Below are positions 1-64,000 of a stretch of DNA of 64,000 nucleotides, in pieces (positions within the stretch are counted from its first letter, which is position 1; each line of letters opens with the position of its first letter). This DNA comes from Polyangium mundeleinium (lineage in GTDB: Bacteria; Myxococcota_A; Polyangia; Polyangiales; Polyangiaceae): assembly GCF_028369105.1 (NCBI RefSeq), contig NZ_JAQNDO010000001.1:8960501-9024500 (forward strand). Reading direction: 5' to 3'. The notes under the pieces are model-generated. The model saw nothing but the letters and a program-made list of their open reading frames with translations, was not told the DNA's origin and did no database searches. Position numbers and translations under genes: made by a program.

Positions 1-231
1 ATCCTTTCCGGGCCCGACCGTGGGCGAAAAGCCTATGCGGACCGCGTGAACACGCTCCTCGAATCGTGCCGGGTCTCCCTGGTCGAGAAGGGGGAGGAGC
101 GCACCTACTTCGTTTCGCTCGATGCCGTCTCGTTCGACGACGAGCTCGAGGCGAAGCCGATAGACTACCCCGGCCTGTCCCCCTCGCAACAACGCGAGCT
201 CGAGGCGAGCGGGTTCAGGATCATCGAGTGA
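1..231 (+). CDS. Partial hypothetical protein (3' end of a gene cut by the window edge)
   Basis: The reading frame is open from the first base to a TGA at 229-231. A GTG at 46 could be an internal start, but the frame upstream of it is also open and protein-like, so I treat the gene as truncated by the window. The visible 76 residues are acidic, with the C-terminal stretch SPSQQRELEASGFRIIE. I recognise no domain. The next gene begins one base after the stop, so this is the first of a run of small co-directional genes on what looks like an integrated element. Confidence 0.5.
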   Translation: MLSGPDRGRKAYADRVNTLLESCRVSLVEKGEERTYFVSLDAVSFDDELEAKPIDYPGLSPSQQRELEASGFRIIE

Positions 232-232
232 C

Positions 233-511
233 ATGGGCTCCCACGACGAACCCGAGCCTACGCCGAACCTCGTTCTTGCCGTGCGAAGCATGGGCACCGA
301 GGCCCCGTGGGAGCACTACCCACTGTCGTTGCCCGCAGTGCCCAGGGCTGGCGACACTGTTCTCGTGCGAAAACACGGCCTGGCCGCCAAAATCAGAACC
401 GTCGTATTTGACGACGCGGGCTCCTATTGGTTGTGGGCGAGGTTCTCCGCCCCGATCGAGACCTCGAAAGCCTCGCGACGGAAGCAACCTCGGAGCTTCG
501 CGCCGAGTTGA
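233..511 (+). CDS. Small hypothetical protein
   Basis: An ATG at 233 starts one base after the previous stop, which suggests co-transcription. The 92-residue product has no signal peptide or membrane segment. Its middle part, around GDTVLVRKHGLAAKIRTVVF, reads like a small beta-barrel (SH3-like) strand pattern. The C-terminus is basic. I do not recognise the family. It is typical of short cargo genes of phages and integrative elements, consistent with the recombinase gene further right. Confidence 0.5.
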   Translation: MGSHDEPEPTPNLVLAVRSMGTEAPWEHYPLSLPAVPRAGDTVLVRKHGLAAKIRTVVFDDAGSYWLWARFSAPIETSKASRRKQPRSFAPS

Positions 512-579
512 GGGCCGCGATGCAAGCTCGACGAGACTGACGTTTTACGAAACCGTTCCGCGACGAAAAGGAGACTCCC

Positions 580-876
580 ATGGCCGATAAATCCGACACC
601 CCGCTTTTCACCCTCGTGCTCGACGATCCGGAGTGCCTGATCCTGCTCGACACCGTCACGCGACTCGCGCAGCTCGATAGCGACGGCGTCAAGTTCCCGC
701 CCGGCGTCAAGCCCGCGACCCACCACAATGTCGCCGTGGCCGCGCTCCGCCAGGGGCTCAAGGCGTTGGCGACCAATGCTGTGTCCAAGCAGCGCGCCGG
801 TGTGCTGGTCGTGGACAGGACGCCGAGGATGGGCATGCCGTTCGCGCCCGATTGGGTCTCGGGCGTCGACTCGTGA
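580..876 (+). CDS. Small hypothetical protein with a strong ribosome binding site
   Basis: The ATG at 580 follows an AAAGGAGA Shine-Dalgarno sequence eight or so bases upstream. The product is 98 residues, soluble and probably mostly helical, with an Arg/Lys-poor N-terminus and a central segment (TVTRLAQLDSDGVKFPPGVK) that precedes a helix rich in Ala and Leu. The stop codon overlaps the GTG start of the next gene (GTGA), which points to translational coupling. I do not recognise the family. Confidence 0.6.
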   Translation: MADKSDTPLFTLVLDDPECLILLDTVTRLAQLDSDGVKFPPGVKPATHHNVAVAALRQGLKALATNAVSKQRAGVLVVDRTPRMGMPFAPDWVSGVDS

Positions 877-1070
877 CCAAGACTGCTCCCCAGCCCAAGA
901 AACCGTCGCCGTATGGGTTCCTCGCCCTCTGCGCGCTCGCGCTCGTGCTCATCAACCCAATCGGCCTCGTCTCGGGCTTGGTCGACCGGGATCCCGAGGT
1001 CGGCATTCTGGTCGGCCTGACGATGATGCTGGGTGGGTTGGTCGTCGCCTGGTTCAACACGGAGGACTGA
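873..1070 (+). CDS. Small membrane protein with two predicted transmembrane helices
   Basis: I chose the GTG at 873 because it overlaps the TGA of the preceding gene (GTGA). An in-frame TTG at 852 would add seven residues inside that gene. The 65-residue product has a basic N-terminus (TKTAPQPKKPSP), a hydrophobic segment (FLALCALALVLINPIGLVSG) and a second one (VGILVGLTMMLGGLVVAWF) separated by a short Asp-rich loop, so it is probably an inner-membrane hairpin. Its role is unknown. A small two-helix protein in a phage-like gene run could be a holin-type protein, but nothing here proves it. Confidence 0.55.
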   Translation: MTKTAPQPKKPSPYGFLALCALALVLINPIGLVSGLVDRDPEVGILVGLTMMLGGLVVAWFNTED

Positions 1071-1073
1071 ACG

Positions 1074-1289
1074 GTGCGCTACCAGAAAGACGACCGCGTG
1101 CGACTGCGCCACAACGGCAAGGTGGGGCGGGTGCTGGTCGACAACCGCGACGAGCCGGGCTGTCACGCCCTCGTGTGGGTCGCCCTCGACCACCTGCAAA
1201 AGGATGACGGTCTCGGGAAAATTCTCTGCAACGGGGAGTTCGTGCATTCTGCACTCCCATTCACCGGAGCTCAGCTCGAGCCCGAATAG
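1074..1289 (+). CDS. Small hypothetical protein, SH3-like strands
   Basis: The GTG at 1074 has a GGAGG at 1061-1065, embedded in the end of the upstream gene, with eight-base spacing. The 71-residue product is charged, and its N-terminal half (YQKDDRVRLRHNGKVGRVLV) looks like the first strands of a small barrel that often binds nucleic acid or protein. It has no membrane segment. It is the last gene of the tight run before the palindrome at 1314. Confidence 0.55.
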   Translation: MRYQKDDRVRLRHNGKVGRVLVDNRDEPGCHALVWVALDHLQKDDGLGKILCNGEFVHSALPFTGAQLEPE

Positions 1290-1313
1290 AGAGCGCTCGA
1301 CAGGCGGCCCGTG

Positions 1314-1330
1314 GTTACGTATTACGTAAC
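1314..1330. promoter_or_regulatory. Perfect inverted repeat just upstream of a ribbon-helix-helix-like gene (probable operator)
   Basis: The arms GTTACGT and ACGTAAC are perfect complements around a 3-base spacer. The repeat ends two bases before the ATG at 1333. Its AT-rich arms stand out in this GC-rich DNA. Small ribbon-helix-helix proteins commonly bind such sites and repress themselves, so an autoregulatory operator for the 1333 gene is the simplest reading (inference). Confidence 0.5.
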
Positions 1331-1332
1331 GC

Positions 1333-1563
1333 ATGGGCCGCCCTCACCGCGTCGGGATGCTGGATACCAAGGTCACCGCCGTCCGCTTCACGGAGGCCGA
1401 GCTCCGCGAGCTCGAGGCGTTCCGCTCGTGGGTCGGCAGAACCTTCGGGCAAAACCCCCCAAGCCGCTCGGCGCTCCTCCGCCTCGCGGCCTCCGTCCTC
1501 TACGAGCTGCGCGACGATGATGCGGTCCAGCGGGTGATCAGCGCCGAGCTCGACACGCTCTAG
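1333..1563 (+). CDS. Small DNA-binding protein of ribbon-helix-helix type
   Basis: The product is 76 residues. From residue 9 it shows the expected order for a ribbon-helix-helix fold: a beta-strand (TKVTAVRF), a first helix (TEAELRELEAFRSWV), a turn, and a second helix (SRSALLRLAASVLYEL). An internal ATG at 1357 is an alternative start. A perfect palindrome lies immediately upstream. The stop codon overlaps the stop of the recombinase gene read from the other strand (CTAG at 1560-1563). In mobile elements such proteins control copy number, excision or their own transcription. The role here is inferred. Confidence 0.55.
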   Translation: MGRPHRVGMLDTKVTAVRFTEAELRELEAFRSWVGRTFGQNPPSRSALLRLAASVLYELRDDDAVQRVISAELDTL

Positions 1564-2513
1564 GTCTCTTCATCAGGCCTGCCAAACGGCATCGGCAACT
1601 TGTCCACCGCCTGCTCCTTAGCCCTCTCCCCTCGCCGGTCGTAGCGCAGGGTCGTCGTCACGTTCGCGTGGCCGGCGAGCTTCTGGATAGCCGACACGTC
1701 ACCGCTTTCGTCGAGAAGCGTCGAGATGAAGGTGTACCGGAAGAAGTGGGGGTTCACGTGCTCAATGCCAGCGCGCTTGACGAGTTTGACGACAATCTTC
1801 CACACCGAGGTTCCGCGCATGGGGCGCCCCCGCACGTCCTGCCCTCGCCTCGACCTCCCGGGGAACAACGGCCCGGCCTTCCGGCCCCGAACGTCCAGCC
1901 ACTCGTCCACGATGGGCTTCGCCTCGCGCGGCAATGGCACCCTCCGCCGCTTGTTTCCCTTCCCTAGGACGTCGAGGAAGACGCGCCCGTTCTCCTCCAC
2001 CAGGTCGTCGAGCTCCAGGCCGGCCACCTCCGCACGCCGGATGCCAGCGCAGTACAGCAGCACGACGAGCGCCGCGTCGCGCTTCCCGCGCCAGCGGCGG
2101 CTGTCGCTCTTCGCCGCGTCGATGAGAGCCCGCACCTCGTCGAGCGAAAGGGCGCGGCCCGCCGGAGGGGACTCCCCCCTCACGCGCTCGACGTCCGTCA
2201 CCCTCTCGAAGTGGTCGCCGTCGATGAGACCGAGCCGCCAGGCGGCGCGCATCGTCTTCCGCACGCTCGTGAGGATGTAGTTCGCCGTCGTGTGCGCGCA
2301 GCTCTCCGCGAGGTGTCCGCGAAGGCGCTGCATGTCCTCGTACTGGAGTTCGTGCCACGGGAAGGTCGCGGCGGTCGTCCCCGCCCGGAAGAAACGCGCC
2401 ACCCGGTTGAGCCGCCCACGCACCGCTTCCCTCGACCTCGGGCTCTGGAGGCCACCGATGTAGACGATGGCCGGGTTCGGCCGTTCCTCGGGCGCGCGCG
2501 GGGCTAGGGTCAT
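1560..2513 (-). CDS. Tyrosine recombinase / phage-type integrase
   Basis: This is a site-specific DNA recombinase of 317 residues from the ATG at 2513. Residues 20-110 form a SAM-like core-binding domain. The catalytic domain shows the expected residues: Arg in CAGIRRAEV (159-160), Lys in GKGNK (185), His and Arg in HFFRY (256 and 259), His in LAGHANVTTTLRYDRR (282) and the nucleophile Tyr 291. The frame extends upstream to 2711, but that part is Arg/Pro-rich and unlike the family. Direct and inverted 9-base repeats lie 120-170 bp upstream and could be arm sites. The enzyme probably integrated the small-gene block to its left. It could still be an orphan left behind by an older element. Confidence 0.9.
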   Translation of the reverse strand: MTLAPRAPEERPNPAIVYIGGLQSPRSREAVRGRLNRVARFFRAGTTAATFPWHELQYEDMQRLRGHLAESCAHTTANYILTSVRKTMRAAWRLGLIDGDHFERVTDVERVRGESPPAGRALSLDEVRALIDAAKSDSRRWRGKRDAALVVLLYCAGIRRAEVAGLELDDLVEENGRVFLDVLGKGNKRRRVPLPREAKPIVDEWLDVRGRKAGPLFPGRSRRGQDVRGRPMRGTSVWKIVVKLVKRAGIEHVNPHFFRYTFISTLLDESGDVSAIQKLAGHANVTTTLRYDRRGERAKEQAVDKLPMPFGRPDEET

Positions 2514-3119
2514 GCCCTGGACGTTAGCGCCGCACCCGACCACCCCAGAAGTCCCACGCACGTCCACGGGAAGGCACCACACAGCGTGGCGACCACCCCC
2601 ACCCCAACGGGGCAAGCTCGCTTCCACCCCACGCGGACGAACCCCTCGGACGAACCTAGAAACGGCCCGCGTAGGCGCGGTTCGTCGTGGGGAAACGCGA
2701 CGCATACACACCCACGTCGACCCGTCAAGGCTTCAGACCCGCCCGCTCCCCCGGCGCTCGCTGTTCTGCAATCCGTAACACCGCTACCCGCACTCCTGCC
2801 GTAGGGCGCACTACCCCGCGGTGCTGTCAATAGCTCGTTACAGGGCTCCATCCCACACGAGCGACCGTGACTACACATTCGCATCCGCGTGTCCAGCGTA
2901 TTCGGGAGCAACGCCGGGTGATGCACTAACCGCCATGACCCGTCGAGCGAGAACGACACTTGGTGGCGGTCGTGCTCCTTATAGGAATCCGGTAGATCTT
3001 CGAAACGCAGCGCAGCGCGCGATCGAGGGCTCTTGATTTCCGGACGGGAGCCGTGCACCCTCCGAGCATCCCCGTCGAGACCGTCCTGGTCTTGGTCGGG
3101 CGCCATACAAAAAGCTAAA
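2514..3119. other. 606-base stretch without a convincing gene, upstream of the recombinase
   Basis: A minus-strand frame of 198 codons runs through 2510-3106, and its stop overlaps the recombinase ATG (ATGA). Its translation is low in helix-forming patterns and Cys/Ser/Arg-rich, and it does not look like a protein. Base composition is lower in GC and codon-position bias is weak. The region holds the GGACGAACC repeats at 2635-2686 and the probable recombinase promoter, and may contain one attachment end of the element. I see no tRNA. Confidence 0.4.
2635..2686. repeat. Two direct and one inverted copy of GGACGAACC upstream of the integrase
   Basis: GGACGAACC occurs at 2635-2643 and 2648-2656, spaced 13 bases start to start, and GGTTCGTC lies in the opposite orientation at 2679-2686. 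The cluster is 120-175 bp upstream of the integrase ATG. Integrases often bind short direct repeats (arm sites) near their own gene, and the inverted pair could also form a hairpin. Function is inferred from placement only. Confidence 0.4.
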
Positions 3120-3157
3120 CCCTCGGAGCCGGTCCCGCAAAGATTGGGCCCCGAGGG
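3120..3157. other. Inverted repeat in the leader of the 3172 gene
   Basis: CCCTCGG (3120-3126) pairs with CCGAGGG (3151-3157) around a 24-base loop. The strong AGGAGG at 3161-3166 follows three bases later. As RNA this would be a stem just upstream of the ribosome binding site. It may be a leader structure, a terminator of something upstream (there is no T tract), or a recombination site. No T tract or riboswitch core is visible. Confidence 0.3.
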
Positions 3158-3171
3158 TCTAGGAGGTCTTT

Positions 3172-3627
3172 GTGTCGCAATCGACCTGTATTGAAGAGTC
3201 TACAACACCCGCACGCGGTTCGTCAACCTGTCCCGAGACCGGCGACGCGCAAAGCGGACAGGACACGTCAGGCCTTGGGAAGTTCAAGCCCTGGGGCCCC
3301 GTGGCGCGGCTCATCCAGGCCCGTTTTGGGGGCATCACGCAGCACGTGGCGTTTCAGCTCGCAAGGCACACGCCACCTGACGGCGTTTGCCACATGACAG
3401 CCCCTGTCATGGCAAAAATCACGCAATGGGGTGAGGTGGCCTGCCGCGCCGCGCTCGCCGAAATCGCCGCCCACGAGTCCAAGCTCGTCACCCGCAAGCG
3501 GACCCGGGACGGGTATGTGTACACCTGGAGCAGGGAAGCCTACGTAGGCGGCGGTGTCGTAGTCAGGGGACAGAAATTCAGTTCGTGTTCCGAAGGATCA
3601 CGAGCGAGTTCGTGGCATTCGACGTGA
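3172..3627 (+). CDS. Hypothetical protein at the right edge of the element, possibly 3'-truncated
   Basis: The GTG at 3172 has an excellent AGGAGG five bases upstream. The 151-residue product has a polar N-terminus, a middle region (residues 37-105) with Trp and charged helices (KFKPWGPVARLIQARFGGIT, ITQWGEVACRAALAEIAAHE) and a strand-rich tail. The last 17 residues lie antisense to the end of the FG-GAP lipoprotein gene, a 50-base tail-to-tail overlap. They look unrelated to the rest, so the original 3' end may have been replaced when the element inserted here. I do not recognise the family. Confidence 0.55.
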   Translation: MSQSTCIEESTTPARGSSTCPETGDAQSGQDTSGLGKFKPWGPVARLIQARFGGITQHVAFQLARHTPPDGVCHMTAPVMAKITQWGEVACRAALAEIAAHESKLVTRKRTRDGYVYTWSREAYVGGGVVVRGQKFSSCSEGSRASSWHST

Positions 3628-6070
3628 CGAGCAGGTCGGGCCGGCCATCCCCCGTCACGTCCGACACCGAGACGGACGTCGGGCGCGAAACGTCGCCGAT
3701 CGTCGGCCCGGCGGTGAAATAATCGCCGTCCCAGAGGAGCACATTCACCCGTCCGCCCGCGAGGAGCACGAGATCCTCGTCGCCGTCCCCGTCGAGATCG
3801 TCGAGCACCGGGTTCTGCGCGATCCCGAGGCCCAGCTTGAACGTCGTGCCGATGAACGTGCCGTCGCCGACGCCGAGCATCAGCACGACGCCGTCCCCTT
3901 GCGCGAACGTCGCCACGAAATCCGCGTGCCCGTCGCCGTTCACGTCGCCCGCCGCCATGTCGTTGATGATGTCGTCGACGACCAGGTACTCCTTGGCATT
4001 CGCGAACGTCCCATCCCCCTTGCCGGGCTGCACGAAGACCACGAAGTCGCCCGCGCCGGCAAAATCGAGCTTCCCATCTTCGTCGTAATCGGCGATCGCC
4101 ACGCCGTCGGTGTAAAGAAACTCCGCCTCCACGAACGTGCCATCGCCGTTGTTCAGGAGCGAAACGCCGCCGTTGTTCGTGTCAGCCACCACGAGGACGT
4201 CGAGATCCCCGTCGCCGTCCGTGTCGCCGACGTCCGTGCTCCCGGCGCCGAAGTACCCGGCGAAGGAAGGAATGGACGGGCCAAACGAAACGCCGCCCGT
4301 ATTCGGGAACGCCTGGACCATGTAGCCCTCGTCGCTCGCGCCCGGCAGCACGGCGACGAGGTCCAGGCTCGGACCTGCGTCCGCCGGGAACGCGAAGAGC
4401 CCGAGCGGCGTCTCGAGGACGTCGTGCGAGCCCACGAATTCGAACCCGCCGCCGGCCTTTCCACGTAGTATCGTGTCGACCCCCGCGGCATGGCTGAACA
4501 CGATGTCCTTGTGCCCGTCGCCGTCGAAATCGGCGGCGACCGATCTGCGCGCGCCGACGCCGTAGGGCGCGCCGATCGGGGGGAGCAGGCCGCCCATTCC
4601 GTCGCGCCGCACGGTCGAGATCCCGGGCCCGTCATTCCCGGCGACGAGGTCCGTGTGCCCGTCCCCGTCGACGTCCCCCGTGGTGAGCGCCCGCGGCGCG
4701 CGCCCCGCCTCGATCACGACCGGATCGTCGAAGGCGCCCGCGCCCAGGTTTTTCAGGTAATACGCGCCTCCGAAGCGATACGTCGCGAGCAGGTCGAGCT
4801 GGCCGTCGCCGTCGATGTCGAGGACCCCTGCGAGCTCGCCATATTCCGACGCCGCGGATTTCACGAGGGGCGCGAACGTCCCGTCGCCGTTGTTCACGAG
4901 GACGCCATATCCGGAGGTGAAGGATTGCCGCGGGCCCACCACCACGTCGAGCTTCCCGTCGCCGGAGACGTCCGCGAGCGCGATCGACTCCGACCTCTGC
5001 GCCGGGCGCGACGCCCCGGCCGCGAACGTGCCGCCGACCATTCCCTTGAAAACCCAGATCACGTTGCCGCTCGCCGTGCTGGTCGTCACCACGTCGTCGA
5101 CCCCATCCCCGTCGATGTCGCCCAGGGCGAGGCCGAACATGAAATGGGAGCCGCTCACCGTGTACGTCGCCGAAAGCGTGATCGTGCCGTCGCCCGCATT
5201 CGTGAACACGTCGATGCCGTTGGTTCCGCGCGAAATGACGAGATCCAAGTCCCCGTCACCATCGAGGTCCTTCGCGGCGAAGGCGCCCATCGTCGTGGTG
5301 CTGCCCGTGTATTGCTTGGGCGCGAGGAGGGTACCGTTCCCCTGGTTCAAAAGGACGAACACCCCCGTGGAGGCGTCCTGACCACTGACCGTGACGACGA
5401 CGTCGAGCTTTCCGTCACCGTTCATGTCGATGAGCGCGTGGTTCGTGCCGATCGCGGCGAACGGCGTCCGGTGCATCTCCTGAAACGAGCCGTCGCCTGC
5501 GCCGCGCAGGACACCGAGGAAGCCGCCGGAGGGATTCGCGACGACGAGGTCGAGCTTTCCGTCGCCGTTCATGTCGCCCGAGCGAACGGCCGCATTGCCC
5601 GCGCCGACCGCCGCGGGATACGAGCTGTCGAAGACGAATTGCAGGCCCGTCGGGCCCCCGCCGCCCGCGCCGCCCATGCCTCCGGCGCCGCCCATGCCTC
5701 CGGCGCCGCCCATGCCTCCGGCGCCGCCCATGCCTCCGGCGCCGCCCATGCCTCCGGCGCCGCCCATGCCTCCGGCGCCGCCCATACCCCCAGCGCCGCC
5801 CATGCCTCCGGTGCCGCCCATGCCTCCGGTGCCGCCCATGCCTCCGGTGCCGCCCACGCCGCCCATTCCTCCAGCGCCACCTTGCCCCCCGACGCCGCCC
5901 ATACCGCCGACGCCGCCCGTCCCTCCGTCGCCGCCCATTCCGCCGACGCCGCCCATTCCGCCGGTCCCGGCGGATCCGCCCGTCCCCGACGTGGTCCCCG
6001 TGCCCCCATCGTCACACGCCGAGAGCACGAGCCCGAGGGCCGCCAAAATCGCAAGATTGCTACGCTTCAT
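3578..6070 (-). CDS. Secreted FG-GAP/VCBS repeat lipoprotein
   Basis: I chose the ATG at 6070 because a GGAGG lies eight bases upstream and a lipoprotein signal follows (MKRSNLAILAALGLVLSAC, lipobox LSAC). The 830-residue product has a long linker of GGAGGM units (about residues 30-140) and then roughly a dozen copies of a Ca-binding FG-GAP/VCBS motif of the form D-x-[DN]-G-D-G-x-x-D-L, for example DMNGDGKLDLVV and DVDGDGHTDLV. These fold as an integrin-like beta-propeller. It is expected on the cell surface, probably in adhesion or binding. The DNA of the linker is an 18-bp tandem repeat. Its 3' end overlaps the 3172 gene on the other strand. Confidence 0.9.
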   Translation of the reverse strand: MKRSNLAILAALGLVLSACDDGGTGTTSGTGGSAGTGGMGGVGGMGGDGGTGGVGGMGGVGGQGGAGGMGGVGGTGGMGGTGGMGGTGGMGGAGGMGGAGGMGGAGGMGGAGGMGGAGGMGGAGGMGGAGGMGGAGGGGPTGLQFVFDSSYPAAVGAGNAAVRSGDMNGDGKLDLVVANPSGGFLGVLRGAGDGSFQEMHRTPFAAIGTNHALIDMNGDGKLDVVVTVSGQDASTGVFVLLNQGNGTLLAPKQYTGSTTTMGAFAAKDLDGDGDLDLVISRGTNGIDVFTNAGDGTITLSATYTVSGSHFMFGLALGDIDGDGVDDVVTTSTASGNVIWVFKGMVGGTFAAGASRPAQRSESIALADVSGDGKLDVVVGPRQSFTSGYGVLVNNGDGTFAPLVKSAASEYGELAGVLDIDGDGQLDLLATYRFGGAYYLKNLGAGAFDDPVVIEAGRAPRALTTGDVDGDGHTDLVAGNDGPGISTVRRDGMGGLLPPIGAPYGVGARRSVAADFDGDGHKDIVFSHAAGVDTILRGKAGGGFEFVGSHDVLETPLGLFAFPADAGPSLDLVAVLPGASDEGYMVQAFPNTGGVSFGPSIPSFAGYFGAGSTDVGDTDGDGDLDVLVVADTNNGGVSLLNNGDGTFVEAEFLYTDGVAIADYDEDGKLDFAGAGDFVVFVQPGKGDGTFANAKEYLVVDDIINDMAAGDVNGDGHADFVATFAQGDGVVLMLGVGDGTFIGTTFKLGLGIAQNPVLDDLDGDGDEDLVLLAGGRVNVLLWDGDYFTAGPTIGDVSRPTSVSVSDVTGDGRPDLLVTSNATNSLVILRNTN
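5670..5965. repeat. 18-bp tandem repeats encoding the GGAGGM linker
   Basis: About ten near-identical 18-bp units (core GCCGCCCATGCCTCCGGC as written on the plus strand) occupy roughly 5670-5855, with degenerate units continuing to about 5965. They encode Gly-Gly-Ala-Gly-Gly-Met repeats behind the lipobox of the FG-GAP lipoprotein. Because the unit is a multiple of three, slippage would change linker length without breaking the frame. Confidence 0.85.
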
Positions 6071-6118
6071 CACCAAGTCCTCCACTCCTCCGCTGGAAAG
6101 GCATCCCCTACCCGCTCG

Positions 6119-7243
6119 TCAAGGCGAACCAATCACCACCGTTTTCTGCTCCGTAACGGACGCGCCATCGGCGTCCGAGACCTCGGCTTTCAGGTTCACC
6201 TGCCGGTTGATCAGTACCCCCATGTCGAGCTTCGTGTCGATCTGGAAGAGGATCGCCTTGGCCTCGCAGAACCCCTGCGCCGGCCTGTCCGGGAACACAC
6301 GCACCGATTGCGAAGGCCCGAGGACCTCGCCCGTGTCGGTGAGCGTCGCCGTGAGCTTCACGATCGCGGTTTGCTTCAACCCTCGCGTGCGGAGCGACGC
6401 GAAGATGTGGTGCCCCCCTTGCTCGCCGGACCAGACCTGCAAGGTGTCCTGATCCGCGAGCGGGCTGAAGGTCGCATCGCCCTGCCCGAGCGTCAGCGTC
6501 GGCGCGCCCGCCTGCTTCGGCTTGCACCAGCTATACTTCGCCCAATCGGACGTGTACGCCTCGAGCACCTCCGGCGCGAGATAGGGGTCGAGGCAACGGC
6601 CCCAGTTGCACGTCAGGCCCGGACCACACCCTCCGCCGCAATCGTCGCCGCTCAGCGTGACGCGGAGCAAAGGCGTCTTGCCCGCCCGGGCGCGCGTGCT
6701 CGCGAGACGTGTGCGTACGTCCATTCCCGTGCCGTCGACGTCGGTCTCCAGGGAGACCTCGACGAGCGCGTCGTCGGCGAGGCCCTCGAGCGAGAGCTCC
6801 TTGGGCAAGAGAAGCGGCGCCGGGACGCCCGTGCCCCACATCTCGTCCCGGACCATTGCGCCGTCCACCCTCGCCACGACGTGCACCGACGCCGCCTGCA
6901 CGAAAAGCTCGTTCGGCGCATTGATCACGCCGACGACCACCTTCGCCTCGTTCCCGCCGCCGCCCATTCCGCCGGCCCCACCCATTCCGCCGGCTCCGCC
7001 CATGCCCCCGGCGCCGCCCATTCCGCCCGCGCCGCCGCCACCACCGCCCATTCCGCCCGCGCCGCCCGCACCTCCGGTGCCGCCCATTCCACCGGTGCCC
7101 CCGACACCACCCATTCCGCCGGCCCCGCCGGTGCCCCCCGCGCCGCCTGCGCCCCCTGCGCCGGGCGAAGGATTTGGTTCACTCCCGCACCCGGCGAGAG
7201 AAGAGAGAAGCAACAACAGACAGGTGAAGGATCGCTTGTTCAC
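6119..7243 (-). CDS. Gly-rich lipoprotein of unknown function
   Basis: The GTG at 7243 has GGGAG seven bases upstream and opens a lipoprotein signal (VNKRSFTCLLLLLSSLAGC). An ATG at 7342 in the same frame would put 33 unsuitable residues in front. After the lipobox comes a Gly/Met linker (about residues 25-90), then a domain with a CGGGCGPGLTCNWGRC Cys cluster near residue 200, and a C-terminal beta-rich region ending in a strand pattern like a bacterial Ig-like domain. The 374-residue protein lies 48 bases downstream of, and on the same strand as, the start of the FG-GAP lipoprotein gene, so the two may be co-transcribed. I do not recognise the family. Confidence 0.8.
   Translation of the reverse strand: MNKRSFTCLLLLLSSLAGCGSEPNPSPGAGGAGGAGGTGGAGGMGGVGGTGGMGGTGGAGGAGGMGGGGGGAGGMGGAGGMGGAGGMGGAGGMGGGGNEAKVVVGVINAPNELFVQAASVHVVARVDGAMVRDEMWGTGVPAPLLLPKELSLEGLADDALVEVSLETDVDGTGMDVRTRLASTRARAGKTPLLRVTLSGDDCGGGCGPGLTCNWGRCLDPYLAPEVLEAYTSDWAKYSWCKPKQAGAPTLTLGQGDATFSPLADQDTLQVWSGEQGGHHIFASLRTRGLKQTAIVKLTATLTDTGEVLGPSQSVRVFPDRPAQGFCEAKAILFQIDTKLDMGVLINRQVNLKAEVSDADGASVTEQKTVVIGSP
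6955..7165. repeat. Degenerate 9/18-bp repeats encoding a Gly/Met linker
   Basis: Imperfect repeats of CCGCCCATTCC-type units encode alternating Gly, Ala and Met behind the lipobox of the 6119-7243 lipoprotein. They are less regular than the array at 5670 but of the same kind. Confidence 0.7.
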
Positions 7244-7514
7244 GGTACACTCCCGATGTCCGATCGAAAATCTTACAACGACCCCCGACAACGTGGAAAG
7301 CACTCCTTGTGGATGTCGCCACGCGTCATCACCCTCGTGCATCCTACGTTCGCAGACCGCTGAAAGTTTCTTGGTTCACTGGAAGCGAGGCTCCCTTGGC
7401 GCGGAATCACCGGATGCTTGTCGCTTGACAGGGAGAGGGTTTGGATTTCCCACGGATCGCTTCTCCATACTTTCAGCTTACGGAAAACCTCCACCTGTTT
7501 GCGAAAGAAGGGTC

Positions 7515-9692
7515 ATGTCGAAGAAGCAATCGATCTCCGTGCTTGGCGTTCGTCGTTTCGGGAAGACCTTGGGGGGCCTCTCGCTCGTGCTGGCCGCCGG
7601 TTGCGCCGTCTCCGAGAACCCGGAGGAGAACCTCCCTGTCGAGGGTATGGAGGAGGCCGCGGCGCAAGGCGGGAAGCCGGTCTTCACGCCGGCCGGCGAC
7701 GCGGATCAGCGCACGCTGGCCGAGGCCATCAGCCGCGCCCACATTGCGGTCAACCTGGAGACGCTCGGCCTCGAGAGCGAGGAAGACATCGCGGTCGAGC
7801 GCGTGCGGATCGACGAGCTCTCGCTCGCCCACACGCGAATCCAGCAGAAATTCAAGGGCGTGCCCGTCTTCGAGGGCGAGGCGATCGTCCACATCGATCG
7901 CAATGGCAATCTGCGCGACGTCACGGATGGCTTCGTCAAGCGCATCCGCCGCGGGCTCTCGGCGACGCCCGCGTTGACCGAAAAGCAGGCGATCCGCGCG
8001 GCGCTCGATCGATACGTCTGCGAATCGTGCATCACCGCAGCGCCCGAGGTCGATTTGCTCGTGATGCGCCACGCGGGAGAGGATCACCTCGCTTATCGCG
8101 TGCAGCTCCGCCGCATCGACAGCACGCGCGACACCGCGATGCCGGTGATCTTCATCGACGCGCACAGCGGCGAGGAGATCCACCGCTACGACAACCTCCA
8201 GACCGCGCAGGGCACCTCGCTCTACAGCGGCACGGTGACCATCGGCACGAGCCTTTCGGCCGGCAAGTATTACCCCGAGGACCTCACCCGCAAGGTCGGC
8301 ACGTTCACCTACGCCAATGGCACGAGCACCGTGTATCGTATCGCCGACACGGACAACGTCTGGAGCAGCAGCGATCAGCGGGTCGTGGTCGACGCCCATT
8401 TCGGCGCGTCGATGGTCTACGACTATTTCAAGACCGTCTACGGTCGCAATGGAATCGACGGCGCGGGCGGCCCGACGGCGTACGCGGCTGCGAACGGCGG
8501 CGCCGGGCTCATCAGCTCCGTCGTCCGGTACAGCACGGCCTACAACAATGCCTTCTGGGACGGGACGAAGATGACGTACGGCGACGGGGACGGCTCCACG
8601 TTCGCGCCGCTCGTCTCGCTCGACATCGCCGCGCACGAGATGACGCACGGCGTGACCCAGTACGAGGCGAACCTCACCTACGAGAACGAATCCGGCGCGC
8701 TGAACGAGTCGTGGTCGGACGTCTTCGGCGCGCTCGTCGAGCGGTATGTCTACGGCGAGAGCGCCGACACCTGGAAGATCGGCGAGGATTGCTACACGCC
8801 GGGCACCTCGGGCGACGCGCTCCGCTACATGGATAACCCCCACAACGCGAGCAACGGCGGCTACACGTCGAACGACGATCCCGACCATTACAGCGAGCGG
8901 TACACGGGCACGAGCGACAACGGCGGCGTCCACATCAACTCGGGCATCCCGAACCACGCATTTTACCTGCTCGCGAAGGGCGGCACGCACCATTTGAGCG
9001 GTGTCGCGGTCACGGGCATCGGCGCCGACGACGCGGGCAAGATCTGGTACAAGGCCCTCGCCGATTACATGACGGCGAGCACGAACTTCGCGGGCGCCCG
9101 CCAGGCCACCCTCAGCGCGGCGAGCGCGCTCTTCGGCGGGTCGAGCACGCAGTATACATCGACGCAATCGGCCTGGTGCGCGGTCGGCGTCGGCGAATGC
9201 CCCGCCACGAGCAGCAGCGGCGGCGGCGGGACGAACCTGCTCACGAACGGCACGTTCGAGAGCAGCGTGAGCCCCTGGGTGCTGAGCGGCACGGGCGCGC
9301 TCTACACGAACAACGGCAATTACCCGCAATCCGGCACGGGGTACCCGTACTTCGGCAATGCCGTCAGCGTCTCGGGCTCGATGTACCAGCAGATCACGAT
9401 CCCCGCAGGCGCCTCGCCGACGCTCACGTTCTACCTGAACGTGACGACGTCCGAGACCACGACGTCGACGCAATACGACCAGCTCTTCGTCGAGCTCCGG
9501 AGCACCTCCGGCACGCTGCTGAAGACGCTCGCGACCTACAGCAACCTGAACAAGGGGACGGCCGGCGCCTACGCGCAGAAGAGCCTCTCGCTCGCGGGCT
9601 ACGGCGGCCAGACCGTCCGCATCCAGTTCCGCACGACGAACGATAGCTCGGCGATCACGACGTTCCGGGTCGACACCGCCGAAGTGAAGTGA
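7515..9692 (+). CDS. Thermolysin-family (M4) metalloprotease, predicted lipoprotein precursor
   Basis: This is a zinc endopeptidase made as a precursor. The ATG at 7515 follows AAAGAAGGG and starts a signal ending in a lipobox (LSLVLAAGC). Residues 60-230 match the FTP/PepSY inhibitory propeptide. The catalytic domain shows HEMTH near residue 375 and the third zinc ligand in NESWSD about 20 residues later, then the active-site HINSGIPNHAFY region. A C-terminal domain of about 150 residues (from NLLTNGTFESSVSPW) is a jelly-roll-like module seen on secreted proteases. The length of 725 residues fits such multidomain members. The Cys at the lipobox suggests anchoring before processing, which is unusual for this family. 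It probably degrades extracellular protein, as in predation. Confidence 0.93.
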   Translation: MSKKQSISVLGVRRFGKTLGGLSLVLAAGCAVSENPEENLPVEGMEEAAAQGGKPVFTPAGDADQRTLAEAISRAHIAVNLETLGLESEEDIAVERVRIDELSLAHTRIQQKFKGVPVFEGEAIVHIDRNGNLRDVTDGFVKRIRRGLSATPALTEKQAIRAALDRYVCESCITAAPEVDLLVMRHAGEDHLAYRVQLRRIDSTRDTAMPVIFIDAHSGEEIHRYDNLQTAQGTSLYSGTVTIGTSLSAGKYYPEDLTRKVGTFTYANGTSTVYRIADTDNVWSSSDQRVVVDAHFGASMVYDYFKTVYGRNGIDGAGGPTAYAAANGGAGLISSVVRYSTAYNNAFWDGTKMTYGDGDGSTFAPLVSLDIAAHEMTHGVTQYEANLTYENESGALNESWSDVFGALVERYVYGESADTWKIGEDCYTPGTSGDALRYMDNPHNASNGGYTSNDDPDHYSERYTGTSDNGGVHINSGIPNHAFYLLAKGGTHHLSGVAVTGIGADDAGKIWYKALADYMTASTNFAGARQATLSAASALFGGSSTQYTSTQSAWCAVGVGECPATSSSGGGGTNLLTNGTFESSVSPWVLSGTGALYTNNGNYPQSGTGYPYFGNAVSVSGSMYQQITIPAGASPTLTFYLNVTTSETTTSTQYDQLFVELRSTSGTLLKTLATYSNLNKGTAGAYAQKSLSLAGYGGQTVRIQFRTTNDSSAITTFRVDTAEVK

Positions 9693-9745
9693 TGTTGACG
9701 TGATGCGCGGTTGACCCGCGCGGCCCGAGGCGCAATCCTCGGGCC

Positions 9746-10381
9746 GTGCGTGCCCTCCGTGTCCTCCGGCAAAGAGACGAGGCGATCCGCGCGCGCGTCG
9801 CGCGGGACGTCGAGAACCTCCTCGGCGAGGGCAGCCTCGAATCACTGGCCCTCGCGGCCCACGCGGCGATGGAGCGGGAGACCACGCGCGCCCGAGGCAC
9901 GGGCGCCCACGCTCCGGCCTGCTCGGCCGGCTGCTCGTATTGCTGCCACGTGCACGCGCACGCGACCCTGCCCGAGATCCTCGCCGTCGCCGCGTGGCTC
10001 CGCCGCTCGCTCGCCCCGGAGGCGCTCGAAACCCTGAAGGAGCGGCTCGCCCGGCACGTGGCGCGCGTCGAGCCGCTCTCCGACGAGGAGCGCTGGGCCG
10101 CGCGGATCCCTTGCGCGCTGCTCGACGAACGTGGGTACTGCTCCGTGCACGAGGCGCGTCCGCTGCGCTGCCGGGCCTTTCATTCGTGCTCGGCCGACGA
10201 TTGCCGCGACGCGTTCGAGGGCCGCACCGACGCCCTGCCGCCCCGCGCAGCGCTCCTCACGCGCGCCGCGGACGCCGTCGAGGCGGGCTACGATCATGCG
10301 CTCGTCGCCGCGGGGATCGATGCTTCAGGCCATCGGCTGGAGCTCGGGCTCCTCCGCGCGCTCGAACGTACGGCGCCGTAA
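9746..10381 (+). CDS. YkgJ-like Cys cluster protein
   Basis: The family has a zinc- or iron-chelating Cys cluster. The GTG at 9746 gives 211 residues. The cluster appears as CSAGCSYCC near residue 59, followed by C in IPCALLDERGYCSVHEARPLRCR and a further CSADDC. Such proteins bind a metal, and some act in modification of other proteins, but no substrate can be named. A second member of the family lies at 56217-56999. The gene stands alone, 53 bases after the metalloprotease gene on the same strand. Confidence 0.8.
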   Translation: MRALRVLRQRDEAIRARVARDVENLLGEGSLESLALAAHAAMERETTRARGTGAHAPACSAGCSYCCHVHAHATLPEILAVAAWLRRSLAPEALETLKERLARHVARVEPLSDEERWAARIPCALLDERGYCSVHEARPLRCRAFHSCSADDCRDAFEGRTDALPPRAALLTRAADAVEAGYDHALVAAGIDASGHRLELGLLRALERTAP

Positions 10382-10443
10382 TTCCGCGGCAGGCGCGCGA
10401 GAGGACGATCGCAACCGCGCAAAACCGTGGCATTCTCCGGCGC

Positions 10444-12297
10444 ATGCGCACTCTGCTAGCTCTCTTTCTCCTCCCATGTTTCGTGCTCCCCTTCGCTTGC
10501 TCGGCCAGCGGTGATCGCACGTCCACGAGCAGCGGCGGCACCGCCGGGGCCGGCGGCGGCGGCGGCGACGGCTGCGGCCAATGCTTCGGCGCCAACTTCA
10601 CGCCCTGCAATCCCGACGGCACGTCCGGCACGCCGGTCACGTGTCCGAGCGGCGTGTGCGCGCCGAAGGTGGGCTGCGTCGAATGCCAGCCCGGCGCCCT
10701 CACGTGCGTCGGGAACGAGGTCCGCCGCTGCTCCGAGGACGGCCAGACGGCGACGGAGGTCGTCGAGGTCTGCGACGCCGCCGCGGGGTTCGGCTGCTCC
10801 AATGGGGCTTGCACCGGCGCCTGCGACGTCGCCGCGGATCAGCCCTCCAACGTGGGCTGCGAGTTCTGGGCCGTGGATCTCGATCAACAGGACGGCTTGA
10901 ACGATCCGGCGAGCGCGCCCTGGGGCGTCGTCCTTTCGAATACCGGCGAGGCCGTGGCGAAGGTCGTGATCGAGCTGAACGACGCGCCGCTCGGAATGCC
11001 CGCGACGCCGAAGCTCGTGCTCGCGGTCGACGTGCAGCCCGGCGCGCTCTTCACGGCGAAGCTGCCCACGCGCGAGCTCGATTGCGGGGTCAAGCCGAAC
11101 GATTACCTCTCCCCTGGGACGTGTTTGTCCTCGAATGCGTTCCGCATCACCTCGTCCACGCCGATCGTCGTGTATCAGTTCAATGTCTTCGAGAATGCCT
11201 ACTCGAACGACGCGTCGCTCCTCTTGCCCACGCCCGGGCTCGGCAAGATCTACCGCATCATCAACTGGCCCGCCGGGCACCCGATCCCGCTCGATTTCCC
11301 GGGCATCGGGAAGATCATCGATCGCTCGTACGTGACCGTGATCGGCACCAAGCCGAATACCGTGGTCACGGTCAAGCCGAGCTGGCGCATCAGGGGCAAC
11401 CCGCCCATCGCCGCGACGCCGCCCGGCGGCGAGATCAAGGTCACGCTGAATCCCTTCGACGTCTTGAACCTGGAGACCGACGACGCCACGTTCCAGGACG
11501 ACCCCAAGACGGTCGCCGATCTCTCGTCCACGATCGTCACGTCGACGCTTCCGGTCGCGGTCTTTTCGGGCGTCGAGACCACGAGCGCGCCCGGCGGCGT
11601 CCTCGAGGTCCCGACGTACGGCGGCTGGTCGAGCGACAGTACCTGCTGCCTCGATCACCTCGAAGAGCAGATGTTCCCCGTGGAGTCGATCGGCTCGCGG
11701 TACGTGATCACGCGCAGCCCCGTGCGCTCCACGTCGGGCTTTCGCGAGCCCGACGTCATTCGATTCCTCGGCGTCGCCGAGGACGCGACGGTCACGACGA
11801 ACCTGCCCCCGCCCTTCGATTCGTTCGTCCTCAAACCGGGCGAGGTGAAGACGACCTGGGCCCAGGACAATTTCGTGGTCGGCGCGACGAAGCCGGTCAT
11901 GGTGGGGCAGATCCAGGTCTCGAATGGATACGTCGACGGCCCGGCGATCGGCGATCCTTCGCTCACCGTCTTCCCGCCGATCGAGCAGTTCCGCACGGAA
12001 TACGTCATTCCGACACCGCCCTCGTGGACGCAGAACTGGGTGGTGGTCGCGGCCGAGGTCGGCTCGGAGGTCATGCTCGACGGCGCCACGACGAACCTCT
12101 GCCAGATCGAGCCGGCGGGCATGGTCGAGGGCAAGACGTACCATTCCCGCAAATGCTCGTTGCAGCCCGGCGTGCACCGCCTCACCGGGGACAAACCGTT
12201 CGGCATCATTGCGTACGGATACGGGAGCGCGGGATCGTATGCGTTCGCGGGCGGCGCGGACGTGAAGCGCGTGTACGAGCCGCCTCCGCTCAAGTAA
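10444..12297 (+). CDS. IgGFc-binding-like surface lipoprotein
   Basis: The ATG at 10444 opens a lipoprotein signal (MRTLLALFLLPCFVLPFAC). A Ser/Gly linker is followed by a Cys-rich N-terminal part (about residues 45-130; motifs such as CQPGALTCVGNEVRRCSEDG). Residues 150-600 match the layout of the IgGFc-binding N-terminal domain, a beta-rich module: WAVDLDQQDGLNDPASAP, then segments such as VVYQFNVFENAYSNDASLLLP and the closing KPFGIIAYGYGSAGSYAFAGG. Total length is 617 residues. Family members in bacteria are surface proteins of uncertain ligand. A strong hairpin lies 43 bases after the stop. Confidence 0.85.
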   Translation: MRTLLALFLLPCFVLPFACSASGDRTSTSSGGTAGAGGGGGDGCGQCFGANFTPCNPDGTSGTPVTCPSGVCAPKVGCVECQPGALTCVGNEVRRCSEDGQTATEVVEVCDAAAGFGCSNGACTGACDVAADQPSNVGCEFWAVDLDQQDGLNDPASAPWGVVLSNTGEAVAKVVIELNDAPLGMPATPKLVLAVDVQPGALFTAKLPTRELDCGVKPNDYLSPGTCLSSNAFRITSSTPIVVYQFNVFENAYSNDASLLLPTPGLGKIYRIINWPAGHPIPLDFPGIGKIIDRSYVTVIGTKPNTVVTVKPSWRIRGNPPIAATPPGGEIKVTLNPFDVLNLETDDATFQDDPKTVADLSSTIVTSTLPVAVFSGVETTSAPGGVLEVPTYGGWSSDSTCCLDHLEEQMFPVESIGSRYVITRSPVRSTSGFREPDVIRFLGVAEDATVTTNLPPPFDSFVLKPGEVKTTWAQDNFVVGATKPVMVGQIQVSNGYVDGPAIGDPSLTVFPPIEQFRTEYVIPTPPSWTQNWVVVAAEVGSEVMLDGATTNLCQIEPAGMVEGKTYHSRKCSLQPGVHRLTGDKPFGIIAYGYGSAGSYAFAGGADVKRVYEPPPLK

Positions 12298-12339
12298 CGT
12301 TTCGTCCTCCCGCTGGCCCCCGCCGGCTGCCATGGGATT

Positions 12340-12370
12340 CGAGGGGCGGAGCCATTGCCTCCGCCCCTCG
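12340..12370 (+). terminator. Hairpin after the IgGFc-binding-like gene
   Basis: CGAGGGGCGGAG (12340-12351) and CTCCGCCCCTCG (12359-12370) pair perfectly over 12 bases with a 7-base loop. No T tract follows, so it may be a weak or Rho-assisted terminator or an mRNA-stabilising structure. Confidence 0.55.
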
Positions 12371-12811
12371 CACCGCACCCCGTGTCGTACGGACCCAACC
12401 GGGCGTCCCGTTCGTGAACACGCAGAACAGTCAATCTCATGACGGTCGCGTCGTCGTTGCGAAAGACCTCGAAGGCGCCCCTACGCTCGCGTTTCCTCGG
12501 GGGCGCGACACGATAGGTTTCGTGCTGTGGGTTGGTCCGCGCGCTTGCGGCGAGGTGGTTCCGAGCAGCGAGGCAAGTCAGGGCCGCGACCAAAACCATG
12601 AGGGCCATTGTTTTCGGTGGTGGCCCCCACTTCTGGTATCTCTGCGTATCAGACTGCCTCTACGCTGCGGACGTCGCGGTATGAGACCAAATTCGCATGC
12701 TGCGGCGCTTGACGTGCTCTTGCATCTCGGGCGACATTTCCTCTCTGCATCGAGAGCCCCGCCCCCGCTCAGCCTGCTGCTCGTCGCGCGAAGGAAGGCA
12801 GAATCGTACGC
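12371..12811. other. 441-base gap before the PAS-STAS gene
   Basis: Apart from the hairpin at its left edge, I see no convincing gene. A minus-strand frame from 12608 begins with a hydrophobic stretch (MALMVLVAALTCLAARNHLA) that resembles a signal peptide, but it has no ribosome binding site and runs on antisense through the IgGFc-like gene, so it may be chance or a remnant. The stretch presumably holds the promoter of the 12812 gene. Confidence 0.3.
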
Positions 12812-13723
12812 ATGGAAAGGCAACTCACCCAACAATCGGTTCCCATCGAGGAGGATGTCGATCTGTTGCGTCTACGCATTGCAGATCTGGAGAGGCAGGT
12901 CGAGGTTCAGGCCGAAGAAATCAAATCGGCCCGAGCGGATGCGTTGCGCTATCGCCGGTATTTCGACTTTGCTCAGATCGGCATGACCGTCACTTCCCTC
13001 GAGACCGGGTGGGTCGAGTTCAATCAGCGGTTGTGCGAGCAGTTGGGCTATTCACCCGAGGAGATGACGGCCACGAATTGGGTCGCCCTCACGCATCCCG
13101 AGGACGTCTCGCTCGACATGGATTTGTTCAACAAGCTCATCCGCGGCGAGATTCAGCGATATAGCCTCGACAAGCGCTTCGTCCGCAAGGACGGCAGCAC
13201 CATGTATGGGAACATTCTCATTCAAGGTGTTTACCGCCCCGACGGTTCGTTCGACCATCTCTTCGGCTTCTTGCACGACATCACCGAACGCTGGGAGAGC
13301 GAAAAGGAGCGGCTGGCGCTCAAGCAGGAGATCATCGACGCGCAGAAAAGGGCGTTGCGCGAGCTGTCGACCCCGCTCATCCCGGTCGCCAAGCACGTCC
13401 TCGTGATGCCGCTCGTGGGCACGATCGACAATGTCCGCGCACAGGCGGTGCTCGAAGTATTGCTCGATGGCGTCACGAAACATCAGGCAAGAATGACCAT
13501 CCTCGACATCACGGGCGTGCAGGTCATGGATAACGATGTCACGAACGCGATCATTCAGGCCGCACGCGCCGTCAGTTTGCTGGGCGCGCAGGCGATCCTG
13601 ACGGGTATCCAGCCGGGCATCGCCAAGACGCTCGTGGACCTCCAGGCCGATCTGAGCACCGTCATGACCCTCAGCACCGTCCGAGAGGGCATTTCGTACG
13701 CCCTGGGGCGGCTGAAGCGATAG
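12812..13723 (+). CDS. PAS-STAS protein, RsbR-like stressosome sensor
   Basis: RsbR-type proteins form the stressosome shell and pass signals by phosphorylation of STAS-domain Thr residues. This 303-residue protein begins with a coiled coil (residues 12-45), then a PAS domain (about 45-165; YFDFAQIGMTVTSLETGWVE to LFGFLHDITERW), a linker helix, and a C-terminal STAS domain. The STAS part keeps the two Thr-bearing motifs of RsbR: DITGVQVMDNDV and GIQPGIAKTLVDL. No RsbS, RsbT or RsbU gene lies next to it, so its partners are elsewhere. Classical RsbR has a globin-like N-terminal domain. PAS replaces it here, so it may sense a ligand, oxygen or redox state. Confidence 0.88.
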   Translation: MERQLTQQSVPIEEDVDLLRLRIADLERQVEVQAEEIKSARADALRYRRYFDFAQIGMTVTSLETGWVEFNQRLCEQLGYSPEEMTATNWVALTHPEDVSLDMDLFNKLIRGEIQRYSLDKRFVRKDGSTMYGNILIQGVYRPDGSFDHLFGFLHDITERWESEKERLALKQEIIDAQKRALRELSTPLIPVAKHVLVMPLVGTIDNVRAQAVLEVLLDGVTKHQARMTILDITGVQVMDNDVTNAIIQAARAVSLLGAQAILTGIQPGIAKTLVDLQADLSTVMTLSTVREGISYALGRLKR

Positions 13724-13724
13724 C

Positions 13725-13741
13725 GGCCCTCTTCCAGGGCC
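13725..13741 (+). terminator. Short hairpin directly after the PAS-STAS gene
   Basis: GGCCCT and AGGGCC pair around a 5-base loop, starting one base after the stop codon. There is no T tract, so it is a weak terminator candidate. Confidence 0.3.
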
Positions 13742-13823
13742 CCGCGCGTCGACCTCGACGGGCAAGGGCGCGGGCCCACGGAAGGGGCGCGAACCACGTT
13801 CAAACCTGGTATCCTCGCCTGCC

Positions 13824-14990
13824 ATGGGACGAGACGACGGGCGCGCGGGGTACCGCCGAAGGGCCAAGGCCACACTGGAAAAGGGCGCGTGGCTCTCGCT
13901 CGCGCTCTCCGAGCTCGCCTGCAGCCCCGCCCCCGCGCCCACGCCGCCCGCCTCGCCCGCGCCCACGGAGACCGTCTCGCCGGCGCCGCCCACGGCCGCG
14001 CCCGCGCCGTCCGCCTCGGCGTGGACCGGCCTGAATCAGGGGGACGAGGAGATCCTCCAGAAATTCATGCCGTACGCGGTCACGGACGGCTCGATCGCGC
14101 GCCGGGTGCTCTATACGTGGACCACGCGCGAGCAGATCGCGGCGCTCGAAAAAGACCCGGTGCTCCTCACGCGCGCTGAATCCCCCGAGCACGGCGCGTC
14201 GTATTTCGATCAAATGCTCCACGCCCGCGCCCTCGCCAAGGATCCGCTCGCCGAGGTGCTCCGCACGACGCCGTTTGCCCGCGCGCGGTACGCCTGGACC
14301 GCGCCCTGGGCGACGACGTACGGCCTCGGCGGCGAGTCCTACGGCAATCGGCTCCTGCGTGTCACGTTGAAGCAAGACGCGCGGATCGCCGTGCTCATGA
14401 CCTCGAAGAAGGCCCTCGAAGTACGGGATCTCGCGGGCAAACCGGTGCCGATCGCCGACGCGATTGCCCACCCCGAGCGCATCGCGGCCGTGTATTTCGT
14501 GCACGACACGCCCAAGACGGGGTATGCGGCGTCGCTCGCGGGCCCGGAGGAGCGTGTCGGGTATCGCGAGTACGTGCTCTGCAACGAATCGATGATCGAA
14601 TCGTGGTCGATCCGGACGCCCGAGATCCGGAAGGAGCTGCTCGACGGCGCGGCGGCGCTCCGCGCGCTCGCACGGTTTCTCTTTTTGCACCCGCCGGAGC
14701 GGCGGTTCACCGGCATCCGGTGGAACGTGCACGTGGTGACAGAGGCGTTTCCCCTCGCCGCGCCGGTGCCGACGCTGCTCGGCGTCTATGAAGCGTCGCT
14801 CGCCTTTCCCTTTGGCGTGTACGAGCCGGAGGCCAATACGCTGAACATCGTCGCCGCCCAGGTCGAGGAATACGAGGAGCAGCAAAAAGGCCCGCCCCTC
14901 ACGCACACGCCCACCGCAACGTTCCCGCCCCCGTCGGCGCGAAAGCCGTCGCCGCCGCCGCGGATCGTCCGGCGGTACGGGACGTATTGA
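13824..14990 (+). CDS. Hypothetical exported protein with a Pro/Ala-rich linker
   Basis: The product is 388 residues. The basic N-terminus and hydrophobic stretch GAWLSLALSELAC look like an export signal. The Cys could be a lipobox, but Glu at -3 is atypical. Residues 34-65 are Pro/Ala/Thr-rich, as in cell-wall or periplasmic linkers. The remainder is an unrecognised mixed domain (QGDEEILQKFMPYAVTDGSI to LPVPTLLGVYEASLAF-like segments). The C-terminus is again Pro-rich and basic. It is followed 7 bases later by the HIT gene on the same strand. The family is unknown. Confidence 0.65.
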   Translation: MGRDDGRAGYRRRAKATLEKGAWLSLALSELACSPAPAPTPPASPAPTETVSPAPPTAAPAPSASAWTGLNQGDEEILQKFMPYAVTDGSIARRVLYTWTTREQIAALEKDPVLLTRAESPEHGASYFDQMLHARALAKDPLAEVLRTTPFARARYAWTAPWATTYGLGGESYGNRLLRVTLKQDARIAVLMTSKKALEVRDLAGKPVPIADAIAHPERIAAVYFVHDTPKTGYAASLAGPEERVGYREYVLCNESMIESWSIRTPEIRKELLDGAAALRALARFLFLHPPERRFTGIRWNVHVVTEAFPLAAPVPTLLGVYEASLAFPFGVYEPEANTLNIVAAQVEEYEEQQKGPPLTHTPTATFPPPSARKPSPPPRIVRRYGTY

Positions 14991-14997
14991 AGCGGCC

Positions 14998-15516
14998 ATG
15001 CCCCGGATCCAAAAAGCCGAGGCCCTCGCGCGCGTCGAGGCAGAGCGAGAGCGTTTGCCCGCCTCGTTCGAGGGATGCGTGATGTGCGCGCTCGCCCGGG
15101 GGTTTCCGGCGGATACCGAGCGGCTCGCCGAGAGCCCACGCGCCGTGGCCGTGCTCGATCGATTCGCGGCGCGGCGAGGTCACGTGCTCGTGGTGCTGCG
15201 GCGTCACGTGGAGTCGATCGCGGCCTTGTCGTGGGACGAATACGCCGAGGTGCAAAAGCTCGCGTGGGGGGCGACGCGCGCGCTCGAACGCGTCCTCGCG
15301 CCGCGCCGGACCTTCGTGGCGGCCCTCGGCGCGGCGACGGCGCGCGTCAATTCGTTCCCGCACCACCACGTGCACGTGATCCCGATCGAAGCGGACGATA
15401 CACAAGACAGGCCCGCGCAGGTGCTCACCTGGGAGCTCGGCGTCTACGTGTACGAGGAGGGCGAGGCGAATGCGCTCGGGGAGGCGCTCAGGGCAAGCTG
15501 GTTGGCGGGGGAATGA
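14998..15516 (+). CDS. HIT-family nucleotide hydrolase/transferase
   Basis: HIT proteins hydrolyse or transfer nucleoside phosphates. This 172-residue protein carries the histidine triad HHHVHVI near residue 120, preceded by the conserved NSFPH segment, with the expected upstream hydrophobic strand GHVLVVLRRHVESIAALSWD. The N-terminal C-x-x-C (CVMC) resembles the Fhit/HINT-type zinc half-site, but the second half is not obvious. Seven bases separate it from the upstream gene, so the two may be co-transcribed. Its exact substrate cannot be read from sequence. Confidence 0.88.
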   Translation: MPRIQKAEALARVEAERERLPASFEGCVMCALARGFPADTERLAESPRAVAVLDRFAARRGHVLVVLRRHVESIAALSWDEYAEVQKLAWGATRALERVLAPRRTFVAALGAATARVNSFPHHHVHVIPIEADDTQDRPAQVLTWELGVYVYEEGEANALGEALRASWLAGE

Positions 15517-15553
15517 GGGGGCCGCGCGTCTCCGCGCCGCCCCCCAGGGCCCC

Positions 15554-17674
15554 TCAATGCACCCGCATTCCGGGTTTCGCCCCGCTATCGGCCGACAGGA
15601 CGAACACGCTCTCCCCGTCGCCCGCGGCGAGCACCATTCCCTCGCTCATCCCGAACTTCATCTGCCGCGGCGCCAGGTTCGCGCACACGATCACGAGCCG
15701 GCCGAGGAGATCCTTCGGATCGTAATACGCCTTGATCCCCGCGAACACCTGCCGCGTCGTGTCGCCGCCGAGCGAGACCGTGAGCTTGAGCAGCTTCTTC
15801 GCCCCCGGCACGCCCTCGGCCGCGATGATCCGCGCCACGCGCATGTCGACCTTCGTGAAATCGTCGATCGAACACTGCGGCGCGAGCGGCTCCTTCGCGA
15901 GCGCGTCGCCGGCATCCTCGTACTTCGCCGGGGCCGCCTCCGCCGCGCCCGCCTCCGGGGCCGCGGAGGCCTTCGGCGCCTCGCCCGGCTCCCCCGCGCG
16001 GCTCGCTTCGATCATCTTGTGCACGGCCTCCACCTCCATTCGCTTCATCAAATGCTGGTACGGCGCCACGGGCGTGCCCACGAGCGGCTTTTGCGCGAGG
16101 TCGAGCCGATCCATCGGGCTGTTCAGGAGCGCGCCCGACTCCGCCGCGAGCTTCGGCAAAACGGGGGCCAGGTACAGCACGATCTGCCGGTACAGGTTCA
16201 GCGCCACCGTGCACGCATTCTGCACGTCCTGCTCTTTGCCCGCCTGCTTGGCGAGCGCCCACGGCGCCACCCGATCCACGTATTCGTTCGCCCGATCCGC
16301 GAGGCCCACGATGATCCGGATCGCCCGCGCGAAATCGAACGCCGCGTACGCCTCGCTGATCTCCGCGCCCGCCTTCGCCGCCGCCTCGAAGAGACCGCCG
16401 TCGTCCGGGTAACTCGCGGAAAGCCCCGTCTTCGCCACGAAGCGGGACGAGCGGCTCGCGAGGTTCACGATCTTGTTCACGAGCTCCGCGTTCACCTTCT
16501 GGACGAACTCGTCGACGTTGAGATCGAAGTCCTCCACGCGCGCGCCGAGCTTGCTCGCGTAGTAATACCGGAGGTACGAGGGGTCGAGGTGGTCGAGGTA
16601 CGTCCGTGCCATGACGAACGTGCCCTTCGTCTTCGACATCTTCTCGCCGTTCACCGTCAAGAAGCCGTGCACCTGCACGCGGGAAGGCAACGAATACCCC
16701 GCGCTCTTCAGCATCGAGGGCCAGAACAGCGTGTGGAAATAGACGATGTCCTTGCCGATGACGTGCACGATCTCGGTCTTGTCCGAGCGCCACCAGTCAT
16801 CCATGCGCTCGCCGTTCTTGTCGCACCACTCGCGCGTGGTGCCCATGTATCCGATCGGCGCGTCGAACCAGACGTACCAGTAATGCCCCGGCGCGTCCGG
16901 GATCTCGAAGCCGAAGTAGGGCGCGGGGCGCGAGACGTCCCAGTCGCGCAGCGGCTCGGCGAGGAAATGGCCCGCGAGGTAGTTCGCGATCTCCTTCGGC
17001 ATGCGGCCCTCGGCCGCCGTCCATTCCGTCAGGAAGGCGTGGTCGGGCTCGATCGCGACGAACAGGTGCTCGGCGCTCTTGAGCTCCGGCCGCGCGCCCG
17101 AGAGCGTGCTCTTCGGATCGACGAGCTCGGTCGCGCTGTACGTCGAGCCGCACTTGTCGCAGTTGTCGCCGTACTGATCGGGCGCGCCGCAGCGCGGGCA
17201 GGTGCCCCTGACGAACCTGTCGGCGAGGAACGTGCCCGCCTGCGGGTCGAAGAGCTGCGTGACGTCGCGCTTCGCGACCCGCCCGTTCTTCCGGAGCGAG
17301 GCCCAGATCTCGTGACAGACCTCGCGCGTCGCGGCCGAGTTCGTGCTGCCGTAGTGATCGAACTGGATCATGAAGTCGGCGAAGTCGCGCTGGTGCGCGC
17401 CGCTCATGTCGGCGATCACCGCCTCCTCCGAGCGCCCCTCCTTGCGCGCGCGGATCATGATCGACGTGCCGTGCGTGTCGTCCGCGCAGATGTAGACGCA
17501 GCGGCGTCCGGCCATGCGCTGGTACCGCACGAAGATGTCCGTCTGCGTGTACTCGAGCATGTGGCCAAGGTGAATGTGGCCGTTGGCGTAAGGGAGCGCG
17601 CTGGTGACGAGCAAGGAGTTTGAGGGCGTAGCTCCGCTTGTCGGAGCGGAGCCCCCATCGTTCGAAGGCTTCAT
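15554..17674 (-). CDS. metG: Methionyl-tRNA synthetase with C-terminal tRNA-binding domain
   Basis: This cytosolic enzyme charges tRNA-Met. I chose the ATG at 17674 (706 residues). Upstream ATGs at 17695 and 17713 add residues unlike the family, and none of the three has a clear Shine-Dalgarno. It shows the class I signatures HIHLGHML near residue 35 and KMSKTK near 345, and a zinc knuckle with CPRC and CDKC near 160-175. After the anticodon-binding helices there is an Ala/Pro/Glu-rich linker, then a Trbp111-like domain at the C-terminus (from about residue 605; KVDMRVARIIAAEGVPGAKK). This dimerising four-part layout is the long form of MetRS. Confidence 0.97.
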   Translation of the reverse strand: MKPSNDGGSAPTSGATPSNSLLVTSALPYANGHIHLGHMLEYTQTDIFVRYQRMAGRRCVYICADDTHGTSIMIRARKEGRSEEAVIADMSGAHQRDFADFMIQFDHYGSTNSAATREVCHEIWASLRKNGRVAKRDVTQLFDPQAGTFLADRFVRGTCPRCGAPDQYGDNCDKCGSTYSATELVDPKSTLSGARPELKSAEHLFVAIEPDHAFLTEWTAAEGRMPKEIANYLAGHFLAEPLRDWDVSRPAPYFGFEIPDAPGHYWYVWFDAPIGYMGTTREWCDKNGERMDDWWRSDKTEIVHVIGKDIVYFHTLFWPSMLKSAGYSLPSRVQVHGFLTVNGEKMSKTKGTFVMARTYLDHLDPSYLRYYYASKLGARVEDFDLNVDEFVQKVNAELVNKIVNLASRSSRFVAKTGLSASYPDDGGLFEAAAKAGAEISEAYAAFDFARAIRIIVGLADRANEYVDRVAPWALAKQAGKEQDVQNACTVALNLYRQIVLYLAPVLPKLAAESGALLNSPMDRLDLAQKPLVGTPVAPYQHLMKRMEVEAVHKMIEASRAGEPGEAPKASAAPEAGAAEAAPAKYEDAGDALAKEPLAPQCSIDDFTKVDMRVARIIAAEGVPGAKKLLKLTVSLGGDTTRQVFAGIKAYYDPKDLLGRLVIVCANLAPRQMKFGMSEGMVLAAGDGESVFVLSADSGAKPGMRVH

Positions 17675-17764
17675 GGCGGGCGCAATGTGCACCATCACGC
17701 GGACAAATGCCAAGCCCCGACCTGCAAGCGCGCAGCTCGTCGGTCCGTCCGCGTCAGAGGGACA

Positions 17765-18601
17765 TCACAGGTAGAGGCTCTTGCGCGCGGCGCGCCCCTC
17801 GTCGAGCAGCTCGGCGATCCGCGCCTTCACCGCATCCACCTTCGGCTGCACCTCGGCGTCTTCCTCGTTGCCCGTGCCCTCGAACCACATCGGCTCGCCG
17901 AACCAGATCGAGCAGCGGGCCGGCAGGGGCAAGGGCAGGACCGTCGGCGTGATCGGGAAGTACGGGATGTTGAAGGCGCGGGCGAGCGGCTTGATGTCGA
18001 AGAACGCCGGGCACGCCTCCTCGCCGCCGACGAACGCGAAGGGCGTGATGGGAGCACGTGTCTTCATCGCGAGGCGCACGAAGCCGGTCCCGAAGTCGAG
18101 CAGCTTGTACCGATCCTTCCAGAGCTTGCCGCTGCCACGCGCGCCCTCCGGGAAGACCATGATGAGCTCGTCGTCCGCGAGCAGGCGCTCGCAGTTCTCG
18201 GGCAGGCCCGTGACCTGGCCGGCGCGCGTCAGCCACACGTTCACGAGCGGCAGGCGCTGGAAGACCTTCTCGATCATCGCCTTCACCGCCCGCGGCGGAC
18301 GCGCGTCGAGCATCATCGCCGTCGCCACCATCATGCCGTCGTAGGCGAGCTGCGACGAGTGGTTGCCGATGAGCAGCCCCTTTCCTTGCGGCACGCGGTC
18401 GATCCCGTGCACCTCGACACGGAAATAGTGCCGGTAAAACCAGGCCGCGACGTAAAGCGTGCGCTTCGCCGTCGCCGTGGAGAAGCCCCATTTGTCGAAC
18501 CCGAGCGTGTTCACGGAGGGCGAGACCGTGTCCACGATCTCCGCGAGTTCCCGGGGAATCTGTCGATCCAGCGCCTCGAACAGGCCATCCAGCGAGCGCA
18601 T
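17765..18601 (-). CDS. 1-acyl-glycerol-phosphate acyltransferase-like (PlsC family)
   Basis: The enzyme transfers acyl groups to lipids at the inner membrane. The motifs of the family are present: NHSSQLAYD (NHxxxxD-like catalytic His/Asp) near residue 83 and FPEGARGSGK near 150, which binds the phosphate. I chose the ATG at 18601 (AAGGTGG about eight bases upstream) over the GTG at 18613. The product is 278 residues with a single likely membrane-proximal hydrophobic segment (TLYVAAWFYRHYF). It lies 21 bases downstream of the DUF1624 membrane protein gene on the same strand. The acyl acceptor is unknown. Confidence 0.88.
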   Translation of the reverse strand: MRSLDGLFEALDRQIPRELAEIVDTVSPSVNTLGFDKWGFSTATAKRTLYVAAWFYRHYFRVEVHGIDRVPQGKGLLIGNHSSQLAYDGMMVATAMMLDARPPRAVKAMIEKVFQRLPLVNVWLTRAGQVTGLPENCERLLADDELIMVFPEGARGSGKLWKDRYKLLDFGTGFVRLAMKTRAPITPFAFVGGEEACPAFFDIKPLARAFNIPYFPITPTVLPLPLPARCSIWFGEPMWFEGTGNEEDAEVQPKVDAVKARIAELLDEGRAARKSLYL

Positions 18602-18622
18602 CGTGCCCACCACCTTTTGACG

Positions 18623-19867
18623 TCAAAGATAACTGAGGAATACGAGATCCCGCCGCCTTCGCTTGAGCTCCGCGAACCAGCGGCAGAGCGGGTAGAGCGC
18701 CGCCACGACGGCAAGCGTGTATCCGTAGACGAAGGGCAAACCATGCTGGGCCTCCGCGGGCAACCCCATGGGGTCGTGCCACGCGAAGACCTTCGGGCCG
18801 TGGATCGCGTAGTGCACGACGGCCGCGGAGGCATGGATCAGGTAGAGGTGGAGGATGTAATAAAAGAGCGGCGCCCGGCCGAACACGAGCAGCACCTTCT
18901 TGCCGGGGAATTCACGCCCCTCGAGCGCGCCGAGCGCGAGGAGCGCGGGCCCGAGCGTCATGAGCAGGTACGAGAGCGACGGCGGGTACTTGCGGCAATT
19001 GAGGAACGAGAGCGCCGTGGGGAGGGCGCTGCCCTGCGAGGTCCAGGGCGAAGGATCGCCGTACACGTTCGCTCCCCGGACGATCACGAAGGCCAGCGTG
19101 AGCGCCGCGCCGAGCTTGTAGAGCCGCGCGCGGCGCTCGCCCGGCGCCGCTTCGAGGAGCGCGCCGAGGCCATATCCCGCGGCCATGACGCCGATCCACG
19201 GCACGAGCGGGTACGCGACGAACACGTAGTGGCCCGGCGCGGGCTCGAAAGGCCGCGACTCGTGCAAGATCGACCCGACGACGCCGAGCGCGCTCCCTCG
19301 CGCGAACGAGACGCCGTCGAGCAGGTTGTGCCCCGCGATCATGGCGACGCCGATCGCCGCCACCACGCGCACGGGCAGGTGCACGAGGCCCGCGAGCGCG
19401 ATCATGCTCCAGCCGATGGCCCAGATCACCTGGAGCGGCGTGATGTGGTAGCCCGGATCGAAGGTCCACCCGAGCCGGATCACCGTGATCTCCAGGAACA
19501 CCAGCCAGGCGCCGCGGGTGAGGAGGAAGCGGGAGAGCTCGCCCCGGCTCTTGCCCCGCGCGGCCTGCAGGTACGCGCTCGTGCCCGCCAAAAGGACAAA
19601 CACGGGGGCGCAAAAGTGCGTGATCCACCGGGTGAAGAACAGCGCCGCGCTGGTCTTCGTGACGTCGAGGCGGAAGTCGACCGGCGGGCCCACGAAGTCC
19701 CGCACGTGGTCGATCGCCATCAGGATCATGACGAGGCCTCGCAGGACGTCGACCGCGTCGAGGCGCGCACGTTCGGCGGGTTTCGTGGAGCTCGCGGCCG
19801 CAGCCGCGCCGCCATCTTCGAGAGTCAGGGCCGTCACCGGCGCGAGCTTACCAGGAGCGTTCGGCAT
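18623..19867 (-). CDS. DUF1624 / heparan-alpha-glucosaminide acetyltransferase-like membrane protein
   Basis: The product is 414 residues with about ten transmembrane helices. The signature RLDAVDVLRGLVMILMAIDH at residues 35-54 is typical of DUF1624 membrane acyltransferases, in which the charged pair and His near the first helix are conserved. The rest of the protein alternates hydrophobic helices with short loops, ending in a basic tail (ELKRRRRDLVF). It probably acetylates a cell-envelope sugar, but the substrate cannot be stated. The ATG at 19867 has no obvious ribosome binding site. The PlsC-like gene follows on the same strand, so the pair may be one operon for envelope modification. 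Confidence 0.85.
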   Translation of the reverse strand: MPNAPGKLAPVTALTLEDGGAAAAASSTKPAERARLDAVDVLRGLVMILMAIDHVRDFVGPPVDFRLDVTKTSAALFFTRWITHFCAPVFVLLAGTSAYLQAARGKSRGELSRFLLTRGAWLVFLEITVIRLGWTFDPGYHITPLQVIWAIGWSMIALAGLVHLPVRVVAAIGVAMIAGHNLLDGVSFARGSALGVVGSILHESRPFEPAPGHYVFVAYPLVPWIGVMAAGYGLGALLEAAPGERRARLYKLGAALTLAFVIVRGANVYGDPSPWTSQGSALPTALSFLNCRKYPPSLSYLLMTLGPALLALGALEGREFPGKKVLLVFGRAPLFYYILHLYLIHASAAVVHYAIHGPKVFAWHDPMGLPAEAQHGLPFVYGYTLAVVAALYPLCRWFAELKRRRRDLVFLSYL

Positions 19868-19898
19868 TTCGAACCACGCTCACGCCCGAGGCGGCTCC

Positions 19899-20471
19899 TC
19901 ACTCGATGCGGAATCGATCGCCGTGGCGGCCGTCGTCGTCGCGCCGGTCGAACACGATGAACGGGTTGTACCGATTGCCGATGCGCTCGCTGTAGCGGCC
20001 TTCGAGCCGGACCACCACGTTGTTCGTCACGTCGCGGAGCGTGACGTCGTCGTACGTGACGCGGACGAGGATCGGGCGACGATCACGGCTGCAGAAGGCG
20101 GCCGGCGGCGGAGCTTCGAGGTTGAGCGAGCCGACGATGCGGCCCTCGCGATCGGCGCGGAGCGCGCTCCGCTCGGAGATGTACTGGCGGACGATCCGCC
20201 GGTCGCCCTGGCCCCCCGTGACGACGCCGGCCCGGGTCGCGCAGCGGTACACGGCGCGGACCTCGGCGCGCAGGCGAATCTCGACGTTCGCCCTTCGTGC
20301 CAGGCCAGACTCACGAAAATCGACGTCGAGGTCCCCGTCGCGTGTGATGTCGACGCTCAGATTCCTGAACACGGGATTTCGATCCCGGCGCTGTGCCTCC
20401 GCGGGTGATGCCGCGAGGAGCGGCGCGGCCGCGAGCGCGGCAAGCATGACGAGGCGAATCATTCGTCCCAT
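19899..20471 (-). CDS. Secreted hypothetical protein
   Basis: I chose the ATG at 20471 because GGAGG lies eight bases upstream and a signal peptide follows (MGRMIRLVMLAALAAAPLLA, cleavage near SPAEA-Q). The mature part, about 165 residues, is beta-rich and basic (VFRNLSVDITRDGDLDVDFR, LEGRYSERIGNRYNPF) with two Cys (YRCATR and FCSRDRR) that could form a disulphide. It resembles small periplasmic beta-proteins of unknown role. It is divergent from the Gly-rich lipoprotein gene at 20812. Confidence 0.75.
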   Translation of the reverse strand: MGRMIRLVMLAALAAAPLLAASPAEAQRRDRNPVFRNLSVDITRDGDLDVDFRESGLARRANVEIRLRAEVRAVYRCATRAGVVTGGQGDRRIVRQYISERSALRADREGRIVGSLNLEAPPPAAFCSRDRRPILVRVTYDDVTLRDVTNNVVVRLEGRYSERIGNRYNPFIVFDRRDDDGRHGDRFRIE

Positions 20472-20811
20472 GGCGCATTCCTCCTTTGCACGCGCGGCTC
20501 TCGCGCGGCGAATTTGTTCTCGACGAACGAAGGCAGGCCCCGCCCTCTTCGTCGCCCCCTTCCCATGAGACCGCCCGCGCACGACCGGAAGCGCCGCCCG
20601 GCACGGATGTTCGCCGCGCTGGCCGTTTGCTCCCGTCCTCGGAGGAACTTCCAAAGTTTATCAGCGAGCGCGTGGCCGCCCCGCTCGACGAGGGCTCGCC
20701 CAGGCCAAAGAGACAGCGCGGTGGTCAGATGTGCTCCGGTGAGCGCGGCTCGCCGTGATTGCCGTGGCGGAGACGACCATCCACGAACGGAAACAATTGG
20801 GGAGGCCAACC
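20472..20811. other. 340-base divergent intergenic region
   Basis: It separates two exported-protein genes that read away from each other. Both have strong ribosome binding sites at its ends (GGAGG for the left gene, GGGGAGG at about 20799-20805 for the right gene). I see no other gene or repeat in it. Both promoters should lie here. Confidence 0.5.
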
Positions 20812-21285
20812 ATGAATCAGTTCTCGAAGTTTTTCGCGCTGCTCGGTCTGTCCGCGTCCGTGGCGCTCGTCGGCACCGGTTGCGCGGCCGAGGTCGAGGA
20901 TCCCGAGTCCGAGCTGGCCCTCGCGGACGAAGCGGACGACAGCGCAGAGCTCGCTGTGAGCGCGGATGACGAGACGACGGCGGAGAGCGAAGACGCGCTC
21001 TCGAGCACGGGCAGCTGCGCCTGGGGCGCCTGCGGTGGCGGCGGGGGCTTCGTCGGCGGGGGCTTCGTCGGCGGGGCCGTCGTCGGCGGGGGCTTCGTCG
21101 GCGGGATCGGCGGGATCGGCGGCATCGGCGGCATCGGCGGCATCGGCGGCATCGGCGGCTGCGGCTACGGACGCGGCTTCGATTGCGGAATCGGCGGCCG
21201 CCACTTCCTCCGCGGCCCGTACTACGGGGCTTGCGGCGGCTACGGGCGCGGCTTCTGCGGCTACGGGGCCGGCCGGTTCTGGTGA
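20812..21285 (+). CDS. Small Gly-rich lipoprotein
   Basis: The ATG at 20812 follows GGGGAGG and starts a lipoprotein signal (NQFSKFFALLGLSASVALVGTGC; lipobox GTGC). A roughly 45-residue acidic linker (AAEVEDPESELALADEADDS) leads to a Gly-rich domain built of FVGGG and GGI repeats (about residues 80-120), ending in a Cys/Tyr/Gly tail (CGYGRGFDCG, YGACGGYGRG). The total is 157 residues. Such proteins are probably surface-exposed and structural. A perfect terminator follows. Confidence 0.8.
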   Translation: MNQFSKFFALLGLSASVALVGTGCAAEVEDPESELALADEADDSAELAVSADDETTAESEDALSSTGSCAWGACGGGGGFVGGGFVGGAVVGGGFVGGIGGIGGIGGIGGIGGIGGCGYGRGFDCGIGGRHFLRGPYYGACGGYGRGFCGYGAGRFW

Positions 21286-21322
21286 TCCGGGGCGATTCGC
21301 CCACGCATCGAGGATGAATCCG

Positions 21323-21362
21323 AACCCGACCGGCACCCGGGAGCCGGTCGGGTTCCCTTTTT
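21323..21362 (+). terminator. Rho-independent terminator
   Basis: The arms AACCCGACCGGC (21323-21334) and GCCGGTCGGGTT (21343-21354) pair perfectly over 12 bases with an 8-base loop and are followed by CCCTTTTT. It ends the transcript of the Gly-rich lipoprotein gene and is the best terminator in the window. Confidence 0.93.
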
Positions 21363-21384
21363 GTACGCGATAGACAAACCGCGC

Positions 21385-23952
21385 CTATCGCCAGCCGTCG
21401 ATGGATACCACGCGCCCGAGCGCGAGGACGCGCAGCGCATTCGGGTGGGACTCGTATTGATCCTGCTGGGCGTGGGCCTCGGCGAGCAGGCGCGCCTTCA
21501 TCTTGAGCATGAGCGGCAGCTTCATCGCCAGGATCTGCGGCAGGTAGACGGGAACGGGCGTATTTTCGCCCGCGGGGACGCAGAGGGCGCGAATCTGCTC
21601 GTCGCCGAACACGGTGCGCTTCTGGTATTTGCGTTGATCCAGGAGCACGCGCTCGATGTGGGCGTCGAGCTGGGTCACCGTGACGCTACGCTTCGACTGG
21701 CGGAGCGCGTCGCGGAGCTCGCTCGTGACGGCCTCGACATTCGAAGGTGCCTGGAGAAGCGGCGTCTTCAGCACTTCGTTCGCCGCTTCGAGGGCATCCT
21801 TGAGTTTCTTGTTGTCCTCGGTCACGAGCGGCGTGATCGCGGCGACGGCGGCCTGGAGGTGCTCGACCTCGTCGAAGGGAAAGCGGAGCTCGCCCGTGAG
21901 CATGACGACGGGCGGCGTGAAGCGGCCCGTCTCGCTGATCGATTCGAGCATCGCCCGCTGAATGCCCCGTCCGTCCGTGGGCGTGGCGCGCGTGAGGACG
22001 CCAAAGGTGTCGTGCCGATCCCGCGAGGCATTCGGGTCGTCGGTGGGCAGGTCGTGCTTGGGATCGAGCGGTTCGAATTCGAGCTCGTCCACGATGGTCG
22101 GGAACGCGGCGCGAATGCGAGCGACGCCCTGCGGATCGAACCAGAGGAGATCAACGACCTCGGGGCCGAGCCGGCGCGAGGGGCGCGCGGGCGGCACGCG
22201 CGGGCGCATGTCGTCCTGGGCGGCGGGCGTGGTCGTGACGGGCGCAGCGACAGGGGTATGCGTGGGCGCGCCGATGACGTTCGCCGACGCGCCGGCCGCC
22301 CAGGGGCTGGTCTCGCGCGGCGAGGCGGGCGCGGCCGCCACGTCGAGGGGTTCGCGGCGAGGGACCTCGGCCGGAGGCACGGGCGTCGCCTGCGGGGGCG
22401 TGAAGGGCGGCGCGGCGGCCGCGACCGCAGCCGGCGGGCCCATGGGCGGCGCGACGGGGATGGCCGCGGTGGAAGGAACCGCGGGCGCCGCGGGGATCGC
22501 AGGCACGGGCGGCATCGGAGGGACGACCTGCGCGGCCGCGGGCGGCTGCGAGGCCGGGAAAGGCAGCGGCGTGCGGGAAGGCTGCGGCGGGACACGGGGC
22601 GCCGTGACGGGGTTTGTCGCGGAAACAGGAGGGGGGACGGGCGCGGCGGCGGACGTGGGGACGGGCGCGGGCGCAGACGTGGACGCAGCCGCCGGGGGAG
22701 GCGTGGACGCACCGCCGCGGGCTCTTCCGCGCGCGAGCCACGCCGGCAAATTCACGCCCTCGGCGCGCGCGAGCTCCTCGGTGGAGATAATCTCCGTCTC
22801 GACCGACTCCTCCTCGAAGATGTGCTGTTCCGCAGGACGAACGGGCTTCGGCGGCGCGGGCGGCGCGGCCTTCGCAGCGGACGCAGGCGCGGTGGGTGCG
22901 GGTGCGGGTGCAGGCGCGGCGGGCTGCGCGGCCGGGGCGGGCGTGGACGATTTTTGCGGGGCGAGCGCGCGGACCAGCATCTGCACGTCGTCCCAGCCGA
23001 GCTTCTGGCGGGCCGCGCCCATCGCGACGAGGACACGCCCGCGCTCGTCGCGCGAGAGCAGCGGCATCTGGCCACGCCACGTCACGGTGCAGAGGGCCCG
23101 ATCGGTGTCGATCCAGAGCGTGTCGCCGACGAGGTTGAGCTCCTGCGCTCCGCTGCGCGGGCGCTCGACGAATGCTTGCGGGCGGAGGCCCGGCAAGCGC
23201 GTCGTGAGGCGTGGATGATCGGGGTGGAGGTGCTCGAGGACGATCTCGAGATCGGGCGTGATCTCGGGGAGGCGCTGATCGGCCGGCGCGGCGTTGAAGT
23301 ACTCGATCTCGATGTCGTCGGGCAGCGGCCGCGTGTGCCATTCGGCGTGGGAAAAACTCCCGCGATGGCGCCGGAGCCGGGTCTCGCGCTGGGGCCATCC
23401 CGCGGCGATCGGGCCAAAGCCCACGGGTGATCCGTCGTCCTTCAGCGTGTGCTGTCGGCGCGCCGGATGCAGGTTCGGCAAGGGCCCGGGCGCGACGGGG
23501 ATCCCGACCGGGTTCATGGTGCCGGTCCCGCCCTGCGCGCGCTCGTAGCGCAGCGGCATGTGGGTGAAGGCGGGGCCGTCGGTGATCTGCGCCTCGCCGG
23601 ACCACGTGCGGTCGGCGTGGACCTCGATGGCCTTGTCGAGCGAGCCGACGACCATGCGCGCGAGGAGCGAGCGGCACGGCTGGTGATGCGCGGCAAATGC
23701 GTGCCCGACGAGCGTGACGTCCGCGCCTTTGCGGAACGGGACGAGGTCGCTCGGCGAGTACACGCTGCGCCGGGGATCGTCGTCCCAGTGGTTGTCGGCG
23801 TCGTTGATCGGCTCCTGGCCCGAGGAGAGACGGAGTTCTCCCGGGGCAAGATCAAAGGTGGCTTTGCAGACGACGGTGAGCACCCACTCGCGGCTCTGCC
23901 TTTGCCAAGGGAGAGAGGCCACGTAGAAGGGGCCGAGCGCGACGACCTCCAT
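21385..23952 (-). CDS. DUF2169 protein, putative type VI secretion adaptor
   Basis: DUF2169 proteins accompany type VI effectors and VgrG/PAAR genes and act as adaptors. I chose the ATG at 23952 because the family starts here (MEVVALGPFYVASLPWQ); the frame continues upstream through hexanucleotide repeats. Of 855 residues, 1-330 form the DUF2169 domain (VLTVVCKATFDLAPGELRLS, then a mainly beta region with Trp/Arg-rich strands). Residues about 360-640 are a Pro/Ala/Val-rich linker, and residues 640-855 are an alpha-helical domain (FDEVEHLQAAVAAITPLVTE). It lies 17 kb from the VgrG/PAAR module at 41.1-46.6 kb, whose cargo it may load (inference). Confidence 0.82.
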   Translation of the reverse strand: MEVVALGPFYVASLPWQRQSREWVLTVVCKATFDLAPGELRLSSGQEPINDADNHWDDDPRRSVYSPSDLVPFRKGADVTLVGHAFAAHHQPCRSLLARMVVGSLDKAIEVHADRTWSGEAQITDGPAFTHMPLRYERAQGGTGTMNPVGIPVAPGPLPNLHPARRQHTLKDDGSPVGFGPIAAGWPQRETRLRRHRGSFSHAEWHTRPLPDDIEIEYFNAAPADQRLPEITPDLEIVLEHLHPDHPRLTTRLPGLRPQAFVERPRSGAQELNLVGDTLWIDTDRALCTVTWRGQMPLLSRDERGRVLVAMGAARQKLGWDDVQMLVRALAPQKSSTPAPAAQPAAPAPAPAPTAPASAAKAAPPAPPKPVRPAEQHIFEEESVETEIISTEELARAEGVNLPAWLARGRARGGASTPPPAAASTSAPAPVPTSAAAPVPPPVSATNPVTAPRVPPQPSRTPLPFPASQPPAAAQVVPPMPPVPAIPAAPAVPSTAAIPVAPPMGPPAAVAAAAPPFTPPQATPVPPAEVPRREPLDVAAAPASPRETSPWAAGASANVIGAPTHTPVAAPVTTTPAAQDDMRPRVPPARPSRRLGPEVVDLLWFDPQGVARIRAAFPTIVDELEFEPLDPKHDLPTDDPNASRDRHDTFGVLTRATPTDGRGIQRAMLESISETGRFTPPVVMLTGELRFPFDEVEHLQAAVAAITPLVTEDNKKLKDALEAANEVLKTPLLQAPSNVEAVTSELRDALRQSKRSVTVTQLDAHIERVLLDQRKYQKRTVFGDEQIRALCVPAGENTPVPVYLPQILAMKLPLMLKMKARLLAEAHAQQDQYESHPNALRVLALGRVVSIDGWR

Positions 23953-23980
23953 CGGCGGGACGCTACCACAACGGAGGGAA

Positions 23981-24045
23981 CGGGCGGAAGCGGGAGCGGG
24001 GGCGAGCGGGAGCGCAAGCGCAAGCGCAAGCGCGAGCGGGAACGG
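23981..24045. repeat. Imperfect hexanucleotide repeat upstream of the DUF2169 gene
   Basis: Units of GCAAGC, GGGAGC and GCGAGC alternate over about 65 bases, including three consecutive GCAAGC. They lie 30-95 bp 5' of the chosen ATG. In frame they would encode Leu-Ala/Pro-Ala repeats if translation began further upstream. Confidence 0.6.
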
Positions 24046-24149
24046 TATGCAGGGGTCCCGCTCGGGGACGGGGGTCCCGGCGAATGGGTCGGCGGCGGGA
24101 GGCAGTAGTCGAGCCGTATGCTGAGACGGCGAGGTCAGGCCCCAACGTT

Positions 24150-24509
24150 GCTGAAGCTGCGGTGAGCTCTCGCTCAGGTAACCCGCCGACATTTTCTAAA
24201 AGCTCCGGCGCAGAGTCCCGGGACATTCGGGCAGAGATCGAGCGCGCTTGGGCGAGGAATGAGATCGAGTTCCGCGTCGAGCTGGCTGTCACGCCTGTGG
24301 ATCTCCACCGGCTCTTGCTCGACGATGCGCCCGACGTCGTGCACTTCAGCGGCCACGGAACGCTTCTCCGCGTCGATGCGCCCTCGCAGTCGACCCCACG
24401 CGAGTTCGAGCCGCCTGACGACGGTTTCCCGCGAGAGGTAGCGAAGCAGAGAGCATGCATATCCAGATCCGGTTCATCGCGGCCTGATTCTGTTCGAATG
24501 GTTTGGTAA
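24150..24509 (+). pseudogene. Fragment of a CHAT/caspase-like protein (N-terminal half)
   Basis: The plus-strand frame reads ESRDIRAEIERAWARNEIEF and continues to PDVVHFSGHGT near 24335-24360. This is the usual helix, strand and His-containing SGHG of CHAT or related caspase-fold domains (also seen in TIR/STAND effectors). After the SGHG the frame loses similarity and stops at 24509. No Cys motif follows. I read this as a decayed fragment. No start codon or ribosome binding site is convincing. Confidence 0.5.
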
Positions 24510-24837
24510 GGGCGGAGGCTCGTGGAACGACGGATCCATCCCCGAAAGGCTTCTCTTGGAGCTTCCGACATCCGTTCTTGTAGAATCCCTCGCGAGGCCC
24601 TCTTTGACATTCGCGCATCTGGAGGGGGCTGCCATGTACTTCGCCGGTGGACGCTTTACTGCGATGAAACTGGGCGATCGAGCCATGTTGACCGATGAAA
24701 TCAAGGAGATGCTCCTGAAGCACAGCCTCGTCGCAGGTTACGATAGGGGCCAGCGTTTCGCTGTGGAATGCGCCATCGGGATGCACGCAAAACCAAGAAA
24801 AACAAGACAGTGGGGCGGCGGGGTGACGGCGGCCATG
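24442..24837 (+). pseudogene. Protein-like reading frame of unknown origin, no clear start
   Basis: A second plus-strand frame is open from 24442 and reads as protein between about 24478 and 24790: GLILFEWFGKGGG, then ERLLLELPTSVLVESLARPS and AMLTDEIKEMLLKHSLVAGY. It overlaps the end of the CHAT fragment in another frame and runs into the tandem repeats. A TTG at 24556 or an ATG at 24634 could start it, but neither has a convincing context. It is either a small gene or another fragment. The family is unknown. Confidence 0.3.
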
Positions 24838-24877
24838 CGCGGGGGTGAAACCGGCGGGTTATTTTCCCGAAGCGCAC

Positions 24878-25178
24878 CTCTGCCAGTCGTCGTGCACCGA
24901 GGGGGTCGCCACGTGTCGACCTCTGCCAGTCGTCGTGCACCGAGCGGGTCGCCACGTGTCGACCTCTGCCGGTCGTCGTGCACCGAGGGGGTCGCCACGT
25001 GTCGACCCCTGCCGGTCGTCGTACACCGAGCGGGTCGCCACGTGTCGACCTCTGCCGGTCGTCGTGCACCGAGGGGGTCGCCGCGTGTCGACCCCTGCCG
25101 GTCGTCGTGCACCGAGGGGGTCGCCACGTGTCGACCTCTGCCGGTCGTCGTGTACCGAGGGGGGCGTCACGTGTCGAC
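24878..25178. repeat. Seven tandem copies of a 43-bp unit
   Basis: Seven direct repeats of exactly 43 bp fill 301 bp. Unit starts are 24878, 24921, 24964, 25007, 25050, 25093 and 25136. Each unit begins CTCTGCC or CCCTGCC and contains GTCGTCGTGCACCGAG, and six of the seven carry GTCGCC before the CACGTG or CGCGTG and GTCGAC end. Variation is confined to a few positions (for example A/G at 8, G/C at 25). Because 43 is not a multiple of three, reading frame rotates through the array, so it is not a protein repeat. Its role is unknown. Confidence 0.9.
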
Positions 25179-25384
25179 CCCTTCGGGAGAGGCGGCTCCA
25201 GGACCCTCCTGGTTCGGCCACGAACTTCGTCACGCCTCGCTGGCTCGCTGGCCTCGGCTGATCTTGCTCGAGGCCGGATGTCCGTCATTGCTCGACGTCG
25301 CGCGCGGCGAACTCCGCCGCCGCACGCTCGATCTCCGAGCGCGTCGAGGCCACGTCGTACGCCGCAGGCACCTGGGAGAGTGCC

Positions 25385-25707
25385 GCGCCCTCCGCACCTT
25401 CGAGGGGCATGCGTCTGCGGTGCAAAGTGTCGCATTTGCCCCGGATGGCAAGACGCTCGCATCCGGTTCGTACGACAATACGGTCAGGCTATGGGACGTC
25501 GCCACCGCCCAATGCCTCGCCATTCTCCTCGCCACCCGCGAAGGCTGGGTCGCTTTCACCCCCGACGGCCGCTACAAGCTCGGCGGCGACATCGGCGGCT
25601 CCTTCTGGCACGTCGCCGGCCTCTGCCGATTCGACCCCGGCGAGCTCGACGAATACCTCCATCTCCGCCTCCCCGACGACGCGCCCTTCCTCCCCGTCAC
25701 CCCCTGA
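25385..25707 (+). pseudogene. C-terminal remnant of a WD40-repeat protein
   Basis: The frame contains one clear WD40 blade, TFEGHASAVQSVAFAPDGKT followed by LASGSYDNTVRLWDVATAQC, then the characteristic end of such proteins (FTPDGRYKLGGDIGGSFWHV, FDPGELDEYLHLRLPDDAPF) and the stop at 25705-25707. In the same frame upstream are only low-complexity codons and the 43-bp repeats. There is no start. WD40 repeats are common C-terminal parts of CHAT or caspase-type effectors, so this may be the other end of the gene represented at 24150-24509. The final part ends three bases before the stop codon of the convergent protease gene. Confidence 0.65.
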
Positions 25708-25710
25708 CGC

Positions 25711-27411
25711 TCACACCTTCGTGAGCGCCGCCCGGCCCGCCTCCACGAAGACCTCCACCCAGCGCTCGACCTCGTCGCGCGTGACGCCATGACGCAAAGC
25801 CATCGTCGTCGCCGTCCCCGTGCCCCGAAGCACCGCAAGGACGGCCTCCTCCCTGCGAAGGCTCTCCTCGCTGCTCCCCGATCCCGCTCCACGTGGCGCC
25901 CCCCGCTGAATGCCCGCCGGGCATCGCCCGATGGGGAGCCGCGCGGCCGGGTCTCCGAGGAGCACGTAGGCCGAAAGATCCTGTCGTTGCATCCAGAGGT
26001 TGGCACGACGCACCTTGCTCGCCAGATCCTCCACGAAAGCAGAGGAAAGGCTCGCCCGATGAGCGCGCTCCTCGTAGGAGATCGTCAGCTCCGTGCTCAC
26101 GGAACGAAAAAACCGCGCAAGCTCGTGGTGCGCGACGCCGAACCGATGCCCGTGCACGAAGGCCTGGAGAATCCCCTGGAAACGCTCGGCGCGGCTCCGC
26201 GGGACGAGGCCTCCTCCATCGACGTCGTAATCGAGAAAGCTCCAGGTCCACGCGAGATCCACGTGCCCGACCACGCCGAGCGGCCCCTCGGGGTTCGCGA
26301 GCGCGGCCTGCGGCAACGCTGCGACAAACGGCGGATCGCCTCCCCGGGGCAATGCGGCGAGCGCCTCGTCTGCGGCGTCTCCCACGACACCGAGCTCGTG
26401 GAGCCTGGTGAGCCAAGGTAAATACGCGCTGCGCAAAGGCGTGCCCGCACCATAACAAGCGAACAGGAACCACACGCCGCCCGGCAAAAATGGGCCGTGG
26501 GAGATGTCGTTCGCCGTGAGGAGGTCCCCCGCGCGACCGAGGACCAGCGCGCCCTGGTGGGCGTGTTGCTCCTCGCGCGATCGCCATCCCGCCCTCGGGA
26601 TCCCCGCACCGTGGCTCATGGTGAAGAGCATTCCGGCGCGCGTGCGTGCCGCCTCGCGAAGCAAAACACCGGCGGCGCTCGTCAGGTCGAGCGCCGTGCC
26701 CATGGGATCCGTCGGGATCTCGACGATTCCATCGGCGTCGAACGTGCCCGCGGCCTGGCCCTGCCGCGCAATGTCGAGGCTGGGCTGCACGAGGTAACGA
26801 TGGCCCTCCTGCATCGCCCGCGTGCCGTCCAGCACCGCATGATAAAGGGCCCGCGCGCGCGGCGCCTCCACGGCGTTCGCCCAGCGGAGCGCTTTTTCGA
26901 CGTAGGCCTCGTATCCGCGGTCCTCCCCGAACGCGAGTCGACCGACGAACGTCTCGCCGCCGAGCATCTGTTGGAGGTCCCAGGAAATGAGCTCGGGGCC
27001 TCCGAGCAGGGCGAGATAACGAGGCCGCGCCGCCTCGCGCCGCCCGACGGCCTCGCGATACTCTTTTTGGATCCAGGCCGCGGCGGCGACGGGATCCATT
27101 CCGGGATCGACGCGGTACACGAGCGCGTCCTCCCCTTGCTCTTCCTCGCGTTTTTTCCGCAGCGGCGCAACCAGCGAAAGCAAACGATCACCGGCGGAGC
27201 CCTTGGGCGCGACCAGGGCCCAGCGTTGCTCGGGGAGCGCGTCCGCCGGAGCGTCGACGTTGGCCAGGCGTTCTGAGGCCTCGGGCGGCGCGTCCTGCGC
27301 AGGCGCGTCGAGCGTCGCCGCGAGCGGGAGGCCTTCGTCGAGGAGGGGGCGGTGATCGTCAGCGTGGGCGAGGAAGAGCTGAATATCGGTCAAGGGGCCC
27401 TCGAATCGCAA
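25711..27411 (-). CDS. Caspase-fold (clan CD-like) protease with C-terminal helix-turn-helix
   Basis: The 566-residue product has the His/Cys dyad layout of caspase-fold proteases: MLFTMSHGAGIPRAGW near residue 265 and VWFLFACYGAGTPLRSAY near 318, each after a hydrophobic strand. The N-terminal 130 residues are an unrecognised region. Residues 520-566 (LRGTGTATTMALRHGVTRDE) form a helix-turn-helix like those at the C-terminus of conflict-system effectors. The only possible start upstream of an in-frame stop is the TTG at 27411. It lies 92 bases downstream of the lipoprotein gene that has a sigma-54 promoter, so the two may be one operon. Alternative reading: a CHAT or C25-type peptidase. Substrate unknown. 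Confidence 0.75.
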   Translation of the reverse strand: MRFEGPLTDIQLFLAHADDHRPLLDEGLPLAATLDAPAQDAPPEASERLANVDAPADALPEQRWALVAPKGSAGDRLLSLVAPLRKKREEEQGEDALVYRVDPGMDPVAAAAWIQKEYREAVGRREAARPRYLALLGGPELISWDLQQMLGGETFVGRLAFGEDRGYEAYVEKALRWANAVEAPRARALYHAVLDGTRAMQEGHRYLVQPSLDIARQGQAAGTFDADGIVEIPTDPMGTALDLTSAAGVLLREAARTRAGMLFTMSHGAGIPRAGWRSREEQHAHQGALVLGRAGDLLTANDISHGPFLPGGVWFLFACYGAGTPLRSAYLPWLTRLHELGVVGDAADEALAALPRGGDPPFVAALPQAALANPEGPLGVVGHVDLAWTWSFLDYDVDGGGLVPRSRAERFQGILQAFVHGHRFGVAHHELARFFRSVSTELTISYEERAHRASLSSAFVEDLASKVRRANLWMQRQDLSAYVLLGDPAARLPIGRCPAGIQRGAPRGAGSGSSEESLRREEAVLAVLRGTGTATTMALRHGVTRDEVERWVEVFVEAGRAALTKV

Positions 27412-27503
27412 TCCATCGTCGTCGAGTCAAGCGGAGCGCGCAACCCTCTTGGTGGCTTGCGTGCACGCTCGGAGCGCGCGAGGGCCCCGATGGGGTCGTT
27501 CCG

Positions 27504-28274
27504 TCAGCCGCAGGAGCCGCTCCAGGACGACATGATGCCCGGAGGCGAGACGGACGCCGCGGACGAGCAGCTCGCGCCGTAGGTGCCGCTCTTCGTCACG
27601 CCATAGGTCCACGGCGTCGAGCAGACGACGCGCGACGACGCATAGACCGGGGAGCAGCCGAAGTTCGTGCACGCCTGCGCCGAGATCGTGAACGTCTCGC
27701 AGCCGCCGATGCACGAGACCTGCGCGAGCGCGGCCGCGCCGGAGTACCCCGAGACGGACGAGCTCGGGCCGGTATAAAAACCGATGTCACACGAGACCGT
27801 CAAATTCGCACTGCCCGGCGCCGCCGCGATGTTTTTCGCGGTCTCCTGGAGGTTCGCGAGCTGCGCCTTTCGCTGCGCGATCGCGTCGTTCACGGCCGGC
27901 TCTTCCTCCGCCTGCGAGGCGCTCCGCGCCTGGAGCTCGGAGAGCTCCTTTTCGGCTTGCTCGATCGCCCACTTGTGCCCCTCGGCGCCGACGACGATAC
28001 GATTCGCGCCTTCCTGCTCCCCGTTCTCCCATACGCCCGGAGCGAGCTCTTTCCACGCCGCGTTGGGCACGAGCGAGAGGGACTCGCCCTCCCCCCTGCG
28101 CTCGAGCTTCATTTCACTCTGCGCGGGGATGCCCATCGCCCCGCTCTCGTCGATGAGCGCCTCCTCGACGCCCTCGGGCTCCGGAGAGGCCATACATCCG
28201 GCCATCACGGCGCTGCCAGCCATCAAAGCCGCCGAAACGAAACGAAACACAAAGATCGAATTTGCATTGTTCAT
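27504..28274 (-). CDS. Lipoprotein with coiled coil, downstream of a sigma-54 promoter
   Basis: I chose the ATG at 28274 because GAGGAG lies upstream and a lipoprotein signal follows (MNNANSIFVFRFVSAALMAG; lipobox MAGC). The 256-residue product has a Trp-rich N-terminal part, a coiled coil (about residues 105-150; AIEQAEKELSELQARSASQA) and a C-terminal domain rich in Cys, Ser and Gly (NLTVSCDIGFYTGPSSSVSG and several C-x-x-C-like pairs) that may be disulphide-bonded. The family is unknown. A perfect -24/-12 element lies about 70 bases upstream. Confidence 0.82.
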   Translation of the reverse strand: MNNANSIFVFRFVSAALMAGSAVMAGCMASPEPEGVEEALIDESGAMGIPAQSEMKLERRGEGESLSLVPNAAWKELAPGVWENGEQEGANRIVVGAEGHKWAIEQAEKELSELQARSASQAEEEPAVNDAIAQRKAQLANLQETAKNIAAAPGSANLTVSCDIGFYTGPSSSVSGYSGAAALAQVSCIGGCETFTISAQACTNFGCSPVYASSRVVCSTPWTYGVTKSGTYGASCSSAASVSPPGIMSSWSGSCG

Positions 28275-28340
28275 GGCGATGCTCCTCGCGTTTGGCATGA
28301 AGGGCCGCTCGTCCTTCGTCGCGGCCTCTGTCCCTCCTAT

Positions 28341-28358
28341 CTGCAGCGACCGTGCCAG
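28341..28358 (-). promoter_or_regulatory. Sigma-54 (-24/-12) promoter
   Basis: Read on the minus strand the sequence is TGGCACGGTCGCTGCAG. It matches the consensus TGGCACG-N4-TTGC(A/T) with the GG and GC doublets separated by exactly 10 bases. The GC is complementary to plus-strand 28343-28344. The lipoprotein ATG at 28274 is about 70 bases downstream. The core is nearly identical to the promoters at 30368 and 33084. Confidence 0.85.
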
Positions 28359-28400
28359 GTCTTCCGTGCACCCCGCCCCCCTCTTTTCGTGCAAGCGAAG

Positions 28401-28468
28401 GACGTCACGCCCGCGCGCTGACGCGTCGGCCGCGCGATTCGCCGTGTGCCGAAGGAATTGACGCGTCA
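28401..28468. promoter_or_regulatory. Palindromic enhancer-like sites upstream of the lipoprotein promoter
   Basis: TGACGCGTCA is a perfect palindrome at 28459-28468, TGACGCGTCG lies at 28419-28428, and a related GACGTCACG lies at 28401-28409. They sit 45-110 bp upstream of the -24 element and next to the end of the sigma-54 activator gene, which is where enhancer sites for such an activator should be. Binding is inferred. Confidence 0.65.
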
Positions 28469-28496
28469 GCGACGAGGAAGCCGGCGTCCTCGACGT

Positions 28497-30155
28497 TCAG
28501 GCGAGGCCGAGCTCGCGCACGCGGCGCAAGAGCGCCTTCTCGGAGACCTCGAGCTGCTCGGCCATCCGCGCGAGATCGCCTCCGAGCTCACGGTGGCATT
28601 GCGTGATCTCCTGCGCCGTGAGGGCCCCCGCGGTGCGACACCCGGGGAACCGCTCGATGAGCAGGTACGTGGATGCCCTTGAAATGCGGAGCTTCTCCGC
28701 GCTGGCGGCGAGATCCCAGCGACACATACGCAAAACTTCGCGGAACTCGGCCTCGGTGACGTCAGCGGGCTTTCGTCGACCGGCGCCGCGAGCGGCGGCG
28801 GCCGGCGGCGAATCAGCCGTGGGTTCTTTCGGAGGATCGGGTGGCGCCGACGCGATGGGCCGCGGACTCTCCGGCTCTCGCGCAGGTGGCTTCACGAGCA
28901 GCCGCTCGACGGCGGGCGTCATCTCCGCGCGATTGCGCCCGCGATTGGCGATGACGATCTGGCGAACGACGTTCCGGAGTTGCCGCACGTTGCCCGGCCA
29001 GTCGTAGTCGGCAAGGCGCGCGACGAGGGACGCGGGGAACCACGGCTTCGCGTCGCCGGCCGGGGGCGCGAGGCGCTGCGGTTCGCCGATCTGCGTGAGC
29101 TCCTCGCGCAAGAACCGCACGAGCAGCCGCCCGATGTCGTCCCGACGCTCGCGCAGCGGCGGAATCCATATCTCGTACGCCGCGAGCCGGTTGAGCAGCG
29201 GCGCGCGAAACGACCCCGTCGCGACCTTCCCTTCCAGGTCCGCGTCCGTCGCGGCGACGACGCGCACGTCGATTTTGCGGAGCTGCGGGGAGCCCACGGT
29301 CTGGATTTCGCCCGTCTCGAGCGTACGCAGCAGCACGACCTGAAGCTCGACCGGGGCCTCGCCGATCTCGTCGAGGAAAAGCGTGCCGCCGTGCGCTTGC
29401 TCGAAATACCCGACTTGACGCTTGATCGATCCCGTGTATGCGCCCTTTTCCGCGCCGAAGAGCTCGGACACGGCGAGCGACGGCGCAATCGCGCCGAGGT
29501 TGACCGCGAGGAACGGTTTGTCGCGGCGCGTGCTCGACCGGTGGATCGCGCGGGCGACGAGCTCCTTGCCGCTGCCGGTCTCGCCGCGGAGCAGGACGGG
29601 CAGGTCGAGATCGGCGACGCTGCGGATGTCCCATAACACGCGATGGAGGCCGTCGCTCGCGCCGACGAGCTCGCGAGCCTCATCGCCCTGGCCTCCGTCG
29701 AGGACGCCTTCGAGCGTGCCCACATGATGTGCGAGAAGGACAATCCGGTGGCCAAACTCGATCACGACGCCGCGAGCGAGCTCCTTGGCGGAGAGCACCG
29801 CGCTCCCTCGGACGAGCTGGCCGCGCAGGGTCACCGCGGTGCCGCTGTCGCCGATATCGATGCGCACGCCGCCGTCGGAGGTGCCGGTGAGGTGGATGGG
29901 TTTGCGGCTGAGATAGTCGTCGCCGAGGGGCTTGCCGTCGCTGGCGCCGGGAGGAGCGAACGCGGGCGCGTTGCGGGAGAGGGCGAAGGGTCGATCGGGA
30001 GCGCTGTCGACGAGGACGCGATCCCCCACGCGGTCGAGGACCGGGTGGTAGAGGATCGTCAGCGAAAGCGTCGGATGGTCGTCGCCGGATGCGGTGGCGG
30101 TCCCGCGGCCCCCGAGGGTGGTGCGGCTGAATCCGGTTATCCTGCCGGTCGGCAT
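28497..30155 (-). CDS. FHA-type sigma-54-dependent transcriptional activator
   Basis: The protein opens sigma-54 promoters by ATP hydrolysis. I chose the ATG at 30155 (552 residues) because upstream residues are unlike the family. Residues about 20-160 look like an FHA (phospho-Thr-binding) domain, with FALSRNAPAF and a following beta-sandwich, though it is divergent. The AAA+ domain has Walker A GETGSGKE (191-198), the sigma-54-contact loop as GAYTGS (238-243, in place of GAFTGA) and Walker B GGTLFLDEIGE (256-266). The C-terminus carries two consecutive Fis-type helix-turn-helix units (about 465-510 and 515-552), and usually there is one. It lies between palindromic sites and promoters it probably controls. 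The FHA partner kinase may be the protein at 33851. Confidence 0.9.
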   Translation of the reverse strand: MPTGRITGFSRTTLGGRGTATASGDDHPTLSLTILYHPVLDRVGDRVLVDSAPDRPFALSRNAPAFAPPGASDGKPLGDDYLSRKPIHLTGTSDGGVRIDIGDSGTAVTLRGQLVRGSAVLSAKELARGVVIEFGHRIVLLAHHVGTLEGVLDGGQGDEARELVGASDGLHRVLWDIRSVADLDLPVLLRGETGSGKELVARAIHRSSTRRDKPFLAVNLGAIAPSLAVSELFGAEKGAYTGSIKRQVGYFEQAHGGTLFLDEIGEAPVELQVVLLRTLETGEIQTVGSPQLRKIDVRVVAATDADLEGKVATGSFRAPLLNRLAAYEIWIPPLRERRDDIGRLLVRFLREELTQIGEPQRLAPPAGDAKPWFPASLVARLADYDWPGNVRQLRNVVRQIVIANRGRNRAEMTPAVERLLVKPPAREPESPRPIASAPPDPPKEPTADSPPAAAARGAGRRKPADVTEAEFREVLRMCRWDLAASAEKLRISRASTYLLIERFPGCRTAGALTAQEITQCHRELGGDLARMAEQLEVSEKALLRRVRELGLA

Positions 30156-30258
30156 ATATCGGCGATGGTAGGACGGGGGGGTGTGGCGGGGCAAGGGGGA
30201 AGCGAGCAAAGGCTCCGGAATCGAGGCGAAGGGGAACAGCCAGCGAGCACGAGCGGGC

Positions 30259-30312
30259 TGACGCGTCAACCCGCCGTCGCGACGTCAGCCCCGTCCACGG
30301 ACACGTCAGCCC
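30259..30312. promoter_or_regulatory. Palindromic enhancer-like sites between the sigma-54 activator gene and a lipoprotein gene
   Basis: TGACGCGTCA is a perfect palindrome at 30259-30268. Two further half-site-like copies follow: GCGACGTCAGCC (30279-30290) and ACACGTCAGCCC (30301-30312). The group lies 58-112 bp upstream of the -24 GG at 30370-30371 and about 100 bp 5' of the activator ATG, so it could serve both genes. Confidence 0.65.
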
Positions 30313-30367
30313 AATCCGTGGACGAACGTTCCTCGCGCGGCGGGGCTCGAAAAACGTCGCGGCCTGG

Positions 30368-30385
30368 CAGGCACGGAAGCTGCTT
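30368..30385 (+). promoter_or_regulatory. Sigma-54 (-24/-12) promoter
   Basis: The sequence AGGCACGGAAGCTGCTTTT has the GG (30370-30371) and GC (30382-30383) doublets 10 bases apart, with GGCACG and CTGCTT flanking. It matches TGGCACG-N4-TTGC(A/T) except at the first and one other base. The downstream lipoprotein ATG is at 30430, 47 bases beyond the -12 GC. Confidence 0.8.
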
Positions 30386-30429
30386 TTGGGGGATGCGACA
30401 AGGTCACCCCCCGTTCTTCGAGAGGTTTT

Positions 30430-30933
30430 ATGCTCCGCGACATTCGGACCCCCAGGATGCTCCTCTGTGCCCCCTTCGCAGCGCTCGTGATGGGCTGCAG
30501 CACGACCGCCACCATTTCTCGGATCAACGAGCCCGACATCGAGGGGAAGATCATCTCGGCCGACGACGGTATCCTCATGGTCGAGACGCGCGCCGGACAC
30601 GACTCGATTCCGCTCCTGAGCGTCACGGACATCGACCATCCCGGGAACGTGGCGGCGACCATCGGCACCCTGCTCACCGGATATGGTGTCGCGAATATCA
30701 TCGTCGGGGCACCGGACTGCGAAAGGGGAGGCGCCGCCTATTGCCTTGGTGTCTTCCTGCCGGCGACGATCGGCCTCCCGCTGATGATCTGGGGCTTCAC
30801 GACGTGGGGCAAATCCCAATACGCCGCGACCCCGCGCTCGCCGCGCAGCGACGTGAGCTTCACCGTGCTGCCGGCGGCGTCGTTCGAGAAAAAGAACACG
30901 TTTCTGGGGGCGAACGCGACGGTCTCCTTCTGA
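30430..30933 (+). CDS. Small lipoprotein with a hydrophobic segment
   Basis: The ATG at 30430 opens a lipoprotein signal (MLRDIRTPRMLLCAPFAALV with lipobox VMGC). The mature part has a beta-rich region (residues 25-80; ISRINEPDIEGKIISADDGI), a Gly/Ile-rich hydrophobic stretch with two hydrophobic runs (VAATIGTLLTGYGVANIIVG and LGVFLPATIGLPLMIWGFTT) that could insert in a membrane, and a polar tail. The product is 167 residues. The family is unknown. It is driven by the sigma-54 promoter at 30368 (inference from position). Confidence 0.78.
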   Translation: MLRDIRTPRMLLCAPFAALVMGCSTTATISRINEPDIEGKIISADDGILMVETRAGHDSIPLLSVTDIDHPGNVAATIGTLLTGYGVANIIVGAPDCERGGAAYCLGVFLPATIGLPLMIWGFTTWGKSQYAATPRSPRSDVSFTVLPAASFEKKNTFLGANATVSF

Positions 30934-30942
30934 ACCGCATCC

Positions 30943-32925
30943 TCAGGGCCGGCCCGCGGCCTTGACGATCTTCACCATCACCACCGTCGCCGTCCACCGC
31001 TCCGCGGGCTCTTCCTCGTCCGGCACCATCTCCCTCCGCGTCACGCCCATCGCCTCCGCGAACGACTCCTTCACCTGCAAGGAGCGCAGATCCACCTCGG
31101 GTGACGTCGTCCCCACGACGACGAGCCGCTCGACATTGGATGCCCGTCCCGCCGACACCCTGCACGGAAATGCCCGGCCGAGATGCCCTCGCAGCCAGAA
31201 CGTCTGCCGCCGCCAGGGCGCGATCTCGAGCTGCGTTGGTCCGAGGATCTCCACCCTGCCGCTCGCAGAGCAGTTGATCACCTGCGCAAAGATGGGCGCA
31301 GACGAACGATTCTCCACGGAAAAACATACCGGCTGGCCATCGACGAGCCGATATCGATACCGGTGTTCGGGATCGGGCTCGGCCTCGGGGAGCGGCGGGT
31401 CGGCGAGCTCCTCGGGGACGAGCACCCCAGCGTTGCGCGCGTCGAGCACCCGCATGCGCAGGACGCCCGGCCCATCGAGGCATCGCCGCGCGAGGCGGAG
31501 CGGCAGGTTGTAGCGCGCGTAATGCAAGAGGCCCTGGAGGAGCGCCCTTCGCTCCTCCCCCGACACCCACGCGAGCGGGGCTTCCCCCGCGGATCCGGTC
31601 ACGCCAAATCCGAACACCGCATCGCCGATCCACCGTCGCCCGTCGGGCGAACGCCCCACGAAAACCTCCACGTCACGCTCTCCGTGCTCGGAGGCAGGCA
31701 CGACCTCGAACGGCCCCTCCGCCGAAAGCCACCGCGCGAGCTCGGCGTCGAACGGATCGAGACCCACGAGCAGGACATCCGTCTTCCCGGGTTGGACGAG
31801 CCGACCTCGCGCCCCCTCGCCGAGGTGAAATGCGCTTCCCACGGGCAACGCCGTGGCATACGAAGGCGTCGCGCTCTCGACACGCAGGAGCCCGCGCCTC
31901 GCGCCGAGGTCCTCGGGAGAATGCAGCGGCGGGAAAAACGCCGGGCTCGGCCCATAGACCGCAACCGTGGCCCCCGGCCCGAGCCCGACCCGCGAGCCCG
32001 CATGAATCCGAACCTTGCCGTCGAGCTCGCGGATCGAATACCCGGGATCCTGCTGACGGAAAGGCCCGCCGAACAGATGCCTCTCGTTCCGCCCCACGAG
32101 GCACGGGTGCTGGGTCGGAAACTGGGACGTGACGCGCCCGCGGAGGGCCTGCCAGACATCCGCCCATCGCAGGGCCTGCAGCCTCTCGTCGGGCTCTCGG
32201 GCGAGCAGGTCGAGGAGCGCCCCCGTGAACGCGCCGTGGCGATGGCCGCGGGCATCACGCCCCTCGTGGGCGGGCTCGCTCGATTGCGCGGACGCGACGA
32301 CCAGGAATCCGGGGTCCGAAGGATCAAACGACGAGAGGAGCCCCGCATCGAGCTCTCCCCCGCCACGCAAGGCCACGGGGGAGAGCATGTCGGGACCGTC
32401 GACAGAGCAGAAACGAACGGCGCTGTCCTCTGCACGCCCAAGGGAGCGCGTCGCGCCCGCCGAGCAGCAGCAATCCAGGACGACCGTGAGATCCTCGGTG
32501 CGCGCCGCGATACGGCGGAGCAATGCGTTGATCTCGTGGTCGAAAAGCAAGTCCCCGCCCGCGAGCGCATCCACCGGCACGAGCGCCTCGCGCGTGGTGC
32601 GCGTGCCACGCGGCAACGTCTGCGTGCCGTGCCCCGAGTAATGGATGAACACCCGATCGCCCGCTCGAACCTGATCCCCCGCGAGCGCCTCCAGCGCCGC
32701 GCGGAGCCGCTCGGCCGTGGGGCGGTCCTCCGGCACGCGGGATCGCCGCGACAACCGCGGGTGGGGCGCGACGAGCTTCGTGATCGCCTCGGCCGGTACA
32801 GCGAGCCGATCGAGGAAAACAGCTTCCATCGCGTCGACATCATTGGCGCAGCCGTGGAGGGGCTCGACCCGCGCATAGGCGTCGATTCCCACCAGCAGGA
32901 CATGGGAGCGAGGAGGAGGGTTCAT
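30943..32925 (-). CDS. Metacaspase-type cysteine protease (peptidase C14 family)
   Basis: The N-terminal 260 residues are a caspase fold. The catalytic His is in YSGHGTQ (His 99) and the Cys is in DCCCSAGATRS (Cys 152-154), each following a beta-strand (VFIHYSGHG and LTVVLDCCCSAG). Residues 260-660 hold several strand-rich domains; YSIRELDGKVRIHAGSRVGL suggests a DUF4384 or propeller-like module, but this is not certain. The 660-residue size fits long metacaspases. It reads away from the 33169 gene, and its 3' end is 10 bases from the end of the lipoprotein gene at 30430-30933. Prokaryotic metacaspases are Arg/Lys-specific and often act in cell death or stress. Its target here is unknown. Confidence 0.85.
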   Translation of the reverse strand: MNPPPRSHVLLVGIDAYARVEPLHGCANDVDAMEAVFLDRLAVPAEAITKLVAPHPRLSRRSRVPEDRPTAERLRAALEALAGDQVRAGDRVFIHYSGHGTQTLPRGTRTTREALVPVDALAGGDLLFDHEINALLRRIAARTEDLTVVLDCCCSAGATRSLGRAEDSAVRFCSVDGPDMLSPVALRGGGELDAGLLSSFDPSDPGFLVVASAQSSEPAHEGRDARGHRHGAFTGALLDLLAREPDERLQALRWADVWQALRGRVTSQFPTQHPCLVGRNERHLFGGPFRQQDPGYSIRELDGKVRIHAGSRVGLGPGATVAVYGPSPAFFPPLHSPEDLGARRGLLRVESATPSYATALPVGSAFHLGEGARGRLVQPGKTDVLLVGLDPFDAELARWLSAEGPFEVVPASEHGERDVEVFVGRSPDGRRWIGDAVFGFGVTGSAGEAPLAWVSGEERRALLQGLLHYARYNLPLRLARRCLDGPGVLRMRVLDARNAGVLVPEELADPPLPEAEPDPEHRYRYRLVDGQPVCFSVENRSSAPIFAQVINCSASGRVEILGPTQLEIAPWRRQTFWLRGHLGRAFPCRVSAGRASNVERLVVVGTTSPEVDLRSLQVKESFAEAMGVTRREMVPDEEEPAERWTATVVMVKIVKAAGRP

Positions 32926-33005
32926 CCTGCATCCATGGGACCAGAAACCACGTCCTTCGTAAAGGACGCCCGAGCGCTTCGGATGGACCGTCGGATGACA
33001 GACAC

Positions 33006-33050
33006 CTGACGCGCGCCCGCGTCACTGACGCGCGCTGACGCGTCAGTGAC
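33006..33050. promoter_or_regulatory. Clustered palindromic enhancer-like sites upstream of the 33169 gene
   Basis: TGACGCGTCA is perfect at 33036-33045, and two further TGACGCGCG copies lie at 33007-33015 and 33026-33034. Together they make a 30-base near-palindrome (33021-33050). This is the densest set of these sites in the window and lies 36-80 bp upstream of the -24 element at 33084. The metacaspase gene starts on the other side, so both could be controlled. Confidence 0.65.
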
Positions 33051-33083
33051 GGACCAGGGGCCCCGTGTTCCCTGGTGACAGGG

Positions 33084-33101
33084 CAGGCACGGCGGCTGCA
33101 T
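33084..33101 (+). promoter_or_regulatory. Sigma-54 (-24/-12) promoter
   Basis: The sequence CAGGCACGGCGGCTGCATG has GG (33086-33087) and GC (33098-33099) doublets with 10 bases between. It shares GGCACGG-NN-GCTGC with the promoters at 28341 and 30368. The first codon of the downstream gene is at 33169, 70 bases beyond. Confidence 0.82.
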
Positions 33102-33168
33102 GATGGTTTGTGGACGAGCCGCGAGAAAACCGCGCGGCCTTGGTCGCAAAGAGGGACGGAGGGACGAA

Positions 33169-33807
33169 ATGACGACGACGGGCCTGCTCGATCTCGGCGC
33201 TGCCGAAGTGGTCGATCGAACGACGGGGGAGCTTCTCGGATACGTATTCACCTTGGCGAGCGGCAAGGGTCAGCTTCAGCGCTGGCTGCTCTTTCGTGAT
33301 CCGCGGAACGAGCTCGAAATCCGGCCGCCGCCCGCATCCATGGCGAGCTTCACGCTCGCCGATTGGCAGGCCCAAGTGCCCAGCCTCTGGAGGCCGAACG
33401 GATATTACGTGTGGGCGCAGGCCGACGTGTACCCGCACGGCGAGACCTGGACGCAGATCCCGCCGGCCTCGGCCCTTCCAGAGCCCTCGTTCCCCGAGCG
33501 CCCCGGGAGCAACTACCAGCTCGATTACACCGGCGGCAAGGTGATCGACGTGCTCCAGGAGGATTGGCGCGGCTCCGCGTATGTGGTCCGGGGCCTTTCG
33601 CAGACGTCGAGCATCGAGTACTGGTCGCTCCCTGCGCGTTACCGTCCCGCCGGGAGCACGCGCGCCGTCGTCTCCGTCGGGACCGAGGAAGCCACCTCGC
33701 TCGATGCGTTCGTCCGGCTCGCCAACACGTCCTGGGGGCCCGGATGCAAGTTCGTCATCACGGGCTGCCTCAATCACCACGGGACCGCGGCCCCCTTCGC
33801 TCCCTGA
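33169..33807 (+). CDS. Hypothetical protein, sigma-54 controlled
   Basis: The ATG at 33169 has GGAGGGACGA upstream. An in-frame ATG at 33100 overlaps the promoter and is rejected. The 212-residue product has no signal peptide; its middle is Trp/Tyr-rich (LWRPNGYYVWAQADVYPHGE, GSAYVVRGLSQTSSIEYWSL) and it has a repeated strand pattern suggestive of a beta-sandwich. The C-terminus is GCKFVITGCLNHHG. I do not recognise the family. The large kinase gene follows 43 bases later on the same strand, so the two may be one transcript. Confidence 0.75.
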   Translation: MTTTGLLDLGAAEVVDRTTGELLGYVFTLASGKGQLQRWLLFRDPRNELEIRPPPASMASFTLADWQAQVPSLWRPNGYYVWAQADVYPHGETWTQIPPASALPEPSFPERPGSNYQLDYTGGKVIDVLQEDWRGSAYVVRGLSQTSSIEYWSLPARYRPAGSTRAVVSVGTEEATSLDAFVRLANTSWGPGCKFVITGCLNHHGTAAPFAP

Positions 33808-33850
33808 GCTTCCCATTGCGTCGAAGTCCGGAGCCCAGTAGCCTCCCGGC

Positions 33851-36800
33851 ATGCCGTCGGAGATCGACGCAGCCGGGACGCTGAAGGGGAGCGAGGATCT
33901 CGCGCACAGCCACGCCGAAGAGCGAGCTCGATCCGGCGACCCAGCGCTCGCTTCCACCATTCCGCTACCAGCGAATGTCGACACGCCTCCTCCCGACGAC
34001 GAGGCGCCGGGGCGCGTCCTCGAGGACCGCTACACCCTCGTCCGGCGGATCGGCGGCGGCGCGCACGGGGACGTCTGGGCGGCCGACGATCGTATCCTCG
34101 GCGAGCGCGTCGCGCTCAAATGGATGCGCGTCGCGCATGGATCCATGCTCGCCCGGATTCGCCGCGAGATCACGACATTACGGATGCTACGTTTCCCGGG
34201 CGTGGTGCGGCTCCTCGACGACGGCGTCGCCGATGGCAGGCCCTTCCTCGTCATGGAGTTCATCGAGGGCCGACCTTTCCCCGGGGTGGAGCAGGTCGCC
34301 CCGACGCAACGCTTGCCGTGGCAAACCCTGGCGAGCCCGACGCTCGCGCTCCTGGAGACGCTCGCGCACGTCCATGCAGCCGGCGTCGTGCACAGGGATC
34401 TCAAACCCGAGAATGTCCTCGTTCGCCCCGATGGACGGCCCGTCGTGCTGGATTTCGGGATTTCTCAGCTCCACGCCCCCGGCTCCGAGCGGCTCACCGG
34501 CGCAGGACAGATCGTCGGCACCCCCCTGTACGTCGCGCCCGAGCAGATCCTCGCACGAACCGTCGATGCCCGAACGGACCTCTATGCCATCGGCGTGATG
34601 CTTTACGAATCTCTCACGGGCCGCGTGCCTCACGAGACGCCGGACGTCCCTTCGATGCTACGCGCGCGCCTCGTGAAGCCGGCACGCCCCTTGCTCGAGC
34701 TCGCGCCGGATCTGCCTCCCGTCCTGGGGGCCGTCATCGATCGATTGCTCGCTGCTCGTATCGAGGATCGATTCGACTCGGCCGCGGACGTGCTGGCGGC
34801 GCTACGAGGCGAATCGATGTACGTTTCCGCGACGCTCCCCTGGCTCGGCTCCCGCAATCCCGTGCTCGAAATGGTCCAAGCCGCGCGGGCAGGCCGTTCG
34901 ATCGATATCGTCGGTCCGCGAGGATCCGGGCGGTCCCGCTGCATGCACGAGGCGTCCGAGGAGCTCACGGCCGCGGGCTTCTCGGCGCTGTGGACACGTC
35001 CTTCCCGGGCGCCCCTTGGCAGCCTCCATTCCATCGTGGGGGAGCCGCCGGGTGGAGACGAACTACGGCTCGATGGCGCGCTCGCGCACGCTGAGAGCGC
35101 TTTGAAAAACGTGCTGGGCGCTGGGACCGTGTTATTCGCCGACGATGCGGAGCGGCTCGACCCGTGGTCCGCGGAGATCTTGGGCCGGCATCCCAAGGGG
35201 CCGGGCGTCGTGATTCGCGCGGTCCTGTTGTCCTCCGCCGACGCATGGGCGGACGGGATCGTGATGCTGCCGCCCCTCGACGAGGCATCCCTCGTGCCCC
35301 TGTTCGCCGGACCGGACAGGCTTTTTCATCTACGCGAGGATGCCGCACGTATCTTGTGGGAGCGGACCGACGGGCTTCCTGCGCGCATCGAGGCGGAGCT
35401 CGTCATGTGGACGCGCCTCGGCCTTGCTCGCCGGGAGGGTGGTGCGTTCGTCGTGGACCGAGATGCCCTGGGGCGGCTCCAGGCAGGCCTCGCGAGCCTT
35501 CCGGGCGGAGCCACGGCGGCCCACGACCTCCTCGACGACGACGTCCACGTGGAAGAGACGCGGTCATGGCTCTCGCTCGCCGGCCGCCCCATGACCATCC
35601 TCCAGCTCGCGCGCGTGATGCGCTGCGCGCCCTGGCGCGTCGAGGCGGCTTGCAATGCACTCCTCTCCCTCGGCGCCGTGAAGCATCACGGCGCCGATCG
35701 CTTCGAGGGACGTGGGCGCATCTATCTGCCCTGGAGCGAGCAGCAGCGCGTGGAGGCGCACCGCGCCCTCGCAGGCGTCATGCAGCCAGGCGACGAGGGG
35801 CGATTGCATCATCTCCTGGCGTCCGGGCTCGTTCGCGAATCCGCACGAGAGGCCGTCGATGTCGCGCATCGTCATGCGGTCGAAGGAGACCTCGGCGCCG
35901 CGACGGCAGCGCTCGCCGAAGGACTGCGGGCAGCACGGGAGCTCGGCTCCGGGCCAGAATTGACCGAGATCCTGAGCACATGGGCGCAGGTCGCTTTCGC
36001 AGGGGGCGCACCACGCGCGCTCGATCGTGTTCTTTACGAGCTCTCGCGTCTCCGCGACCGTGACGCAGAGCTCGGGCGGATCGAGGCCCTGCTTCGCGCA
36101 GGGATCGCGGCGCCCGGGGCGGGCGCGCTCAAAGCCCTCGAAATGGCCGATGACATCGGTTCCTTCTCGGATCCAGAGCTCGAGCGACGACGGCAGCGAA
36201 TCCGTATCGTCGCGGTCGCGGCCCGCGCGTCGTCCTCGCTCATCGCGGAGGTGCTCGAGGAGATCGAGGCGTGGGCCGAGGACACCGGACATCCGCTCGC
36301 CCTGCTCTGCCTCGCGGAGGGGCGCGCGCTCCTGCGATACCACGAGGGGCGCTTCCAGGAGGCGGCGGCGCTCCATGCGCAGGCCGCGGCACTCGAGCCG
36401 TGGACCACGGGGCGTATTGCGGCGATGCTCAACAGTGCCTCCGCCTTGCTGGAGGCATTCCAGCACGACAAAGCGGCCCTTCGAGCCTCGGAAGCGCAGG
36501 CGCTCGCGGCACGGTGCCGGAATCCCTACTGGGAAGGCCGCGCCGAATGGCTGGCCCGGTCCGCGAAGTATCGGACCGGGCAAACCCAAGGGCCCGATTT
36601 CGAGCTCGTGGACGCCATTGCCCGTGTGGGGGCGCTGGACCTGGAGGCGCTGGTGTGCCTGAACGAAGGGGCGGCAGCGATGCGCGCGGGCGCGCGGGAC
36701 GCGGGCGCGGCGCTCGCCGACCGGGCGGCCACGATATGGCGCGGGATGGGGCGGCCCTTCGCGGCGATGCTGGCCCGAGCGCTCGCCCTTGCCTGTGGCG

Positions 36801-37036
36801 CGACCGCGGACGCGGGCGAGGTGCAGGCGCTCGCGGAGCGGGCGATGAACTGCAAAGGTCCGGGCGTCGGAATCCAGACCCTCGGGCTGCTGGGGCCGAT
36901 CGCTCCCGAAGCGAGGGAGCAATGGCGAGACGCGATCGCGGGGCTCGTGCGCGACGTGCCGGAAGCGAGCTGGGATCAGCGGATGGATGTGCTCTCCGTC
37001 CACGAATCGCTGGACGGGCTCCTCCATCGACGCTGA
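33851..37036 (+). CDS. Ser/Thr protein kinase fused to an ATPase and helical repeats
   Basis: The 1061-residue protein starts with a roughly 57-residue polar tail, then a protein kinase domain (58-325): Gly loop GGGAHGDV (68-75), Lys 90 in VALKWM, the catalytic loop HRDLKPEN near 181, DFG near 203 and an APE-like VAPEQ, all intact. Residues about 330-600 resemble a predicted ATPase of the STAND/AAA type: P-loop-like VGPRGSGRSRC (Arg at the Lys position), Walker B-like VLFADDAERLD. The C-terminal 450 residues are helical and TPR-like. Such PknK-like proteins are cytoplasmic signalling kinases. It is the natural candidate to phosphorylate a partner read by the FHA activator at 28497. Its last six codons lie inside a duplicated segment (37019-37053). 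Confidence 0.88.
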   Translation: MPSEIDAAGTLKGSEDLAHSHAEERARSGDPALASTIPLPANVDTPPPDDEAPGRVLEDRYTLVRRIGGGAHGDVWAADDRILGERVALKWMRVAHGSMLARIRREITTLRMLRFPGVVRLLDDGVADGRPFLVMEFIEGRPFPGVEQVAPTQRLPWQTLASPTLALLETLAHVHAAGVVHRDLKPENVLVRPDGRPVVLDFGISQLHAPGSERLTGAGQIVGTPLYVAPEQILARTVDARTDLYAIGVMLYESLTGRVPHETPDVPSMLRARLVKPARPLLELAPDLPPVLGAVIDRLLAARIEDRFDSAADVLAALRGESMYVSATLPWLGSRNPVLEMVQAARAGRSIDIVGPRGSGRSRCMHEASEELTAAGFSALWTRPSRAPLGSLHSIVGEPPGGDELRLDGALAHAESALKNVLGAGTVLFADDAERLDPWSAEILGRHPKGPGVVIRAVLLSSADAWADGIVMLPPLDEASLVPLFAGPDRLFHLREDAARILWERTDGLPARIEAELVMWTRLGLARREGGAFVVDRDALGRLQAGLASLPGGATAAHDLLDDDVHVEETRSWLSLAGRPMTILQLARVMRCAPWRVEAACNALLSLGAVKHHGADRFEGRGRIYLPWSEQQRVEAHRALAGVMQPGDEGRLHHLLASGLVRESAREAVDVAHRHAVEGDLGAATAALAEGLRAARELGSGPELTEILSTWAQVAFAGGAPRALDRVLYELSRLRDRDAELGRIEALLRAGIAAPGAGALKALEMADDIGSFSDPELERRRQRIRIVAVAARASSSLIAEVLEEIEAWAEDTGHPLALLCLAEGRALLRYHEGRFQEAAALHAQAAALEPWTTGRIAAMLNSASALLEAFQHDKAALRASEAQALAARCRNPYWEGRAEWLARSAKYRTGQTQGPDFELVDAIARVGALDLEALVCLNEGAAAMRAGARDAGAALADRAATIWRGMGRPFAAMLARALALACGATADAGEVQALAERAMNCKGPGVGIQTLGLLGPIAPEAREQWRDAIAGLVRDVPEASWDQRMDVLSVHESLDGLLHRR

Positions 37037-37085
37037 CGCGGAGGGGCATGGAGGGGCGCTCTGGAGGTCCACGCTGTCGCGCAGC
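37019..37085. repeat. Internally deleted duplicate of the 3' part of the 37454 gene, at the end of the kinase gene
   Basis: 37019-37053 matches 37450-37484 at 33 of 35 bases (CTCCTC to GGGCATGGAG). 37055-37085 matches 37631-37661 perfectly over 31 bases (GGCGCTCTGG to GTCGCGCAGC). In the source gene these parts are about 146 bp apart; here they abut. So this is a duplicated copy with the middle removed. The kinase stop codon (37034-37036) and its last codons sit in the first half, so the kinase C-terminus was set by this event or its end was altered. Confidence 0.8.
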
Positions 37086-37157
37086 GAACGCCGAAACCTC
37101 GCTTTTGTCGCTGGCAAATTCTGCCCCGAGAACCGGATCCCGTCTTCGCGCATGCTC

Positions 37158-37378
37158 GAACGATGCACAGGAGCCCCCAACCCCCACCCCTCGCCCCTTC
37201 CGACCTCCGCACAGGACGAGCGCGACGCCGTTCGGGATCCGAAAACCGTCGCGCCCGACGCGCCCGGCGCCCTCGAGCACGTCCGAACATCCCGCCGGGG
37301 CTCCTGTGCATCGTTCGGACATTTTCAAACGTGACGCACACCACTTCCTGTGCCTCGTTCGAGCATGTCCGAACGAGG
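37158..37378. repeat. Inverted repeats and a hairpin between the kinase and the lipoprotein gene
   Basis: GAACGATGCACAGGAGCCCC at 37158-37177 and its exact reverse complement at 37297-37316 form a 20-base inverted repeat. A third, imperfect copy is at about 37347-37375. Part of the third copy folds as a perfect 9-base hairpin (CCTCGTTCG / CGAACGAGG, 37353-37361 and 37370-37378). The interior is Pro-rich if read as codons but shows no convincing gene. Arrays of this kind recur in genomes as mobile or regulatory repeats. No transposase is visible. Confidence 0.75.
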
Positions 37379-37453
37379 CGCCGGGAGACCGTCGCGGGGG
37401 TTGCGCGCGTCCGAAGGCTCGAACCTGCTTTCATGCCGTGATTTGCCGGCTCC

Positions 37454-38719
37454 TCAATCGACGCTGACGCGGATGGGCATGGAGTGCGTCACGACATCCC
37501 AGCCGTCGGCGTCGACGCCGTCGATGACGACCAGAAACAGCTCGTGCTCCCCCTTCGGCAGACCGTCCGCGTTCAGGCGCAGGCGGATGGCGCCATTCCA
37601 GCTCTCCCAGTCCTGCACCTCGCGCAGTGTGGCGCTCTGGAGGTCCACGCTGTCGCGCAGCTCGACGCGCCTCCAGCCCGTCTCGGCCGTGTTGCCGACG
37701 AGGACGCGGCTGTCGTCCGAATAGAGCTCGCGCACGTCCGGCTTGGGGAGGGGATTGTCCACGCCGTCCTCGATCTGACCGAAATTGCCGAAGTAGTTCT
37801 GCTCGACGAAATGACGCAGCCGCAGGTTCGGATCCGCATAGATGCGCTCGGCTTGCTTGTTCTGGCTGATCAGCGTCTTGCCGTTCCTGTGGACGCGGGT
37901 GACCAGCTTGCCGTCCTCCTGCCCTTGCGTGCCGGTGAAGACCATCATCTCCAGGAGCGCCCAGTCCCCATTGCTGTCGGCGGCCTTTCCGCCGTAGTAG
38001 GTGGACTTGTCCATCGCCGATCGGTTGACGTAGGTGATCACGCCCCCGCCGCCGGCAAACCAGCTATGCACCTTGATCTCGCAGTCGCCGTCGACCACCG
38101 AGTTCTCCCAGTTCACCCGCTCGTGCTTCCACTGATAACTCTTCGCGTACGGCATCCCGTCGAGGAGCATCACGTTGCGCACGTAGTGGGCCTTGTAGAA
38201 ATACCGGTGCTCCTGGATGGCGAAGCCCGGATCGAAGCGCCGGGTGGCATTGTAATGGACGCTGTCCTGGGGCGTGAACAGCACCTTGCCGCGCTTCGGG
38301 TCGAGCTCCACCGTGGTGGGGCCGCCCAGGTCATGAAAGGACCAGCCGTCGCCGCTCACCATGGTCGTACCCGGCGGCAACGACTCGATCTTCCCGTCGG
38401 CGCCGCCGAGGAAGGTCTTCGTGACATCGTTGCTGCCGAAGTCGCCTTCGATGTCCACCAGGTCGCCATGGCGGTACATCAACGGCGCGGCGCCGCCCTG
38501 CCCGCCTCCGCCGCCTCCGCCGCCCGAGCTCGACGAAGAGGTCGTCGCGCCCGCGCCGCCCTGGCCGCTCGACGAGGTCGGATCACCCCCGCCCCCGCCG
38601 CAGCTCGCCGTCGCGAGGGGCAACCCCGCGAGGAGCGCCCACGCGAGCGCGGACGCGAGAACCGACGGAGGAGAGCGGCGAGGGAGTCGGAACGGAAGAG
38701 AATGGACGTTCATGGACAT
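37454..38719 (-). CDS. Gly-rich lipoprotein with a beta-sandwich domain
   Basis: Two closely spaced ATGs (38719 and 38713) open an export signal; the Cys after TATAS-like residues is followed by a Gly/Ser linker (GGGGGDPTSSSGQGGAGATT), as in the other lipoproteins. The lipobox (TASC) is atypical. The 421-residue product has a mature domain rich in Trp, Tyr and acidic residues (WSFHDLGGPTTVELDPKRGK to HYVRNVMLLDGMPYAKSYQW) and ends in strands such as VELRDSVDLQSATLREVQDW. It looks like a jelly-roll/polysaccharide-lyase-type beta-sandwich, but I cannot name the enzyme. A deleted copy of its 3' end is at 37019. Confidence 0.75.
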   Translation of the reverse strand: MSMNVHSLPFRLPRRSPPSVLASALAWALLAGLPLATASCGGGGGDPTSSSGQGGAGATTSSSSSGGGGGGGGQGGAAPLMYRHGDLVDIEGDFGSNDVTKTFLGGADGKIESLPPGTTMVSGDGWSFHDLGGPTTVELDPKRGKVLFTPQDSVHYNATRRFDPGFAIQEHRYFYKAHYVRNVMLLDGMPYAKSYQWKHERVNWENSVVDGDCEIKVHSWFAGGGGVITYVNRSAMDKSTYYGGKAADSNGDWALLEMMVFTGTQGQEDGKLVTRVHRNGKTLISQNKQAERIYADPNLRLRHFVEQNYFGNFGQIEDGVDNPLPKPDVRELYSDDSRVLVGNTAETGWRRVELRDSVDLQSATLREVQDWESWNGAIRLRLNADGLPKGEHELFLVVIDGVDADGWDVVTHSMPIRVSVD

Positions 38720-38811
38720 AGGCGTACCCGGCTTGGCTTTTTCTTCTACACGCGTCGATAGCTTGTACTTCGTTGCAAAGGTGCGGGGGCGATTCGCACG
38801 GTTGAGAGAAG

Positions 38812-39231
38812 CTACACGTGCTCGATCCACTGGCGAACGACGTTCACGAAGGCAGCCCGCTTCGCCTGGATGTCCTTCGCGTCGCGGAACTTCACCGACG
38901 CCCGGTCCTTGCCGAGCCATTCGAGCAGCGATTCCGGGTCGTCGAGGGTGACGCCGGGGGTCTCTCGTTTCTTCGCGCCGAGGTGCAGGATGACCTGCAC
39001 GCCGTCCTTCGCGCGCAAATGGAACGTCGCGAAAAACTCCGACGTGCGGAAGCTCGGCGCGTTCCACTTGATGCCCTCGCCGATACGGTCATCGACGCCG
39101 AGGATCACCTGCCGGATCTCGCGGATCTCCTTCTCGAAGGGATGATCGAGCGACGCGAGGAACGCCTCCACGTCCTCGGGCGCGGGCGCAGGCCGTTTTG
39201 TTGTTTTTTTGCTGGTGGCTTTTATCGTCAC
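38812..39231 (-). CDS. DUF1801-family protein
   Basis: The GTG at 39231 with GAGAAG upstream gives 139 residues. The frame continues to 39498, but that part is low in protein character. The domain shows the DUF1801 (YdhG-like) signature: EIREIRQVILGVDDRIGEGI followed by KWNAPSFRTSEFFATFHLRA. Members are small cytoplasmic proteins of unknown biochemical function. It ends 94 bases from the start of the lipoprotein gene at 37454-38719. Confidence 0.82.
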   Translation of the reverse strand: MTIKATSKKTTKRPAPAPEDVEAFLASLDHPFEKEIREIRQVILGVDDRIGEGIKWNAPSFRTSEFFATFHLRAKDGVQVILHLGAKKRETPGVTLDDPESLLEWLGKDRASVKFRDAKDIQAKRAAFVNVVRQWIEHV

Positions 39232-39371
39232 GGTGCGCTTCTCGTCACAGCTCGATGGCCTTTCCGCCGGCCGCCGTCCAGGCGTCACGGGCGCGAATTC
39301 GATCCGAGGCGAACGTTGAGGGCATGGGGAGACGGAGGAAAGGTGTGGAGGCGGAGCATCTACGCGGGAAG

Positions 39372-41003
39372 CTACCACGAACCGAAGCGGCCGTAATACG
39401 GTTCCGGCTTCGGCTTCTCCCAGCGCAAAGGCCCCCTCCACAGCTCGTTTCTCTCCGGGAGTTTGTCCTCCGACGCGTGCGGAACGCCGAGGGCCCATCC
39501 ATCCGTCGTCAGGACCATCGCATAAAAGAGGGACACCTCGCCGACGACGCCGCGCTCGAGGTCGAAGACCTCGGAGCCCGAATGGGCAAATCGCTCGACC
39601 TGCTCCATGTGCACGTTGCGCTCGGAAGGACGAAGGACGGAATCGACGCCGAGGCTCCTATCACGCAGCACGAGTTTGTTCTCTGCGGACACGTACAGCG
39701 CATACCTGTCGTAGGCCGAGAGCGCGCGTGCTCCCTCGGGGAAGGGGTGGAGCACGCCGTGGTGCTCCAGGTCGACGAGCACGTCCGGCGGGTCCGCGTT
39801 GCCCTCCTCGGGGTTCACGGACCGGAGCAACACCACGCTCCCCGTCCCCACCTTTTTCGTATAAAAGCGCGGATCCTGGACGTACACGCCGAGCGGCAAA
39901 TGGAAATCCTCGCCGTGGAGCTCGACCCGCGTCCGCTCCGGCTCATTGCGGAAGCGCACGGCGCCGTTCTGGCACGCCACGAGCGCGAGCTTGCGTCCGT
40001 GATCCAGGTAAACCAGATCGCCGTCACACGCCGCGGAGACGAACGGCCGCGCGATTCCCTCCGCCGACACCAGAAACAGCGCGGCCGGGCTCTTTTCCGG
40101 CGCCTCCTCCCGGACGATCCATCGATCCCCGAGCGCAGCCTCGATACGCGGCACGCGCGTCATCCGCCCCGTCGCGAGCGAGACGATCCGCGTCACCAGG
40201 GTATCGGTTTCTCCTGGATACAAGCCGTGCCCACCGCTCTTGCGACAGCGGCGACGGCCGACCGACGTCTCGGGAATGGGCCAGCCGAGGATCCCGTCGC
40301 CGTTCGTATCGGCGACGGCGGCATGCATCACGATCGAGCTACCGTCGCCCGGGAGTGCGATGCGCCAGAGCCGTCCGGGCCCGGGATCGACCTCCGTCTC
40401 CACGCCGGCCTCGAGGTCCCGCACGATCGCAATCGTGCGCTCGCCCTTCTTCGCGAGGTAGCCGAGCGTCTTGCCCGCGGCGTCGAAAACGGCGGTCCGG
40501 TGCGGTTCGTAGGGGTCGTTATTGTCGGTCACTTCGGCGCGCGGCAAGAGGGTCTCGGTTCGCGCCTCGACGTCGACGATCACGAGCTTGCCGTCGCGGA
40601 TCACGGCGACGTGGGGGCCCGCATGCGCCACGTACTGGTCGATCCGCTGCCCCGCGCCCGATCCGAAAATCAGATAGGGGTCGACGTCGTCGCCGGACAT
40701 CGGGCCGTTGATACCCACGCGCGCCTCGACCCGGCCATCTCCGTTGGTGTCCTCGCGCGGCTGGCAAAGGATCACCCACCGACCCGCGGGATCATGCGCC
40801 GCGAGCAGCAAAGGGTGTGCGGTGCCGACGTCCCCCTCACGGCCCGCCGGCGCCTGCAATGGGGTCTCCGGGCCTTCGGCAGGCGCCCTGACGAGCGTGA
40901 TCCAGCCCTCCGGCGCGAGGCCCTCCACGCGCGTTTCGCCGCACCGCGTGCTGCACGCGGCGAGAAAGAGTGGGAGGAGCCACGGAAGTCCTGGCCTTCG
41001 CAC
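39372..41003 (-). CDS. Lipoprotein with beta-propeller-like repeats
   Basis: The GTG at 41003 opens a short lipoprotein signal (MRRPGLPWLLPLFLAAC; lipobox LAAC). The 543-residue mature protein has many short strand-turn-strand segments with Asp/Gly motifs (DTNGDGRVEARVGINGP, VADTNGDGILGWPIPE) and TolB/WD40-type repeats (HVAVIRDGKLVIVDVEARTE, FRNEPERTRVELHGEDFHLP), consistent with a beta-propeller that binds Ca. I do not recognise the exact family. The vgrG gene begins 72 bases away on the other strand, and this small gap should hold promoters for both. Confidence 0.78.
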   Translation of the reverse strand: MRRPGLPWLLPLFLAACSTRCGETRVEGLAPEGWITLVRAPAEGPETPLQAPAGREGDVGTAHPLLLAAHDPAGRWVILCQPREDTNGDGRVEARVGINGPMSGDDVDPYLIFGSGAGQRIDQYVAHAGPHVAVIRDGKLVIVDVEARTETLLPRAEVTDNNDPYEPHRTAVFDAAGKTLGYLAKKGERTIAIVRDLEAGVETEVDPGPGRLWRIALPGDGSSIVMHAAVADTNGDGILGWPIPETSVGRRRCRKSGGHGLYPGETDTLVTRIVSLATGRMTRVPRIEAALGDRWIVREEAPEKSPAALFLVSAEGIARPFVSAACDGDLVYLDHGRKLALVACQNGAVRFRNEPERTRVELHGEDFHLPLGVYVQDPRFYTKKVGTGSVVLLRSVNPEEGNADPPDVLVDLEHHGVLHPFPEGARALSAYDRYALYVSAENKLVLRDRSLGVDSVLRPSERNVHMEQVERFAHSGSEVFDLERGVVGEVSLFYAMVLTTDGWALGVPHASEDKLPERNELWRGPLRWEKPKPEPYYGRFGSW

Positions 41004-41074
41004 GGGGCCATCCTACACGAAGCTTCCGTCTTCCCGCCCGCCTTGCGCTCGCGTATCGTTTTGCACGCTGTCCC

Positions 41075-44000
41075 ATGGAAAACCTAGAGCTTCGTTTCGC
41101 AGCGAAGGACATCAACCTCTCCGTGCGGAGCTTTTCGGTCGTCGAGGAGATGTCGACGCTCTTCGACGTCTCGCTCGTCGCGCGATCGGCGGATGAGGAC
41201 ATCGACCTCGACGCCCTCGTCGGAAACGGCGCGGGGTTCAAGGTCGCGGGGGGCCTCGCCTGGACCGGCGTCGTGCAGTTCGCCGAGCAGATCGAAGTCG
41301 AGCCGGACGGGCTCTCGACGTACTTCCTGCGGATCGTGCCGGCGCTCTGGCGGACCTCGCAGCGCAGGAACCAGCGAATCTTCCAGCACCTCTCGATCCC
41401 CGACATCACCAAGAAGTTGCTCGCGGATTGGGAAATCGAGCCCGTGCTCGAGCTCGACGCGGGCACGTTCCCCAAGCTCGCGTACCGCGTGCAGTACGGC
41501 GAGACCGACTTCGCGTTCCTCTCGCGGCTGCTCGAAGAGGCGGGCATCAGCTATCACTTCCGGCCGCCGGATCCGGGCAGCGAGACGCCGAGCAAGCTCG
41601 TCCTCGTCACGGATCCGACCGTGCGCGAGGCCGGCGCGCCGCTGCTCTACGTGAACAACCTCGATCACGCGAAGTCTCGCGACGCGATCACGCACGTAAA
41701 GGTCTCGCACCAGGTGCGGCAGGGCCGGATGACGCTGCGGGATCACGATTTCCGCAGGCGGCCCGACTTCCAGCTCATCGCCGAGGCGAAGTCGACGTTC
41801 GATCAAGAGGATCGATACGAGAGCTACAGCTACGTCCCCGGCGCGTTCGTCGTGGATCCGGGGCGCGTCGACGAGCGCGAGGCCAAGGCGCTCGCAGCGC
41901 GCAGGCTCGACGGCGCGCGGCAAGGGCGCCGCAAGGTGCTGTTCCAGACGACCGCGCTCGGCCTCTCGCCCGGCGACGTGTTTTGCATGGAGGGGCATCC
42001 GCGCGATGATCTCGCCCAGGAGAGCCGCCTGCTGCTCGTGCAACGCACGCTCGAAGGGACGAGCGAGGGCGATTGGTCGAGCACCGGCACGGCCGTGTTC
42101 GCCGACGATCCGTACAGGCCCGTGCCCGTCACGCCGAAGCCGCGCATGGGCGGCCTGCAAAGCGCGGTCGTCGTCGGGCCTCCCGGCGAGGAGATCCACG
42201 TCGATGAGTACGGCCGCGTGCGCGTGCAATTCCACTGGGATCGCGAAGGCAAGTACACCGACGAGAGCTCGTGCTGGATCCGCGTGAGCCAGGTATGGGC
42301 CGGGCGCGGGTATGGAAACGTCGCGATCCCGCGCGTCGGGCAGGAGGTCCTCGTCGATTTCCTCGAAGGGGATCCCGACCAGCCGATCATCGTCGGCCGC
42401 GTCTTCAACGGGACTTCGCCGCACCCGTACAAGCTGCCCGATCACAAGACGAAGACGTCGTGGAAGAGCGACAGCTCGCCCGGATCCGGCGGCTTCAACG
42501 AGATCACCTTCGAGGATGCCAAGGGGCGCGAGAAGGTGTTCATGCACGCGCAAAAGGACCGCGAGGAGGTCGTCCGGGAGAAACACACGCTCCAGGTCGG
42601 CGCGGATCTCGACGTGCAGGTCGGTGAGCGCGAGACGCGCAAGGTCGGCAAGGATCAGACGCTCCACGTCGTCGGAAGCCGCACGACGCGCGTCGAGCAG
42701 AGTGATGTGCTCGTCGTCGGCGGCGAGTGCCATATCCAGGTCGGCGAGACGGGCGCGTCGCTCTCGAACGACAGGGTCGTGCTCTCGACGGGCAAGGCAT
42801 CGCTGACGCTCGCGGGCGGCGACATCTTCCTCGACGCGAGCGGCAGCATCAAGGTGAGCGCCGGCGGGCTCGCGGGGCTCGCGGGGCGCGAGGTGCACAT
42901 CGACGGCGCGCCGAACGTCCTGCTCAACACCGCGGGCGCGAGCTCGCCCGTGCCGATGTCCCTCGGCGCGGCCGAGATCAACCTCGCCGATCTCTCGTTC
43001 CCCGAAGCCGTGAACAACGCGGCGAAGGCGCTCCAGGCGAAGATCTTCGACGAGATCCCGGGCGGCTTCGACGAACAAGCCGTCGAGGGCGCGTTGCGGC
43101 GACTGCTCGAAGAGCCGCCCGCCTCGATCGGGGACGCGCCGGGGTATTTGATGGTGCCCGAGGCCATCAACGAGCAACTCCAGGCGGCGATCGACAAGGT
43201 GCTCGGCGTGCCGGGCGTGATCGTGGACGACATCCTCGATCGCGTGGCGCTCGAACAGAAAAAACTCCAGGAGCGCATCGATCAGATCCGCGCGCGGGCC
43301 GGCGAGATCGCGGGCGACGTGCAGGAGAAGATCCGCGGCGCGGTCGAGGATCTGCGCGCGCGGGCCGAAGCCGCGAAGCAGATGGCCATCGCGAAGTTCC
43401 AGGAGGTGAAGGCCAAGCTCGAAGCCGCGAAGGCGCAGGTGCAGGCCAAGATCCAGGAGCTGCGCGGCAAGCTCGAAGAGGCCAAGGCGCGGGCCGTGGC
43501 GATCGTCGAGGAGTTCAAGGGCAAGCTCGAAGCGGCGAAGGCGGCGGTGCTCGGCAAGGTGACCGAGGTGAAGGAGAAGTTCGCCGAGGCCAAGGCGCGG
43601 GTGACGGCCAAGATCGACGAGATCAAGGGCCGCATCGAGGCCGTGAAAGAGCAGGCCAAGGCCAAGATCGAGGAGATCAAGGGCCGCATCAACGACATCA
43701 AGGAGCAGGCCAAGGCCAAGGTGCAGGAGATCAAGGAGCGCGTGATCGCGCTCAAGGATCAGGCCGTCGAGCGCTTCCAGGAGATGAAGAAGCAGGCGGG
43801 CGAGATCCTCGAGATGGCCAAGACGCAGGTCGAAGCCGCGAAGGCCCGCGTGCAGGAGCTCAAGGCGCGGATCGAAGGCGCCAAGGAAGAGGTCAAGCAG
43901 AAGGTCCAGGAGTGGAAGGGCAAGGTCGAGGAGTGGAAGGCCCAGGCGAAGGCCAAGGTCGAGGAGGTCAAGGCGCAAGCCAAGGCCGTCGTCGACGAGG

Positions 44001-44953
44001 TGAAGGGCCAGATCGAGAGCGCGAAGGAGACGGTCAAGCAAACCATCGCGGACGCGAAGGAGATGGTCGCCGACGTGAAGGCCATCCCGAAGGAGTTCGT
44101 CGCCGAGACGAAGGCCGCGTGGAACGAGATCAAGACCGACGCGAAGGAGACCTGGAACCAGACCAAGGCCGAGGCGAAAGAGACCTGGGAAGAGGCCAAG
44201 GAGACCTGGAAGCAGACCAAGGCCGAGGCGAAGGAGACCTGGAACCAGACGAAGGAAGGCGCCAAGCAGACGGTCGAGGACGCCAAGGAAGCCTGGAAGC
44301 AGACCAAGACCGAGGCGAAAGAGACCTGGAACCAGACGAAGGACGAGTTCAAGCAGGCGGGGCAGGACGCGAAGGACGCCTGGAAGGACATCAAGGGCGA
44401 CGCGAAGGACGCCTGGGGCGACATCAAGAACGAGGCCGAGGACTTCTGGGGGGACCTCAAGGGTCAGGGCAAAGACGCGGCCGAGGGGACGAAGGACACG
44501 CTCGGCGCGGCCCAGGAGCAAGGCCAGGGCGCACTCGGTGACGTGAAGGGCGCGTTGCAAAACGCGTTCGGCGGGAACGGCTCGAATGCGCTTTCAGGCC
44601 CGCAGGTGAGCCTCGGCCAGGGCGCGACGCCGGACGGCGGATCGCTCGGGCAGATCCTCTCGCGCGCCGGCGGGTTCACGGGCGACGACGTCGCGTCCGC
44701 GGTCAACGGCGGCTCGAAGGGCGCCACGATCCTGCAGAGCCCCGGCGAGGGGCAGCTCTTCGTGATGAAGACGCAGGGCGCGATGCCGGTCTCGGGCGCC
44801 GAGCTGGAGGCGAACCTCGTCGAGGCGCAGATGAACGGGTTTTCGTCGAGCGACGCGTTCGTCCACACCCTCACGAAGAAGGGATACGTGGTGTACGAGC
44901 GGCCCTGGGGCGAGCTCGCCGAGGCGTTCGTGAAGCGCGCTGCGGTCATTTAG
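41075..44953 (+). CDS. vgrG: VgrG type VI spike protein with a very long helical C-terminal extension
   Basis: VgrG forms the spike of the type VI secretion system and carries effectors. Of 1292 residues, about 1-370 are the gp27-like hub, and 370-445 the gp5 OB-fold with HVDEYGRVRVQFHWDREGKY and DFLEGDPDQPIIVGRVFNG. Residues 460-612 form a beta-helix with VGxxxTxxVG repeats. From about 717 to 1125 there is one long Lys/Ala/Glu-rich helix with 11-residue periodicity: repeated KxQxKIxEIKxRI units, then at 1009-1125 repeated KETWNQTKAEA units. This is like LEA group 3 or apolipoprotein repeats. Residues 1215-1292 (LFVMKTQGAMPVSGAELEAN) form a small distinct C-terminal domain. The ATG at 41075 is 72 bases from the divergent lipoprotein gene. 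The extension may be an effector or a cargo-binding tail. Confidence 0.9.
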   Translation: MENLELRFAAKDINLSVRSFSVVEEMSTLFDVSLVARSADEDIDLDALVGNGAGFKVAGGLAWTGVVQFAEQIEVEPDGLSTYFLRIVPALWRTSQRRNQRIFQHLSIPDITKKLLADWEIEPVLELDAGTFPKLAYRVQYGETDFAFLSRLLEEAGISYHFRPPDPGSETPSKLVLVTDPTVREAGAPLLYVNNLDHAKSRDAITHVKVSHQVRQGRMTLRDHDFRRRPDFQLIAEAKSTFDQEDRYESYSYVPGAFVVDPGRVDEREAKALAARRLDGARQGRRKVLFQTTALGLSPGDVFCMEGHPRDDLAQESRLLLVQRTLEGTSEGDWSSTGTAVFADDPYRPVPVTPKPRMGGLQSAVVVGPPGEEIHVDEYGRVRVQFHWDREGKYTDESSCWIRVSQVWAGRGYGNVAIPRVGQEVLVDFLEGDPDQPIIVGRVFNGTSPHPYKLPDHKTKTSWKSDSSPGSGGFNEITFEDAKGREKVFMHAQKDREEVVREKHTLQVGADLDVQVGERETRKVGKDQTLHVVGSRTTRVEQSDVLVVGGECHIQVGETGASLSNDRVVLSTGKASLTLAGGDIFLDASGSIKVSAGGLAGLAGREVHIDGAPNVLLNTAGASSPVPMSLGAAEINLADLSFPEAVNNAAKALQAKIFDEIPGGFDEQAVEGALRRLLEEPPASIGDAPGYLMVPEAINEQLQAAIDKVLGVPGVIVDDILDRVALEQKKLQERIDQIRARAGEIAGDVQEKIRGAVEDLRARAEAAKQMAIAKFQEVKAKLEAAKAQVQAKIQELRGKLEEAKARAVAIVEEFKGKLEAAKAAVLGKVTEVKEKFAEAKARVTAKIDEIKGRIEAVKEQAKAKIEEIKGRINDIKEQAKAKVQEIKERVIALKDQAVERFQEMKKQAGEILEMAKTQVEAAKARVQELKARIEGAKEEVKQKVQEWKGKVEEWKAQAKAKVEEVKAQAKAVVDEVKGQIESAKETVKQTIADAKEMVADVKAIPKEFVAETKAAWNEIKTDAKETWNQTKAEAKETWEEAKETWKQTKAEAKETWNQTKEGAKQTVEDAKEAWKQTKTEAKETWNQTKDEFKQAGQDAKDAWKDIKGDAKDAWGDIKNEAEDFWGDLKGQGKDAAEGTKDTLGAAQEQGQGALGDVKGALQNAFGGNGSNALSGPQVSLGQGATPDGGSLGQILSRAGGFTGDDVASAVNGGSKGATILQSPGEGQLFVMKTQGAMPVSGAELEANLVEAQMNGFSSSDAFVHTLTKKGYVVYERPWGELAEAFVKRAAVI

Positions 44954-45058
44954 AGCATCGATCGTTCGATGCTCGGAAGATCGCGAAGCGATCTTCCCTC
45001 GGGGGGTGAATCGTCCGGGCTTTGCCCGGACGAGAGGGGGACGCGAGGCGGCCCCCTC
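44953..45058 (+). other. Four adjacent hairpins between vgrG and the chaperone gene
   Basis: Immediately after the vgrG stop there are four stems in 106 bases. (1) GAGCATCGA/TCGATGCTC, 44953-44961 with 44966-44974. (2) GGAAGATCGC/GCGATCTTCC, 44975-44984 with 44988-44997. (3) CGTCCGGGC/GCCCGGACG, 45012-45020 with 45024-45032. (4) GAGGGGG/CCCCCTC, 45034-45040 with 45052-45058. All are perfect; loops are 4, 3, 3 and 11 bases. The first two share adjacent ends. There is no T tract. A relaxed transcript terminator, RNA stabiliser or processing site are possibilities. Confidence 0.85.
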
Positions 45059-45083
45059 GGGACTAGGAGAGAAGAGAGAGCGA

Positions 45084-45530
45084 ATGTCGCGATACGAGAG
45101 CCGAGACGTCTCCTTCGACGTACCCCGCCACTGGGAAGACCGGACGATGGTGGCGTTCGCCGCCACGCCGCGGCCCGGACAATCCACGGCGCCAAACGTG
45201 GTCATGACCCGCGACGTGCTCTCCCCCGAGGAGACACTCGTGTCCTACGCGGACAAACAGCTCGCCGAGCTGGGCAAGCGCCTCGAAGGGTTCGAGCTCG
45301 TGGATCGGAAGGAGCGGACGCTCGGCGGTCAGCCGGGGATCGAGCTGCATTTCACGTGGCGTGCGCAAGCGGGCGAGCTCGAGCAGCGGCTCGCGATGGC
45401 GCTCGGGCGGCGGCGCACGGTCTTTTGCTTCAATGCGACCGCGGCCAAGGTCGACGCGGATCAGATGAACCCGCTCTTCGATCGGATCCTGTCCACGGTG
45501 CGTTTCCCCCGTCCGGGGGAGGAGGCGTGA
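45084..45530 (+). CDS. DcrB/Eag-type (DUF1795) type VI chaperone
   Basis: Eag chaperones of the DUF1795/DcrB fold shield the transmembrane segments of PAAR-type effectors before secretion. The 148-residue product (ATG at 45084, AGGAGAG upstream) has the pattern of this fold: the N-terminal YESRDVSFDVPRHWEDRTMV, then VVMTRDVLSPEETLVSYADK, a helix (KQLAELGKRLEGF) and the C-terminal strand pair ending in RILSTVRFPRPGEEA. It sits between vgrG and the PAAR-like gene, 11 bases before the latter, exactly where such a chaperone is expected. The partner is inferred to be the product of 45541. Confidence 0.82.
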   Translation: MSRYESRDVSFDVPRHWEDRTMVAFAATPRPGQSTAPNVVMTRDVLSPEETLVSYADKQLAELGKRLEGFELVDRKERTLGGQPGIELHFTWRAQAGELEQRLAMALGRRRTVFCFNATAAKVDADQMNPLFDRILSTVRFPRPGEEA

Positions 45531-45540
45531 GGAGGACACA

Positions 45541-46617
45541 ATGACCACGGGTCATCTCGCGGCGAAGGTCGGTTCGAGGCTCGCGCACGCGGCCATGCCG
45601 CTCGTGACGCCGAGCCAGGCGATGGTCGCGGCGACGCTCGGCAGCGAGGTCGTGGGGCCGGCGGGGCTCGGCGGCGCGGGCGCGGCGAGCCTCGGCGCGG
45701 GCATCGGCGCGGCGCCGGCTGGGACGATGATCTCGATCGTGGACATGGTCCCCATCCTCACGACAGGCGTCGTGGCGACGGGCGCGGCGGACGTGATGCT
45801 CGGGCCGGGCCAGATGGCCGTGCTCGCCCCTTCCCTGCCCCAGCCGTGCGGGCCCCACGTGGCGCAGCCCATCGTCGCGGGGAGCCCGAGCGTGCTCGTG
45901 CGCGGGATGCAGCTCGTGCGGGTCGGCGACAAGACGAGCTGCGGCGCGACGGTCTGCGACGGGGTGAAGAGCGTCGTCGTGGGCGGCGCGGCCGCGGCGC
46001 CGAAGCCGGTGTCGCTGAACGATCTCGCGGGGTCGCTCGGCGCCGTCGTGCTCGGCGCGGTGCTGACGAAGACGGGCGCGGTGGAGCGGATGAACGAGCT
46101 CGGCGCGGCGCTCGTGGAGGGCGCGGAGAAGGTCTCGGCGGCGGCCGACAAGGTCACGGGCGCGGTCGGCAAGACGCTCGACAAGGCGCAGGCCAAGGCC
46201 GACAAGGCGCTCGACAAGGCGCAGGGCAAGGCGAACGCGGCGCTCGACAAGGTCGACACGAAGGTGAACGCGGCGCTCGACAAGGTCACGGGCGCGGTCG
46301 GCAAGACGCTCGACAAGGCGGAAGCGAAGTACGAAAAGGCGCTCGATAAGGCGACGGGCGCCGTGACGGGCACGATCGACAAGGCCACGGGCGCCGTGAC
46401 GGGCACGATCGACAAGGTCACGGGCGCGGTCGACAAGACGCTCGGAAAAACCCTCGGCGCCGCGGAGAAGGCCGCCGACAAGGCAGGCGCCGCGGTGGAC
46501 AAGGTCGCGGGCGCGGCGGGTGCGGCGCTCGGCAAGGTCGGGGATCTCGTGGGCTCCGTGGGCGGTGCGCTCGAATCGATCCTCGGCGGCGCGCTCCTCT
46601 TCGGCGGCGGAAAATAG
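45541..46617 (+). CDS. PAAR-like protein with hydrophobic N-terminus and LEA-like repeats
   Basis: PAAR proteins tip the type VI spike. The 358-residue protein starts after a strong AGGAGG. Residues 20-95 are hydrophobic and Gly/Ala-rich (GAGIGAAPAGTMISIVDMVP, ILTTGVVATGAADVM), as in prePAAR effectors that need an Eag chaperone. Residues about 90-150 (GPGQMAVLAPSLPQPCGPHV to VRVGDKTSCGATVCDGVKSV) match the PAAR-like DUF4150 region, with Cys and His likely to bind metal. Residues 195-340 are repeats built of DKVTGAVDKTLGKTL and AQAKADKALDKAQGKA, a Lys/Ala/Asp 11-residue type akin to the VgrG tail. No known toxin domain is visible at the end. Confidence 0.85.
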   Translation: MTTGHLAAKVGSRLAHAAMPLVTPSQAMVAATLGSEVVGPAGLGGAGAASLGAGIGAAPAGTMISIVDMVPILTTGVVATGAADVMLGPGQMAVLAPSLPQPCGPHVAQPIVAGSPSVLVRGMQLVRVGDKTSCGATVCDGVKSVVVGGAAAAPKPVSLNDLAGSLGAVVLGAVLTKTGAVERMNELGAALVEGAEKVSAAADKVTGAVGKTLDKAQAKADKALDKAQGKANAALDKVDTKVNAALDKVTGAVGKTLDKAEAKYEKALDKATGAVTGTIDKATGAVTGTIDKVTGAVDKTLGKTLGAAEKAADKAGAAVDKVAGAAGAALGKVGDLVGSVGGALESILGGALLFGGGK

Positions 46618-46627
46618 GCGCGCCTGC

Positions 46628-47479
46628 GTGGCCGAGGGGACCGATGTCGCTCGGAAAGGCCCCAAACCCCGCCGGGTGCGTCGCGTGCTGAGCATCGTCC
46701 TCGGGACGCTCGTCGCGCTCTACCTCCTGCTCTGCTGGCTGCTCTACGCGGCCCAGCGCCGCATCGTCTTTCCCGCGCCCACGGTGGGCCGCACGCCCGC
46801 CGGAACCTTTGAGCTCCTGCGGATCGACGGCGGCACGCCCATGCTCTTCCGGCCGCCGCCGGCGCGTGGCCCCGTGGTCGTGTATTTCCACGGAAACGGC
46901 GAGCAGATCGCCGATAGCGCGTGGCTCGTGGATCTTTTCGCGCGCGCGGGCGCGGGGTTCGCGGCGATCGAGTATCCCGGCTACGGGCTCGCGCGGGGCC
47001 TCGGCGAGCCGAGCGAAAAAGCGCTCTTCGACGCGGCCGAGCGCGGGATCGGGCACCTCGTCGAGCATCGGGGGATCCCGCGGGGCGACCTCGTGCTCGC
47101 GGGACAATCGCTCGGCACGGGCGTGGCGATGGAGATGGCCGCGCGGGGCCATGGCGCGCGGGTCCTCTTGCTCTGCCCGTTCACGTCCTTGCCCGACGTG
47201 GGCGCGCGAATCTTCCCGTTTTTGCCGGTGCGGCTCCTCCTGCAGGATCGATTCGACTCGGCCGCGCGGGCCGCGGGCGTGAATGTGCCCGTCCTCGTCG
47301 TGCACGGCACCGACGACGAGCTCATCCCCGTGGAGCTCGGCAAGAAGCTCGTGGCGCGCCTGCCGCGCGGGCGATTCATGGCCGTCGCAGGCGCGCACCA
47401 CAACGATCTTTGGCACTTCGACGAGGTCGAGGAAGAGGTCGTCCCGTTCGTGCTCGGAAAACGCGACGACGCGCCCTGA
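46628..47479 (+). CDS. Membrane-anchored alpha/beta hydrolase
   Basis: The GTG at 46628 follows the PAAR gene by 10 bases. The product (283 residues) has a basic N-terminus, then a transmembrane helix (VLSIVLGTLVALYLLLCWLL), so it is inner-membrane anchored with the enzyme on the outer or periplasmic side. The catalytic Ser is in GQSLGTG near residue 160, with HGTDDELIP (Asp) and AHHNDLW (His) following, and HGNGE for the oxyanion hole. The fold resembles the ABHD17/YqkD group of thioester or ester hydrolases. Its position in the module makes it a candidate lipase-type effector or immunity/modifier. This is inferred. Confidence 0.82.
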   Translation: MAEGTDVARKGPKPRRVRRVLSIVLGTLVALYLLLCWLLYAAQRRIVFPAPTVGRTPAGTFELLRIDGGTPMLFRPPPARGPVVVYFHGNGEQIADSAWLVDLFARAGAGFAAIEYPGYGLARGLGEPSEKALFDAAERGIGHLVEHRGIPRGDLVLAGQSLGTGVAMEMAARGHGARVLLLCPFTSLPDVGARIFPFLPVRLLLQDRFDSAARAAGVNVPVLVVHGTDDELIPVELGKKLVARLPRGRFMAVAGAHHNDLWHFDEVEEEVVPFVLGKRDDAP

Positions 47480-47488
47480 GCGGGCCCT

Positions 47489-47821
47489 TCAATCGTCGTC
47501 CGGCTCGACCGTGAGCCGGAGCGGCATCCCGTACTCGCGCGCGTGCTCCTGGACGAGCTTCGCCTTCGTCTCGGCCACGTCCTTCGTGTAGACGCCGGCC
47601 ACGCCGCGGCCCGTGGCGTGCACGACGAGCATGAAGCTCAGCGCGGAGGTCTCATCCATGTGGAAGAAGCGGACGAGCACGTCGACCACGAACCATTTCG
47701 TCGTGTAGTTGTCGTTGTGGAAGACGACCTGCCAGCGCTTCGCCTTCTCGACCTTGCGCTTTTGCTCCACGGCGAGATCGGAGTCCGTGTCGTCTCGCCT
47801 TCGCTTCGGATCGTTCGCCAT
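47489..47821 (-). CDS. clpS: ClpS adaptor protein
   Basis: ClpS delivers N-degron substrates to the ClpAP protease. The 110-residue product has a charged N-terminal tail, then the core fold with [38 protein letters not shown] and the conserved [20 protein letters not shown]. The substrate-binding Asn and Asp residues of the NDNYTT region and the Met/His of the pocket are present. ClpA is not in the window. It is divergent from the sirtuin gene (72-base gap). Confidence 0.94.
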
Positions 47822-47893
47822 GGCCGAGCGGGGATCTTATCCGCGCGCTCGCCCTCCACAAGCCTCGCTTCGGCGCGTGCGCTACGCTCGGGC

Positions 47894-48766
47894 GTGACCT
47901 CGTCGTCGTCGCTCTCCGCCTCTTCCAGCTCCGAAGCGGAAGACCTCGCCCCCGCCTCGCGCCTCGCGCGGCTGCTCGACGGCCGGCGTATCGTCGCGCT
48001 CGCCGGCGCGGGCATGAGCACGGAGTCGGGCATCCCCGATTATCGGGGCCCCGAGACGGCGCGCCGCGCCCGCAATCCGATGCAAGCGCGCCAGTTCTTG
48101 CACGAGCCCGCGTCGCGGGCGCGGTACTGGGCGCGCAGCATGAACGGCTGGCCCCGGATCGCCGCGGCCCGGCCGAACCCGGCACACGAAGCGCTCGCCG
48201 CGCTCGAACGCGCCGGTCGGCTCGCGGGCACGATCACGCAGAACGTCGACGGGCTGCACCAGGCCGCGGGCAACGAGCGCGTGGTCGAGCTGCACGGCGC
48301 GCTCGCCCGCGTCCGTTGCCTCGGCTGCGGCGTGATCGAGCCGCGCGCTGCTTTGCAGGAGCGTCTCATCGCGGAAAACCCTTCGTATTACAGGTGGGGC
48401 ACGGCCCTCGCGCCCGACGGCGACGCCGACCTCGACCATGACGCGTTCGCCGATTTCCACGTCCCCGTTTGTCTCGGCTGCGGCGGCACGCTCAAACCCG
48501 ACGTCGTTTTTTTCGGCGAGAACGTGCCGGCGCGCGTCACCGAGGCCGCCTGGGCGCTCTTCGACGAGGCCGAGGCGCTGCTCGTCGTGGGCTCGTCGCT
48601 CACGGTGTTCTCGGGGTATCGGTTCGTGCGTCGGGCGAGCGAGCGCGGCGTGCCCGTGGCCATTGTGAACCTCGGCCCGACGCGCGGCGACGAACACGCG
48701 GCTTTGTGCGTCGATGCGCGCCTCGGCGAGCTTTTGCCGCGGCTCGTGGCGACGCTCGGCGCGTGA
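47894..48766 (+). CDS. NAD-dependent protein deacetylase (sirtuin)
   Basis: Sirtuins remove acyl groups from Lys using NAD. The GTG at 47894 gives 290 residues. Motifs: [15 protein letters not shown] near residue 38, TQNVDGLHQ near 115, [12 protein letters not shown] with the first zinc Cys pair, a second [19 protein letters not shown], and [14 protein letters not shown] in the last third. The four Cys (CLGC twice) make the zinc site and the HG catalytic His is intact. A Ser-rich N-terminal 20 residues precede the domain. The class is similar to Sir2 of the SIRT4-like group, but I cannot assign the acyl specificity. Confidence 0.93.
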
Positions 48767-48889
48767 GGCCCCGCGCGCTGGGGCGCCCTGGTAACGTCAG
48801 AAACCAGACCGATAAGTCCAGTGACCAAAACGCCTTGATCTCAGACTGCCTTCATGCATCATGGAAGGTTGGACTGGAGGCGCTCACTC

Positions 48890-51800
48890 ATGGCTTATGG
48901 TTCCGGACCGACGAGAACCTCATCATCCCGGGGGCTTCTCCCCCTCTTCGTGGTGCCTTTTCTTTTCCTGCTCGTCGCCTGCAGTCAGGGGATTGACGAT
49001 CTGCCGCCGCGGGGGTCGGAGCCTTCGGGGGGCGGCGAGAATGGCGCGGGGGGCACGGGAGAGGGCGGCAGCGGCCAGGGCGGGGACGGCGGGGGATCGG
49101 GCGGCGCGCCTGCCGTCTGTCAGGAGGGACAGAAGAAGACCTGCACCGTGCAGCTCGGCGAGCACAATGGTGTGAAGTCGTGCTTCAAGGGCGTCCACGT
49201 CTGCCAGAATGGCGCGTGGAGCCCGTGCCAGGAGGACAAGGCTCCCTTCGCCCCGGGCGGCGCTTCTAGCGAAAAACCCGCTCCTCCGGGCAGCAACAAC
49301 GTCCTCGCCAATTGCGCGAACAATCCCTGTGATCCTTCGTGCCAGGTCTTCGACGAGGACCCGCCCGGCGGCCTCAAGCCGTTCGCGCAGACGCCCATCT
49401 TCACGTGGCAGACCGGGGATATCGGCAATTATCCGGCGGACCTCGCCGCGCAGGGCGTGGCCCAGCCTTGTGCCCAGGGCGTGGACTGCCAGTTCAATCA
49501 ATACTGCTCGGCGCCGGTGTTCGGCACGTGCAATCACAACAAATGCGCCGTCGGCGCTCCGCTCGGGGTTGGCTGCGATCCCTGCGTGGACGACATCTGC
49601 GCCATCGACCCGACCTGCTGCGAGACGACGTACGGCGGTACATGCGCGCACGATTATTGCGAAGTCGGCGCGAAGCTCACGGACGGCTGCGATCCGTGCG
49701 TCAGCTCGATCTGCGACGTCGATCCGAGGTGCTGCGGCCTGCCGGCGTGGGGCTCCTGCAGCCACGACTATTGCAAGACGGGGACCTCGCTCACGACGGC
49801 GTGTGATCCGTGCGCGTCGACCGTCTGCGCCGACGATCCGAAGTGCTGCAACCTGGGCACGACCGGCACGTGCGCGCACGGGTATTGCTCGACGGGCAAT
49901 CCGCTCGTCCCGGGCTGCCATTCGTGCGTGGCGCAGATCTGCGCCGCCGAGCCGAAGTGTTGCGACTTCACGCCCGGCACGGTCGCCTGCGCGCACGACT
50001 ACTGCTCCACGGGCACCAAGCTCAACACGGCCTGCGATCCTTGTGTCGCCGCGGTGTGCGCCGTGCAGCCGAGCTGCTGCACCGGAAGCGGCAACGCGTG
50101 GAGCTCGACCTGCGTGAACCTCGTCGCGTCGGTCTGCCAGCAGAACGACAGGTGTCCTTCGCCGAAATGGACGTCGTCCTGCGTGGACAAGGTCGCGACC
50201 GTCTGCGGAAACTCGTGCACCGCGGGCTGGACGCAGCGGTGTGTCGACAAGGTCCCCGCCTTGTGCGGCAAAACCTGCGATCCGTCGACCTGGACCGCGT
50301 CCTGCGTGGACAAGGTCGGCAGCGTGTGCGGCAAATCGTGCGGACCGTTCGAGTGGGACTCCGCCTGCGTGGGCATGGTCGACACCGTCTGCGGCGCGAA
50401 GTGCTACCAGGATCCGCCTTGCTCCCACAACAAGTGCGATTCGGGCGAGAAGCTCGCTCCGGCGTGTGACTCGTGCGTCGCCACGATCTGCCAGGAGCTG
50501 CCCGATTGCTGCAACGTTGCCTGGACGAACCTCTGCGTCGACCGCGTGAAGACGCTGTGCGGCCAGGGTTGCCCGGTCAAGGGCGACTGCGTGCCCTGGT
50601 TGCCTGGCCAAACGGATCCGGACTGCGCCGGCTACGACCTTTCGATCGGCGTCCCCTGCAGCGGATCGGTGCCGGTGTGCAACCACGGAAACGCCACGGT
50701 CCCCGCGGGCGTGAAGCTCATCCATTACGCTGCGGGCTCCGGCCAGTTCGGTAAGTGCAGCCCGAACCAGGCGCTTGCCGGCGTCCAGAGCTGCTCCACA
50801 CCGAGCCCCATTCCCCCCGGCAAGTGCATCAACGTGCCGGCGGCGAGCTGCGGCCTCAGCGCCGCGAAGCGCGAGATCATGGTGAACCCGCCGAGCTACG
50901 GCGGCTACACGCAGCTCGACGAATGCCAGTGCCTCGACAACTGGGCGTCGTTCGCGCCGAACGTCGCCTGCGGCTCGCCGAGCTGCTCGAATACGACGAC
51001 CGCGACGGTCAAGCGCGTGAACATGTTCATCGCCCTCGACCGCTCCGGCTCGATGACCACGAACATCGGCGGCGGCGAGACGCGCTGGTCGGCGACCGTG
51101 AAGGCACTGAAGAAGTTCGTCCAGGATCCCGGCTCGGCGGGCCTCGGCGTCGCGCTCCGGTTCTGGCCCGACAACGCGCCGGTCTCGGGCTGCAACGACA
51201 CCACGTGCAGCGCCACGGCCTGCCGCTCGCCGCTCGTCGACGTCGGCGTCCTGACGCTCCAATCCGCGCCGACGGACGCCCAGGAGAAGAAGCTCGTCGA
51301 CGCGCTGGACGCGAAATCGCCGAACGGCAACACGCCCATGTACCCCGCGCTCTCGGGCGCGACGCAATGGGCCATCAATTACAAGAACGCGAACCCCAAC
51401 GAGGACGCCATCGTGGTCTTCGCGACCGATGGGGATCCGGTCGGCTGCAACGAAAGCGAGACGGACATCTCCGACCTCGCGGGCACGGCGTTCTCGACCA
51501 AGGGCATCAAGACGTACGCGATCGGCATCCAGGGCGCGAACCAGAACTTCATGAACCAGATCGCGTCGAAGGGCGGCACGAAAAAAGGCTTTTTCGTCGC
51601 GTCCGGCGGGAACGTCGAAAACGAGCTGCTCTCGGCGCTGATCCAGATCAAGGGCGACACCCTCTCGTGTGACTTCGTCGTGCCGAACGGCGGCGTCTAC
51701 GATCCGAGCGCCGCGAAGGTCACGTTCACGCCCACCTCCGGCGCGCCGGTCGTCCTCGCCAACCTGGCCTCCGCGGCGGGCTGCGGGGCGGGCTGGTATT

Positions 51801-52294
51801 ACGACGACCCGGCGAACCCGGCCCAGCTCAAGCTCTGCCCCTCGACCTGCCAGACGGTCCTCAACGACGCGGGCGCCAAGCTCTCCGTCGATCTCGGCTG
51901 CCCCGGCGGCTACGATCCCGCGACGTTCACGTACAAGTACGAGGCGGTTTGTCCGCAGGGCACCACGGTGCAATGGGGCTTCCTCGCGTACGACACGCTC
52001 ACGGCCGCCGATACGAACGTGGTGTTCAAGGCGCGCACGGCGACCACACAAGCGGGCCTCGCCGCCGCGACGTACAAGAACCTCGCGACCGCGCAGGCCT
52101 CGCCCAACACGCAGGTCTGCCTGATGAGCGGCCCGGCGCCGTGCCCGCTCTCCTTCTTCGACAAACTGGGCGCGGGCGACGCCCGGCAGAGCCACCTCGA
52201 GCTCTCGATCACCTTGAATCCCGCGTCGAACAAGAGCGCGGCGGCCATCGTGAAGAGCTGGGATCTCAGCTACTCCTGCCCGGACTCCGAATGA
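48890..52294 (+). CDS. Cys-rich VWA-domain lipoprotein
   Basis: I chose the ATG at 48890 (GGAGG nine bases upstream; an earlier ATG is at 48854). The product is 1134 residues with a lipoprotein signal (LPLFVVPFLFLLVAC), a Gly/Ser linker, and a Cys-rich region (residues about 200-600). There, repeats of the form CDPCV-x2-IC-x3-P-x-CC-x-GTCAHDYC-x-TG occur at least five times, then a distinct Cys-Trp repeat (WTSSCVDKVATVCGNSC). A VWA domain follows (from about 710; the MIDAS as FIALDRSGSMT and FATDGDPVG), then a beta-rich C-terminus. VWA domains bind metal-dependently to ligands. The stop overlaps the next start (ATGA). It is probably a surface adhesin. Confidence 0.88.
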   Translation: MAYGSGPTRTSSSRGLLPLFVVPFLFLLVACSQGIDDLPPRGSEPSGGGENGAGGTGEGGSGQGGDGGGSGGAPAVCQEGQKKTCTVQLGEHNGVKSCFKGVHVCQNGAWSPCQEDKAPFAPGGASSEKPAPPGSNNVLANCANNPCDPSCQVFDEDPPGGLKPFAQTPIFTWQTGDIGNYPADLAAQGVAQPCAQGVDCQFNQYCSAPVFGTCNHNKCAVGAPLGVGCDPCVDDICAIDPTCCETTYGGTCAHDYCEVGAKLTDGCDPCVSSICDVDPRCCGLPAWGSCSHDYCKTGTSLTTACDPCASTVCADDPKCCNLGTTGTCAHGYCSTGNPLVPGCHSCVAQICAAEPKCCDFTPGTVACAHDYCSTGTKLNTACDPCVAAVCAVQPSCCTGSGNAWSSTCVNLVASVCQQNDRCPSPKWTSSCVDKVATVCGNSCTAGWTQRCVDKVPALCGKTCDPSTWTASCVDKVGSVCGKSCGPFEWDSACVGMVDTVCGAKCYQDPPCSHNKCDSGEKLAPACDSCVATICQELPDCCNVAWTNLCVDRVKTLCGQGCPVKGDCVPWLPGQTDPDCAGYDLSIGVPCSGSVPVCNHGNATVPAGVKLIHYAAGSGQFGKCSPNQALAGVQSCSTPSPIPPGKCINVPAASCGLSAAKREIMVNPPSYGGYTQLDECQCLDNWASFAPNVACGSPSCSNTTTATVKRVNMFIALDRSGSMTTNIGGGETRWSATVKALKKFVQDPGSAGLGVALRFWPDNAPVSGCNDTTCSATACRSPLVDVGVLTLQSAPTDAQEKKLVDALDAKSPNGNTPMYPALSGATQWAINYKNANPNEDAIVVFATDGDPVGCNESETDISDLAGTAFSTKGIKTYAIGIQGANQNFMNQIASKGGTKKGFFVASGGNVENELLSALIQIKGDTLSCDFVVPNGGVYDPSAAKVTFTPTSGAPVVLANLASAAGCGAGWYYDDPANPAQLKLCPSTCQTVLNDAGAKLSVDLGCPGGYDPATFTYKYEAVCPQGTTVQWGFLAYDTLTAADTNVVFKARTATTQAGLAAATYKNLATAQASPNTQVCLMSGPAPCPLSFFDKLGAGDARQSHLELSITLNPASNKSAAAIVKSWDLSYSCPDSE

Positions 52295-53445
52295 AACGAT
52301 CGATCCTCGTCTTGGGTCTCCTCGGGACAGCCCTCGTCGCGTGCGGCGAGGGCGCGGGGCTCCCGCCGCGGAGCAATGGATCTTCGAGCAGCACGTCCTC
52401 CAGCGCAGGGCCCGGGGGCGCGGGTGGACAAGGCGGAGAGGGCGGCGTCGGGGGTGTCGGCGGGCAAGGTGGAGCCGGTGGGCAAGGCGGCGCCGGCGGC
52501 AAGCCCGTGCCCGTCTGCGGCGATGACGCGCTCGATTCCGGCGAGGAGTGCGACGACGGGAACAACGAGGCCGGGGATGGTTGCTCGCCGGAATGCACCG
52601 TGGAGCTCGGCGAGAGCGAGCCCAACGACACCCCGGGCCAGGCGAGCCCCTACAAGGACCCCTTCCCGGCCCAAATCGCACCCGAAGGGGATGTCGATTT
52701 CGTCTCCTTCACCGTCGCGGCCGCGAACACGAGCGTGATCGCGCGGATCCTCGACGTCGGCGACGGCGGCTGCGCCACGGGCGTGATCGACACGATCCTC
52801 GAGGTCCGCGGGGCGGACGGGACGACCGTCCTCGCGAGCGACGACGACGCCGGGGAGGGAGCTTGCTCCCGCGCCGTCCTGCCGAGCCTCGCGCCCGGGT
52901 CTTATTTCGCGCGCGTCGTGGCCTCGGGCGCCGCGCCGAGCCCCACGTTCTTGTATCGATTGCGCATCGACCAGGTCGCCGACGTCTGCGGCGACGGGCA
53001 GAAGACGCCCGCCGAGGCCTGCGACGACGGCAATACGGATGCGGGCGACGGGTGCAGCCCGACCTGCTCGATCGAAATCACGGAGACCGAGCCGAACGAC
53101 ACCCCCGCGACGGCCAACGCCTTCGCGGCGCCGTGGAACGGGGTGCTCACGCCGCTCGGGGACGTCGACGTGGTGTCCGTGGTCCTCTCCGGCCCCGCTT
53201 CGAGCCTGACGGCGACCACGACCGATCAAGGCACGAATGCCTGCGCGGCGAAGACGCTCGACACGATCGTCGACATCCTCGCGCCCGATGGCACGACCGT
53301 GCTCGCCACGGGCGACGACATCGTCGGCAACTGCGGGGCCGCGCTCGCGCAGAACCTCGCCGCAGGCACGTACTTCGTACGCATGCGCGGCGGCTCCCTC
53401 GCCGGAGACCCGAGCCCGTACGGCATTCAGATCGTCATCCAGTGA
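52291..53445 (+). CDS. Myxococcal Cys-rich repeat (DUF4215-type) lipoprotein with PPC domains
   Basis: The ATG overlaps the TGA of the upstream gene (ATGA at 52291-52294), so the two are translationally coupled. The 384-residue protein has a lipoprotein signal (MKRSILVLGLLGTALVAC) and a Gly linker. Two copies of a Cys-rich repeat follow (VCGDDALDSGEECDDGNNEA-GDGCSPEC near 70 and VCGDGQKTPAEACDDGNTDA-GDGCSPTC near 230), each followed by a pre-peptidase C-terminal-like beta-sandwich (EGDVDFVSFTVAAANTSVIA and LGDVDVVSVVLSGPASSLTA). These modules are widespread in myxobacterial surface proteins. It likely works with the VWA protein. Confidence 0.88.
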   Translation: MKRSILVLGLLGTALVACGEGAGLPPRSNGSSSSTSSSAGPGGAGGQGGEGGVGGVGGQGGAGGQGGAGGKPVPVCGDDALDSGEECDDGNNEAGDGCSPECTVELGESEPNDTPGQASPYKDPFPAQIAPEGDVDFVSFTVAAANTSVIARILDVGDGGCATGVIDTILEVRGADGTTVLASDDDAGEGACSRAVLPSLAPGSYFARVVASGAAPSPTFLYRLRIDQVADVCGDGQKTPAEACDDGNTDAGDGCSPTCSIEITETEPNDTPATANAFAAPWNGVLTPLGDVDVVSVVLSGPASSLTATTTDQGTNACAAKTLDTIVDILAPDGTTVLATGDDIVGNCGAALAQNLAAGTYFVRMRGGSLAGDPSPYGIQIVIQ

Positions 53446-53465
53446 GTTTTTTTTCCGCGCGCACC

Positions 53466-55067
53466 TCAGCGCGGCAGGCAGCTCCGGCAGCGATCGGCGG
53501 CATCCGCGGGGAGCGACGAGCACCGATCACGGAGACGCGACACGAGCTTCACGTAATCAGGATCGTCCTTCAGGACGGCGAGCGCGGATGTGACTTGCTC
53601 GGCGCGCGTCCGGTTTCTCCCCTGGAACCCGTCCGGGAGCGAGAAGGCGAGCTCGTAGAACGCCTCGGCCTGGGCCACGAGGTAGGCGCGCGGCGGCGGG
53701 CCTTCGAGCTCTGCGTGGAAGAGGATGTCGTTCGTGATCCACTGGAGCCGCGTCGCGCGCCCGCCCGCGCCCTCGCGGGCCTTCTGCGAATAGACCCGCG
53801 CCTCCTCGATGCGCCCGAGCTCCTTCTCGAGCGCCGAGATCATCGAGTACCAGTAATGCGGCGTGTCCGAGCGCTCGGCCTCCGCCTTCAGCATCTTTCG
53901 CGCTTCGTCGTGCGCGCCCACGCGCCGCAGGAGATACGACGCCGTCGAGACGACCGAATACCGTTCGTCGGACGTCTTTGCCTCGTGATCGGCGTGTAGA
54001 GCAGCAGCGAGCACGTCGGCCCGGAGCGGCTCGGGCACGGGGCCGCTCGGGTTTTCGTGCCGGAAGAAATCGATCGAGGGCGCCACGGCCGCGAGCCGCA
54101 CGTCGACGGAGGCGCCCTCGCGGGACCGGAGCGACGCCGCGGCCGCGAGCCATTTTGCTTTCCACGCGAGATAGGCCGCGTCCTTGGGATCGGCGGCGAG
54201 CCAGGCCGCGAGCGCTTCGGCGCGGTGATTGACGAGCGCGCGCGCGGCCCACGTGGTCTCGGCGTTCGAGAAAATGAGATCGAGGTACGAAACGGCGCTC
54301 GCCCGGGCGGCGCCTGTCGCCTCGGCGAGCGTCGGGTCGTGTCGGTACGACGCGGCGAGCCCGAGGAGCGTGCCTGCGAGCAGGGCGCGCTCGCGGTTCA
54401 TGGTGGAGGGACAAACCTCGATCGCCGTGCGCAACGCCGCGAGGATCCGCGTCCGGCTCCACGTCTCCGCGGGCAGGAGCTCCCACGCTGCGTGGGCGAG
54501 CGTGCTGCAGTCCTCCGCGCTCGGCTTGCCTTCGTCGAGGCGCGCGGCCGCCGCCCGGAAGCTCTGCGCCTTGCCGCGCACTGCGCCGAGCGCGCGATCG
54601 AGCTCGGCGAGGTCGACGCTCCCGTTCAAGCGCAAGAGCTCCTCGCGCTCGGGGCCGAGGACCAGGATCGTCGGATACGCGGACACGGAGAGCGCCTCGG
54701 CCGCGTGTTGCGCGTCCTCCGTGTCGCCGTCGAGGTGGACGGGCACGAAATCACGCATCATCTCGGCGAAACGGGGCTTCGAGAACACCTCCGATTTCAG
54801 ATCGTTGCACGGCGGGCACCAGGCCGCACCCCAGTACAGGAACACGAGCTTGCCCTCGGCGCGCGCCCGGACGAACGCGCGGTCGGGGGTGAGATCGGTC
54901 CAGGGGCCCGGAAGAGAAAGAGAATGCGGCGCCGGGGCCGTCGTCGCGGACGCCGTCGTCGTGGCCGCGGGACGCTCTTCCGGCGCAGGCGCGCGCTTGC
55001 TGCACGCGGACGCGAGCGCGAGCGCGACGAACAAAGAACCTCGAAGCGCAGCGCGGCCGTCTCGCAT
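53466..55067 (-). CDS. Thioredoxin-like lipoprotein with helical repeats
   Basis: I chose the ATG at 55067 (533 residues), because a lipoprotein signal follows (RDGRAALRGSLFVALALASA-C). Residues about 50-150 form a thioredoxin domain with the redox motif in WGAAWCPPCNDLK. The Pro after the second strand is kept (SAYPTILVLGPE). The remaining 370 residues are Ala/Leu-rich helical repeats of the TPR type (YWYSMISALEKELGRIEEAR), ending in a Cys-containing tail (RDRCSSLPADAADRCRSCLP). It resembles periplasmic thiol-oxidoreductases of the DsbD-gamma or TlpA kind, anchored in a membrane. Its partner is unknown. Confidence 0.85.
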   Translation of the reverse strand: MRDGRAALRGSLFVALALASACSKRAPAPEERPAATTTASATTAPAPHSLSLPGPWTDLTPDRAFVRARAEGKLVFLYWGAAWCPPCNDLKSEVFSKPRFAEMMRDFVPVHLDGDTEDAQHAAEALSVSAYPTILVLGPEREELLRLNGSVDLAELDRALGAVRGKAQSFRAAAARLDEGKPSAEDCSTLAHAAWELLPAETWSRTRILAALRTAIEVCPSTMNRERALLAGTLLGLAASYRHDPTLAEATGAARASAVSYLDLIFSNAETTWAARALVNHRAEALAAWLAADPKDAAYLAWKAKWLAAAASLRSREGASVDVRLAAVAPSIDFFRHENPSGPVPEPLRADVLAAALHADHEAKTSDERYSVVSTASYLLRRVGAHDEARKMLKAEAERSDTPHYWYSMISALEKELGRIEEARVYSQKAREGAGGRATRLQWITNDILFHAELEGPPPRAYLVAQAEAFYELAFSLPDGFQGRNRTRAEQVTSALAVLKDDPDYVKLVSRLRDRCSSLPADAADRCRSCLPR

Positions 55068-55166
55068 GACGTTCGTCCGATCCCGAGCGTATCGCGGGCC
55101 GGAAAGGGCGTCCACGCGTCCGGCCCGTGATGACAGCCGCTGCGGCCGCCGCTACCATCGGCCGCG

Positions 55167-56237
55167 ATGATGCTCTCTCCGCTGGCCCGCGCTCGCGTCC
55201 AGGTCGCCCGTACGCTCGCGGACGCCATTCGCAGCTCGAAAGGGCTCTCCGCGCGCCTCCTCGGCTGGCGCGCGCGGCCGGTCGAGGGCTGCACCGTCGA
55301 TGCGGACGTCGCGCTGATGCTCGCGCTCGACGACCTCCTGAAATCGAGCGACCTTCGACGCTTCGCGCCGGCCGAGGCGCGCGCGCGCCTCGCCGAGTCG
55401 GTGAGCATGGTGGAGATCCCGCGCCTCGAAGGCGTCTCCGTGGCGCCCACGCGCCTGCGCGGCGACGCCGGCCCGATCCCGGCCCGCACATACGTGCCGG
55501 AGGGCCTCGCCGCGCCTTCGCCGTGCGTGCTCTTCTTCCACGGCGGCGGGTTCGTCACGGGCGACCTCGACACGCACGACACGTTTTGCCGGCAGCTCGC
55601 CGTCGAGGGCCGCGTGCGTGTCCTCGCCGTCGACTACCGCCTCGCGCCCGAGCACCGCTTCCCCGCGGCCGTGGACGACGCCGCCTCTGCCTTCCGCGAC
55701 GTCGCCACGCGCGCGGCCGATTTCGGCGTCGATCCGGCGCGGATCGCGGTCATGGGTGACAGCGCGGGCGGCAACCTCTCCGCCGTCGTCTCGCTGAAGA
55801 CGCGCGGCGAAGCCCATCGGCCCGCGCTGCAGGTGCTCCTCTATCCCGCGCTCGACGCGACCTGCGCGCACCGCTCGCACGCGGTGTACGCGAACGGCTG
55901 GATGCTCACGAAGGCGATGATCGACTGGTATTACGAGCATTACTTCGGCGCCGATCTGGCCCTGCGCCGCCACCCCGACGCCTCGCCGCTCCTCGCGCCG
56001 AGCGTCGAGGGCGCGCCGCCGGCGCTCGTGTTCACGGCGGGCTTCGATCCGCTGCGGGACGAGGGCGTCGCGTACGTCGAGCGCCTCACGGCCGCGGGCG
56101 TCTCTGCGCGGCACGTCTGCCACGAATCGATGATCCACGGCTTCGTGCTCACCGGAGGCTTCGCGCTCGCTTGCCGCGAGGAGACCTCGCGCATCATCCG
56201 CGAGGCCGCCTCGGCTTTACGGAACGGTTTTTCCTGA
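55167..56237 (+). CDS. Alpha/beta hydrolase of the hormone-sensitive-lipase group (acetyl esterase-like)
   Basis: The 356-residue product has the HGGGF oxyanion motif near residue 126, the catalytic Ser in GDSAGGN near 195, Asp in FDPLRDEG near 293 and His in MIHGF near 325. The N-terminal 75 residues contain a cap-like helical region. It hydrolyses short-chain esters in the cytosol. Its substrate is unknown. The start is either of two adjacent ATGs (55167, 55170). Its 3' end overlaps the end of the YkgJ-like gene on the other strand by 21 bases. Confidence 0.9.
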   Translation: MMLSPLARARVQVARTLADAIRSSKGLSARLLGWRARPVEGCTVDADVALMLALDDLLKSSDLRRFAPAEARARLAESVSMVEIPRLEGVSVAPTRLRGDAGPIPARTYVPEGLAAPSPCVLFFHGGGFVTGDLDTHDTFCRQLAVEGRVRVLAVDYRLAPEHRFPAAVDDAASAFRDVATRAADFGVDPARIAVMGDSAGGNLSAVVSLKTRGEAHRPALQVLLYPALDATCAHRSHAVYANGWMLTKAMIDWYYEHYFGADLALRRHPDASPLLAPSVEGAPPALVFTAGFDPLRDEGVAYVERLTAAGVSARHVCHESMIHGFVLTGGFALACREETSRIIREAASALRNGFS

Positions 56238-56999
56238 GGAACCGGGGCGCACGTTCGCCTCGATCCATTCGGCGTCCCTCGCCGCCGAGAACACGGGCAG
56301 CCGCTTGTGCCAGCGTTCGCCCGCCGTGGGCCTTTCGAGCGTGATGCGCAACGCCGCGATGAGCTCCAGCGGCGTCCCGTCCCGGCCCGCGTCGAAGCAC
56401 GCCTTGCCGAGCCCCGCGAGCACGGCCTGCGCGAGCTCGTAGCCGATCGCCCATTGCGGCGGCGTCTGCTTCCCGGTGGGCGCCTCCCAGTACCGCTCAC
56501 ACGCGCCCGCGTCGTACGACGACCAGCTCCGGCACACGAGCGGCCGCACCGCGTGCACGCCACAGCCGCCGTCCGCGTCGAGCAGCGGACAAGGCACGCG
56601 CGCCTCGGCACGCGCGGCGCGCGAGAGCCCCCGCGTCCGGGCGTCGGCCTCCTGCACACGACCGAGCAGGACCGCGAGATCCTCGGGCGAACACGTGGCG
56701 CGGAGGTGCGCGGCGATGCGCAGGACCTCGGGCGCCACGACGAGCACCTTGGCCTGACAACACGTCGAGCAGCCGCGACGGCACGCGATCGGCGCGTCGG
56801 GCGGCTCGTGCGCGTGCGCGGCCGCCGTGAGCGCCTCGGCGCGCTCGCTCGTGATCCGGGCGGCTTCGATCGCGCGCGCCGGGCTCTCCGCGACGAGCGG
56901 CGCGAGCGCCTGGCTCTCGCCCTCCGCGATGCCGACGAAGATCTCGTTCGAATACCGGCTCGGGCGCGCGAGCGGCAAGGAGCGCCGTTCGTCCGTCAT
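56217..56999 (-). CDS. YkgJ-like Cys cluster protein, second copy
   Basis: The product is 260 residues. The Cys cluster is CRRGCSTCCQAKVLV near residue 73, with later Cys in VPCPLLDADGGCGVHAVRPL, the SWSS region and C-terminal Cys residues. It is larger than the 9746 copy (211 residues) and has an extra N-terminal roughly 20 residues. It probably binds zinc or iron. The ATG at 56999 has no strong ribosome binding site. It overlaps the esterase gene's 3' end. Confidence 0.8.
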   Translation of the reverse strand: MTDERRSLPLARPSRYSNEIFVGIAEGESQALAPLVAESPARAIEAARITSERAEALTAAAHAHEPPDAPIACRRGCSTCCQAKVLVVAPEVLRIAAHLRATCSPEDLAVLLGRVQEADARTRGLSRAARAEARVPCPLLDADGGCGVHAVRPLVCRSWSSYDAGACERYWEAPTGKQTPPQWAIGYELAQAVLAGLGKACFDAGRDGTPLELIAALRITLERPTAGERWHKRLPVFSAARDAEWIEANVRPGSSGKTVP

Positions 57000-57106
57000 G
57001 AATCAGGGGATATCAGCACCGCGCGGACCGCGCCACGTCGGGGCGTGCCCTCGGCGGGCGAGCGCGGGCCGTCGATCCCGTGTAGACTGGCCGAGGTGCT
57101 GCTGCC

Positions 57107-57445
57107 ATGACCCATTACCTCGACGCGATCATCTCGGCGATACGGGACGCCGGGCAGCACCTCGACGCCGCCAAGCTCTGGCTCGGCCGCGCGGAGAAGA
57201 CGGCCGGATCGACGTGGCAGATGCCGCTTTTCGGGGCCGCGGAGGAGGCGCACGCCGCGGCGCGGGCGCGGATCGACGCGGCGGAGGCCTCCCTGCGCGA
57301 GCTCGGCCCCGTGGACACGCTCCCGGCCGTGCTCGTCGAGCTCCCGGGCCGCGTCGCGGCCTTGCGCCGCGCCCTCGACGCCTCCGAAAAGCGGCTCATC
57401 GACGCCGCGCTCGCCGCGGCTGCCCGGCCGCTCGGACACGCCTGA
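57107..57445 (+). CDS. Small helical hypothetical protein
   Basis: The 112-residue product is almost entirely helical and Ala/Leu-rich (ISAIRDAGQHLDAAKLWLGR, RVAALRRALDASEKRLIDAA). It has no signal, membrane segment or recognised motif. The ATG at 57107 has no clear Shine-Dalgarno. It stands between the YkgJ-like gene, from which it reads away, and the bestrophin-like gene, 62 bases upstream of the latter. Confidence 0.6.
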   Translation: MTHYLDAIISAIRDAGQHLDAAKLWLGRAEKTAGSTWQMPLFGAAEEAHAAARARIDAAEASLRELGPVDTLPAVLVELPGRVAALRRALDASEKRLIDAALAAAARPLGHA

Positions 57446-57507
57446 TTGCCGTTGGTGCACCAACGTCATCGTGGTAAGGGCGGCCGCCCCTCTCGGGATC
57501 GTGCCCC

Positions 57508-58455
57508 ATGATGGTGACGGAAAAACGCTACTCCTGGCTGCGCCTGCTCCTCAAGTACCGCGGGACGGCGATGCAGCGGATCCGTGGCCGCATGGCCCTC
57601 ACCACGCTGCTCGCCGTCGTGGTGACCGTGATCGACTTGAACGTCCGGTTTTTTCACCCGGACCTCACGACGATCCCGTTCACGCTCATCGGCCTCGCGC
57701 TCAGCATCTTCCTCGGCTTCCGAAACAACACGAGTTACGACCGTTTCTGGGAAGGCCGAAAGCTCTGGGGCGGCCTCGTCAACACGACCCGCACGATCAC
57801 GCGCCAGATCCTCACGCTCGTGAACGCGCCGGCCGAGCGCGCCGACGAGAGCGAGCCTGTCGCGGCGTTCCGCCGGGAGATGGTCTATCGGATCATCGGC
57901 TACACGCATGCGCTCCGGCTGCACCTCCGCGATCAGGATCGGCTGGAGGAGCTCGAGCCCTTCCTCGCGGCGGCCGAGATCGAGGCATTGCGGCCCGAGC
58001 TGAATCGGCCCACGGCGATCCTCCAATCGGCCGCGTTCCGCCTGCGCGACGCCTGGCAGCGCGGCTGGATTCACTCCTACCACCTGCCCGTGCTGGAGCA
58101 GAGCCTCACCGTCCTCACGGACCTCCAGGGCGGCTGCGAGCGCATCAAGAGCACGCCGATCCCGCTCTCGTACACCTCGCTCATTCACCAGCTCGTCGCC
58201 ATTTATTGCTTCGCGCTCCCGTTCGGGATCGTGAAGACGGTCGGGGTGTTCACGCCGGTCGTCGTGGGGATCGTGGCCTATGCGTTCTACGGCCTCGACG
58301 CGATCGGCGACGAGATCGAAAATCCCTTCGGCGTGGACGCGAACGATCTCCCGCTCTCCGGCCTCTCGCGCATGATCGAGGTGAACCTCCGGCAGCGGCT
58401 CGGCGAGACGGATCTGCCGCCCCTGCTCAAGCCGAAGGCCGGCCACCTGACCTGA
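57508..58455 (+). CDS. Bestrophin-like membrane channel (UPF0187 family)
   Basis: The 315-residue membrane protein has the family's signatures: SWLRLLLKYRGTAMQ at the N-terminus, FRNNTSYDRFWEGRKLWGGL near residue 72 and the C-terminal DAIGDEIENPFGVDANDLPL. Four hydrophobic regions are visible. Bacterial homologues form pentameric ion channels in the inner membrane. The ion selectivity cannot be read. Two adjacent ATGs (57508, 57511) are possible starts. Confidence 0.9.
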   Translation: MMVTEKRYSWLRLLLKYRGTAMQRIRGRMALTTLLAVVVTVIDLNVRFFHPDLTTIPFTLIGLALSIFLGFRNNTSYDRFWEGRKLWGGLVNTTRTITRQILTLVNAPAERADESEPVAAFRREMVYRIIGYTHALRLHLRDQDRLEELEPFLAAAEIEALRPELNRPTAILQSAAFRLRDAWQRGWIHSYHLPVLEQSLTVLTDLQGGCERIKSTPIPLSYTSLIHQLVAIYCFALPFGIVKTVGVFTPVVVGIVAYAFYGLDAIGDEIENPFGVDANDLPLSGLSRMIEVNLRQRLGETDLPPLLKPKAGHLT

Positions 58456-58501
58456 TCGGCGCTTGCTTCTCGCCGCATCCGGGAGCGACAATCGCCCGCG
58501 G

Positions 58502-59878
58502 ATGCCCCCCTCACCCTCCTCCCACCCAGCGGTCGCGAAGTACGCGGAGCACATCAATCCCGCCTTCGTAAAACTCCTCGGCGCCTTCGGCTACGGCCGC
58601 GTGTTCGTCCGCGCGCGTGGGGCGACCTTGTGGGATCACGAGGGGCGCGAATATCTCGATTTCCTCGCGGGCTTCGGCGCGCACAACCTCGGACACAACC
58701 ACCCGAAGCTCCGGGCGCACATGGCCGCGTTCCTCGCGGACGACGTGCCGAACCTGGTGCACGTCGGACCGCCCGTCCACGCGGCCGAGCTCGCGGCCGA
58801 GCTCGCGCGCCGCGCCGGCCCGCTCACGATGTGCCTCTTCTCGTGCACCGGCGCCGAGGCCGTGGAGGCCGCGCTCAAGCTCGCGCGCGCCGCGACCGGG
58901 AAAAAGACGCTCGTGTATTGCAAGAACGGCTATCACGGGCTGAACCTCGGCACGCTGTCGACGTCCGGCATCCCGCGCATGCGTGAGCTCTTCGAGCCGC
59001 TCTTGCCTGCCTGCCAGGAAGTGCCGTTCGGGGATCTCGACGCGCTCGACGAGGCGCTTGGCAAGACCCGCGCCGCCGCATTCCTCGTCGAGCCGATCCA
59101 GGCCGAGGGCGGCATGATCGTGCCTCCGAAGGGGTACCTGCGCGCCGCGCAGGAGCTTTGCCGAAAGCGCGGCGCGCTGCTCATCCTGGACGAGGTGCAG
59201 ACTGGCCTCGGCCGCACCGGCTCGCTCTTCGCTTGCGAGGCCGAAGGGTTTTTCCCGGACGTCCTCGTGCTCGGCAAGGCCCTCGGCGGTGGAATGGTGC
59301 CGATCTCCGCGACGCTCACCACGAAGGACCTGTGCCAGCGCGCGTTTGGCACCGCGGAGCGCTTCGATCTGCACGGCTCGACGTACGCGGGCAATGCCTT
59401 CGCTTGCCGCACGGCCGGGGCGATCCTCGCGATCCTCGACGAGGAGGGGCTCGTCCGCGCGAGCCGGGAGAAAGGCGAGCGGATGCTCCATGCCTTGCGG
59501 GATCGCATTGGCAAGCACCCGCTCGTGCGCGAGGTGCGGGGCCGCGGGCTCTTCGTGGGGATCGAGCTCGGGCCGACCGAAAAAGGCGGGCTCTTGCATC
59601 GGGCCTTGCCGGGCCTCGTGGAAGCGGTCTCGCGCCGCATCTTCGGGCAATGGCTGAGCGTGCGGCTGCTCGAACACGGCATCGTGGCGCAACCCGCGAG
59701 CCAGCAATGGAACGTGCTCAAGCTCGAACCGCCGCTCACGGTGACGGACGCCGAGATCGACCGTGTCGTGGATCGGATCGGCGCGCTCCTCGACGAATAC
59801 CGCGAGGTGGCTCCGATCGTGCGCGACGCGACGGAGCGGCTCGGCAAGCAGTTCGCCGGTGGATGGAGGTTCGGATGA
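58502..59878 (+). CDS. Class III (PLP-dependent) aminotransferase
   Basis: This cytosolic enzyme transfers an amino group to or from a terminal or ketone substrate. The 458-residue product shows FSCTGAEAVEAALKLARAAT (PLP phosphate binding) near residue 117, ILDEVQTGLGRTGSLFACEA near 230, and the Lys in VLGKALGGGMVP near 258 that forms the aldimine. The family includes ornithine, acetylornithine and HpnO-type enzymes; the substrate is not determined here. The stop overlaps the next ATG (ATGA at 59875), so it is translationally coupled to the radical SAM gene. Confidence 0.93.
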   Translation: MPPSPSSHPAVAKYAEHINPAFVKLLGAFGYGRVFVRARGATLWDHEGREYLDFLAGFGAHNLGHNHPKLRAHMAAFLADDVPNLVHVGPPVHAAELAAELARRAGPLTMCLFSCTGAEAVEAALKLARAATGKKTLVYCKNGYHGLNLGTLSTSGIPRMRELFEPLLPACQEVPFGDLDALDEALGKTRAAAFLVEPIQAEGGMIVPPKGYLRAAQELCRKRGALLILDEVQTGLGRTGSLFACEAEGFFPDVLVLGKALGGGMVPISATLTTKDLCQRAFGTAERFDLHGSTYAGNAFACRTAGAILAILDEEGLVRASREKGERMLHALRDRIGKHPLVREVRGRGLFVGIELGPTEKGGLLHRALPGLVEAVSRRIFGQWLSVRLLEHGIVAQPASQQWNVLKLEPPLTVTDAEIDRVVDRIGALLDEYREVAPIVRDATERLGKQFAGGWRFG

Positions 59879-60894
59879 GCTTCGCCACGTGGAAAAAAGA
59901 GGCAGCGTTCACCACGACGCTCCTCCGCAGGCGACCTTTTTCGTGCCTGATCCAGGTCACGAACCGCTGCAACATGGAATGCAGCTTCTGCGATTTCTGG
60001 CCGAACCCCGCGCCGCCCAAGCAAGAACTCTCGCTCGCCGACTACCGCCGCGTCGCGGACGAGCTCGCGGCGCTCGGTACGTTCGTGATTTCAGTCGAGG
60101 GCGGCGAGCCGCTCGCGCGGCCGGACATCGTGGAGATCGTGCGGATCCTGTCGGAGAAACACATCACCGCGCTGTTCACGAACGGCTGGTTCGTGACGGA
60201 GGACAAGGCGAAGGCGCTCTGGGACGCGGGGCTCGTGCACGGCAACGTGTCCATCGATTACCCCGAGGCGAGCCGGCACGACGGGAAACGCAGGCTCGCG
60301 GGGACCACGGATCGCGCCTGGAAGGCGGTCGACATCCTGCGCGACACGGCGCCGCGCGGGGGCAAACAGGTGCACGTGATGACGGTGCTGATGGAGGACA
60401 ACTGGCGCGACCTGGAAGGCTTGCTCCGGCAAAGCGACGCACGCGGGGTCGGCCATCAGCTCACGCTCCTCAGCATTGCGGGTTATCGCCGCGGCAAGGA
60501 GGGCCCCGACAAGATGCCGCCCGTGGGCGTATCCGAGCACGTGCTCGCGTTATGGGAGCGGTATCCGCACCTCCGGTACTTCCGCGATTATTTCGCGCGT
60601 ATCGACGCCTTCCTCGCGCAGGGTGAGATGCCCACGTGCAGCGCGGGCAAGACGGGGTTCAACATCGATCACGTGGGCAACGTCTCGCCCTGCATCGAGC
60701 GGATCCACGAGAGCGTGGGCAACGTGCGCGACGCGAACCTCGGCGAGCTTTATCGGCGTCTGCAAGAGAAGCAGGCCGAGATCGCGCGATGCCAGCAATG
60801 CTGGACCGCGTGCCGGGGCATCAACCAGGCGCTCGGCCATGGCGGATCGGCGCGAAGCCTCTTCGATCTCGGCACTAGGATGCGGACGAGCTGA
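59875..60894 (+). CDS. Radical SAM protein with SPASM-like C-terminus
   Basis: The enzyme uses a 4Fe-4S cluster and SAM to make a radical. The 339-residue product has the cluster motif in TNRCNMECSFCDFW near residue 32 (CxxxCxxC), the glycine-rich VEGGEPL near 76 and the C-terminal Cys set (CSAGKTGFNIDHVGNVSPC near 258; CQQCWTAC near 309) that looks like a short SPASM-type auxiliary cluster. It is coupled to the aminotransferase gene. Such pairs can modify lipids, peptides or sugars. A link to lipid chemistry is suggested only by the hydroxylase next door. The gene ends within the 3' end of the desaturase-like gene on the other strand (20-base overlap). Confidence 0.9.
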   Translation: MSFATWKKEAAFTTTLLRRRPFSCLIQVTNRCNMECSFCDFWPNPAPPKQELSLADYRRVADELAALGTFVISVEGGEPLARPDIVEIVRILSEKHITALFTNGWFVTEDKAKALWDAGLVHGNVSIDYPEASRHDGKRRLAGTTDRAWKAVDILRDTAPRGGKQVHVMTVLMEDNWRDLEGLLRQSDARGVGHQLTLLSIAGYRRGKEGPDKMPPVGVSEHVLALWERYPHLRYFRDYFARIDAFLAQGEMPTCSAGKTGFNIDHVGNVSPCIERIHESVGNVRDANLGELYRRLQEKQAEIARCQQCWTACRGINQALGHGGSARSLFDLGTRMRTS

Positions 60895-62005
60895 ACGCGA
60901 TGGCGAGGCCGAGCGCGGCCGTCGCGGCGACACGCACACCCTCCCGCTTGGCTGCGCCGTCGCGCCCGTCGAGCAGCCCTCCAATCGTGGACAACCCCCA
61001 CAGGACGACGAGCGCCCCGGCCGCGAGCTGCCAGAAAGGATGCCGCTCGCGCAGCCAGAGCAGGTGCAGCGCGAACGCGAGCGTCGCGGCGAACGCGAGC
61101 GCGGCATAGACCTTCGTGCGCGTGGGAATGTCCGCGTCGGGCCGCGCGGGCGCGTGGCGCGGGAACCCGATCCCCGCGGGGGTCCAGCCGGGGTGGCGGA
61201 CGAAGGTCCGGACCTTGTCGCCGAACGTCCTCGCCTGCCGGGCGACGGCGACGAGATCGCGAAAAAACACCCATTGCGCCCGCGCGCCGTCGTGCGTCTG
61301 GTAGCCGAACGGCGTTCCGAGGACCGGCGGATCGGCCGGATCGACCTCCACGTGCGTACCGAACATCCGGTCCCACACCGTGAACATCGCGCCGAAGTTC
61401 TTGTTCAGATACCGCCGGTTTTTCGAATGATGCACGATGTGCGTCGCCGGCGTGACCAAAAACCAGAGGCCCGGCCGGTGGAAGACGCGGGAATGGACGG
61501 TGAGCGCGTAAAACGAGATGATCGAGATCGCCACGAAGAAATGCAGCGGCGGGACGCCGAGCATGGGGATCGGCGCGTAGAAAAGGAACGCGTAGGTGTC
61601 GGAGAACCAGGGGTGACGCGTGGCGACCGAGACGTTGAAATGCTCGGACTGGTGGTGGACGCCGTGAATGGCCCAGAACGCGGCCACGGAATGGCCGGCG
61701 CGGTGGTACCAGTAATACCCGAGGTCGCCGAGCGCGAACGCGAGGATCCAGGGGACGATCGAGCCCTCGGGCCAGCGCACGAGGGCGAGCTTGTCGTGAG
61801 CAAAATCGTAGAGGCCGAGCAGCAGGGGGCCGAGGAAGAGGCCGAGGACGATCTCGCCGAGCCCCGCCGAGAAGCTCCCGAGCGTGTCGGCGAACCCGTA
61901 GACGTGTTTTCCCTTCCGCCGCGAAAGCGCGATCTCCAGGGCGACGATGGCGAGGTAGAAGGGGACCCCGAGCGCGTAGTACCCATTCGTCTCGAGGCGG
62001 CCCAT
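60875..62005 (-). CDS. Fatty acid hydroxylase / sterol desaturase superfamily membrane enzyme
   Basis: This di-iron membrane oxygenase has 376 residues and several transmembrane helices. The His boxes are present: WYHRAGH near residue 97, HGVHHQSEHFN near 113 and HIVHHSKN near 188. The order resembles alkylglycerol monooxygenase/TMEM195-type proteins, with extra C-terminal hydrophobic segments. It probably hydroxylates a lipid. The ATG at 62005 is divergent from the P450 gene. Confidence 0.9.
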   Translation of the reverse strand: MGRLETNGYYALGVPFYLAIVALEIALSRRKGKHVYGFADTLGSFSAGLGEIVLGLFLGPLLLGLYDFAHDKLALVRWPEGSIVPWILAFALGDLGYYWYHRAGHSVAAFWAIHGVHHQSEHFNVSVATRHPWFSDTYAFLFYAPIPMLGVPPLHFFVAISIISFYALTVHSRVFHRPGLWFLVTPATHIVHHSKNRRYLNKNFGAMFTVWDRMFGTHVEVDPADPPVLGTPFGYQTHDGARAQWVFFRDLVAVARQARTFGDKVRTFVRHPGWTPAGIGFPRHAPARPDADIPTRTKVYAALAFAATLAFALHLLWLRERHPFWQLAAGALVVLWGLSTIGGLLDGRDGAAKREGVRVAATAALGLAIAFSSSAS

Positions 62006-62203
62006 GCGCCGAGACTACGAAAACGAGGCAGGGGCGTAAAGGGCAGGCGCGGCATGTACCATGGGAGCACCTTTTTCGAGCCGCCAGCCATGAGCGAGGT
62101 CGCTCGGGCAGCGAAGCGTACCAAACGTCACACGTTGGGCAGCTCGCGCGCAGAACGTGCTCCCTTGCCTGCCCCTTTCACGCCCCCCTACCATGCTTCG
62201 TCG

Positions 62204-63409
62204 ATGCACCCCTTGTTCACCCTGGAGGGCCGCAAGGACCCTCACCCCATCTACAAGCGCCTCCGGGCCGAAGAGCCCGCCGTGCAGATCCTCGAGCCTT
62301 ATCGCAAGACGCCGTTCTGGCTGCTCACGCGGTACGCCGATTGCTCCGACATGCTGCGGGATCCGCGCTTCGGCAAGGATTTCACGAAATGGTCCGCCGA
62401 AGAGCGGGCGCGCATGCACGTGTCGAGCGAATTCGATGCCCTCGGCAAGCACATGCTGGGCGCAGATCCGCCGGACCATACACGGCTGCGATCCATCGTG
62501 GCCAAGGCCTTCACGCCGCAGATCGTCGAGGGCCTCCGGAGCCGCATCTCCGCGATCGCGGAGAACCTCGTCTCGGCCGCGGTCGCGCGGGATTCGAGCG
62601 GGATGGACCTCGTCTCCCAGTTCTCGTATCCCCTGCCCGTCACGGTCATCGCCGAGCTGCTCGGCGTGCCGGCCTCGGATCAGGACGATTTTCGGCGCTG
62701 GACGACGACGCTCTTCACGCCCGCGGACACCGACGAGCAGCTCGCGCACCTGCGCGCCACCGGCTTCGAATTCTTCCAGTACTTCATGGCGCTCATCGAG
62801 CGCCGGCGGGCCGAGCCGAGGGACGATCTCGTGAGCGGGCTGGTGGCGGCCGAGGAAGGCGGCGATCGGCTGAGCACGCAGGAGCTCGTGGGCATGCTCT
62901 TCCTCCTGCTCGTCGCAGGCCACGAGACCACGGTCAATCTCATCACGAACGGCATGCTCGCGCTGATGGATCACCCCGAGGAGCGCGAGCGCCTCGTCGC
63001 CGATCCCTCGCTCCTCGAATCGGCCGTGGAGGAGATGCTGCGGTATTGCGGGCCGGTGGAGACGACGACGTACCGCTTCGCGCTGGAGGACGTGGAGATC
63101 GGCGGGGTGACGATCCGGAAAAACGAGCTCGTCCTGGCATCGCTGCTCTCGGCCGATCACGACGAATCACGATTCCCGGACGCGGACCGCTTCGACGTGG
63201 GGCGAAAGCCGAACAAGCACATCGCCTTCGGCTACGGGATCCATTTCTGCCTGGGTGCGCCGCTCGCGCGCCTGGAGGCGGTGATCGCCGTGGAGACGCT
63301 GCTCCGGCGCCTGCCGCGGATGAAATTGGCCGTGCCGCGCGAGGACCTCGAGCCGAGCTCGATGCTGCTCCTCCTGCACGCGAAGAAGCGATTGCCCATC
63401 CAGTTTTAG
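62204..63409 (+). CDS. Cytochrome P450
   Basis: This haem monooxygenase is about 401 residues if started at the ATG at 62204, which matches the usual family length and begins MHPLFTLEGRKDPHPIYKRL. In-frame ATGs at 62090 and 62054 would add 38 or 50 residues without family resemblance, and no start has a clear ribosome binding site. Signatures: I-helix LLLVAGHETT, the E-x-x-R of VEEMLRY, and the haem Cys in FGYGIHFCLGAPLARLE. Bacterial P450s of this type use ferredoxin partners, and none is adjacent. The substrate is unknown. It lies next to the hydroxylase gene, so both may act on lipid or a natural product. Confidence 0.95.
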   Translation: MHPLFTLEGRKDPHPIYKRLRAEEPAVQILEPYRKTPFWLLTRYADCSDMLRDPRFGKDFTKWSAEERARMHVSSEFDALGKHMLGADPPDHTRLRSIVAKAFTPQIVEGLRSRISAIAENLVSAAVARDSSGMDLVSQFSYPLPVTVIAELLGVPASDQDDFRRWTTTLFTPADTDEQLAHLRATGFEFFQYFMALIERRRAEPRDDLVSGLVAAEEGGDRLSTQELVGMLFLLLVAGHETTVNLITNGMLALMDHPEERERLVADPSLLESAVEEMLRYCGPVETTTYRFALEDVEIGGVTIRKNELVLASLLSADHDESRFPDADRFDVGRKPNKHIAFGYGIHFCLGAPLARLEAVIAVETLLRRLPRMKLAVPREDLEPSSMLLLLHAKKRLPIQF

Positions 63410-63440
63410 CCCTTCGATCGCCGCCCGACCGCTCGACGCG

Positions 63441-64000
63441 TCATGCCTGCTCGGTCCCCGGTGGCAGCGGTAGCTGCACGCGGAAGGCCGCGCCTTGGCC
63501 CTTCTCGCTGGAGACGGAGATCGTGCCCTTGTGCGCTTCGACGATCGCGCGGCAAACGAAGAGCCCCGCGCCGAGCCCGGCGTGCGCGTCCTGCCTCCGC
63601 TGAAACGGCTCGAACATCCTCTCCTGGTCCTCCTTCGTGATGCCGACGCCGCGATCCCGCACCGTGACGACCGCGAAGCCCGACTCCCTGCCGATCGATA
63701 TCGTGATCGGCTGCCTGCTGCCGAATCGCGCCGCATTCGACAGCAGGTTCACGAAGACCTGCTCGAGGTGCGCCCGATCCCAGTGGCCAACCACGAGGCC
63801 ATCGCCCTGGATCTCCACGGTGCACCCTTCCGCCGCGACCTCCGCCTGCATCTTCCGAACGACGTTCCGCACGAGCTCCTCGAGATCCACGCGCTCGAGG
63901 TTCAGCACCGCGCTGCCCGCGGCGACACTCGACAGGACGAACATGTTGTTGATGACCTGCGTCATCCGGTAAAGCTCGCGCGTCGAGACCTTCAAGAATC
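63441..64000 (-). CDS. Histidine kinase, C-terminal part (continues beyond the window)
   Basis: The frame remains open to the right edge, so the N-terminal sensory part lies outside. The visible roughly 186 residues include the end of a dimerisation helix (STRELYRMTQVINNMFVLSS) and a complete ATPase domain: N-box HLEQVFVNLLSNAARFGSRQ, G1 VRDRGVGITKEDQERMFEPF, G2 AHAGLGAGLFVCRAIVEAHK. It phosphorylates a response regulator not seen here. It is convergent with the P450 gene, with 31 bases between. Confidence 0.92.
   Translation of the reverse strand, partial: FLKVSTRELYRMTQVINNMFVLSSVAAGSAVLNLERVDLEELVRNVVRKMQAEVAAEGCTVEIQGDGLVVGHWDRAHLEQVFVNLLSNAARFGSRQPITISIGRESGFAVVTVRDRGVGITKEDQERMFEPFQRRQDAHAGLGAGLFVCRAIVEAHKGTISVSSEKGQGAAFRVQLPLPPGTEQA

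What the first reader, a model, noticed from the sequence alone, without database searches (positions are those of the whole stretch)
58502..60894. Coupled class III aminotransferase and radical SAM enzyme beside lipid-type oxygenases
The ATGA overlap fixes a 1:1 link between an amino-group transfer enzyme and a radical SAM/SPASM-like protein. Neighbours are a fatty acid hydroxylase-like protein and a P450. Aminated hopanoids use a class III aminotransferase and a radical SAM enzyme, but this radical SAM sequence does not look like HpnH and no cyclase is present. It could be a different lipid or small-molecule pathway.
Basis: inference. Interest (0 to 1): 0.5.

Follow-up and report, generated by a model that had tools for sequence, protein, structure and literature searches.

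The report
Amine-and-radical module of lipid pathway
Two coupled genes in a soil myxobacterium, an amine-adding enzyme and a radical enzyme, appear to belong to a bacterial pathway, not found described in the papers searched, that pairs its own fatty-acid assembly line with relatives of the archaeal enzyme that welds lipid tails together, so they probably help make an unusual amine-bearing lipid.

Summary
A class III aminotransferase (AT, 58502-59878) overlaps a radical SAM/SPASM gene (rSAM, 59875-60894) by ATGA. The pair is not a Polyangium oddity. The rSAM occurs in 16 non-Polyangium genomes: AT adjacent in 12, in the same locus in 2, not assessable at a contig edge in 2. In 11 of 16 it sits with some or all of a recurrent set: homologues of archaeal tetraether synthase Tes, SDR reductases, FabZ-type dehydratase, ketosynthase and ketosynthase-beta, nitroreductase, acyl carrier protein. 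All 13 of 377 Myxococcota genomes with the rSAM are among the 42 with Tes-like genes. The window's genome keeps such genes 1.3 and 5.8 Mb away; in genome G098, 16 of 18 have counterparts in one stretch of about 30 kb that also holds the pair. The hopanoid parallel fails: no HpnH or hopene cyclase above cut-off. Best reading: AT and rSAM tailor a dedicated acyl product of a Tes/FAS-II pathway into an amino-lipid. The association is well supported; substrate, order of steps and product are inferred. Eight literature searches found no paper describing the cluster.

The parts
58502..59878 (+). Class III (PLP) aminotransferase, closest named relative PigE, 458 aa
   Evidence: Pfam PF00202 301 bits; best NCBIfam match PigE 442 bits, below its cut-off of 850; best PDB match 4ppm, E 9e-97
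59276..59278 (+). Codon of PLP lysine K259
   Evidence: invariant in alignment A3, 9 rows; Q at this column in the shortened L017 copy
59875..60894 (+). Radical SAM/SPASM-like enzyme, 339 aa; overlaps the AT stop by ATGA
   Evidence: Pfam PF04055 82 bits, PF13186 25 bits; model mean pLDDT 83, best VIA-align match BlsE (Z 23.7, rmsd 3.4, 293 aligned)
59968..59991 (+). CX3CX2C motif (C32, C36, C39) for the SAM-binding [4Fe-4S] cluster
   Evidence: invariant in 18 of 18 aligned rSAMs
60637..60813 (+). C-terminal auxiliary-cluster region: C255, C273, C306, C309, C313
   Evidence: all five Cys invariant in 18 of 18 aligned rSAMs
60875..62005 (-). Fatty-acid-hydroxylase superfamily protein (FAH), convergent with the rSAM; membership of the pathway possible, not shown
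   Evidence: Pfam PF04116 92 bits; FA_hydroxylase genes in 6 of 37 mapped non-Polyangium regions, but the closest homologues (48-64%) lie on other contigs than the pair
62204..63409 (+). Cytochrome P450 (start approximate); link to the pair not supported
   Evidence: Pfam PF00067 118 bits; among 75 loci held, found only in Polyangium loci
57508..58455 (+). Bestrophin-like channel, 46 bases upstream of the AT; probably incidental
   Evidence: Pfam PF25539 331 bits; in the gene maps seen only in Polyangium

Best explanation
The pair is the amine-forming and radical-tailoring module of a lipid pathway that in other Myxococcota and one Rokubacteria MAG is encoded together. Proposed working: (1) ACP, ketosynthase/ketosynthase-beta, ketoreductase and FabZ-type dehydratase build a dedicated acyl chain (inferred from enzyme families). 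(2) Tes-like radical SAM enzymes, encoded singly or in tandem and usually followed by an SDR gene, activate C-H bonds of the chain and form C-C bonds (inferred from homology to archaeal Tes and its conserved metal motifs). (3) An SDR adjusts a hydroxyl or carbonyl, and the aminotransferase replaces a carbonyl by an amine (family chemistry; substrate inferred). (4) The window's SPASM-like radical SAM makes one further radical change before or after the amine step, for example a dehydrogenation, epimerisation or decarboxylation as in its structural neighbours (inferred, weakest step). Product: an amine-bearing, possibly double-length or cyclised lipid. In Polyangium the pathway would be split between the window locus and loci 1.3 and 5.8 Mb away.
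For: Recurrent neighbours: 11 of 16 non-Polyangium genomes with the rSAM have Tes-like and/or FAS-II-like genes in the same locus; with an assumed 2% chance per locus, P(10 or more of 16) is 7e-14. The whole set lies on one strand in L049 and L019. Phylogenetic profile: all 13 genomes with the rSAM (two of them with distant copies, 36-39%) are among 42 of 377 with Tes-like genes, Fisher p 6e-14; by genus 9 of 9 among 30 of 234, p 3e-9. A ~29-kb stretch of G098 holds counterparts of 16 of 18 dispersed parts of the window's genome: Tes 77%, 72% and 46%, KR1 72%, 74% and 62%, DH 70%, KS 69% and 64%, KSb 50%, KR2 67%, nitroreductase 69%, ACP 66%, SDRs 53% and 37%, AT paralogue 55% (three G098 genes each serve two of these), with AT and rSAM at 53-54%. 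In L024 (G072) AT, rSAM, SDR-Tes and DH-KS lie within about 8 kb. The Tes-like protein of L019 matches M. jannaschii Tes (7tol) at E 2e-64 with the metal motifs. AT and rSAM distances correlate.
Against: Core clusters exist without the pair (L060; L066, whose genome has the pair on another contig), so the pair is optional; 29 of 42 genomes with Tes-like genes lack the rSAM at the threshold used. In 5 of 16 genomes no Tes or FAS gene is in the stretch read: two are short contigs, but L048 and L051 were read over 19-20 kb and L017 over 8.4 kb. In the window's genome the parts are megabases apart, so function in trans is an inference; 2 of 18 parts (a KS-like and a membrane protein) have no counterpart in the G098 stretch; one of its three strong Tes-like genes is truncated. 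The Tes-like proteins scanned score 189-267 bits, below the Tes cut-off of 450. More distant rSAMs (36-39%) occur in loci with Tes/FAS clusters but no AT in view (G008, G064), so AT and rSAM are not inseparable. No product is known.
Confidence: 0.6

Rival explanations
1. Beta-amino-acyl route: the aminotransferase acts on a beta-ketoacyl-ACP made by the ketosynthase, giving a beta-amino fatty acyl unit, and Tes-like enzymes act later or on another part.
For: AT is genetically tied to KS, DH and ACP. Class III aminotransferases acting on beta-ketoacyl thioesters are known (mycosubtilin AMT domain, recalled). Weak NCBIfam matches of DH, KS and, in L019, ACP to cispentacin AmcE/AmcF/AmcB.
Against: Those matches are below cut-off and weaker than FabZ, FabF and general ACP models. 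Some loci pair an AT with Tes and SDRs without KS genes in view (L026, L045, L071).
Confidence: 0.2
2. Adenosyl-transfer route like aminobacteriohopanetriol: the rSAM adds the 5'-deoxyadenosyl group to a lipid alkene, and after removal of adenine the AT aminates the ribose aldehyde, on a non-hopanoid chain.
For: Same enzyme classes as HpnH and HpnO (recalled); lipid context.
Against: The rSAM is not HpnH: 39 of 225 bits. It has five invariant C-terminal Cys and a SPASM match. No purine-removing enzyme appeared among the L019 cluster proteins scanned; other loci were not scanned gene by gene.
Confidence: 0.07
3. Unlinked small-molecule pair: AT and rSAM make a soluble amino compound and merely sit near lipid clusters in some genomes.
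For: Lone pair in the window; 5 of 16 loci without Tes/FAS genes in view. Solved folds matching the rSAM model include BlsE, BtrN, DesII and AbmM, enzymes of soluble natural products (recalled).
Against: 13 of 13 co-occurrence with Tes-like genes and 11 of 16 co-location.
Confidence: 0.13

Closest known systems
Archaeal tetraether synthase Tes / GDGT-MAS (MJ0619)
   Same: The Tes-like neighbours share the rubredoxin-like, N-cluster, SAM-cluster and mostly the C-terminal motifs; L019 copy E 2e-64 to 7tol
   Different: Scores below the Tes equivalog cut-off; two to four copies in each of the 13 rSAM genomes; sit with FAS-II genes, SDRs and aminotransferases; no glycerol-ether enzyme among the L019 cluster proteins scanned
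Anammox / Desulfotalea FAS-II plus radical SAM clusters (ladderane candidates, PMC2649909)
   Same: Dedicated FAS-II set with divergent KS paralogues and radical SAM enzymes (abstract and passages)
   Different: Aminotransferase and nitroreductase have 0 occurrences in that text; its phytoene-desaturase-like genes and SAM methyltransferases were not among the L019 cluster proteins scanned here; sequences not compared
HpnH/HpnO aminohopanoid pathway
   Same: Radical SAM plus class III aminotransferase on a lipid (recalled)
   Different: rSAM is not HpnH, no hopene cyclase above cut-off, different neighbours
PigE aminotransferase (prodigiosin)
   Same: Closest named relative of the AT: 442 bits; 4ppm E 9e-97
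   Different: PigE's model has 837 positions; this AT is a stand-alone 458 aa protein and 408 bits below the PigE cut-off
BlsE cytosylglucuronate decarboxylase
   Same: Best VIA-align match of the rSAM model, Z 23.7, rmsd 3.4, 293 aligned; third by Foldseek E-value
   Different: 18% identity; BlsE NCBIfam score 47 of 400 bits

Membership tests
Class III aminotransferase (Pfam PF00202) | Profile match above gathering score and PLP lysine | tested here: met
   301 vs 30.5 bits; K259 invariant in A3
PigE equivalog | NCBIfam NF053554 score of 850 or more | tested here: not met
   441.7 bits
Radical SAM / SPASM | CX3CX2C plus C-terminal auxiliary-cluster cysteines | tested here: met
   PF04055 82 bits, PF13186 25.4 vs 21.5 bits; 3+5 invariant Cys in 18 of 18; five, not the seven Cys of the classical SPASM motif (seven is recalled)
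HpnH | TIGR03470 score of 225 or more | tested here: not met
   39 bits for the window gene; 0 genes in the genome over cut-off
Hopanoid pathway | Squalene-hopene cyclase (TIGR01507 score of 431 or more) | tested here: not met
   one cyclase at C1:9165457, 264 bits, below cut-off; genome 97.5% complete
BlsE decarboxylase | TIGR04466 score of 400 or more | tested here: not met
   46.9 bits
Tes (neighbouring Tes-like proteins, not the window gene) | NF045702 score of 450 or more | tested here: not met
   265 bits for L019, 189 for L030, 267 for one copy of the window's genome; three proteins scanned
Tes (neighbouring Tes-like proteins, not the window gene) | Metal-binding motifs of GDGT-MAS: rubredoxin CX2C..CX2H, CX3CX2CX2H, CX3CX2C, C-terminal Met/Cys region | tested here: met
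   loose patterns over 48 distinct Tes-like proteins longer than 400 aa: first three in 48 of 48, both C-terminal patterns in 40 of 48; the 8 misses include the truncated copy of the window's genome; motifs taken from passages of PMC9433317
Tes activity | C(sp3)-C(sp3) coupling of lipid tails | not testable with these tools
   needs enzymology or lipidomics; bacterial Tes homologues reported as unconfirmed (passages of PMC11868695)
Ladderane-type FAS-II clusters | Orthology to Kuenenia/Desulfotalea cluster genes | not tested
   no named anammox or Desulfotalea genome was searched

The most novel reading that the evidence does not exclude
This is the first recognised full gene set for bacterial Tes homologues outside tetraether lipids: a private type II fatty-acid/polyketide line feeds two or three Tes-type radical enzymes that join or cyclise the chains, and the window's aminotransferase-radical SAM pair puts an amine on the result, giving a bipolar or carbocyclic amino-lipid of a class not yet described.
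Probability: 0.3. Interest if true: 0.85.

Novelty: new variant of a known kind. Interest (0 to 1): 0.62.

Why it matters
What bacterial homologues of tetraether synthase do is an open question; suggestions in the passages I read (branched GDGTs, PMC8941075 and PMC11868695) rest on homology and are called unconfirmed. This gene set ties such homologues to a dedicated FAS-II line and to aminotransferases, which predicts an amine-containing product rather than a plain tetraether. It also points to testable organisms: Polyangium fumosum has a culture-collection strain. If right, it adds a new class of bacterial lipid and cautions against reading Tes homologues in metagenomes as evidence of GDGT producers.

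Tried and rejected
Rejected: hopanoid origin. FAH and P450 as defining neighbours: the P450 was found only in Polyangium loci among 75 held, the AT-rSAM-FAH arrangement only there, and the closest FAH homologues (48-64%) are on other contigs than the pair. 'MEM9', an apparent conserved neighbour, proved to be an antisense shadow of the AT frame and was dropped. PigE, BlsE and mycofactocin-maturase membership: all far below cut-off.

Led nowhere: the small membrane protein often found before the AT (MEM4) has no Pfam or NCBIfam match. Literature searches for the combination listed no paper that names a Tes + FAS-II + aminotransferase + radical SAM cluster; I saw listings and starts of abstracts only, except for the four papers below, and only open-licence PMC papers are held. 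The P450 was scanned or compared in wrong frames, then in the right one.

Limits: gene maps outside the window are my own ORF calls, so start codons and small genes are uncertain. The genome search scored few candidates per genome (up to 5, 4, 14), so prevalences are lower bounds; I take the 377 genomes to be the same draw. That the five search for related loci genomes differ from the G genomes rests on contig lengths. In one search the shortened L017 AT (326 aa, Q at the lysine column) and the distant G014 and G032 pairs were kept in the correlation; L023 was left out (91-aa AT fragment) and L014 had no AT. Distant rSAMs (35-41%; G008, G014, G032, G064, G240) are outside the count of 16. In one search the FAH count is partly circular, as four of its five queries came from mapped loci. 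The 2% chance rate is my estimate (about 4 Tes-like genes per 8 Mb, 20 kb either side). That the FAS-like block of the window's genome has two KS with an active-site Cys and two KS-like proteins without it is my reading of the sequences.

Papers: PMC2649909 (abstract and passages); passages only of PMC11868695, PMC8941075 and PMC9433317. Recalled from memory: HpnO and aminobacteriohopanetriol chemistry, mycosubtilin AMT, reactions of PigE, BlsE, BtrN, DesII and AbmM, the seven-Cys SPASM motif.
Full report
What is there. The window (C1:8960501-9024500 of a 13.25-Mb genome in 2 contigs, 97.5% complete) carries AT at 58502-59878 and rSAM at 59875-60894, overlapping by ATGA. Four Polyangium records are 93-96% identical at the rSAM, so the genome is Polyangium or very close. 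AT is a class III aminotransferase (PF00202, 301 bits) whose closest named relative is PigE, far below that family's cut-off. rSAM has PF04055 (82 bits) and SPASM (25 bits) matches, three SAM-cluster cysteines and five C-terminal cysteines, all invariant in 18 of 18 aligned homologues. An AlphaFold2 model (11 sequences, mean pLDDT 83, though residues 38-41 by the SAM motif are below 50) matches BlsE best by VIA-align and SkfB, PqqE and BlsE best by Foldseek; a shared fold shows no function.

Spread of the pair. At E <= 1e-30, 9 of 144 genomes of the class, the window's own included, have the rSAM; at E <= 1e-40, 13 of 377 of the phylum, four of them Polyangium. A scan of genome contigs gave 13 loci: 4 Polyangium, 6 full-length relatives at 54-61%, one fragment (L020), and 2 distant Pelagibacteraceae matches that I dropped. 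L015 and L016 lie on contigs of the same length as the G341 and G423 contigs and are counted once. This leaves 16 non-Polyangium genomes with rSAM identity of 45% or more: L014, L017, L018 (Candidatus Rokuibacteriota), L019, L020, and G072, G073, G086, G098, G197, G271, G308, G341, G386, G399, G423. AT lies directly upstream on the same strand in 12. In G073 and G386 an AT is in the same locus but not adjacent. In L014 and L020 the contig ends.

Recurrent neighbours. ORF maps show a recurrent order, with the whole set in L049 (G308, same family as the window genome) and L019: TesA-like, TesB-like, KR1, KR1', MEM4, AT, rSAM, DH, KSb, KS, KR2, nitroreductase, ACP (in L049 MEM4 comes before the Tes genes; in L019 the first Tes gene is cut by the locus edge). 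Family scans of the L019 proteins give FabG-like reductases, a FabZ-like dehydratase, a FabF-like ketosynthase, a protein matching only the N-terminal ketoacyl-synthase domain, a nitroreductase and an ACP. The L019 Tes-like protein matches M. jannaschii Tes (7tol) at E 1.8e-64, and in NCBIfam Tes (265 of 450 bits) and TrsS (281 of 490 bits). Of 48 distinct Tes-like proteins, all have the first three metal motifs described for GDGT-MAS and 40 also both C-terminal patterns (loose patterns). A second module, Tes-like, KR1, AT paralogue and KR1' in this or a similar order, occurs in L045 (own genome), L071, L052+, L063 and L064. Eleven of the 16 genomes have Tes-like and/or FAS-like genes in the locus with the rSAM: L014, L018, L019, L020, G072, G073, G098, G197, G308, G341, G399. 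The other five are L017 (8.4 kb read), G086 and G423 (short contigs, MEM4 only), G271 and G386 (19-20 kb read, MEM4 only). G086, G271, G386 and G423 have Tes-like genes on other contigs.

Co-occurrence. Tes-like genes (E <= 1e-70) are in 42 of 377 genomes; all 13 rSAM genomes are among them (Fisher p 6e-14; by genus 9 of 9 among 30 of 234, p 3e-9). Two of the 13 (G008, G240) have distant rSAMs at 36-39%. The converse fails: 29 genomes have Tes-like genes without the rSAM at that threshold, and L060 and L066 show the core cluster without the pair inserted. The pair is thus an accessory of a subset of these pathways.

The window's own genome. Related genes are at C1:3258179-3267322 (nitroreductase, KR2, two KS, two KS-like proteins, DH; facing a Tes-like gene and KR1), C1:3242782-3246342 (SDR, truncated Tes-like gene, partial KR1, ACP) and C1:10290905-10295160 (Tes-like, KR1, AT paralogue at 35%, SDR). 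No further cluster family was found inside the 64-kb window. The most telling comparison is G098: within about 29 kb of one contig it has counterparts of 16 of 18 such proteins at 37-77% identity, and AT and rSAM at 53-54% directly after a Tes-KR1 couple. One KS-like protein and one membrane protein have no counterpart there, and three G098 genes each serve as counterpart to two. MEM4 was not seen in the stretches of the window's genome that I read. So the window pair most likely works in trans with loci 1.3 and 5.8 Mb away; this is an inference from other genomes.

Mechanism. Shown: gene content, co-location, co-occurrence, conservation of catalytic residues. Inferred: FAS-II-type chain building by KS/KS-beta, reductases, dehydratase and ACP; C-H activation and C-C bond formation by Tes-like enzymes; carbonyl adjustment by SDRs; amination by AT; a further radical step by the rSAM. 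The order of AT and rSAM, and the substrate, are not determined. A beta-ketoacyl-ACP substrate for AT and an adenosyl-transfer role for rSAM are kept as rivals.

FAH and P450. FA_hydroxylase-domain genes occur in 6 of 37 mapped non-Polyangium regions (623 kb in all), including one between AT and rSAM in L051 and two beside the FAS/Tes block of L056. The closest homologues of the window FAH (48-64%, in G386, G341, G423 and G271) lie on other contigs than the pair. A role is possible, not shown. The P450 was found only in Polyangium loci, and no support was found for it or for the bestrophin.

Known or new. Passages of PMC8941075 and PMC11868695 say that bacterial Tes homologues may make branched GDGTs and that this is unconfirmed. 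PMC2649909 (abstract and passages) describes FAS-II plus radical SAM clusters in anammox bacteria and Desulfotalea; aminotransferase and nitroreductase do not occur in its text. None of the eight searches listed a paper describing the combination; most subscription journals and all bioRxiv preprints are outside the library.

Verdict. The pair is a conserved accessory of a Tes/FAS-II pathway with an unknown, probably amine-bearing product.

Noticed in passing
L042:10043-11906 (G000 C1:3244043-3245906): In the window's genome one Tes-like gene stops early (covers residues 26-448 of its 502-aa G098 counterpart) and is followed at once by a KR1 without its first 60 residues, as after a deletion; Tes-like genes at the like place in G395, G454 and G455 match further (to residue 493-494 of the query against 462).
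   Followed up: partly
G000:C1:9165457-9167415: A cyclase at 264 bits to the hopene cyclase model (cut-off 431), perhaps an oxidosqualene cyclase of sterol synthesis.
   Followed up: no
L017:5004-5981: The AT next to a 54%-identical rSAM is shortened (326 aa, 37% identity) with Q at the PLP-lysine column; it may be degenerate or mis-called.
   Followed up: no
L027/L028 (G032, G014): More distant rSAM (40-41%) convergent with an AT (42-43%), in G032 with a Tes/FAS cluster about 11 kb away: a possible older form of the pairing.
   Followed up: partly
L056:41-919 and 11106-12185: Two FA_hydroxylase-type proteins, 40-42% identical to the window FAH, flank a FAS/Tes block in G086.
   Followed up: partly
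L042:7634-8782 and L052:7046-8134: A membrane-like protein without Pfam match, 40% identical between the window genome's Tes/SDR locus and the G399 cluster.
   Followed up: no
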